From positions 1 through 27,815 of IMG/VR virus record IMGVR_UViG_3300018422_000010: a DNA stretch of 27,815 bases; one strand, 5' to 3'. Positions 1 through 27,815 of the stretch are shown here, piece after piece. The translations under genes and the position numbers were made by a program. How positions within the stretch are numbered: the stretch's first letter is position 1; each line of letters begins with the position of its first letter. Under the pieces are notes generated by a model. It did not search any database. It saw only the letters and a program-made list of their open reading frames with translations, and had not been told where the DNA came from. Origin of the DNA: a virus.

Positions 1-315
1 ATCCCGAGCCGCGCAGACGGCGAGGGACCTCGCAACAAAATCCTCGCGCTAGCGCAAACGGGAAAATGTTCAACCACTCCGCTGCGTGGCCCCGTCTTTG
101 GTTCTTTGGAAATCGATCGGTGAGCAGGGATAGGAGGTTGGAGAATTTATGACAAAGGTCGTAGAATTTTGAGGGTGGAATGGGGCGTTAGCTGTCTTCG
201 TAGGTCTGAGCGAAGCGAAGGTCGATATTCCCCATTGTAGCGCGCGCGCCGGACGGAAAATTTCGGGGCCGAAGGTCGGAGAATCGGTTTCCAAAAGCGC
301 CACGAAGTTTCTTAA
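1..315. other. Non-coding flank with short degenerate repeats
   Basis: I see no convincing gene here. The one leftward open frame (70-303) starts at a GTG, has no recognisable domain and has low-complexity composition. The extreme left end (1-33) resembles the palindromic extragenic repeats built on CTCGGGAT and GAGGGACCTC that occur in many soil-bacterial chromosomes. At 201-222 there is GGTCTGAGCGAAGCGAAGG, another extragenic style. A motif close to AGGTYGKAGAAT recurs at about 135, 156 and 273, with a weaker copy at 219. Since this lies just beyond the terminator of the late operon, it is either the terminal region of the phage genome (where Mu-type transposases bind repeats) or flanking host DNA. 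I cannot place an exact junction. Confidence 0.5.
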
Positions 316-370
316 AACGACACGTTCAGGGGCCTTTCCTGGCCCCGGAATCGGGCCTGAACGTGTCGTT
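316..370 (-). terminator. Terminator at the end of the late operon
   Basis: There is a perfect 15-bp inverted repeat: AACGACACGTTCAGG at 316-330 and its reverse complement at 356-370. The 25-base loop contains a smaller GGGGCC/GGCCCC hairpin (329-346). Read leftward, the stem is followed by TTTTAAG, a short T tract, so it fits an intrinsic terminator for the leftward operon. It overlaps the last 15 codons of the final gene, whose stop codon (326-328) lies inside the left arm. Confidence 0.7.
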
Positions 371-631
371 GCCGCTGAACCACCAGGCGGACCACCCGAG
401 GAACGCGAGCGGGCAGACGATTGAAACCGCGATGGGAGGGTCGAAAACGAAGTCCCCTAAGACGAAGCGGACGAAGATCGGCTCGGGGGCGAACTCGGCG
501 ACGAACGGAACGACCGCGAACCAATAGCCAAGCGCGACGACGATCAGGACTACGAACCACTTCAGGAGCTTCATTTGGGCGCGGTCTGAACTTATCTCGT
601 CTGTGATGTCACGGAAGGGATGAAGCTTCAT
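326..631 (-). CDS. Small two-helix membrane protein, last gene of the late operon
   Basis: This encodes 101 residues with two hydrophobic segments, about 23-45 (rich in Val, Leu and aromatics) and about 66-85, separated by a short acidic stretch. The C-terminal tail is hydrophilic (GNDTFRPDSGARKGP). The start at 631 shares an ATGA with the stop of the tail-hub gene, which supports it; an internal Met at codon 20 (574), just before the first helix, is an alternative. I do not recognise a family. Two membrane helices and a late-operon position allow a second holin or antiholin, but a superinfection-exclusion or unknown membrane role is equally possible. The end of the coding sequence is part of the terminator stem, so its last 15 codons are constrained by RNA structure. 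Confidence 0.7.
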   Translation of the reverse strand: MKLHPFRDITDEISSDRAQMKLLKWFVVLIVVALGYWFAVVPFVAEFAPEPIFVRFVLGDFVFDPPIAVSIVCPLAFLGWSAWWFSGNDTFRPDSGARKGP

Positions 632-3087
632 CGTGTGTAGGCCCGGAAGTTGGTGAACGAAACTGAGCCGGAAGCGGATGCGACCTGGAAGGAAACGCCG
701 TCAGCGGTCTCGCGCGTGGCTCCGATGGTGGCCACCGAAGTATAAGTGTAGAGCCCGCCGACCGGGAGATCGACGCGGATCTCCGTCGACTCGTTCGTTC
801 CGTCCGGTTTGCTCTTCAACTGCGTGCCGATGAGCTTGACGGCGACGACGTGGATGCCGAGCAGGCCGCCCAAGCCGGTCCTGAGATCGAACTGCGTCAC
901 GGTAAACTCGCCCTCGGCGTGCGTCGTTTCCGAGTAGGCGGTCGCGCCGCCGTTGGCGGTCCGGCGAGCGGTCTTACTGATCGACGCTCCGATCGCCGCG
1001 ATATCGGACACCTGCGTTGTGTCGGGTGGATCGCCACCGAGCTGAACAAAAACCGGTGAAAGCGGCGTGCCCGGATAGCCAGGAGGAAACGGCAGCTCGC
1101 CGGTGTCGGTATTTGATTCGCCGGAGTGACGGATGTTCGAGACAACGTAAAGGAATGGATTGTAATCGGTGTGCGGCGGCTCTGGCGGCGCGGGCGGCTC
1201 GGTGGGCGGGAAGGAGGGCGGGATCGGAGGATTGGTCGGAATATTATCGTTGGCGGCCGGCGCGCTCATACTGCCGCTCTGGCGGATGCCGACCGGACCG
1301 AGCTGCCGAGGCGGCGAGATGGTCAGCTCGGTCCGGAAGAAAGTGCCCTCGGCGTTCTCCAGCGGAAAGAGATTCTCGACGCTCTCCTCGACGTTCATGC
1401 TGGCCGCCGCCCACGCCGGCACGCCATTCGCGACGGCGAGCGTGCGGCTGAGCCAAAGGACGGGGTCCGTTTCGTCGGCGAGCAGACTGATCCGGCCTTC
1501 AAAGGGCGCGACGGCGTATTCATTATAGATGGCGCCAGCGATCCCGATCGGCTCAGCTTCTTCGTCGACGACCCCGTCGTCGCCTTCGATAACGTAGGTG
1601 CCATTGACGCCGAGCGTGATGACGAGCGCTCCGATGCCATTCGGATCAGGGCCGGCCTCGTCTTTTTCGAGGGTAAGGAATTGAAACCCGGTCCGGCGAT
1701 GGACGCGGAGATAATTGACGGTGACTCCCGTCAGGACAAGATCTCGGCGCGGATTCAATTCGATCTCGCGAACCATCGCGTCGGCGATGTCCAGGGTGAG
1801 GAGCTCGCGGTTGGGGCGCGAGCGAATATTAATTTCGGGCGGGTCGACCGAGTAATCCCAAAAGATGGAGCTGCCCGGATTGAACGCGAAAAGCCGGATG
1901 ATGAGATCGGCGCAGGTCGTATCGCGATAAGTCTGGCGCGGACCGGCGATCGATGAATCGATCGTGCCAATGGCAATGGGCGCACCCTTCTCGATGGCGT
2001 ATTCGAGGATCTCGATAACCTGGTCTCGGGTGTCGATGCGGTTGCCCTCGGCGTCCACGCCGGTCGTGACCACGGACGAGTAACGCGTGACCTGCTCGAA
2101 ATCGGTGATCTGGAGCCCGTCCGGATCGGCCGGATCGGGATTGGCCGTCGGCACGAGAACGAAGCCGGCCGGCCGCTGGTAGACGAGCTTTTCGAGGTAA
2201 TGCCAGGGACCGGCCAGGATGAGAGTTGTGCCTTCGGCCTTGCCATAAGCGCCGCGGCGTTCGCCGACGACGAGGCCGCAAAAGAAAGTCGCCGGAATGT
2301 CGACGAGCGGCGCGCCCGCGCCTGCGAGGGCGCCGTAGAATTCAAACTCCGTCAGGTTGAAATAATTGTCTCCGGCCGCGTTCAATCCGGTTTGGAGGAC
2401 GCGGAGCCAGCGATAGGAAGCCGCGTTGCCCTGATTCGGCGTATATGTTCCCCACGAGAGAGAAGTCGCGGCCATGGTCGTATCGGCAACGCGGAGATCG
2501 ATATCGTCCCACGTCGCGGCGGACGCGCCGTCATCGTCATTGGTGGCCACGTCATTGCTCCCCTGGAGCTTGAAATTGCGGAGCGCGTGCGAGCCGCCCT
2601 CCCATGCCATGTTTTGGATGGAGTATTTCGAGACGGAGAGGGAGATGCCCGCGCCGAGATCGAACATGACGTAAGTCCCGGCCGTGTTGCTCGTCCAGGG
2701 CGTGGATCCCGTCGCGCGATCGACAAATGCGTCCGCTTCCGCGCCGCCGCCGTGATTGGTAAAAAATCCGGCGAGCCTGGCCGCGGTAATCGGGTTCTCC
2801 CATGCGACGGCGCCGGCATCCGTGCCGAGAAAATAAAAGGCGCCGTTATCGTCGCCGTCCGAATCATGGACCAGCTCGATCAAGTCGACACCGAGGTCGC
2901 GTTCGAGCCGCAAAACTTCATCGGGATCGAAGGGCAGATTGCCGAGCAGATCCACGCCGGGAAAGCCGAGCGTGAGAGTATCGAGCCCGGAATTGATCCG
3001 GCGCAGGGAAGCGGAGCCGACGCGCCAGTCCTGAAGCGAGCGGGTATCGTCGGCGTTGGACCGGGCGAGTTTCCAGGAGAGCGGCAT
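628..3087 (-). CDS. Tail hub/baseplate protein with inserted discoidin-like domain
   Basis: This 819-residue protein follows the tape measure gene, the usual place for the tail-tip hub. Residues about 85-253 look like an F5/8 type C (discoidin) domain of the BTBD9/HECTD1 type. Visible pieces are NGAFYFLGTD, a WENP, MFDLG, LRNFKLQGSND, YRWLRVLQTG and FEFYG, in the family's order. From about 255 to 560 the sequence resembles hub proteins of the late-control D / gp27-like class (for example TTLILAGPWHYLEKLVYQ and later DLVLTGVTVNYLR). A Pro-rich linker (PPIPPSFPPTEPPAPPEPP) then leads to a C-terminal beta-rich Thr/Ser/Gly region. The hub probably closes the tail tube, and the discoidin-like domain probably binds a surface glycan. 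The start lies 4 bases past the tape measure stop. Hub assignment rests on position and overall look; the discoidin call is stronger. Confidence 0.75.
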   Translation of the reverse strand: MPLSWKLARSNADDTRSLQDWRVGSASLRRINSGLDTLTLGFPGVDLLGNLPFDPDEVLRLERDLGVDLIELVHDSDGDDNGAFYFLGTDAGAVAWENPITAARLAGFFTNHGGGAEADAFVDRATGSTPWTSNTAGTYVMFDLGAGISLSVSKYSIQNMAWEGGSHALRNFKLQGSNDVATNDDDGASAATWDDIDLRVADTTMAATSLSWGTYTPNQGNAASYRWLRVLQTGLNAAGDNYFNLTEFEFYGALAGAGAPLVDIPATFFCGLVVGERRGAYGKAEGTTLILAGPWHYLEKLVYQRPAGFVLVPTANPDPADPDGLQITDFEQVTRYSSVVTTGVDAEGNRIDTRDQVIEILEYAIEKGAPIAIGTIDSSIAGPRQTYRDTTCADLIIRLFAFNPGSSIFWDYSVDPPEINIRSRPNRELLTLDIADAMVREIELNPRRDLVLTGVTVNYLRVHRRTGFQFLTLEKDEAGPDPNGIGALVITLGVNGTYVIEGDDGVVDEEAEPIGIAGAIYNEYAVAPFEGRISLLADETDPVLWLSRTLAVANGVPAWAAASMNVEESVENLFPLENAEGTFFRTELTISPPRQLGPVGIRQSGSMSAPAANDNIPTNPPIPPSFPPTEPPAPPEPPHTDYNPFLYVVSNIRHSGESNTDTGELPFPPGYPGTPLSPVFVQLGGDPPDTTQVSDIAAIGASISKTARRTANGGATAYSETTHAEGEFTVTQFDLRTGLGGLLGIHVVAVKLIGTQLKSKPDGTNESTEIRVDLPVGGLYTYTSVATIGATRETADGVSFQVASASGSVSFTNFRAYTR

Positions 3088-3091
3088 TGCG

Positions 3092-5092
3092 TCAGGGAGT
3101 TACCCGCTCGTTCGCGGAGATTCGGATCGCGAGTTTGTCTATTTGCCGCTGAAGGTCAGCCTTGGCCGCATTTTGGAGCTGAGCCAGGGTTGAAAACCCG
3201 CTGATGGTCACCCCATTGAACCCGGCGAGAGCCGCGCCGAGATTGGTGATCTCCGTTTCCATTTGGGTCGTCGCCGCCGCCACGTTTTCCTTGATGGGAT
3301 CAGCCGCGTCGGCCAGGGCGAGTGGGATGGTTTGGAGACTCTCGTCGACCACGGTAAAGCCTCTGAGCGCGGTCTCGACAATCTGATCGATCGAGAGAGG
3401 GATAGGGCGAAGCGCTTCGCGCGTCCGGTTTTCCAGCCTGGCCGCCAGAGCATCCAGCTCGCGCGAGAGCGGTTCAGTCTGGCTCTTGCGTTCCAGGGTA
3501 TCGCTTTGCCGGCGCAGATCGGCGGGATCGCTGATCGGTTTCGGAGCGGGCTTTGGCGCAGCCGCCACTGGCGCGTCCGCTTTCGCGCGTGCTTCCGCCG
3601 CGAGCTTTATTTCGCCGAGCAGCCGCAATTCTTCCGCCAGAAGTTTTTGCCGGGCGGTCAGCGGGACATTCGGTTTTTCCAGCTCCGTCTTGATTTCCGC
3701 GATCCGCTTGATCCGGTCCGGCTGAAGCTGCTGATCGGCGGCGGCGGTCTGCTTCAGCTTGTCTTCGAGCGTGGCGTATTCGACCGCGAGCCCGATGATT
3801 TGCTTTCGCGTTTCCTTGCTGAGTCCGGCCGTTTTTGAGAGTTCAAAGAGCGCGTTGGAATCGGCGAACTTCAGGCCGGGCAGTGAGCGGCCGGCTTCGG
3901 TGCGGACGCGATCAATTTCCTCACGCAAAGCTTTCAGTTGTTCGGCCAACGGCAATTTGGCGAGCGCGCGATTTAAGAACTGGCGCTCGATCGTTTCCAG
4001 ATTTTGCAGATCGATGGCCGCTCCGCTGGCCGAATCGCTCACGTCGTCGAGCGCGGAAGCGAACGTGCTGGACTTCTTCTTCGCCTCGTCTGCCGCGGCC
4101 GCGGCGTCAGTTTCCGCCTGGACGAGCTTTTGAATCTCCGGCTCCGTCATCGTCAACTGCCGGTAGTATTCCTGATAGCCGGTCCCGACGACCTGAATGA
4201 ATTTCCCCGCGGCAACAGTGAGCTTGTTCTGGAATTTCTCCAGGGTGTCGTTCGCCTCGGCGAGTGCCGTCGTCGTTTCCTTATTGAAGACGCCCATCGC
4301 TGCGCCGAGCGCCCGGATTCTCTCCGGACCAAGCTCCATCGTGGTAAAGAGATCCTTGGAACTCTTGCCCATAACCGCGACCACGTCGGCGTAAGTCCGG
4401 CCGCGATCGTTGCTCGTCGAAACGGCCTCGGCGATTTTATAGAAGAGCTGGTCCGGCGACAGATTTTTGAGATCGTCGACGCTGATGCCGAGCCCATCGA
4501 AGTGTTCGCGGAGAGGGCCAGCCTTGTCGATGGCGCCTTGCGCGCTGATCTGGACTTTCGAGAGCGCGTCCGCCGTCCCCTGGAGCGAGCCGTTGTTACG
4601 TGCTGCCACATTCCCGATTATCTGAAGCTCTTCCGGTAACACTCCGGCACGGCTAGCGAGATCTTCGATCTGATCCGCAAGCTCGACCGAAGTTCTACCG
4701 TAATTTCGTAGAGCGTTCGTCGCGGAGCTGATGGCATTCGCAGCCAGGACGCCGCCTGTGACGCCGCCAAAGATGCCGCTGGTCTGTTTCGATACTTTGT
4801 CGAGCTTGACGTTATCGAGGGCCTGGAGCTGCGCGCGGAGCGCGGCCGCGTCCCGGCCGGCTTCCTCTTCGGCCCTGATGAGCTGGCGGAATTCCTTTTC
4901 GACCCGATCGATCTGCTCAGGCGTGAGCTGCTTCAGCTTGCCGACGAACGCAGCGGTCGCGCGATCGCCTTTGGTGACGGCGTCGACAATCTTTTCCCCG
5001 GCCTGCGCGGTTTTCTCCAGCGCGTCCTGAGTCAGCTCCGCGCCGCTCGGATCGCCGGTCGTTCGGATGTGAACGTTATAAGGCTCGCCCAT
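3092..5092 (-). CDS. Tail tape measure protein
   Basis: This 666-residue, strongly helical protein has long charged coiled-coil stretches (about 30-105, 330-500 and 530-660). A small-residue hydrophobic patch near 107-132 contains GIFGGVTGGVLAANAISS. The central segment is typical of tape measure proteins (ELADQIEDLASRAGV, then DLKNLSPDQLFYKIAEAV and VMGKSSKDLFTTM). An Ala/Pro linker lies near 510-535. Tape measures span the tail tube and set its length; at roughly 0.15 nm per residue this length would give a tail of about 100 nm, which is an inference. It lies between the fiber and hub genes. No murein hydrolase domain is visible. The start at 5092 is 10 bases after the fiber stop. Confidence 0.88.
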   Translation of the reverse strand: MGEPYNVHIRTTGDPSGAELTQDALEKTAQAGEKIVDAVTKGDRATAAFVGKLKQLTPEQIDRVEKEFRQLIRAEEEAGRDAAALRAQLQALDNVKLDKVSKQTSGIFGGVTGGVLAANAISSATNALRNYGRTSVELADQIEDLASRAGVLPEELQIIGNVAARNNGSLQGTADALSKVQISAQGAIDKAGPLREHFDGLGISVDDLKNLSPDQLFYKIAEAVSTSNDRGRTYADVVAVMGKSSKDLFTTMELGPERIRALGAAMGVFNKETTTALAEANDTLEKFQNKLTVAAGKFIQVVGTGYQEYYRQLTMTEPEIQKLVQAETDAAAAADEAKKKSSTFASALDDVSDSASGAAIDLQNLETIERQFLNRALAKLPLAEQLKALREEIDRVRTEAGRSLPGLKFADSNALFELSKTAGLSKETRKQIIGLAVEYATLEDKLKQTAAADQQLQPDRIKRIAEIKTELEKPNVPLTARQKLLAEELRLLGEIKLAAEARAKADAPVAAAPKPAPKPISDPADLRRQSDTLERKSQTEPLSRELDALAARLENRTREALRPIPLSIDQIVETALRGFTVVDESLQTIPLALADAADPIKENVAAATTQMETEITNLGAALAGFNGVTISGFSTLAQLQNAAKADLQRQIDKLAIRISANERVTP

Positions 5093-5102
5093 CTGCTGCG
5101 CA

Positions 5103-6329
5103 TCACTTCCCGACCCATCCGGTATTGCCCGTGCCGCTTTGCTTCACATACCAGCTCGTTCCAGCGCCGCCGTCCGTCCTGGAATGGAACGAGCCGACGT
5201 TGGCGGTAACGACGCCTTCCGGCGAGCCGGAGCCTTCGGTCCAGGTGCAACTGCCAATTTTAAAGCCGGTGGTCGATCGAGTCTGTCCTACGACGTGCAA
5301 CTTGTTCGTGATATCGGTTTGCGTAACGGAGCCGGGATCGAAGCCGATTCCGATATTCGTCGACGGTCCAGCCAGGTTGATATGCTTGGCGACAGATCCG
5401 TCGTTATTGATGCCGTCGATGTTCGCGACGTTGGTGATGCCGACGATGAAACGGAACGAAGTTTTAGAGGAATCGCCGAGACCCGCTGAGTCGCCGAAGA
5501 TGATCTGACGATTCCCGGTCCCGTTGTGAGACAGCGCGAGCATTATCCCGTTGGTGTTATCAACGGAAGAATCCAGCGCGGTCCCGTTCAAAACGAGCGA
5601 GGCGTTCGCGGCCGAAGAAGATTGCGCCTTTACGTTGACGAAAGTAGCGGGCAGGCGCGCGGCGGGGACCGTGCCGCTGGCAAGGTTGGTCGCGTTGAGC
5701 GCCGTCAGATTCACGCCGGACGCAGCCGGCAGCGTCGCAGGGAAACGCGCGTCGGGTAACGTGCCGCTGGCAAGGTTGGTCGCGTTGAGCGCGGTCAGAT
5801 TCACGCCGGAGGCAGCCGGCAGCGTCGCAGGGAAACGCGCGTCGGGAACTGTGCCGCTGGCAAGGTTGGTCGCGTTGAGCGCCGTCAGATTCACGCCGGA
5901 CGCAGCCGGCAGCGTCGCAGGGAAACGCGCGTCGGGAACTGTGCCGCTGGCGAGGTTGGTCGCGTTGAGCGCCGTCAGATTCACGCCGGACGCAGCCGGC
6001 AGCGTCGCAGGGAAACGCGCGTCGGGCACTGTGCCGCTCGTCAGGTCCGTCGCGCTGCGTGTAACGAGATCCGCGAGGCTCGAGGAAGTCTTGCTCACTT
6101 TCGCCCACGGAATCTGGGCGTCGTCGAAGATCAGATTCGACGCGGCGAAATTGAAAGTCGATCCGGCTTCGCCGGTGAAGGTGACTCCGGTCTTCACGGC
6201 GAAGGTGCCGCTCCGGATCTGCGAGGCGCCGTCGACGGTGAGATGCTTTATGGGAGTGTCAGCGAAACCGGAAAGAGTGGAAAGGCAGAGGAGTAATGGA
6301 GTGATGGAGTGATGGAGTAATTTTTTCAT
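5103..6329 (-). CDS. Repeat-containing tail fiber with N-terminal signal peptide
   Basis: This encodes 408 residues. The N-terminus (MKKLLHHSITPLLLCLSTLS, then GFADTP) looks like a Sec signal peptide. Residues about 100-220 are four near-identical 30-residue repeats containing SGTVPDARFPATLPAASGV and NLTALNATNLA, of the kind found in phage fibers and trimeric beta-helical shafts. The C-terminus ends with GSPEGVVTANVGSFHSRTDG and YVKQSGTGNTGWVGK, a tip motif shared by many phage receptor-binding fibers. The start shares an ATGA with the upstream gene, so the signal peptide is in the natural reading frame and not an annotation artefact. A signal peptide on a virion fiber is odd: either it is a host-derived exported protein or the leader came from the TGGAGTGA-type repeat that encodes it (6290-6320). 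Fiber role is well supported; export is a prediction. Confidence 0.82.
   Translation of the reverse strand: MKKLLHHSITPLLLCLSTLSGFADTPIKHLTVDGASQIRSGTFAVKTGVTFTGEAGSTFNFAASNLIFDDAQIPWAKVSKTSSSLADLVTRSATDLTSGTVPDARFPATLPAASGVNLTALNATNLASGTVPDARFPATLPAASGVNLTALNATNLASGTVPDARFPATLPAASGVNLTALNATNLASGTLPDARFPATLPAASGVNLTALNATNLASGTVPAARLPATFVNVKAQSSSAANASLVLNGTALDSSVDNTNGIMLALSHNGTGNRQIIFGDSAGLGDSSKTSFRFIVGITNVANIDGINNDGSVAKHINLAGPSTNIGIGFDPGSVTQTDITNKLHVVGQTRSTTGFKIGSCTWTEGSGSPEGVVTANVGSFHSRTDGGAGTSWYVKQSGTGNTGWVGK
5671..6059 (-). repeat. 90-bp tandem repeat in the fiber gene (4 full copies plus a partial)
   Basis: Four consecutive 90-bp units (5671-5760, 5761-5850, 5851-5940, 5941-6030) differ at only a few bases each, and a partial fifth unit continues to about 6059. 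The unit length is a multiple of three, so copy number can change by slippage or recombination without breaking the fiber frame. Synonymous differences between copies are very few, which indicates recent expansion or ongoing homogenisation. Confidence 0.95.
6290..6320 (-). repeat. Degenerate TGGAGTGA-type short tandem repeat
   Basis: The plus strand reads GAGTAATGGAGTGATGGAGT followed by GATGGAGTAAT, a 7-8 base unit repeated about four times. Read leftward it encodes HHSITPLLL in the signal peptide of the fiber. A related tract is at 11399-11428. This style of repeat is familiar to me from intergenic regions of Verrucomicrobiota genomes, which is recall and not something I could search. Confidence 0.75.
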
Positions 6330-7006
6330 GGTGCAATGCCGATGGCGATCCAGGGGAGTTTATGATTGGCGTCGGGGGTGACGTTACTGAGCTCGACGGT
6401 GAAACCGTTCACGTCGGTGAGATCGTCGCGAATCGTGGCGAAAAGGTTCGAGCCGCTGCCGTCGGGCTTGGCGATGCCGGCGTGAACAACGACGGTCGTT
6501 CCAGGCGGGAAGCTCTGGCTAAAGACGACGGCCTTCGATTCGATGCCGCTGGCCAGCGCTTCTTTGCCGCGTAGGATCATGGCTTCACCGCCAATCAGGA
6601 AGTCGGGCGGAACGTCCGTCGTCGCCTCGCCGGCCTGGATGGTGTAGGCGACGACCACCGACACGCCGCCGAAGATGCCGAGCGGACTCGACGAAAGAAT
6701 CGCGTTCGGCATGAACACATCTTCCGAAGTCTCGCCCTGAACGCCGCACTCGATCTGACAGAGCGCGCTCTTCGGCAGGAGTGAGTAATGCGTCAGGAGA
6801 TAAATTTGCGCTTCGACGTGCGTCGCAAATTTCCGTTCCACTTCGAACGAGAGAGAGACCTGGGTGTTGCCGAGATGATAAAACTGCTTCGCGGCGGCGC
6901 GGACGATGTCCACGGCCTCGACGACCGTCTCTCCGTTGACGGAAACATTCCTCGCCGGATAATCGCTCCAGTCTGTGAGCTGGATTCCGCCGAAGTGGAT
7001 TTTCAT
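6326..7006 (-). CDS. Putative minor tail protein
   Basis: This 226-residue protein sits between the major tail protein and the fiber/tape-measure genes. The N-terminal part (FGGIQLTDWSDYPARNVSVN, then EVERKFATHVEAQIYLLTHY) is beta-rich and resembles small tail-tube-associated proteins by composition. The C-terminal half is also beta-rich and ends with NHKLPWIAIGIAP. I do not recognise a named family. Position suggests a minor tail component, or a protein filling the slot where tail-assembly chaperones normally lie, although no frameshift pair is visible. Its stop overlaps the fiber start (ATGA). Confidence 0.65.
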   Translation of the reverse strand: MKIHFGGIQLTDWSDYPARNVSVNGETVVEAVDIVRAAAKQFYHLGNTQVSLSFEVERKFATHVEAQIYLLTHYSLLPKSALCQIECGVQGETSEDVFMPNAILSSSPLGIFGGVSVVVAYTIQAGEATTDVPPDFLIGGEAMILRGKEALASGIESKAVVFSQSFPPGTTVVVHAGIAKPDGSGSNLFATIRDDLTDVNGFTVELSNVTPDANHKLPWIAIGIAP

Positions 7007-7028
7007 TCACGGCGCGTCCGGTCGCTGA

Positions 7029-8243
7029 TTACGGCGCGGCGGTCCCGATGTAGAAGAGAGGATTCAGCACGCCGCCTGCCCCGATCGAGCGGCTCGTGAC
7101 CCATTCGAGATCGGGGATGCGCTGCTTCGTCGCGCCGAAGATTTGTCCCGCCTTCCGTAGATTGGCGGCATACAACCGGAAGAAGACTCCGTCGCCGACA
7201 ATGTCGAGATCGTGCGCGCCAGTGCTCAAGCGGCGGCCGCGGCCGGAGTTCGTTCCCTGGACAACGGCGGCCGCGAGCATCTGCGCTTCGGTGATTCCTT
7301 GCGGAAGTCCGGTGGCCGTGACAGTCAGGCCGCCGAAAGCGGTATCGTAGTGCCCGGCGGCATCGCCGGTGTCTTCCGTGAGCGTCAGACCGAAAGCGAC
7401 CTTGATTCCTTCGCGCGTCTCGAAGTTCGACCAGGGCGTCAGCTCCAACTTGACCACGCGCGCGCTGACCTGGGTTGCCTTCAGGGCCGTTCCGCCTGGA
7501 AAATCCGTGAAGGCCGCCGCGAAGTCGGTTGCGTCGATATCGTTGTCCGGATCGGTCACAACGAAACCGTCGTAATAATTCCCGGTGACAGTGACATCGT
7601 CGATGAATGCGATCGTGCGCAGCTTCGTCTGGACGGTCGCTGCATCGGCAAGCGACGCGAGCCCGCCTCCGGTCGCCGCGTTTCCGTCATAGCTCGGCAG
7701 CCATGTCCCGGCGCTGAGCCAGCGCGCAGCGTAAGCCTGGACGATCAGCTGCGTCGGATCGTAGGGCAGCGCCTCGAGATCGATCGCGTTCGCTGCCTGG
7801 GCGAAGAGACGCTCCGCTGATTCCGGGGCGGTATTGTTCGCGCCGATCATTTGAAATTCGCAATCGCCGAGCAGCGTGTCGGTCGCGGTAAAAGATAGAT
7901 CCGGCATCTTCGAGAGCGCGGCCGCCTTAAAGGTCGTTTGCGCTTGGGCATCGTCGAGCGGCTGAATCAGGAGTGGATAATCCGCGTCGCCGAAGATCGA
8001 GGCTCCGATCGGAGTCGAAGCGTAAGGGAACAAGACGCCCAGATGTTCGAACTCGCCGACCGGGCGAAACTTCGTGGTCGCTTTGACTCCCTGGCGGACT
8101 TGCGTCAGCTCGCCGAAAGCGGAGCTGGGCATTCCCTTTGTTTCATGGTTCAGGTCGACGACGATGTCTTCCTTGCTGAAAAAAACTCCGCCGCGATGAG
8201 TGACCATGGCGGGGCCGCGGCTGATGACTAAACGATCGATCAT
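7029..8243 (-). CDS. Major tail (tube) protein
   Basis: This 404-residue protein begins MIDRLVISRGPAMVTHRGGV. I chose the start at 8243 because it shares an ATGA with the upstream gene; an in-frame upstream Met at 8288 would intrude into that gene. The protein is beta-rich with few charged helices and with features of tube proteins, including FETREGIKVAFGLTLTEDTG and a C-terminal segment naming no enzyme motif. It follows the head-tail joining genes and precedes the tape measure, the standard slot for the tube subunit. It is larger than most tube proteins, so an added Ig-like or decoration domain is possible (about residues 200-330). No sheath gene accompanies it, which argues for a non-contractile tail. 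Confidence 0.7.
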   Translation of the reverse strand: MIDRLVISRGPAMVTHRGGVFFSKEDIVVDLNHETKGMPSSAFGELTQVRQGVKATTKFRPVGEFEHLGVLFPYASTPIGASIFGDADYPLLIQPLDDAQAQTTFKAAALSKMPDLSFTATDTLLGDCEFQMIGANNTAPESAERLFAQAANAIDLEALPYDPTQLIVQAYAARWLSAGTWLPSYDGNAATGGGLASLADAATVQTKLRTIAFIDDVTVTGNYYDGFVVTDPDNDIDATDFAAAFTDFPGGTALKATQVSARVVKLELTPWSNFETREGIKVAFGLTLTEDTGDAAGHYDTAFGGLTVTATGLPQGITEAQMLAAAVVQGTNSGRGRRLSTGAHDLDIVGDGVFFRLYAANLRKAGQIFGATKQRIPDLEWVTSRSIGAGGVLNPLFYIGTAAP

Positions 8244-9241
8244 AAGGTTACCTTTGTTTCGGCGCTCGGGATAAAGCCGGGGAGCCACGCGCGAGCGCGA
8301 AGCGTGGTCCCTGGAGCTGCGTTGAAAGTGGCGAGGTAAAGCGAGGCGGCCGGGTTGCGGGGAAACGCCGGCGAGCCGTCGACCGTGCAGTAGATCACGG
8401 CGCCGGGCGTGGCGTGCGCGAGTGCGATCGAAACCGCCGTCTCAGTAAAGAATTCGAACCCGTCCGGAATGACGGGCGGCGGCGAAGCGCTGCCTTCCGG
8501 GTTATTCTCGACGAGCGTCCAAACCCCGTCGATTCGAGTGAAGAGCCAATGCCCGGCGACGTTGCCCGCCACGACCTCTTGAAACATCGCGCTCGCGTTT
8601 ACGCCTTCGCTTGGCGGGACAGGATCGAGAAGCCATAGATCATCGGCGTCCGGCTCGGCGCCGGCCAGAATGAGGCGGCCGTTCGCCGGCCGCCAGGTAT
8701 AATCGCGCGTGCCGTCGTTAAAAGTTTCCACGGGCACCACGCCGAAAGGTTGCGTATACGTCTGAATCTCCAGATCAGCCAGGCGCGGGATGTCGATCGC
8801 GACCCCGCCTTCCGTGGTGGCCTCGACGTCATAGGTGAGGTAGCGCGGATCATTCCCGAGCGTGACGCCGTCGCCCACGAGTTTGAGCGGCGCGGAGAGA
8901 GCGTCGGGTTTCAGTTGCGACCAGAAAGCCGCGATGTAGATCGCGACGTGCTGGGCTTCCTTGCCGGTCGGGTTGGTCTTGACGTTCTCGTAAACGCGCG
9001 CGGCGAAAAGGATCTTATCGAAGTTCGCGCCTTTCACGTTCGGCATGGCGCCGCCAATCTCGGGAGTGACCAGGACGATCGCGATCCCGCCCGCCTTCGC
9101 GACGATTTGATCGATCTTCGCGTCGACATTTTGCAGGCGCTCCGTGACGATGGGCGTATTGGAAAAGTAAGGCTCCGCTTCCATCATGGCCTTGAGCGCG
9201 TCCCGCATGTCGGTAACGAATTTCTCGTTGCCCACGCTCAT
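8240..9241 (-). CDS. Tail terminator-like protein fused to a surface (CHB_HEX_C-type) domain
   Basis: This encodes 333 residues from the Met at 9241, which shares an ATGA with the upstream gene (a farther Met lies at 9277). Residues 1-150 are compact and mixed alpha/beta, in the slot for the tail terminator or neck protein (compare Mu gp37 and lambda U by position only). Residues about 160-265 are beta-rich (YTWRPANGRLILAGAEPDAD, GHWLFTRIDGVWTLVENN). The last 65 residues match the chitobiase/beta-hexosaminidase C-terminal fold style: a run with PGAVIYCTVDGSPAFPRNP, Y..TFNA, and GTTLRARAWLPGFIPS. That domain is a common bacterial surface or carbohydrate-associated module. The fusion suggests extra decoration at the neck or tail. 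Confidence 0.62.
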   Translation of the reverse strand: MSVGNEKFVTDMRDALKAMMEAEPYFSNTPIVTERLQNVDAKIDQIVAKAGGIAIVLVTPEIGGAMPNVKGANFDKILFAARVYENVKTNPTGKEAQHVAIYIAAFWSQLKPDALSAPLKLVGDGVTLGNDPRYLTYDVEATTEGGVAIDIPRLADLEIQTYTQPFGVVPVETFNDGTRDYTWRPANGRLILAGAEPDADDLWLLDPVPPSEGVNASAMFQEVVAGNVAGHWLFTRIDGVWTLVENNPEGSASPPPVIPDGFEFFTETAVSIALAHATPGAVIYCTVDGSPAFPRNPAASLYLATFNAAPGTTLRARAWLPGFIPSAETKVTL

Positions 9242-9687
9242 AGAACTCTCCGGTTGAGTTTTTCGCGGCGGCCGCAAGTGATGGAGGGATTGCCGGAGGA
9301 ATCCTGGACTGGCGCGTCGATCGCGCTATCGGGTTGCTCGACCGTGTCGCGGCATTCCGCGATGCGGTTCAGGTCGGAATTGTGCAGATCAATCTTCCGC
9401 TGTTCGTCGTCGGTCAACGGTTCTTCCAGGCGGCCTTTCATCTCCGCGAGGATAAGATCGACGGCCATGGTCTTGAGGCCGGCCGGAATGGCAGTGGTAT
9501 CGGCGTCGAGCTGATTAACCGAGCAACTGGCGATCTTGCGCCGGATGCGATCGACGACGGCCTGGGTCAGCCGCGGGGTGGGATCGGTCTGGCCCGCGCC
9601 GAGAGCGGCCGACTGGAGGGCGACGACGAGCGCAGCGACCTTCGAATCCTGAAGGTCATTGATCGTTATGGGAATCCAGTTCGGCAT
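9238..9687 (-). CDS. Head-tail connector-like protein (Mu gp36 slot)
   Basis: This 149-residue protein is helical in its middle (AVVDRIRRKIASCSVNQ, GLKTMAVDLILAEMKGRLEE, DEQRKIDLHNSDLNRIAEC). It resembles DUF1320/gp36-type adaptors in size, in helical content and in its place directly after the major capsid gene in transcriptional order. Those adaptors join the portal to the tail. The C-terminal 40 residues are polar and probably flexible. It ends in an ATGA overlap with the terminator-like gene. Family membership is suggested by position and pattern and not by a diagnostic motif. Confidence 0.6.
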   Translation of the reverse strand: MPNWIPITINDLQDSKVAALVVALQSAALGAGQTDPTPRLTQAVVDRIRRKIASCSVNQLDADTTAIPAGLKTMAVDLILAEMKGRLEEPLTDDEQRKIDLHNSDLNRIAECRDTVEQPDSAIDAPVQDSSGNPSITCGRREKLNRRVL

Positions 9688-9701
9688 TCGGGTCTAAAAG
9701 G

Positions 9702-9716
9702 GAACCGCCCCGGTTC
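9702..9716 (-). terminator. Possible weak terminator after the capsid gene
   Basis: GAACCG at 9702-9707 and CGGTTC at 9711-9716 form a 6-bp stem with a three-base loop. Read leftward the hairpin is followed by CCTTTTAGA. It could attenuate transcription between the abundant capsid message and the connector gene. The stem is short, so this may be only a structural or processing hairpin. Confidence 0.35.
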
Positions 9717-9788
9717 GTGCTCCCGTGTCGGCGGAAGCGGAACCGAGGCGGCTGGACTTTCTCCATGCAACGGAGAGTGGGTTATCGA

Positions 9789-10715
9789 TCAGGCGATGGC
9801 GCCGGTGGTCACGTCGATGCGCTTCACGCACTTCGCGCCGGTCATTTTGATGTCTTCGGACCAGGCCATGAAATTGATTTCGGCGAAGGGCGGCTCTTCA
9901 TACATGCCGACGCCATCGACCTGGCCGAGCCGAGTGGTGAAAGTTTTGGCCGCGCTCGGATCGAACGGACTTGGATTCTTCTGCGTGATCAGCGCATAGA
10001 CTCGGGCGCCGACGATGTTCGTTTTGTTGCCGGTTTTCCCGACTTTCTCCATGACGATCGGGAGGATGCCGACGTTCATGTTCACCGGCATGATGAGCAG
10101 GCTCTGGATCGCGGCGGCGTTGATATTGATCGCTTGCGCGCCGGGGAAAAGCGCGCGCACTTTCGGATGCTTGCGGATCTGCCGCAGCGCGGGCAGGCCG
10201 AAGACCAGCTCGATCCTGGCGATGCCGGTCTCGGTAGCCAGGTCGGAAATGATGCCGTCGAGTTGATCGATCGGATCGATATCCGGATCGGTCCAATCGC
10301 CCAGGCCGGCTTCCGCGGTAGTGCCGGCTTCGTAGGCGTTGAAGACGCGCTTCTCGCGCGAGAGCGCATTGCGGGAAACGAGCGTGCGCGTCTTCGCTTC
10401 GCGCAGCATCGTGAGCCCCGCTTCGCCGACCTTGTCCTTCTCGAATGAGTCGGTGGGAATTTCGATCGAGTGCGGCTCGCAACTGAAACTCGGCTCGTGG
10501 GAATCGATCGTGAGGCGCGCGCCTTTGCCGCCCATGGCGCGCCGGGTATCGACGTAGCGGAAAGCGTCGTCGTCGTCGAACTCAACGTATTGGCCAGCCG
10601 CGGCCGGCGAGACGCACTGTGGCGCCATCAACTCGGCGAGAGTGCTGGTGTAATCGGGCGCGATGCCGTGAGCGAAATTTGTCAGCTGAACGTCGTAAGA
10701 GATGCCTTTGGCCAT
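9789..10715 (-). CDS. Major capsid protein
   Basis: This 308-residue protein has the length and look of an HK97-fold major capsid subunit of Mu-like and related phages: an N-terminal arm (GISYDVQLTNFAHGIAPDYT), a spine-like segment (EIPTDSFEKDKVGEAGLTML, ending in REAKTRTLVSRNALS), a central domain with a helix and LVFGLPALRQIRKHPKVRAL, and a C-terminal strand set ending TGAKCVKRIDVTTGAIA. It lies after the scaffold and decoration-like genes. The start at 10715 has a fair Shine-Dalgarno (AGGA, seven bases upstream), one of the few in this operon, consistent with high expression. The 113-base leader contains a strong hairpin. No N-terminal cleavage region is obvious. Confidence 0.85.
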   Translation of the reverse strand: MAKGISYDVQLTNFAHGIAPDYTSTLAELMAPQCVSPAAAGQYVEFDDDDAFRYVDTRRAMGGKGARLTIDSHEPSFSCEPHSIEIPTDSFEKDKVGEAGLTMLREAKTRTLVSRNALSREKRVFNAYEAGTTAEAGLGDWTDPDIDPIDQLDGIISDLATETGIARIELVFGLPALRQIRKHPKVRALFPGAQAININAAAIQSLLIMPVNMNVGILPIVMEKVGKTGNKTNIVGARVYALITQKNPSPFDPSAAKTFTTRLGQVDGVGMYEEPPFAEINFMAWSEDIKMTGAKCVKRIDVTTGAIA

Positions 10716-10758
10716 AAAATTTTCCTGGTGAGTTTTCTGTTTTCCTTTTCACCGGGAA

Positions 10759-10788
10759 GCCCCGCGCACTCTTTGCAAGTGGCGGGGC
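10759..10788 (-). other. Strong hairpin in the capsid mRNA leader
   Basis: GCCCCGC (759-765) with CACT (767-770) pairs with AGTG (778-781) and GCGGGGC (782-788), giving an 11-bp stem with one bulged G and a seven-base loop. It is not followed by a T tract on either strand, so it is more likely an RNA-stability or processing element 5' of the capsid gene than a terminator. Confidence 0.6.
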
Positions 10789-10828
10789 GTTCCAAAGCGT
10801 CCGCGATTTGTTCGCGGCGGTGAGTCCG

Positions 10829-11389
10829 TTATCCGAGAGTGCCGTTCGCCTGGAGCGCGGCGTAAATGGCGCGCACGTCGTCTGCCAGAACTTCGGTCGC
10901 GGCGAGCAACGCATCGAAGTCCGCCTTGGTGGGATTGACCGCGGTCGAGTTCAGGGCGCCAATGGCGCCGTTCGCATTTCCGATCGTAACGGCGTTGCCG
11001 ACCAGTCTCGGGTAGAGGAGGACCGCTTCGATCTCTTCATCGGCAACGCCGACTTCGAGTGGGCGCGCGACGACGACGCGATTGCCAGCGTTATCGTTCG
11101 ATTCAGCGGTCGCGTCTGCGCGCAGAGTAAGATCGAGCCGGAGATCCGTGACATCCGCGCCGAGCTTCACTTTCATCGTTCCGTGATTGCCCCCGAGCGG
11201 CGCCGCTGAAATTTCGAGCCCATCCTTCGAGACGGCCGCGATCAAACCATGTGGCACATCCGTGACGGCGGCGCACAGGATGGCCTGGTTGGAGCCGTTG
11301 AGCTTGTAGAAGTAACCCTCCTTGCCGAGCAATGAGGCGGCGGCAATGATCGGGACAATGGCGTGGGTGCGAGCAAAGAGTGTGGACAT
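10829..11389 (-). CDS. Putative head decoration or capsid-associated protein
   Basis: This 186-residue protein is encoded between the scaffold and the major capsid protein, where Mu-like and B3-like phages often keep a decoration or head-stabilising protein. The N-terminal two-thirds is beta-rich (GKEGYFYKLNGSNQAILCAA, DVPHGLIAAV, MKVKLGADVTDLRLDLTLRA). The C-terminus is a helical segment (KADFDALLAATEVLADDVRA, IYAALQAN). I recognise no enzymatic motif. The start at 11389 lies just after a short degenerate repeat and has no good Shine-Dalgarno. Assignment is by position and fold impression. Confidence 0.55.
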   Translation of the reverse strand: MSTLFARTHAIVPIIAAASLLGKEGYFYKLNGSNQAILCAAVTDVPHGLIAAVSKDGLEISAAPLGGNHGTMKVKLGADVTDLRLDLTLRADATAESNDNAGNRVVVARPLEVGVADEEIEAVLLYPRLVGNAVTIGNANGAIGALNSTAVNPTKADFDALLAATEVLADDVRAIYAALQANGTLG

Positions 11390-11398
11390 AGGATTAAG

Positions 11399-11428
11399 CG
11401 ATGGAGTGTTGGAGCAGTGGAGTAATGG
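11399..11428 (-). repeat. Second degenerate TGGAGTGA-type short repeat
   Basis: The plus strand reads CGATGGAGTGTTGGAGCAGT followed by GGAGTAATGG. It is related to the repeat in the fiber leader at 6290-6320. It fills nearly the whole spacer between the scaffold stop (11432) and the decoration start (11389). Confidence 0.65.
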
Positions 11429-11431
11429 GGG

Positions 11432-12115
11432 TCACGAAAACAGTTCGGGTTTTTGGCGACGGGCTTCTTCGCGCGCCTCGGTATACTCCGGGAATTTTCC
11501 TTGCGCCTGGATCGCGGCGATCAGCTTTTCGGATTCGGCCGCTTTTTCCGCCGCGGTCGGTTCGGCCGCGTTTGGGTCGTGATCGGGACCGGGAGGCACG
11601 TCGGCTTTCTTTTCCTTGTCGACTTCAGGGGCGGCTGCGTCGGGCTTTTTCAGGCCGTTGAGAATGGCAATGCCGGCATCCTTGTCGTTGAGCAGGATGT
11701 TCCGGATCGCGGCCTTCGATTGGTCGTCGACGAAGTGACCTTCGTAAACTTTCAGAATCTCGTCGGCCTCCGCTTCCTGCTTCTGTTTCCAGAGCGCTTC
11801 CTGCTGTTTGTTCAGCTCCGCGTATTTGCCGCTGATGTCGTCGAGCTGACGCTGCAACTCCTCTGCGCTCGAAGCTTTCGTTTGCAGCTCTCCCACGCCG
11901 CCTAGCGTGGTCGAGACTTCGGCGATCTTCGCGTCGATCGCGGCTTCGTCGGCCGTTTCATCGAGGCCTAGCAGCGCGAGCAACTTCGCTTTGTGATCGA
12001 CGGCGGTCGACGCGGCCGGCTCTTCTTTCTGAAGTTCACTATCGCCACCGCCCGGTTTGTCGGCGGCCATGAAGACCATTGGGCCGCGGCGGGTGAATCG
12101 AAGAGCGGGTTTCAA
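11432..12115 (-). CDS. Scaffold-like protein (C-terminal part of Mu gpI family), protease domain absent
   Basis: This 227-residue, very acidic and helical protein has a segment resembling the scaffold half of Mu gpI (AKLLALLGLDETADEAAIDA), a coiled coil (ELQRQLDDISGKYAELNKQQ, EALWKQKQEAEA) and a C-terminal helix (SEKLIAAIQAQGKFPEYTEA). Scaffolds direct capsid assembly and are lost later. Mu gpI normally starts with a serine protease domain of some 150-200 residues; none is present, and the upstream gap is only 115 bases. The start is uncertain: the TTG at 12115 gives the longest form, while ATG codons at 12079 (MVFMAADK) and 12070 (MAADK) are alternatives. Which protease, if any, matures the capsid is unknown. 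Confidence 0.65.
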   Translation of the reverse strand: MKPALRFTRRGPMVFMAADKPGGGDSELQKEEPAASTAVDHKAKLLALLGLDETADEAAIDAKIAEVSTTLGGVGELQTKASSAEELQRQLDDISGKYAELNKQQEALWKQKQEAEADEILKVYEGHFVDDQSKAAIRNILLNDKDAGIAILNGLKKPDAAAPEVDKEKKADVPPGPDHDPNAAEPTAAEKAAESEKLIAAIQAQGKFPEYTEAREEARRQKPELFS

Positions 12116-12156
12116 GATGCCGCGAAGCTAATCCCGCCGTCGCGGGACCGGCTAAC

Positions 12157-12175
12157 GCTCTGGAGGCTCTAACGG
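12157..12175. repeat. 19-bp direct repeat, copy 1
   Basis: GCTCTGGAGGCTCTAACGG is identical to 20913-20931. Similarity continues on both sides: GCTA precedes each copy, and a GGGAAA(A)GTTC follows 10-12 bases later. This copy lies in the spacer between the G-like gene and the scaffold gene, 5' of the scaffold in transcription order. Confidence 0.85.
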
Positions 12176-12230
12176 TTCTATCGCGGGGAAAGTTCGCCGA
12201 GACCGGCAACGGGAAAGGGAAAAGCCCGGC

Positions 12231-12860
12231 CTAACGAAGAATGTCCTGGACGAATATGTCAGCTTCTTCGAACAACGCCCTCTCGAATATCTCGGGCTTC
12301 GGCAGCGCGCGCGGGTCTTTCTTCTGGCGGATTTTTTCGACGAGCCAATAAAAGATTTTGCCGCCGACTTCCTCTCGCTTTTTTTCCGTGCCGGTCCCGT
12401 CCTTTCGACTGCGCAGAAGCGAGGCCCGGCGCTCAGCTAATGCGACCGCGCGGCGCTGGCCATCGCGCCAGCGAATGACCGGCTCCAGGTTGCTGAAGGA
12501 CCGCGGGCTGCGCCCGTAAGCTTCCGCGATCGCGGCGATCGCCAGATACTTTCCTTCCTTGGGAGTGATATCGCCGCCGAAGACTTTCTGGTTGATCGCG
12601 GGATCGGAGATCGTGACGGTGGCGCCGCTCGCGTCGACCGTGGAAAGCGCGGTCGATTTGCGGATGCGGTTCCAAAAATCCTGTTTGGGCCAGCCGCGTT
12701 TGTTCGGCTCCTGGTTGCGCTCCAGGAAGTGTTCGCGCAATTCCACCTCACCGCGTTTCCCCAGCGCCGCGTTGAGCGGCCGGCGATTCGTGACGTGCTC
12801 GATGAGCGCGCGCAGATGCGGGCCGGCCGCGCCTTCGGAGACATCGATCTGGACGTCCAT
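12231..12860 (-). CDS. Phage virion morphogenesis protein (Mu G-like)
   Basis: This encodes 209 residues from the Met at 12860, whose ATG overlaps the preceding stop by one base (TGATG); the longer frame upstream is a shadow of the F-like gene. The sequence fits the phage virion morphogenesis family: an N-terminal strand (MDVQIDVSEGAAGP), a long helix region (RPLNAALGKRGEVELREHF, then LERNQEPNKRGW with the family's ...GW segment), and ATVTISDPAINQKVFGGD followed by YLAIAAIAEAYGRSP. Such proteins (Mu gpG, P2 gpS relatives) act at the head-tail interface. The basic C-terminal half is rich in Arg, Lys and Glu. It is followed by a 115-base spacer holding a repeat shared with 20913. Confidence 0.75.
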   Translation of the reverse strand: MDVQIDVSEGAAGPHLRALIEHVTNRRPLNAALGKRGEVELREHFLERNQEPNKRGWPKQDFWNRIRKSTALSTVDASGATVTISDPAINQKVFGGDITPKEGKYLAIAAIAEAYGRSPRSFSNLEPVIRWRDGQRRAVALAERRASLLRSRKDGTGTEKKREEVGGKIFYWLVEKIRQKKDPRALPKPEIFERALFEEADIFVQDILR

Positions 12861-13708
12861 CAGGCGGCCGCCTTCCACTTCGCGACGCCGCCAACGATCG
12901 AGACCTGGCCGCCGAAACTTCGCGTGAGAGCGGACTGCATCTTTGGACCGAGGTCCTTCACGCTCGCCTGCATCTTGTCGGTAAAGTCCGCCTCGATCGG
13001 CTTCACCTCTTCGCCCTTCTTGAGCACGCCGAGCGAGATCGCTTCGCGGCGGGAGATGTCGCGCAGTCCCATCCCCGAGCCAAAATCGAAAGGCGGCCAT
13101 GGCACTCCGAAGCGCGAAAGCTTTTTCCAAACCGGGTCGGTCTTGAGCGCGATCATCCGGCCGCCGTAGAGTTTTCCACCGGCCTTGCGCCAGCGTTCCT
13201 TCCAATCTTTCCTCTCGTTTTTGCGCGACGAGACGCGAATGAATTCCTGCGCGGGATAAGCGCCGAGGACATCGGGGTCCTGGTCCATCTTCCATTTCGC
13301 GAACTCCTGAATCTTTTCCGTCTGCACATCAAAGATCAGCTTGATCCGCTCGAAGCTGGTCGGGTCCTGGATTGTGCCGGAGAGGTGCGCGGTCTCAGCC
13401 AGGTTGCGCGGATCGAGCCCTTCGTCGCGCGCTATCTTTTGCAGCTCGGCAATGAATTTCTCGCGAGTTTGGAAAGCTCCGGGGCCGCCGTCTTTTCCCA
13501 TGCCCTCGCGCCGGACCATATTGATCGCGGTCGCGATCCGGTCCTGAACTCGCTGGAGGAACCGCATGCTCTCGATCCGAGCCGAGAATTGCGCGCTCTC
13601 GCGCAACGCGATCGGGACGCGACTCCAGCCTTCGGTATTGAGCGGGGACCCGACCGGCGTTTTCGCCGCGATCGCGGCAACCGCGAGCGGATTAGGCGCG
13701 GCGGGCAT
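12860..13708 (-). CDS. Mu F-like minor head protein
   Basis: This 282-residue protein directly follows the portal, the usual place of Mu gpF/SPP1 gp7-type minor head proteins, which sit near the portal and help head assembly or DNA ejection. Diagnostic-looking pieces are helix segments in the middle (ERIKLIFDVQTEKIQEFAKW), PAQEFIRVSSRKNERKDW, ERWRKAGGKLY, and a Pro/Phe motif (DPVWKKLSRFGVPWPPFDFG, SGMGLRDISRREAISLGVL). The last part resembles the conserved PPFDFGSGM...R...EA..LG seen in F-like proteins of transposable phages. It begins 5 bases after the portal stop. Confidence 0.78.
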   Translation of the reverse strand: MPAAPNPLAVAAIAAKTPVGSPLNTEGWSRVPIALRESAQFSARIESMRFLQRVQDRIATAINMVRREGMGKDGGPGAFQTREKFIAELQKIARDEGLDPRNLAETAHLSGTIQDPTSFERIKLIFDVQTEKIQEFAKWKMDQDPDVLGAYPAQEFIRVSSRKNERKDWKERWRKAGGKLYGGRMIALKTDPVWKKLSRFGVPWPPFDFGSGMGLRDISRREAISLGVLKKGEEVKPIEADFTDKMQASVKDLGPKMQSALTRSFGGQVSIVGGVAKWKAAA

Positions 13709-13713
13709 GGCCC

Positions 13714-15243
13714 TTAGACTTTGCCGGCCAGCGTCTTTTCGGCGGCCAACGCCATCGCCTTCTCCAACGCTTCCGCGATTTCACTGACATCGGTCGATTC
13801 CGCCAGTTCCGGGATTCGCTTCAACACTTCCTCGGCGCTGGCGAGCAACTGCGCGTCCGTCACGTCGCCGCTTTGCGCGAGCGCGAGCAGCTCATCAATC
13901 ACGGTCCTGGCCGGCGCGACGAATTGCGTCGTCAGGTGCAGCGAATCGGCAACGGATGCGAGCTGCGGACTGGCAGCCGGCTGTTGATCGCTATTCTCGA
14001 CCGGAGGCTTCACAGGTTCTCCATCAACTGACGGCGCGGCCGTTCCGTTAGCGCCCGGTTTGCCGACAAAGGTCAGCTTCATGCCGGCGCGTTCGCTCAG
14101 CTCCTCTTCGTCCATCATATAACCGGCCTCGGCCGCAGTCTTGGCGTCGCCCAGGACTTCCTTGGTTTCTTCCTTGTCGACTTTCGCGAACTCGAAGTAA
14201 GCGAGGACCGGCTGATCCGGAAAGAGCCGCTCGAGAACCGGCTCGTCGAATTGCTTGTGGAAAACGGTCGCGAGCTGGTTCGCGATCGCTTGCGCGATCC
14301 CGTCGAACACTTCCTTTTGCGCGCCGCCCGCGAGCGTGCCCGAGCCGGACTCGGCTAGGATGGTGAGCTGGCCCGACGTGCCGGCAATGACGATCTGCTC
14401 GTCGATATATTCCAAACGCTCCTTGAAAATGCCGACGCCGCCGCTGCCGGTGGCGCTGGGTGTGAGCAGCTCGGTTTGATACGGGACCGCGCCGCGGGAT
14501 CGGGAAAGCGCCAGCTCGGCCAGGCGCTGGTATTCCGCCTCCTTGTCGCGCGGGACGTTGGGAGGCATCGCGAAAAATTGGGGAGGGACGCCGTAGTCTT
14601 CGAGGAAGCCGTCCCAATCGGCGTCGTTGACGCGGCGCTTCACGCCCATCTGGGCAAAGATTTCATCGGCGGGATCGTCGACCTGGTGGATGACGTAATT
14701 CTTCACATCGATCGCGGGGCCGGTGTTGGTTTCGCGCGCTTCCTTGTTATAGAGCCAGGGACCGTAGAAACCGTTCTTCGCCCAGAACCATTGCTCGACG
14801 ATGCGCAGCTCGGTCACGGTCCAGGGATCGAGATCTTCGTTGAACGGCCGGCCGGTCCGGCGATTGATGGCGCCGGCATAGACTTTGTTGCAGTGCGAGA
14901 AGCCGCGCAGATCCGCGAGCGCGAGAAAAGTAAGAGCTGCGCGCAGGTTCGAGATGGCGTCGTATTCTTTCCGGAGCGCGTCCGCCTGTTTTTCCGCGAG
15001 CGCTTTCTTTTCGGCGTCCTCGCCGGTGTCGGCTTGCTTGATCGACCAATCGAGGCCGGCGAGCGAAGCTAGGAGCAGCCGTTTCACGGCGCGGATGATC
15101 GGGTCCTTCTTCTCGAAAAAGAAATAGGTCCACATCAACCGGCTGTAGTAGCCGCGCATGCCTTGTTCCTGGAGCGCGATGAGACCGGCTTCATCGAGGC
15201 CGCGGAGCGGGTTGACCTGGTCGAGGCGGAAAGTGGAAATCAT
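13714..15243 (-). CDS. Portal protein, DUF935 family (Mu gp29-like)
   Basis: This encodes 509 residues from the Met at 15243, chosen because it shares an ATGA with the small ORF upstream; the frame stays open to 15534 but that part overlaps the terminase and reads as a shadow. DUF935 features include DPIIRAVKRLLLASLAGLDW, the RTGRPFNEDLDPWTVTEL region, VNDADWDGFLEDYGVPPQFF (family equivalent FLE.YG.P), and the C-terminal FDGIAQAIANQLATVFHKQF followed by LAYFEFAKVDKEETKEVLGD. The portal forms the dodecameric channel for DNA entry and exit. A Ser/Pro/Gln-rich linker and a second helical domain (about 400-509) follow the core. Neighbours are terminase and F-like protein. Confidence 0.9.
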   Translation of the reverse strand: MISTFRLDQVNPLRGLDEAGLIALQEQGMRGYYSRLMWTYFFFEKKDPIIRAVKRLLLASLAGLDWSIKQADTGEDAEKKALAEKQADALRKEYDAISNLRAALTFLALADLRGFSHCNKVYAGAINRRTGRPFNEDLDPWTVTELRIVEQWFWAKNGFYGPWLYNKEARETNTGPAIDVKNYVIHQVDDPADEIFAQMGVKRRVNDADWDGFLEDYGVPPQFFAMPPNVPRDKEAEYQRLAELALSRSRGAVPYQTELLTPSATGSGGVGIFKERLEYIDEQIVIAGTSGQLTILAESGSGTLAGGAQKEVFDGIAQAIANQLATVFHKQFDEPVLERLFPDQPVLAYFEFAKVDKEETKEVLGDAKTAAEAGYMMDEEELSERAGMKLTFVGKPGANGTAAPSVDGEPVKPPVENSDQQPAASPQLASVADSLHLTTQFVAPARTVIDELLALAQSGDVTDAQLLASAEEVLKRIPELAESTDVSEIAEALEKAMALAAEKTLAGKV

Positions 15244-15350
15244 AAAACTGGACAGGATTGAACAGGAGGCCGCAGAGATCGCTGAGATTTTTCCCCAGAC
15301 CACAACTCCGTGGTCTCTGTTTCCTCCTTGTAAGATTTTTTCTCGTTCAT
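15240..15350 (-). CDS. 36-residue relay ORF inside an extragenic-type repeat
   Basis: The ORF begins at 15350 with an ATGA shared with the terminase stop and ends at 15240 with a TGA that overlaps the portal ATG (again ATGA). It encodes MNEKKSYKEETETTELWSGE then KSQRSLRPPVQSCPVL. The peptide has no recognisable fold, and the DNA looks like a non-coding extragenic repeat; an internal 7-bp hairpin and an AAGGAGG sit inside it. The double stop-start coupling makes it likely that ribosomes translate through it from terminase to portal, whether or not the peptide has a role. Function unknown. Confidence 0.5.
   Translation of the reverse strand: MNEKKSYKEETETTELWSGEKSQRSLRPPVQSCPVL
15244..15346. 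repeat. Extragenic-type repeat between terminase and portal
   Basis: The strand read leftward contains AAGGAGGAAACAGAGACCAC, CTGCGGCCTCCTG and TCAATCCTGTCC. These phrases resemble widespread extragenic repeats of soil bacteria (strings such as ACAGAGACCACGGAG). AGACCAC (15297-15303) and GTGGTCT (15310-15316) form a 7-bp hairpin. Origin from a host repeat is my recognition, not a search result. Confidence 0.55.
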
Positions 15351-16816
15351 CCGACCAACCTCCGGGAGTGGCGGATCTCCGATCGGGATTGCGCCTGGCC
15401 GGGTTGCGTGGCGGCTCCGAACGGTTTGAAGGTGCCTGGGAGTGAAGGCGTGGCGCCGGCATGAAGCGCGAGCGCGAGCGCCCAAAAGCGATCGGCGTGG
15501 CCATTGGTCCCGCGATCGGCCGCGAAACGCACATTGCCGGCGAGCGTCGTTTCTTTTTTCACGGCGCGCAGATCGGCGGTGATGAATTTGTCGTCGGGAA
15601 TTCGCACGCGCATTTCCTCGAACGCGATCTTCATCGGGTAAGCCAGCTCCTCTTTCACCCGCGGCGTGAATGTGACCGCTTCCACTTTATATTCGCCGTG
15701 CGCCTGCCTGGCCCGCTCGGCGAACTGGATGCCGATGCCGGTGTCGTCGATGCAGCAACGGCGCACCTGCGGAAGGGCGAGGATGGAATACAACTCGGCT
15801 TCCTGCGCGTCGAACCGCTGGCGATGCAGCTCGATCACGCGGCGGGTGTAGAACACGTCGCCCAATTTTTCGAGCACCCAGATGACCGTGAGATCATGGC
15901 GCCGGCCAACGTCGACGCCGACAAACAGTTCGCCCTTCGCGTCGCCGAGATCGGTCTGCCATTTTTCCTCGAGTCGATACCGGCACTTGATGATCTGCTC
16001 GTATTCCAGGAACGCGGAGGCATCGTCGGCCGGGTTGCAGCAATACTCCTGCTGCCAGGTCTCTTCGTCGCCGCACTCGTTCCGGACCATCTGCATGTAT
16101 TCGTCCTCGTTCATCAGGAGCCGAGGATCCGCGGGATCGAGATTTCGCCAGGCTGGTTTCAACTTCACGAGCAAGCCTTCGCGAAGCGCGTCTTCGAGTG
16201 TGACCCGATGGAGCGAAAAGCCTTTCGGGTTTCCCTTCTCGCGGATCTCGCGAATCAGCTCGTTGAAATAATTGTGGCTGCCGCGGTGCGTGGAAAAGAT
16301 GACCAGCCGGCCGCCCCAGGTGATTCCCGGATAACCGATCGCGAATAGTTTCCGATTCTCCGGATTGAGCGCGAACTCATCCATCTTGCGCGTACCGCGT
16401 TTGCCGGCCTGCGCGTCGACGTTCGAACTGAGGTTCCAGATGTTGCGCTCGTTCGCGAGCGGAAGCCGGAGGGCGCTTATCTTTTTGCCTTCCACTTCGA
16501 TGATCGATTCGCCGAGATCGCCGGCCGCGATGTTCATGGCGCGCGCCCACATCTTGCAATCCTCGCCGTAGAGTTGCGCCTGGATCTGATCGCGCGAGCT
16601 GACCCAGCAATCGAACGGCCAGCCGGCGCCGGCCGTTTCCATGACGGTGTCGTAAGCATCGCACCAGGAGAAACCGAGCTGGCGCGATTTCTCGCAAATC
16701 TTTTTGCGCGAGCGATCGGCGTTCCAGCGGCCCTGGAAGGGAAGGAATCGTTTCGCGCGGATCTGTTCTTCCCATTCGAGAATTTCGCGCTCGGATCGTG
16801 GAATAAAAATAGTCAT
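15347..16816 (-). CDS. Terminase large subunit (Mu gp28-like)
   Basis: This 489-residue packaging motor has both enzymatic halves. The ATPase half has a Walker A variant around 42-50 (EKSRQLGFSW, as in gp28-like proteins that use KSRQ.G), a Walker B at 144-149 (KMDEFA, D146/E147) and a coupling segment at 174-182 (FSTHRGSHN). The nuclease half has an RNase H-like fold with D302 (FVGVDVGRRHDLTVIWV), D357/D358 (CCIDDTGIG) and D442 (GHADRFWALALAL). It cuts and pumps phage DNA through the portal. In Mu-type phages it packages headful from integrated copies and so carries host DNA at the ends. Its start shares an ATGA with the small terminase gene. The last 30 residues are polar. Confidence 0.92.
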   Translation of the reverse strand: MTIFIPRSEREILEWEEQIRAKRFLPFQGRWNADRSRKKICEKSRQLGFSWCDAYDTVMETAGAGWPFDCWVSSRDQIQAQLYGEDCKMWARAMNIAAGDLGESIIEVEGKKISALRLPLANERNIWNLSSNVDAQAGKRGTRKMDEFALNPENRKLFAIGYPGITWGGRLVIFSTHRGSHNYFNELIREIREKGNPKGFSLHRVTLEDALREGLLVKLKPAWRNLDPADPRLLMNEDEYMQMVRNECGDEETWQQEYCCNPADDASAFLEYEQIIKCRYRLEEKWQTDLGDAKGELFVGVDVGRRHDLTVIWVLEKLGDVFYTRRVIELHRQRFDAQEAELYSILALPQVRRCCIDDTGIGIQFAERARQAHGEYKVEAVTFTPRVKEELAYPMKIAFEEMRVRIPDDKFITADLRAVKKETTLAGNVRFAADRGTNGHADRFWALALALHAGATPSLPGTFKPFGAATQPGQAQSRSEIRHSRRLVG

Positions 16817-17385
16817 GCGATCGCGCCGAGTTCCTGATCGATGAGCTTGCGGGTCTCGGCCGTGATGCCGCCGCGCTTCTGTTCTTTGTCGAGCGTTTTG
16901 GAAAGCGCGGCTTTTTTCTCTTCGCGTTCGCGCTCGCGTTTTTCGTAGTCGCGAACCTTCAGTTCCAGGGCGCCCGTGATCGCATCGCTCCTGGTCAAAC
17001 GGCTCACTGAAAGAGTCATGGCGTCCACGTCGACGCCCGTTTCATTTTCGGCCGCTTCGAGCAGCTCGTCGAAAATGTGACGGCTTAGCATTTTTCGGCT
17101 CGCCTTGAGCGTGTCCCCCTCGCCCGTTTCGGCGCCTTCGATTTCCAGCGCGACCTGCTTGGCCGTGCGCATGCGATGAAGGGCGCGCGCGAAGGTCACG
17201 TCGCGAAACGATTTCGCGCTCATGAGCGAGACAGTGAGGCCGAGACTCGCTGCCTTGTCCTTAATGTCGACCAGGCGCCTTTTCTTTTTCGGCAACTTGG
17301 CCAGCTCAAGGATGAACTGATCGAGCTGCTCGTCAGTCAAATCGGTCGCGATCTTGTTCTTATCCTTCTCGGGGTCCTTGGCCAT
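16813..17385 (-). CDS. Terminase small subunit, DUF3486 (Mu gp27-like)
   Basis: This 190-residue, helical and highly charged protein sits directly before the large terminase with an ATGA overlap. The N-terminal part (LTDEQLDQFILELAKLPKKK, RLVDIKDKAASLGLTVS) resembles the helix-turn-helix start of DUF3486. The central portion (ISRLTRSDAITGALELKVRD with preceding DELLEAAENETG) and the coiled-coil-like stretch YEKREREREEKKAALSKTLD fit the family. In Mu, gp27 is the partner that presents pac DNA to gp28. It starts 2 bases after the preceding stop and lacks a clear Shine-Dalgarno. Confidence 0.8.
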   Translation of the reverse strand: MAKDPEKDKNKIATDLTDEQLDQFILELAKLPKKKRRLVDIKDKAASLGLTVSLMSAKSFRDVTFARALHRMRTAKQVALEIEGAETGEGDTLKASRKMLSRHIFDELLEAAENETGVDVDAMTLSVSRLTRSDAITGALELKVRDYEKREREREEKKAALSKTLDKEQKRGGITAETRKLIDQELGAIA

Positions 17386-17387
17386 AA

Positions 17388-17744
17388 TCAGGAAAAACGG
17401 AGGCGCGGCCGACCGTGGATCGTGCTGAGGTTGGACCGCAACAACCCGGAGAACGCGCTATGAGCGACGCGCCACTTGCTCTCACGGCTTACATCTGTCC
17501 GGAAAAATCGGGTTTCTAAAATAGCTTCAAGAAACCGCGCAGGCTTCAAACCGCCCTGAAAATCACCGGAAACCGGGCCAGGCATCGCCGATCTGAGATT
17601 CGCCCATGATCGGGTTATTGGCAGGATCGAGCGTTTTGCGGCCTTTGTGGCGATTTTCGGCAAAATCGACGCTCCAGGATGCCTGCTATCGCGCGATCCG
17701 GACCCCGCCCGCAGTGCTGACACCTGGGAAAACAGGCCTTTCAT
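17388..17744 (-). CDS. Doubtful 118-residue ORF in a composition-shifted island
   Basis: The frame begins at 17744 with an ATGA shared with the upstream 62-residue gene and ends 2 bases before the small terminase start, so the packing argues for translation. Against it, the product (MKGLFSQVSALRAGSGSRDS and following) is Arg/Ser-rich, lacks predicted structure that I can see, and the DNA is locally less GC-rich (around 17500-17560). An alternative leftward frame reads ...VDFAENRHKGRKTLDPANN then PIMGESQIGDAWPGFR, which looks more protein-like but has no start codon upstream. The region may be an inserted extragenic element or a decayed gene whose outer frame preserved the translational relay. 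Confidence 0.4.
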   Translation of the reverse strand: MKGLFSQVSALRAGSGSRDSRHPGASILPKIATKAAKRSILPITRSWANLRSAMPGPVSGDFQGGLKPARFLEAILETRFFRTDVSRESKWRVAHSAFSGLLRSNLSTIHGRPRLRFS

Positions 17745-17929
17745 TGGTCGTCGCGCTTCCAAAAGTCGGCCGGGTCGTCGGTTTCGACTTCCGCGATGCG
17801 TTCCAGGTTGGCGTAGCCGCATTCCTCGGCCAGGCGGGCGCGCACCTTCCAGTATTCGATCTGCTCGATCAGCGTCAGCTCGCGCACCGGCGAGCAGCCG
17901 TCTTCGTAATCTTCGGAGCCGGGAAACAT
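17741..17929 (-). CDS. Small acidic helical protein
   Basis: This 62-residue protein has an amphipathic helix in the middle (LTLIEQIEYWKVRARLAEEC) and an acidic tail (VETDDPADFWKRDDQ). The start at 17929 is 1 base after the preceding stop. No family recognised. It lies in the small-gene block before terminase, where Mu-like phages keep small proteins of unknown role. Confidence 0.6.
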   Translation of the reverse strand: MFPGSEDYEDGCSPVRELTLIEQIEYWKVRARLAEECGYANLERIAEVETDDPADFWKRDDQ

Positions 17930-17930
17930 C

Positions 17931-18200
17931 TCAAATGAGCCCTGCCTTCATCAAAAATTCGTCGCCCGCGGCCGTCGTCTGCCAGCGGCGAAGATCTGGC
18001 CGGAGATCCTTCTCGACTTCTTCGATCCAGCCCTTGCTCTTCAGGTAACGCAGTTGCCGATCGAGTGTCTCTTTGTCGACGCCGTAACCATCCCTGATGA
18101 GCGCGCGCTTGATTCGATCCTCCGATAAACCGATCCGGCCGGCCGCGTTGCAAAGCCGCACCATCTTTTCTTGCAGCAATTCGATGTCTTCAGGTGTCAT
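17931..18200 (-). CDS. Small winged-helix-like protein
   Basis: This 89-residue protein has an arrangement like a winged helix: a first helix (EDIELLQEKMVRLCNAAGR), a helix pair LSEDRIKRALIRDGY and DKETLDRQLRYLKSKGWIEE, then a wing-like VEKDLRPDLRRWQTTAAGDE. The phrase YLKSKGWIEE resembles the end of the recognition helix plus wing. Mu-type phages often carry a small protein of this type beside the small terminase gene. DNA binding is a reasonable inference; whether it acts in packaging or regulation is unknown. It starts 4 bases after the preceding stop. Confidence 0.65.
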   Translation of the reverse strand: MTPEDIELLQEKMVRLCNAAGRIGLSEDRIKRALIRDGYGVDKETLDRQLRYLKSKGWIEEVEKDLRPDLRRWQTTAAGDEFLMKAGLI

Positions 18201-18204
18201 ATTT

Positions 18205-18699
18205 TTATTGCGCGCTTTTCACTCCGCGGGCGGCGGCTGCGGAAACCTCGCGGAGCAGGTTGTCTAGTTTCGTGTCGTATTGATCCAGCTTCCGCAGATG
18301 CGTTTCGGTCCGCTCCTGGAGACGGCTGACCGTGTCGCGTAACTTCGCGACAATCTGATCGCGCTCGCCGCCACGACGGAAAATAACTTCGAACGTTTCG
18401 AGCGTTCGCTTCAGATCGGAATTCACCCGCTCGTCGAAAGTGTGACGCGCGTTGGAGATTTGTTCTTCCAGGCCGACGTTCCGAAGCCGCTGCTCTTCTT
18501 TGTATATCTTGAAGTCTTCGACGGAGAGCAGCGTCTTTATGATCTCGTCGAAAGTCGGCTGCCGTCCGAACCACTTCTTTCCCTGATTGAGCGCGGTAAA
18601 AGTCACCGCTGCGATCGCAATCACGGTGAACACGCCGATTGCGGTCCAGCCGATTACTCCAGGCGTGAACCTGTCGAGACTTTGCGCGAGGAAAATCAT
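18205..18699 (-). CDS. Membrane-anchored coiled-coil protein (DUF2730/Mu gp25-like)
   Basis: This encodes 164 residues from the Met at 18699, which shares an ATGA with the upstream gene. It has one N-terminal membrane helix (about 12-33, GVIGWTAIGVFTVIAIAAVT) followed by a long coiled coil (about 50-155, for example LRDTVSRLQERTETHLRKLD). The topology and position before the small terminase match Mu gp25/DUF2730 proteins. Their role is not established. The sequence does not show which side of the membrane the coiled coil faces. Confidence 0.65.
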   Translation of the reverse strand: MIFLAQSLDRFTPGVIGWTAIGVFTVIAIAAVTFTALNQGKKWFGRQPTFDEIIKTLLSVEDFKIYKEEQRLRNVGLEEQISNARHTFDERVNSDLKRTLETFEVIFRRGGERDQIVAKLRDTVSRLQERTETHLRKLDQYDTKLDNLLREVSAAAARGVKSAQ

Positions 18700-18893
18700 G
18701 TGAGCTTCAGCTCCGCGCGGAGTCGCGCCATCGGGCCGATCGCGGCGAGGATGCGTTTGGAAAATGCCGCCAATTCTCTGTCGCTGCGGCAAAGAAAATG
18801 AATCACGAGCAGGCGCCGAGCGTTCGGCGCGCTCCCGCCTGGAAGCAGCCGAGCGTTCGCGCCTTCGAGAAGGTGTTGATCGTTGATTTTCAT
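18696..18893 (-). CDS. 65-residue protein of unknown role
   Basis: It starts at the Met at 18893, which shares an ATGA with the upstream gene; the longer open frame beyond is a shadow. The sequence is basic and helical in its second half (RELAAFSKRILAAIGPMARL). The piece NARRLLVIHFL vaguely recalls the first strand of amidase domains, but the protein is far too short for an amidase. No family recognised. Confidence 0.5.
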   Translation of the reverse strand: MKINDQHLLEGANARLLPGGSAPNARRLLVIHFLCRSDRELAAFSKRILAAIGPMARLRAELKLT

Positions 18894-19117
18894 TTCGCGT
18901 ATTCCGAAGCGGATGGATGAATTCCGCTGCCTTGGGGCGGTTCTGGCGGCACGGAATCGATGCCCACGCTCAACACGGCGTCCACTGCCGGCCATACCCG
19001 GCCGGGACTGAATAAGCCATGATGCCCATAAAGTTCGTCATAGAGTTTCTGGCGCAGGCTCTCCCGCGAAACTCCCGTTGCCTCCTCGACAATTTCTCCC
19101 AGCGACGATTGGCTCAT
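18890..19117 (-). CDS. 75-residue protein of unknown role
   Basis: The N-terminal half is helical (SLGEIVEEATGVSRESLRQK, then LYDELYGHHGLF), followed by a Pro-rich tail (SVPPEPPQGSGIHPSAS). Both ends are in ATGA overlaps, with the 19114-19704 gene and the 65-residue gene. I recognise no family. Confidence 0.55.
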   Translation of the reverse strand: MSQSSLGEIVEEATGVSRESLRQKLYDELYGHHGLFSPGRVWPAVDAVLSVGIDSVPPEPPQGSGIHPSASEYAK

Positions 19118-19704
19118 TGGAACTGTGAGCCTTTGTATTTCACGACCATGGTTCGAAACGCGCGGCCTTCCTTCCAGCCGTTACGCTGCGCGTTGATTCG
19201 GCAATAAATAAAACGCGTATAGCTCTCGCTCGACGAGCCGACGATTCGCCCATTCGAAGCAAGCCGGCGCCAGCGCCATTCGAGATTTTTGCTTTGATAA
19301 AAAATCCAGTGATCGCGACTGTCGGCGGACGACGCCGGAATCACCGTCGGCTCGACTTCGACGCTGACCGCTTTCGGCCCGAAATTTGGGTTCCCGGCTT
19401 CGTCGAATTTTTGCGGCGTGTCCGGCGCGCCGTCTTTGCCGTTCAGGCCGAATTCGCGCCGGAGATCGCTCAGGCATTTCTTCGTTGCGGCGATTTTCGC
19501 GTCGAGCTGGATCTTTCGCTCCGGATGTTTCGCGCGAATCCCTTCCAGGCTCGCGATGTAATCGAGCCAGATTGCTTCACAGCGTTTTTCCGGCGCCGCG
19601 ATCGGCGGCGTGGGAGTTTGCGGCGTGACGCTGAGAGCGGACGCCAGGAGCAATATCCCCGAGAGGATGATGACAATGGAGGGTGATACGTTGTTTTTTT
19701 TCAT
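19114..19704 (-). CDS. Exported protein with YegP/DUF1508-like C-terminus
   Basis: This 196-residue protein begins with a signal anchor or signal peptide (about 10-28, IVIILSGILLLASALS). A central charged, coiled-coil-like segment follows (LEGIRAKHPERKIQLDAKIA). The C-terminus contains a DUF1508-like piece: YQSKNLEWRWRRLASNGRIV followed by GSSSESYTRFIYCRINAQRN, resembling the family's W.WR..A.NG..I..S..Y.....C. YegP-type domains are small and of unclear biochemistry. In this context (next to a holin-like and a spanin-like gene) it probably acts in the envelope. A lysis or superinfection role is only an inference. Confidence 0.6.
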   Translation of the reverse strand: MKKNNVSPSIVIILSGILLLASALSVTPQTPTPPIAAPEKRCEAIWLDYIASLEGIRAKHPERKIQLDAKIAATKKCLSDLRREFGLNGKDGAPDTPQKFDEAGNPNFGPKAVSVEVEPTVIPASSADSRDHWIFYQSKNLEWRWRRLASNGRIVGSSSESYTRFIYCRINAQRNGWKEGRAFRTMVVKYKGSQFQ

Positions 19705-20045
19705 AGCTTTAGAGGATTTGCTGTCAGGATCGCGGCGATGCGCGCGCCTTTCGGCGCTTCCGCGATCACGTTTTTAACTTCCTTCTCCGTCATGCCGGCG
19801 TGCATGAGCAGGGCGAGCCGCGCGCGCAGGAGCAGCATTAAGCGACTCCAAACCGACGCGATGATCGGAAGTAGCGCGGCGAGAAAAGCGACGACGGCAT
19901 TAGCGACCATGTCGTCGGTGAGTTGAGAGACGGCCGTCTTCGTTGTGTCGTCGCTGATTCCGAAACGGATCCCGACGATCGCGAGCAACGCGCCGAGCCA
20001 ATGGCGCGCGACCGAGCCGAGAATTGTTTTCGCGACCGGGTTCAT
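19701..20045 (-). CDS. Holin-like membrane protein
   Basis: This 114-residue protein has two hydrophobic segments, about 12-28 (RHWLGALLAIVGIRFG) and about 48-74 (NAVVAFLAALLPIIASVW, extended to LMLLLRARL), and a positively charged, soluble C-terminus (MTEKEVKNVIAEAPKGARIA). Size and topology fit class II-type holins, which make the inner-membrane hole that starts lysis. It is flanked by exported proteins and follows the spanin-like lipoprotein with one small gene between. No endolysin is nearby. Both boundaries are ATGA overlaps. Confidence 0.6.
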   Translation of the reverse strand: MNPVAKTILGSVARHWLGALLAIVGIRFGISDDTTKTAVSQLTDDMVANAVVAFLAALLPIIASVWSRLMLLLRARLALLMHAGMTEKEVKNVIAEAPKGARIAAILTANPLKL

Positions 20046-20203
20046 TTTCCGATTGCGGAAGGCTCCGGGGTTTCATTAGTGGCCCCAATTGCAGCCGCCT
20101 GGTCCGCGACGCGTTGAACGATTGCCCTTACCTTGTTGTGATCGGACAGAAAGCAGATTTCCCGAACTGCTGCTTCGACGATATCTTCAAGCGTCTTGCT
20201 CAT
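20042..20203 (-). CDS. 53-residue helical protein
   Basis: It starts at the Met at 20203, sharing an ATGA with the spanin-like gene; a longer frame from 20266 would overlap that gene. The peptide is a single long helix candidate (TLEDIVEAAVREICFLSDHN, then KVRAIVQRVADQAAAIGA). No family recognised. Position between spanin-like and holin-like genes suggests a lysis regulator such as an antiholin, which is speculation. Confidence 0.55.
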   Translation of the reverse strand: MSKTLEDIVEAAVREICFLSDHNKVRAIVQRVADQAAAIGATNETPEPSAIGK

Positions 20204-20874
20204 ACCCGGAAGTAAGCGCGCGCCGCGGTGGTCGCGCCCTTGAAGCTCCATTTCCCCAAAAGCCAAAGGACGAAGAGCGCGCCGATCGCGAGCGCGATGA
20301 ACCCGCCGAAGATCCGCCAGACCCAGCGGAGAATTTTTTGCTGAATGACTTTTTTCTCTGCGACGATCCGCGCGTTGCGCTCGTCGGTCGCGATCGCGGC
20401 GTTTTGAATCGCGCCGCGCTGATAAACTTCGAAGTGGGATTGGACCTCCGCCTTGTATACCGCGGAAGCTGCGTTGTCCTTTTTCGCCTGCTCGATCTCA
20501 GCGTTCGCGGCGTTCAGGTTGGTCGAAAGCGCGCCTTCAGTGACGATCTTCGCGTCGACGGCCGCGAGCAACTTATTAACTTCCGGCACGATCTCCGGGG
20601 GGACTACCTTCGACAGCGCGACGACTCTATCCCGCAAGTCGACGGACGCGCTCGAGACTTTGTCGTAATTCTTTTGCGCCGCGGAGACGTGCGCTTGTGC
20701 TCGCGAGATCGTCGCGTCTGTCTTCTCGATCGCCCTGCCAAGTTTTTTCGAGGAAGCGTTAAACTTCGTCGCGTCCGGAGCGTGATACGTCTTCGGCCGC
20801 GTGGCGCAGCCGCTTGCGCACAGGGCTAGCGCGACAAGCGCGATCGATCCGAAATTCTGGAGTGACAGCCGCAC
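20200..20874 (-). CDS. Lipoprotein with C-terminal membrane helix (unimolecular spanin-like)
   Basis: From the GTG at 20874 the product is 224 residues; a TTG at 20904 would add ten. The N-terminus is a lipoprotein signal (SIALVALALCASGC with lipobox ASGC, Cys about 23 from the GTG). The middle is a helical, coiled-coil-like region (for example SRAQAHVSAAQKNYDKVSSA and AEIEQAKKDNAAS). A single C-terminal transmembrane helix follows (GGFIALAIGALFVLWLLG), then a short positive tail. An outer-membrane lipid anchor plus an inner-membrane helix in one chain is the topology of unimolecular spanins (T1 gp11), which fuse inner and outer membranes at the end of Gram-negative lysis. The nearby holin-like gene supports this. 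T1 gp11 is shorter and beta-rich, so similarity is in topology. Confidence 0.6.
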   Translation of the reverse strand: MRLSLQNFGSIALVALALCASGCATRPKTYHAPDATKFNASSKKLGRAIEKTDATISRAQAHVSAAQKNYDKVSSASVDLRDRVVALSKVVPPEIVPEVNKLLAAVDAKIVTEGALSTNLNAANAEIEQAKKDNAASAVYKAEVQSHFEVYQRGAIQNAAIATDERNARIVAEKKVIQQKILRWVWRIFGGFIALAIGALFVLWLLGKWSFKGATTAARAYFRV

Positions 20875-20912
20875 GCTGAGGAGCGTCGGCAGCGTCCACC
20901 GCAATCGCTAGT

Positions 20913-20931
20913 GCTCTGGAGGCTCTAACGG
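20913..20931. repeat. 19-bp direct repeat, copy 2
   Basis: GCTCTGGAGGCTCTAACGG is identical to 12157-12175, with extended similarity on both flanks. It lies in the spacer 5' (in transcription order) of the spanin-like gene. The two copies occupy the two clearest intergenic gaps inside the leftward operon. Confidence 0.85.
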
Positions 20932-20950
20932 CTGCATCTCCGGGAAAAGT

Positions 20951-21313
20951 TCAGTTCGAGATCGTCGTCAGCGTTCCGTTGTCCAGATAGAGATAGGACG
21001 CCGCCCCAAAGCTCTTGCGATACACCCATTGCTCGCGTCTTCCACTCGCGTTTGTAGTCCGATAAACTTTACTCGGTTCGCCCCATGCGCGCAGGCATTG
21101 CTCTGCGTTCATCCCGATGCGCACTTTCTTTTCCGAGATGATCCGCTCTGTGTCGGCAGCTTCCTGTTTTGCCATTGCCTCTTTGGCGGGCGCGGAGGCG
21201 ATCGCATCCTCTCGCGCAACCTTGTCCGTAGCACTGGAGATGTAGAAGGCGAATCCGAAAATGACGACGGCAAGGATGCAAACAGTTCTGAGGTTCTTCA
21301 TGGCCGGATTCAT
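20951..21313 (-). CDS. Membrane-anchored BamE/SmpA-OmlA-like small protein
   Basis: This 120-residue protein has an N-terminal membrane helix (about 9-28, LRTVCILAVVIFGFAFYISS) and a soluble domain of the SmpA/OmlA fold type. The pattern RIGMNAEQCLRAWGEPSKVY, EQWVYRKSFG and YLYLDNGTLTTI corresponds to the family's G-M...V...LG.P..., WvY and yLyf.nG.l. Cellular relatives (BamE) aid outer-membrane assembly; phage copies are of unknown function and may act in lysis or exclusion. Its ATG overlaps the upstream stop by one base (TGATG). Confidence 0.7.
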   Translation of the reverse strand: MNPAMKNLRTVCILAVVIFGFAFYISSATDKVAREDAIASAPAKEAMAKQEAADTERIISEKKVRIGMNAEQCLRAWGEPSKVYRTTNASGRREQWVYRKSFGAASYLYLDNGTLTTISN

Positions 21314-21711
21314 CAGCGGGAACGCGGGCGGCGCATGTAGGGCTCCACGACCGTTCCATCTTTTCGAACATAACCGCTCACATGTTCCGTCTTGGCTGAG
21401 GAATTGTAGGCCGGCGCCAACCCATACTCGGACGGCGTGCTAGCCGAAGATGGCTGCGAAGAGGTTTGGCCGGCGAGCGCATCCAACCGGAGCCGGTCCG
21501 CCTTAATGCGGGCTGCACGAGCCTCGGCTTGCGCGTGGATTTTCGCCAACTCCGCTTCCGCAGCGAGCGCCCGCTGTTGCCAACCGCGCGCGATCTCATT
21601 CATCGCCAGCACGCGGGGCAGACAGGCATCTGCTGTCGCCAGGTCCGGCGTCTGCCCGAGCGCAGATAAGGCCGCGAGGCAGAGTGGCACAAGGGGGAAC
21701 AACATCTTCAT
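21313..21711 (-). CDS. Exported coiled-coil protein with VxGYxRxDGT tail
   Basis: This 132-residue protein begins with a signal peptide (MKMLFPLVPLCLAALSALGQ). A long Ala/Arg/Glu helix follows (LAAEAELAKIHAQAEARAAR), then a Ser/Pro/Gln linker and the C-terminal motif HVSGYVRKDGTVVEPYMRR. The motif VxGYxRxDGTxVxPHxR occurs at the end of many small bacterial secreted or nucleic-acid-associated proteins; here the usual His is Tyr. Function is unknown. It is the second gene of the leftward operon, followed by further exported proteins. Confidence 0.65.
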   Translation of the reverse strand: MKMLFPLVPLCLAALSALGQTPDLATADACLPRVLAMNEIARGWQQRALAAEAELAKIHAQAEARAARIKADRLRLDALAGQTSSQPSSASTPSEYGLAPAYNSSAKTEHVSGYVRKDGTVVEPYMRRPRSR

Positions 21712-21749
21712 GCCTGCCGTTTAGAGCAGTCACGATGCCATCGGATAGC

Positions 21750-22040
21750 CTACTTTCGGCCTTTCCTCTTAGCGTCGTAGCGCGGCGAATCCTCCGCGGC
21801 GCGCAGATGGGGAAAGCGGCCCTTTTGGCCTTCACTGCGCCCATCTTGCTCGCGCAAAATCTCCCGCCAGTTGTGGGGAAGGCTCGTGATTCCGCCGTGA
21901 GATTCGAAGTGATCGCAGAACGATTTCGCAAGAAAGCGAATCAAAGCTGACTTGTTGGTCCCCATCCGCCTGGCTACGGCATCCAACCGGGCGATCAGAG
22001 TGGCGTCGAGACGCACCGGGATGGGCTTTCCTTCGGCCAT
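21750..22040 (-). CDS. Ribbon-helix-helix regulator, first gene of leftward operon
   Basis: This 96-residue protein has an N-terminal CopG/Arc-type RHH domain: PIPVRLDATLIARLDAVARR then MGTNKSALIRFLAKSF, with the beta strand IPVRLD, helix A and the G(T)NKSALIRF turn before helix B. A charged, disordered tail follows (QKGRFPHLRAAEDSPRYDAK). RHH dimers bind DNA through the beta strand. It is divergent from, and paralogous to, the RHH gene at 22122: both have P-hydrophobic-P-hydrophobic-RLDA, AR..., RMG and S...IRF at matching positions. An excellent promoter (22077-22105) reads into it. It probably represses or activates one or both divergent promoters. Confidence 0.82.
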   Translation of the reverse strand: MAEGKPIPVRLDATLIARLDAVARRMGTNKSALIRFLAKSFCDHFESHGGITSLPHNWREILREQDGRSEGQKGRFPHLRAAEDSPRYDAKRKGRK

Positions 22041-22047
22041 TTTCCCT

Positions 22048-22060
22048 ATCGTATAACGAT
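22048..22060. promoter_or_regulatory. Operator-like palindrome 1
   Basis: ATCGTATAACGAT has perfect 5-bp arms (ATCGT/ACGAT) around a three-base centre. It lies between the leftward promoter and the leftward RHH start codon, so binding there could autoregulate the leftward gene. Confidence 0.6.
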
Positions 22061-22076
22061 TTTGAACATTGGCACG

Positions 22077-22105
22077 ATTATTTCTTTACATCTTTCGTAT
22101 ATCAA
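22077..22105 (-). promoter_or_regulatory. Leftward promoter for the long operon
   Basis: Read leftward, the -35 TTGATA (22105-22100, 5 of 6) and -10 AATAAT (22082-22077, 5 of 6) are separated by exactly 17 bases. Start would be near 22070, giving a roughly 30-base leader that includes palindrome 1. The -35 overlaps the left arm of palindrome 2, so a protein bound there would block it. Confidence 0.65.
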
Positions 22106-22114
22106 TACTATACG
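22085..22114 (+). promoter_or_regulatory. Candidate rightward early promoter
   Basis: TTTACA (22085-22090) and TATACG (22109-22114) are 18 bases apart; each is a partial match to the -35 and -10 consensus. Transcription would begin near the ATG at 22122, implying a leaderless or nearly leaderless message, which fits the absence of a usable Shine-Dalgarno (AGGA is only one base from the ATG). The -10 is the right arm of palindrome 2. Confidence 0.35.
22096..22114. promoter_or_regulatory. Operator-like palindrome 2
   Basis: CGTATATCAATACTATACG has perfect 6-bp arms (CGTATA/TATACG) with a seven-base centre. It overlaps the leftward -35 and the candidate rightward -10, so one bound regulator could cover both promoters. 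Confidence 0.65.
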
Positions 22115-22121
22115 TCAGGAC

Positions 22122-22304
22122 ATGAAGACAAAACCAGCCACTCACCCGCTGCCGATCCGATTGGATGCGGAATTGAGGGCGAGAATCAAACGCGCCGCCA
22201 AACGCATGGGCGCGTCGGATTCGGCTACGATCCGCTTCGCGATCGTGAACCAGCTGCCGCACATCGAGGCGGGGCGCATCACTCTTTCTCCCGCCGCGAA
22301 ATGA
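22122..22304 (+). CDS. Ribbon-helix-helix regulator, first gene of early operon
   Basis: This 60-residue protein is almost only an RHH domain: PLPIRLDAELRARIKRAAKR, MGASDSATIRFAIVNQL, then a short tail. The ATG at 22122 follows the control region; a TTG-initiated longer frame from 22062 would run through the operators and is not credible. It is paralogous to the leftward RHH gene, with most conserved positions in the strand and helix A. By analogy with a Cro/CI pair the two may oppose each other. Its stop shares ATGA with the next gene. Confidence 0.8.
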   Translation: MKTKPATHPLPIRLDAELRARIKRAAKRMGASDSATIRFAIVNQLPHIEAGRITLSPAAK

Positions 22305-22483
22305 TGATCGACGCGTCATTCACTTCCTACGGGATCGCGGCGGCGCTGGCTGAGATCAACCGGCGCAATCAATCCTACGCCGAGGCCGAGCAGCGGCTCG
22401 CCGAAACGATGAAACCGGCGCGGCTGAGCCCGCTCCAGGACAACGGATTTCCTCCCCTCAACGACGAACCAAAACCTCTATGA
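22301..22483 (+). CDS. 60-residue early protein
   Basis: The start (22301) lies in an ATGA shared with the RHH gene, and the stop lies in an ATGA with the next small ORF. The first half is a helix candidate (IAAALAEINRRNQSYAEAEQ), the tail is Pro-rich (ARLSPLQDNGFPPLNDEPKP). No family recognised. Confidence 0.6.
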   Translation: MMIDASFTSYGIAAALAEINRRNQSYAEAEQRLAETMKPARLSPLQDNGFPPLNDEPKPL

Positions 22484-22632
22484 AAAAACTTTTTATCTGC
22501 CTCATCCTGGCGAGCGGCGCCGCTGCGCTGCGCGTCGAGTTCCAATGGGAAAAAAACGCGCGCCGGGAATGGCGCGAATACGCGACGGCCGTTCACGCGC
22601 AAGCCGCCGACCTGAAAGCGCTCGGTCTCTAA
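22480..22632 (+). CDS. 50-residue early protein with N-terminal hydrophobic helix
   Basis: ATG at 22480 shares ATGA with the upstream stop; the frame ends with TAA at 22630-22632. The product begins MKKLFICLILASGAAALR, a signal or anchor segment, followed by a charged helix (FQWEKNARREWREYATAVHA, QAADLKALGL). It resembles small membrane-anchored phage proteins in shape only. Function unknown. Confidence 0.5.
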   Translation: MKKLFICLILASGAAALRVEFQWEKNARREWREYATAVHAQAADLKALGL

Positions 22633-22646
22633 TTTTTCTTCGCCCG

Positions 22647-23027
22647 ATGCCGAAGACCTATTCCCCGCCCGCGCTTAGCGCGCGCCAGCGCGACGCAGTG
22701 GAAGCCGGGGAATACGATTTCCTGATCCCGACCCGCAAGCCGCTGATGCGGACGGACGAAGTCGCGCAGGTGTTGCACCGGAGCCTGGATTTTGTGCGGG
22801 CGCTGGTCGGGGAAGGAAGGCTGGAGGCGCACCGCGATAGCGCGAAGGGGGATCGCGCCACCAACATCATTACGCGCCGGAGCGTGGTTCTCTACCTGGC
22901 TGAGACCTCCGATTACGACCCGGCCTACATGATCATGCGAGTGGAGGCGGTCTTGAAAACATTCAAGGCGCCGGCCCTGGACCGGATCATCGCGTTCGCG
23001 AACCGGCAGAAAAATCTGCTGACCTGA
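22647..23027 (+). CDS. Helix-turn-helix (excisionase/MerR-like) early protein
   Basis: This encodes 126 residues from the ATG at 22647; the longer frame from 22545 would run inside the previous ORF. Residues about 30-75 (PLMRTDEVAQVLHRSLDFVR, ALVGEGRLEAHRDS) follow the pattern of excisionase/AlpA-type winged HTH domains: T..EVA..L..S...VR.L...G.L.A. A second part (TNIITRRSVVLYLAETSDYD) continues the wing and ends in a helical C-terminus. Likely a DNA-binding accessory factor for transposition or a regulator. It is 14 bases from the previous stop. Confidence 0.7.
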   Translation: MPKTYSPPALSARQRDAVEAGEYDFLIPTRKPLMRTDEVAQVLHRSLDFVRALVGEGRLEAHRDSAKGDRATNIITRRSVVLYLAETSDYDPAYMIMRVEAVLKTFKAPALDRIIAFANRQKNLLT

Positions 23028-23032
23028 GCCCG

Positions 23033-23791
23033 ATGAAGAGCGCGAAGAATTCAACGGGTGCTTCGTCGCTCGAACTTATGCCGGCGACCCCGATCGCGCT
23101 GGTCGACCTATCGATTCCGCAGCTCGAACAAACCCACGATCAGCTTCTGAATCTGGAGCAGCTGCACAACAACATGTCGGGATCGTGCGCGGTCCTCCGC
23201 GGCCTGGTCCTGGGCGAACTAAAGCACAAGCTCAAACACGGAGAATTCATTCCGTGGGTGAAGGCGCACTACAAAAAGTCGTATCGTTCGGCGACGGTTT
23301 ACATGCGCCTGGCGCGCCGGTTTGTGACCGAATCCAAATCGGCAGAGGCTCTGCCGATTTGCGCCCTGCTCCAGGACATGGCCACTACCCTGGGCCAAAT
23401 CGAGGAGGCCAAGCTCGATCTCCGGCATCCGGTCGTGGCGAAAGTGGTGAGCTGGGTCAAGGGCCGATCCGCGCATCAACTCCTGCTCGATTTTCCGAGC
23501 GAACGCGGCGGCGATAACACGCCGCGCGACGGCAGCGGCAAGCGGATCGCGAACCGGCGCCGGACCAAAGCGGAGATCGCTCGCGAGGAATTTGAAGAGG
23601 AGGCGTTCGAGGCCTGCCGCGACACCGCGAAGGCGTTGCGCGCGATGCTTACCGTGGAAGGTCCGGAAGAAGAATCCGCCTGGGTGGTCCTTTCGGCGTC
23701 CGACCTGGAGAAACTGAAACAGGACCTCTACGACGCCTACCAGGGAGTGAAGGAATGCCAGGCGCGGCGGAACAAAGCCGGAAAGAAATGA
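23033..23791 (+). CDS. DUF3102-like early protein
   Basis: This 252-residue protein has a segment at about 27-100 (LSIPQLEQTHDQLLNLEQLH, LGELKHKLKHGEFIPWVKAH, RSATVYMRLARRF) resembling DUF3102, the family pattern being ..KLKHGEF..WV......S...A..YM.LA. DUF3102 proteins are small phage and plasmid proteins, probably DNA-binding, of unproven function. A charged middle (RRRTKAEIAREEFEEEAFEA) and an acidic C-terminal helix follow. Its stop shares ATGA with the next gene. Confidence 0.7.
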   Translation: MKSAKNSTGASSLELMPATPIALVDLSIPQLEQTHDQLLNLEQLHNNMSGSCAVLRGLVLGELKHKLKHGEFIPWVKAHYKKSYRSATVYMRLARRFVTESKSAEALPICALLQDMATTLGQIEEAKLDLRHPVVAKVVSWVKGRSAHQLLLDFPSERGGDNTPRDGSGKRIANRRRTKAEIAREEFEEEAFEACRDTAKALRAMLTVEGPEEESAWVVLSASDLEKLKQDLYDAYQGVKECQARRNKAGKK

Positions 23792-24000
23792 CGATGGAAC
23801 TAACACCATGCTCCTGCGGCTCAAGGGTGTTTTCGAAAATCACCGAGGTTAGAGGTTGGGTCACCGACCTCCTGACGGTCACTGCTTCCGGTGAAATAAA
23901 AGTAAAGCGTGTCGCCAATAAGGTTCGCATCGAGCGGGAGCCGAAGAGGGTCTGCTGTGAAGGCTGCGGGAAACGTCAGCCGCTGTTCGTCGCTAAATGA
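23788..24000 (+). CDS. Small zinc-ribbon-like protein
   Basis: This encodes 70 residues from ATG 23788 (ATGA with the upstream stop). Two Cys pairs, CSC near the start (TPCSCGS) and CCEGCGK near the end, suggest a zinc ribbon with a beta-rich centre (WVTDLLTVTASGEIKVKRVA). Its stop overlaps the transposase ATG (ATGA), so it is translationally coupled to the transposase. Role unknown. Confidence 0.6.
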   Translation: MTMELTPCSCGSRVFSKITEVRGWVTDLLTVTASGEIKVKRVANKVRIEREPKRVCCEGCGKRQPLFVAK

Positions 24001-26039
24001 ATACCGAGCTTTCGATCTACGACGCGGAGACGGACGTGCAGGACGAAGTCCGGAAGCTGCAAAAGATCATGGTGAAGATCAAGGCGGCGCCGAAGAAAAC
24101 CGTCGCGGCAAAACAACACTGCGCGGCGGCCGGATGCAGCTGGCAAAAATTGCACAAGCGTTTCATCGAATGGAACAGGTCGGGCGGGACCGATCTGTTT
24201 ACCCTGGTCGACCGCCGCTTCTGGCCGCAGCTCTGGGCGAACAACCAGGAGATCGCGCTGCCTAACGAGTTTCTCGAATGGGTCGGCGGCAAGATGCTGG
24301 GCAACCAGCGCAAGAGCCGGCCGGCTTACCGCCTCATCTGCGAGCAGGTTGAAAAATGGCGCCGGACCGGCGCGGAGAAATATCGCATCCCAGGCTACGC
24401 CGAAGCGCCGCCGCCCGGCATGAAAGGCCATCCGGACGGCTGGTCCTACAAGAACCTGATGCGCACCGCGCAGCCACCGAAGGAAGAACTGGCGATCGCG
24501 CGCATCGGGACCGTCGCCGCGAAAGAATTTCTCCCGTTCGTGCCAGGCACGCGCGAGGGCGTCCGCTTCCTGGAATATGTTTTCTGGGACGACGTGGTCC
24601 ACGATCGCAAGTGCATCCTGCGCGGCTTCGTCGAGCCGATGCGACTGCTCCAGCTCGGCGGGCTCGATTACGGCACCGGCGTTTATTTGAAGCACGGCCT
24701 ACGCCCGGACGTGCCGCGGGAAGATGGCACGCGCGAGCGATTGAAGCGGCGCGATTTTCTCTGGCTGATCGCGGAGTTCCATCGCGAGTTCGGCTACCCG
24801 GCCGATTATCCGATGCACCACATCGTGGAGCGCGCGACCGCCACGATGAGCAAAGCCGAAGCGGAATTTCTTTTCGACATCTCGGGCGGAATGATCCGCG
24901 TTTGTTACACCAGCATGGAAGGCCAGCTGGTCCTGGCCTGGCAGGAAGCGAAGTCGGGAAATCCGCAGGGCAAATCGCCGATCGAGAGCTGGCACGGTCT
25001 TTTTCATAACGAGCAGGCGGCGCTGGCCGGCCAGGTGGGCAAGGACCGCGATCATTCGCCGGCCGCGCTTTACGGGAGCGATCGCGAAGTCGTCGCGCTG
25101 AACAAGGCGGCGCTGCTCCTCACGCCGCGGCAAAAGGCCAGGCTGAAGCTGCCTTACCCCGAGCTGCTCGAAGCGCACGCGCAAACGATGCAGATCATCC
25201 ACCGGATCAACCGGCGCCGCGACCACGTCTGCGAGGGCTTCCAGAAGGTGCTCTTGTGGCGCCTGAAAAAAACCAAGATGGAGTGGCGCCATGAAGCGGA
25301 GCTGGCGCAGCTCGACATCCCTCACAACCAGATCGATTTCCGGCCGGTCCAGGAAATGCCGATCGAGCGGCTGCAAAAGCTCAGCCAGGGCGTGACGATG
25401 AATTACATCCATCCCGGCGCACTCGTTAGGTTCTACGAAGACTCACATTCACCGGACACAATAAAACGCCGGCAGGCGAAGGTAACGATCGACGGCAAGC
25501 GTTTCATTTTCGGTCCCGAGCGGCCGGGCGACTGCCCGCCGAACGGCCAACGGATCGTGCTCCATCACGCGCCGATCGAACCGAAGATCGCGCTCGTCAC
25601 TTTGAACGGCCGCTTCCTGGGCGTGTGGCGCCGCCAGCTGGCGCACCGCGGCAACGCCGAGGAACTGGCGCAACAGATCTCGCGCAAGCAATCGTTCCTC
25701 CACGCCGCGGTGGCATCCGTCCGCGGCAAGATGCTCGACAAACTCGTCGAGGCCGATCGCCGGCTGACGGACAACCAGGAACTTCTGGAAGATGCCGGCG
25801 TGCTCCCGAGCGAAGCGGACCATTCGCTCGCAGTGCGCAATCAGGCGCCGGGAACGGCCGTGGCCGGCGCCATGCAGGGCCGGACCGAGCAGCTCGACCA
25901 GGAGAAGCGCCTGGAGCGTCACACGAGAGCAACTCCCAAGGCTCCCATGTCCGCCTTCCTCGCGGAAGACGGTTCCGATCCATACGACGAAACGCCGGCA
26001 TCGCCGACGCAGATCGCTTCAATGGAGGACTTCGTTTGA
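23997..26039 (+). CDS. Mu A-like transposase (DDE family, possible D-E-E triad)
   Basis: This 680-residue protein is the phage integrase/replicase by transposition. It has an N-terminal helical, HTH-like region (about 35-65), a linker, an RNase H-like core, a beta-rich Mu-type C-domain (about 440-530), and a helical tail that likely contacts the MuB-like partner. In the core, D198/D199 (FWDDVVHD) is the probable first catalytic Asp, and E330 (SPIESWHGLFHN) the probable Glu. The middle position, normally Asp in a ...DNG... context, appears as E278 in HIVERATATMS; spacings (about 79 and 52) fit the MuA arrangement. The start shares ATGA with the zinc-ribbon gene. Mu A-type identity is well supported by the following MuB-like gene. 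Confidence 0.88.
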   Translation: MNTELSIYDAETDVQDEVRKLQKIMVKIKAAPKKTVAAKQHCAAAGCSWQKLHKRFIEWNRSGGTDLFTLVDRRFWPQLWANNQEIALPNEFLEWVGGKMLGNQRKSRPAYRLICEQVEKWRRTGAEKYRIPGYAEAPPPGMKGHPDGWSYKNLMRTAQPPKEELAIARIGTVAAKEFLPFVPGTREGVRFLEYVFWDDVVHDRKCILRGFVEPMRLLQLGGLDYGTGVYLKHGLRPDVPREDGTRERLKRRDFLWLIAEFHREFGYPADYPMHHIVERATATMSKAEAEFLFDISGGMIRVCYTSMEGQLVLAWQEAKSGNPQGKSPIESWHGLFHNEQAALAGQVGKDRDHSPAALYGSDREVVALNKAALLLTPRQKARLKLPYPELLEAHAQTMQIIHRINRRRDHVCEGFQKVLLWRLKKTKMEWRHEAELAQLDIPHNQIDFRPVQEMPIERLQKLSQGVTMNYIHPGALVRFYEDSHSPDTIKRRQAKVTIDGKRFIFGPERPGDCPPNGQRIVLHHAPIEPKIALVTLNGRFLGVWRRQLAHRGNAEELAQQISRKQSFLHAAVASVRGKMLDKLVEADRRLTDNQELLEDAGVLPSEADHSLAVRNQAPGTAVAGAMQGRTEQLDQEKRLERHTRATPKAPMSAFLAEDGSDPYDETPASPTQIASMEDFV

Positions 26040-26048
26040 AAACTTTCC

Positions 26049-27119
26049 ATGCAACAACAATCAACAAAATCCGATCCGGATAATTCCGCTTCCATCCCGC
26101 CGTTCGACGAGATCGAGAAGGTATTTCTCGATGCCGGCGCCACGCCGGACCAGCTCGAAGACATCGAGTGGCTCGTCGACTACGCGGCTACCGAAAAGCT
26201 GACCACCTTCGCAGCGCTCGCGAAAGCGATCGGAGTTTCCGCGGCAACGGTCTCGAAAGTTTTGCGCGGCAAATACGCGGCCGCCATCGGCTCGTTTTGC
26301 GCGACGATCGAGAATTTCCGCGCCCAGGCCAAGGAGCAACAGGATCTCGGGTCGGTCGTCTACGTTCCCCAGCTCAGCGTCGTGCGGCGCATCACGCAAT
26401 TCTGCGACCTGACGCGCATCACGAAACAGATCGGGATTATCTGGGGAAAGAACCAGAGCGGCAAAACCAAGGCGCTCAAATACTACGCGGACAACACGCC
26501 GATGACCGCCTACTGCAAGCTGCCAGCGGGCGGGGCGACCAAGCCGAGCATGAAAAGGCTGGCGCTGGCGCGCGGCGGGACCTCGACCCGCAAGAGCTAT
26601 GAGGAATTGCGCGAGGTAATTCTGCAACGGTTCAACCCGCTCTGGCTCCCGATCGCGGATGAGTTTCACCAGACGATCAAAGGCACGACCAGGGGCCATT
26701 CGTTTCGGAGCGTGACGATCGATCGTTTCCGCGAAGTGCGGGACGAATGCGGTTGCGGCCTGGTCATCTGCGGGACCGACCAGCTCCCGGAAATGATGGA
26801 AGACGAACGCTTCAAAGATTTCCTGGGGCAGGTGGGCAACCGCGGCGTGCTCAGGATGCGCATCCCCACCGCGCCGACCAAAAAAGATATCGAGCTTCTC
26901 GCGGGTGCCTACGGATTCGAGGGCGAGCCGATCGGAAACACGGCCGCGATTGTGAGACAGATCGCGAACGAGAACGGCATCGGAAAACTCTCCGGTTACT
27001 TCGCAGTTGCGCGCCGCCTGGCTAACAAAGCCCACACCCGGCTGACCTGGAAACATTTCGACACCACGCACTCAACGCTCGCGAGTTGGGCTGAGGGGAA
27101 ATTCGAGGAAGCAGCATGA
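26049..27119 (+). CDS. Mu B-like AAA+ ATPase
   Basis: This 356-residue protein has an N-terminal HTH (about 54-75, AALAKAIGVSAATVSKVLRG), as in Mu B, followed by an AAA+ core: Walker A at 133-140 (GKNQSGKT), Walker B near 199-206 (LWLPIADEFH, D204/E205), and a sensor-like GLVICGTDQ. Mu B binds DNA with ATP, selects target sites, stimulates the transposase and gives target immunity. It starts 9 bases after the transposase stop and ends in an ATGA with the next gene. Confidence 0.88.
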   Translation: MQQQSTKSDPDNSASIPPFDEIEKVFLDAGATPDQLEDIEWLVDYAATEKLTTFAALAKAIGVSAATVSKVLRGKYAAAIGSFCATIENFRAQAKEQQDLGSVVYVPQLSVVRRITQFCDLTRITKQIGIIWGKNQSGKTKALKYYADNTPMTAYCKLPAGGATKPSMKRLALARGGTSTRKSYEELREVILQRFNPLWLPIADEFHQTIKGTTRGHSFRSVTIDRFREVRDECGCGLVICGTDQLPEMMEDERFKDFLGQVGNRGVLRMRIPTAPTKKDIELLAGAYGFEGEPIGNTAAIVRQIANENGIGKLSGYFAVARRLANKAHTRLTWKHFDTTHSTLASWAEGKFEEAA

Positions 27120-27421
27120 GCGGGACGCTTTACCTGCGGGAGTTTAGCCGGGCGTTCAAACGGGCGAACGACCAGCCATCTGACCTCTTCGCGCAGCTCG
27201 CCGCTTCGGATGCTCGTAAGCAATTCATGATCTTCGGCATTCGTCGGACGCTTCGCAAAATGCGCGGTGACGACAACGCCATCGATCTCGAACGGCTGAC
27301 CGAACTCGAACTCGACCAGGTGCGGCGCGAGATCGCCGAACAATTTCGCCGGAAGCAGAGCGAGCAAGCGCTGCTTCGGCATCCCCCCACGGAACAAAGC
27401 AACACAGAAAAAAACACATGA
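27116..27421 (+). CDS. 101-residue early protein
   Basis: The start shares ATGA with the ATPase stop. The protein is charged and helical (FSRAFKRANDQPSDLFAQLA, LERLTELELDQVRREIAEQF) with a polar tail (PPTEQSNTEKNT). Family not recognised. Its stop shares ATGA with the DUF6948-like gene. Confidence 0.6.
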   Translation: MSGTLYLREFSRAFKRANDQPSDLFAQLAASDARKQFMIFGIRRTLRKMRGDDNAIDLERLTELELDQVRREIAEQFRRKQSEQALLRHPPTEQSNTEKNT

Positions 27422-27702
27422 AAAACGACAACATCCCATTGGTAGTAACGACCGCGCATCGCGGGGTCTTCTTCGGCTACGGCCGAACCACGACGAACAA
27501 AACAATCCGGTTAGAAAAAGCGCAGATGTGCGTCTCCTGGTCGAGCGACGTAAAAGGCGTTCTCGGTTTGGCCGCGAACGGTCCCACACGCGGTTGCAGG
27601 GTCGGTCCTCCCGTGCCTGCGATGACCCTCCAGGACGTAACCGGCGTGATGGAAGCCTCAGAAAAAGCGGAGAAGGCATGGCTCGCGCAACCCTGGAACT
27701 GA
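27418..27702 (+). CDS. DUF6948-like small phage protein
   Basis: This 94-residue protein closely resembles a family widespread in phages: VVTTAHRGVFFGYGRTTTNK, TIRLEKAQMCVSWSSDVKGV, LGLAANGPTRGCRVGPPVPA, MTLQDVTGVMEASEKAEKAW. In that family the same strings (HRGVFFGYG, KTI.LE.A.MC..WS, GLA..GP..GCR..P) recur. Function is unknown. It is the last complete gene in the window and overlaps the Gly-X ORF by 25 bases. Confidence 0.75.
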   Translation: MKNDNIPLVVTTAHRGVFFGYGRTTTNKTIRLEKAQMCVSWSSDVKGVLGLAANGPTRGCRVGPPVPAMTLQDVTGVMEASEKAEKAWLAQPWN

Positions 27703-27815
27703 ACGGCTACGGCTACGGCTACGGCTCCGGCTCCGGCTACGGCTACGGCTACGGCTCCGGCGACGGCTCCGGCTCCGGCTCCGGCTCCGGCGACGGCTAC
27801 GGCTCCGGCTACGGC
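27678..27815 (+). CDS. Gly-X repeat ORF, partial
   Basis: An ATG at 27678 opens a frame MARATLELN followed by alternating Gly-Tyr, Gly-Ser and Gly-Asp dipeptides to the window edge, with no stop (46 codons seen). It overlaps the end of the DUF6948-like gene in another frame. All Gly codons are GGC; partners are TAC, TCC or GAC. Such repeats make flexible, hydrophilic low-complexity chains. A start inside the preceding gene is weak evidence, but the perfect phase of the repeat with this frame favours translation. Function unknown. Confidence 0.6.
   Translation, partial: MARATLELNGYGYGYGSGSGYGYGYGSGDGSGSGSGSGDGYGSGYG
27705..27815 (+). repeat. Hexanucleotide array GGCTAC/GGCTCC/GGCGAC
   Basis: Eighteen consecutive 6-bp units plus GGC, in the order Y Y Y S S Y Y Y S D S S S S D Y S Y when read as Gly-X. 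It continues beyond the window. The third-position GGC is invariant; only the second codon varies by one or two bases, typical of an array that changes by slippage followed by substitution. Confidence 0.95.

Follow-up and report, generated by a model that had tools for sequence, protein, structure and literature searches.

The lysis/lysogeny switches of bacterial phages have mostly been described with helix-turn-helix (HTH) repressors, and a locus at which two small divergent genes both encode RHH proteins, that is, proteins of the MetJ/Arc/CopG type, raises the question of whether such a pair could itself be the switch. Here, we consider this question for a 27,815-bp IMG/VR virus record, which ends inside the early operon and which we call the window, meaning the whole stretch of DNA that was analysed.

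The phage and its divergent RHH genes

The phage is a B3-like transposable phage, with a B3-type terminase, transposition genes and early and late arms that diverge. Its terminase is 55% identical to that of Pseudomonas phage B3, with other transposable siphophages likewise matched, and the genes that place it are the following.

15347-16816, minus strand: terminase large subunit, in the leftward late operon (52-55% to B3, Lsp-JY19 and StopSmel)
22647-23027, plus strand: HTH_17 (excisionase/CII-like) protein of the early operon (PF12728, 20.1 bits, below the cut-off)
23033-23791, plus strand: DUF3102-like early protein, compare B3 ORF13 (PF11300, 24.0 bits, just under the cut-off; B3 annotation)
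23997-26039, plus strand: Mu A-type transposase (profile from the B3, Lsp-JY19, StopSmel and Mwe-Yong1 transposases; PHROG transposase, E 0.003)
26049-27119, plus strand: Mu B-type transposition ATPase with an N-terminal HTH (phrog_296 DNA transposition protein, 6e-20; AAA_22, TniB)

The order of the rightward arm (HTH_17, DUF3102, Mu A-like, Mu B-like) resembles that of B3. The HTH_17 protein has relatives in L022, L030 and L011, and similar genes lie 3' of the early RHH gene in L009, L010, L019 and L022. No match to the Mor late activator (PF08765), present in B3, was found in the window or in 19 records with an RHH pair, records that are possibly incomplete or whose Mor may be divergent. 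The product of the gene at 5103-6329 (minus strand) begins with a signal peptide-like segment and contains a unit of about 30 residues repeated in tandem (LNATNLASGTVPDARFPATLPAASGV); it is perhaps a tail fibre or adhesin.

At the junction of the two arms lie the RHH genes, here RHH-L (late side) and RHH-E (early side, the first gene of the transposition operon), with the following features in and around the region between them.

21750-22040, minus strand: RHH-L, 96 aa, proposed prophage (maintenance) repressor (PF01402, RHH_1, 24.8 bits; cut-off 20.5)
22041-22121: divergent control region, proposed as shared, exactly 81 bp and 67% AT (39% for the whole window)
22048-22060: proposed operator O_L, ATCGTATAACGAT, a palindrome (ATCGT-ATA-ACGAT) just upstream of the L start codon
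22077-22105, minus strand: candidate promoter P_L, TTGATA (22105-22100)-17-AATAAT, 10/12 in a consensus scan, with its -35 inside O_E
22085-22114, plus strand: candidate early promoter P_E, TTTACA (22085-22090)-18-TATACG (22109-22114), with its -10 inside O_E
22096-22114: proposed operator O_E, CGTATATCAATACTATACG, an inverted repeat (CGTATA-N7-TATACG) with its centre 17 bp upstream of the E start codon
22122-22304, plus strand: RHH-E, 60 aa, proposed Ner/Arc-like partner (PF01402, 19.0 bits, just under the cut-off)

Both proteins contain a strand-helix-helix domain that matches RHH profiles. The profile of the E proteins matches the solved RHH chains of ORF56, PutA and CopG, and the AlphaFold model of RHH-L has helices at 13-26 and 30-47, with CopG as its best Foldseek match (probability 0.99, but E 0.17). 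The model of RHH-E (pLDDT 88.9) gave weak matches, Arc and CopG among them; with E-values above 0.1, the Foldseek results for the two proteins agree with an RHH fold and say little more. The C-terminal motif of RHH-L, around NWxEIxxxxDGR, recurs in relative L010 and less closely in L241. The preliminary description of this DNA had taken the two as divergent RHH paralogs around an AT-rich region of 81 bases, and this held throughout: both reading frames and their profile scores agree with it, the proteins are 48% identical over 50 aa (BLASTP, 42 bits), in an alignment that extends past the domain core, and they fall in one tree clade (96/91).

The three CGTATA/TATACG hexamers that it had placed in palindromes were likewise found, at 22050, 22096 and 22109 and within two palindromes, as was the overlap of the second palindrome with the leftward -35 (TTGATA) and the candidate rightward -10 (TATACG), both of which lie inside 22096-22114. 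P_L is the sole match of the consensus scan in 22041-22121, and P_E is a weak match, below the reach of that scan, whose position agrees with that of the TTGAC boxes that many relatives have 35-39 bp upstream of E. With the spacing of these boxes, transcription would begin at the E start codon or right beside it, both in the window (22085-22122) and in many relatives, and the E message may thus be leaderless. Taken alone, the repeats of the window are unremarkable: the hexamer occurs seven times in the whole 27.8 kb against about 7.6 expected, and dinucleotide shuffles of the region gave p 0.16 for the best repeat and p 0.09 for the hexamer. The case from a single sequence therefore cannot stand, and it is the comparison with relatives that decides.

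Recurrence at one genome position and precedents in other phages

Relatives were gathered with terminase and transposase profiles, from viral and genome loci. Scans with RHH-L, RHH-E or the Mu B protein singly had found no relatives, and it was the terminase profile that opened the family; the proteins of the pair have no match in 50,697 phage records, and those of two subtype II relatives are likewise unmatched in the phage collection. A divergent RHH pair stands upstream of 30 of 121 distinct Mu A genes, a fraction that is no prevalence because some seeds of the later scan were themselves phages with RHH genes, and one further contig (L190) brings the set to 31 pairs, the window included. 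All come from IMG/VR viral contigs, 29 remain after removal of pairs more than 60% identical, and the weak members are the L side of L225 (E 3.3) and the E side of L248 (E 0.005). The search for the same pair in related phages, which the preliminary description had proposed as a check, thus returned it in 30 further phages, and the 31 intergenic regions measure 64-116 bp (median 84). In five relatives (B3, Lsp-JY19, L012, L030 and L047), a CI-type HTH protein occupies the L side at this same spot, which suggests an exchange of modules. Sinorhizobium phage StopSmel has a lone RHH gene (L005:876-1112) beside annotated c repressor and ner genes.

What this position does in relatives with HTH proteins is known from the B3-like phage Fc02, where a thermosensitive mutation and strand-specific RNA-seq identified the late-side gene, which is expressed in the lysogen, as that of the immunity repressor. 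The gene on the early side is ner-like and comes first in the early operon that is induced; 106 bp separate the two genes, and their promoters overlap (PMC9936078). In B3 itself, ORF18 (P22 c2-like; HTH_31, 28.8 bits) faces ORF17 (HTH) at the early/late junction, with the early arm running one way and the late arm the other. The switch of these phages (repc and ner; Beetrevirus) shares with our locus its position, the divergent arms, a region of about 100 bp, overlapping promoters and the order of early genes; it differs in its proteins, which are HTH there and RHH here on both sides. Phage Mu also has a repressor (c) and a small negative regulator (Ner) divergent at the head of its transposition operon, although these have other DNA-binding folds and the early and late genes of Mu run the same way. 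The earlier suggestion that a duplicated RHH gene fills both the c and the Ner roles can be kept in part: the paralogs do sit in the repressor/Ner position of a B3-like phage, and the roles themselves are predicted from sequence. RHH-L was also said to head the late operon, which is probably not the case, because in Fc02 the lysogen expresses the equivalent gene within a distinct transcript of some 1.9 kb (PMC9936078).

Of all single clues, the one that points most clearly to the late-side gene as the CI-like partner is a predicted fusion found once, in a protein encoded identically at L068:4875-5477 and L200:7037-7639, in which the RHH domain is followed by Peptidase_S24 (46.8 bits). Its SMEP and VKRW motifs are presumably those of self-cleaving repressors. 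It resembles repressors of the LexA/CI type in the S24 domain and these motifs, and differs from them in having RHH rather than HTH at its head; the other late-side proteins of its subtype have the same linker (PPxRxGKGGRPKK-like) and no protease domain, which RHH-L of the window also lacks.

Antitoxins are common among small RHH proteins, and a few of the proteins here weakly match antitoxin profiles, so that the two genes might instead be antitoxins or autoregulators of unrelated genes that came to diverge by chance. We regard this as very improbable, given 31 divergent pairs at one syntenic point, an L protein that carries a LexA/CI-type protease domain and neighbours without a known toxin family on either side; a type II toxin-antitoxin pair was set aside in view of the same neighbours.

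A closer precedent for the layout is immI of phage P22, in which 90 bp, with promoters and operators that overlap, separate two divergent RHH genes, mnt and arc; both products are repressors (PMC2629481). As proposed here, one of the two is a maintenance repressor and the other gene heads a lytic transcript. The locus is therefore not a wholly new type of switch, a possibility first raised in the preliminary description, since P22 has the same divergent RHH layout. P22 also suggests another reading, in which the RHH pair would be an accessory module in charge of a side function, lysogeny being governed by an HTH repressor encoded elsewhere, since this exact layout in P22 controls the antirepressor ant and is auxiliary to the HTH repressor C2 (PMC6550527). 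The window contig is incomplete, and HTH_3 scores over its cut-off elsewhere in five RHH-pair records (L173, L213, L218, L255 and L264), both of which would fit an accessory role. However, HTH_3 matches in the longer records fall largely in Mu B-sized frames, as in L173, the exceptions being L213 (a record that may include host DNA), L218, L255 and L264, and most RHH-pair records have no CI-like HTH match outside such a frame. Phage_CI_repr, searched at E 0.01, was found neither in the window nor in 17 of the 19 longer RHH-pair records, L213 and L218 having sub-cut-off matches alone. Moreover, RHH-E heads the transposition operon itself, the pair occupies the main repressor/Ner spot of B3 and Fc02 and no CI-like repressor was detected in the window; the genes after RHH-E are small unknowns followed by those for HTH_17, DUF3102 and the transposase, with no ant-like neighbour seen. 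We consider an accessory role quite unlikely. The separate CI/Ner pair that might have lain just outside the window is thus argued against by most of the longer RHH-pair relatives, in which no CI-like HTH repressor was seen, with the reservation that the window record ends inside the early operon.

Further afield, F55, a small RHH protein of SSV1, binds repeated sites at the early promoters and thereby maintains the carrier state (PMC9608457), although this is a single RHH gene of an archaeal virus, with no divergent RHH partner described. Our searches of the open-licence literature returned neither an account of a transposable phage with an RHH pair as its switch nor one of an RHH-S24 phage repressor.

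Proposed shared operators and a covarying strand residue

Across the 31 regions, the repeats that carried little weight in the window alone form a pattern. In 19 of them (8.3 expected, p 4e-5), the best inverted repeat has its centre 13 to 27 bp upstream of the start codon of E, often directly following a TTGAC-like box that lies 35-39 bp upstream of E. Words at the L start match words at the E start better within a phage than after re-pairing of phages (z 6.5 and 7.6, p 5e-5), in a test run on non-overlapping L-side and E-side windows. Sequences are also kept between individual phages: CCCTATCGTATAAC stands at the L start of L170 as it does in the window, with 52% identity between the two E proteins, and L242 has CGTATATCAACGCTATAC, which is near-identical to O_E, where the window has CGTATATCAATACTATAC.

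The proteins covary in a corresponding way. The strand of an RHH protein faces the major groove of DNA, with Arc using Q9, N11 and R13 for this purpose. At the position of Arc N11, E and L of the same phage have the same residue in 21 of 31 pairs, against 4.8 expected by re-pairing (z 8.3; the median column has z 1.4), and a hand-made alignment, with which the automatic one agrees, gave identity in 10 of 12 pairs. The signal persists within subtype II, whose L proteins form one clade (11/19 identical, 4.4 expected, p 0.0006), where one helix column stands out too. The residue also goes with the DNA: TTTAAC occurs in the region of all eight phages whose E or L has Gly at N11 and in none of the 23 others, with a p of 1.3e-7 that is generous, since these eight are related phages of one subtype and the Fisher value overstates their independence.

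Two considerations temper this evidence. Most of the domain shows raised similarity between the E and L proteins of a given phage, and part of the covariation therefore reflects shared ancestry or gene conversion. In addition, Arc and Mnt of P22 share N11 as well and yet have separate operators, which means that identity at N11 is no proof of one operator; at our locus, E and L seem to share half-sites. On balance, the evidence favours E and L reading a shared set of operators. The shared operator of the preliminary description would not have survived on the window repeats alone (p 0.09-0.16), and what speaks for it is the recurring repeats, the matching L and E words and the N11 covariation.

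The same covariation could be read as that of a dimer interface, because RHH dimers pair through the very strand that covaries, and RHH-E might then titrate RHH-L through a shared beta-ribbon, in heterodimers or mixed tetramers, with no competition for operators. This seems unlikely to us, as covariation is weaker at the core residues of the strand (F10, L12 and W14) than at the DNA-facing N11, and the N11 residue goes with the operator sequence.

A proposed RHH switch and its evolution

We consider it probable that the RHH pair is the lysis/lysogeny switch of this B3-like transposable phage, a reading supported directly by homologous position, recurrence, paralogy, repeated operators and the association of residue and operator. 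Most likely, RHH-L would be the prophage repressor and RHH-E a Ner/Arc-like lytic partner, with one operator set read by both; in this scheme, we infer the binding of the proteins to the sites, the assignment of repressor and anti-repressor, and the inducer. In the lysogen, RHH-L made from P_L would bind the palindromes over the early promoter and keep the transposition operon off. Upon loss of RHH-L, P_E would fire and RHH-E would be made first, whereupon its binding to the same operators would shut P_L, whose -35 lies inside O_E, and so hold the phage in the lytic state. Later, RHH-E may damp P_E, as Ner or Arc would. An inducing signal can be suggested for the S24 variant alone.

How the pair arose can be read in part from a tree of 62 sequences, which is built on few columns and leaves many forks unresolved. 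RHH-E and RHH-L of the window fall in one clade of 14 rows (7+7, 96/91), apart from other RHH proteins, E and L of L248 are sisters (100/87), and the starred branches require no fewer than three E/L changes. RHH pairs thus formed by duplication or conversion more than once, and the other E/L pairs may derive partly from separate duplications.

More broadly, and with a little less than even confidence, we suggest, for transposable phages of the environment, a main switch free of HTH proteins, in which one RHH gene was duplicated more than once into a repressor and an anti-repressor that read the same operator through an immunity-setting beta-strand residue (for example, Gly with TTTAAC); this would provide a code that predicts immunity groups, and an added S24 domain would give an SOS-cleavable version. 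What is new is the RHH pair as the apparent main switch of a widespread lineage of transposable phages, the layout itself being known from P22. In this lineage, RHH proteins appear to have taken the place of both repressor and anti-repressor at a single fixed position, where relatives keep an HTH pair. It can now be asked how an essential switch comes to be exchanged, how the match of paralogous repressors to one operator is maintained and whether one strand residue can predict immunity specificity, and the pair offers a testable function for genes that database searches miss.
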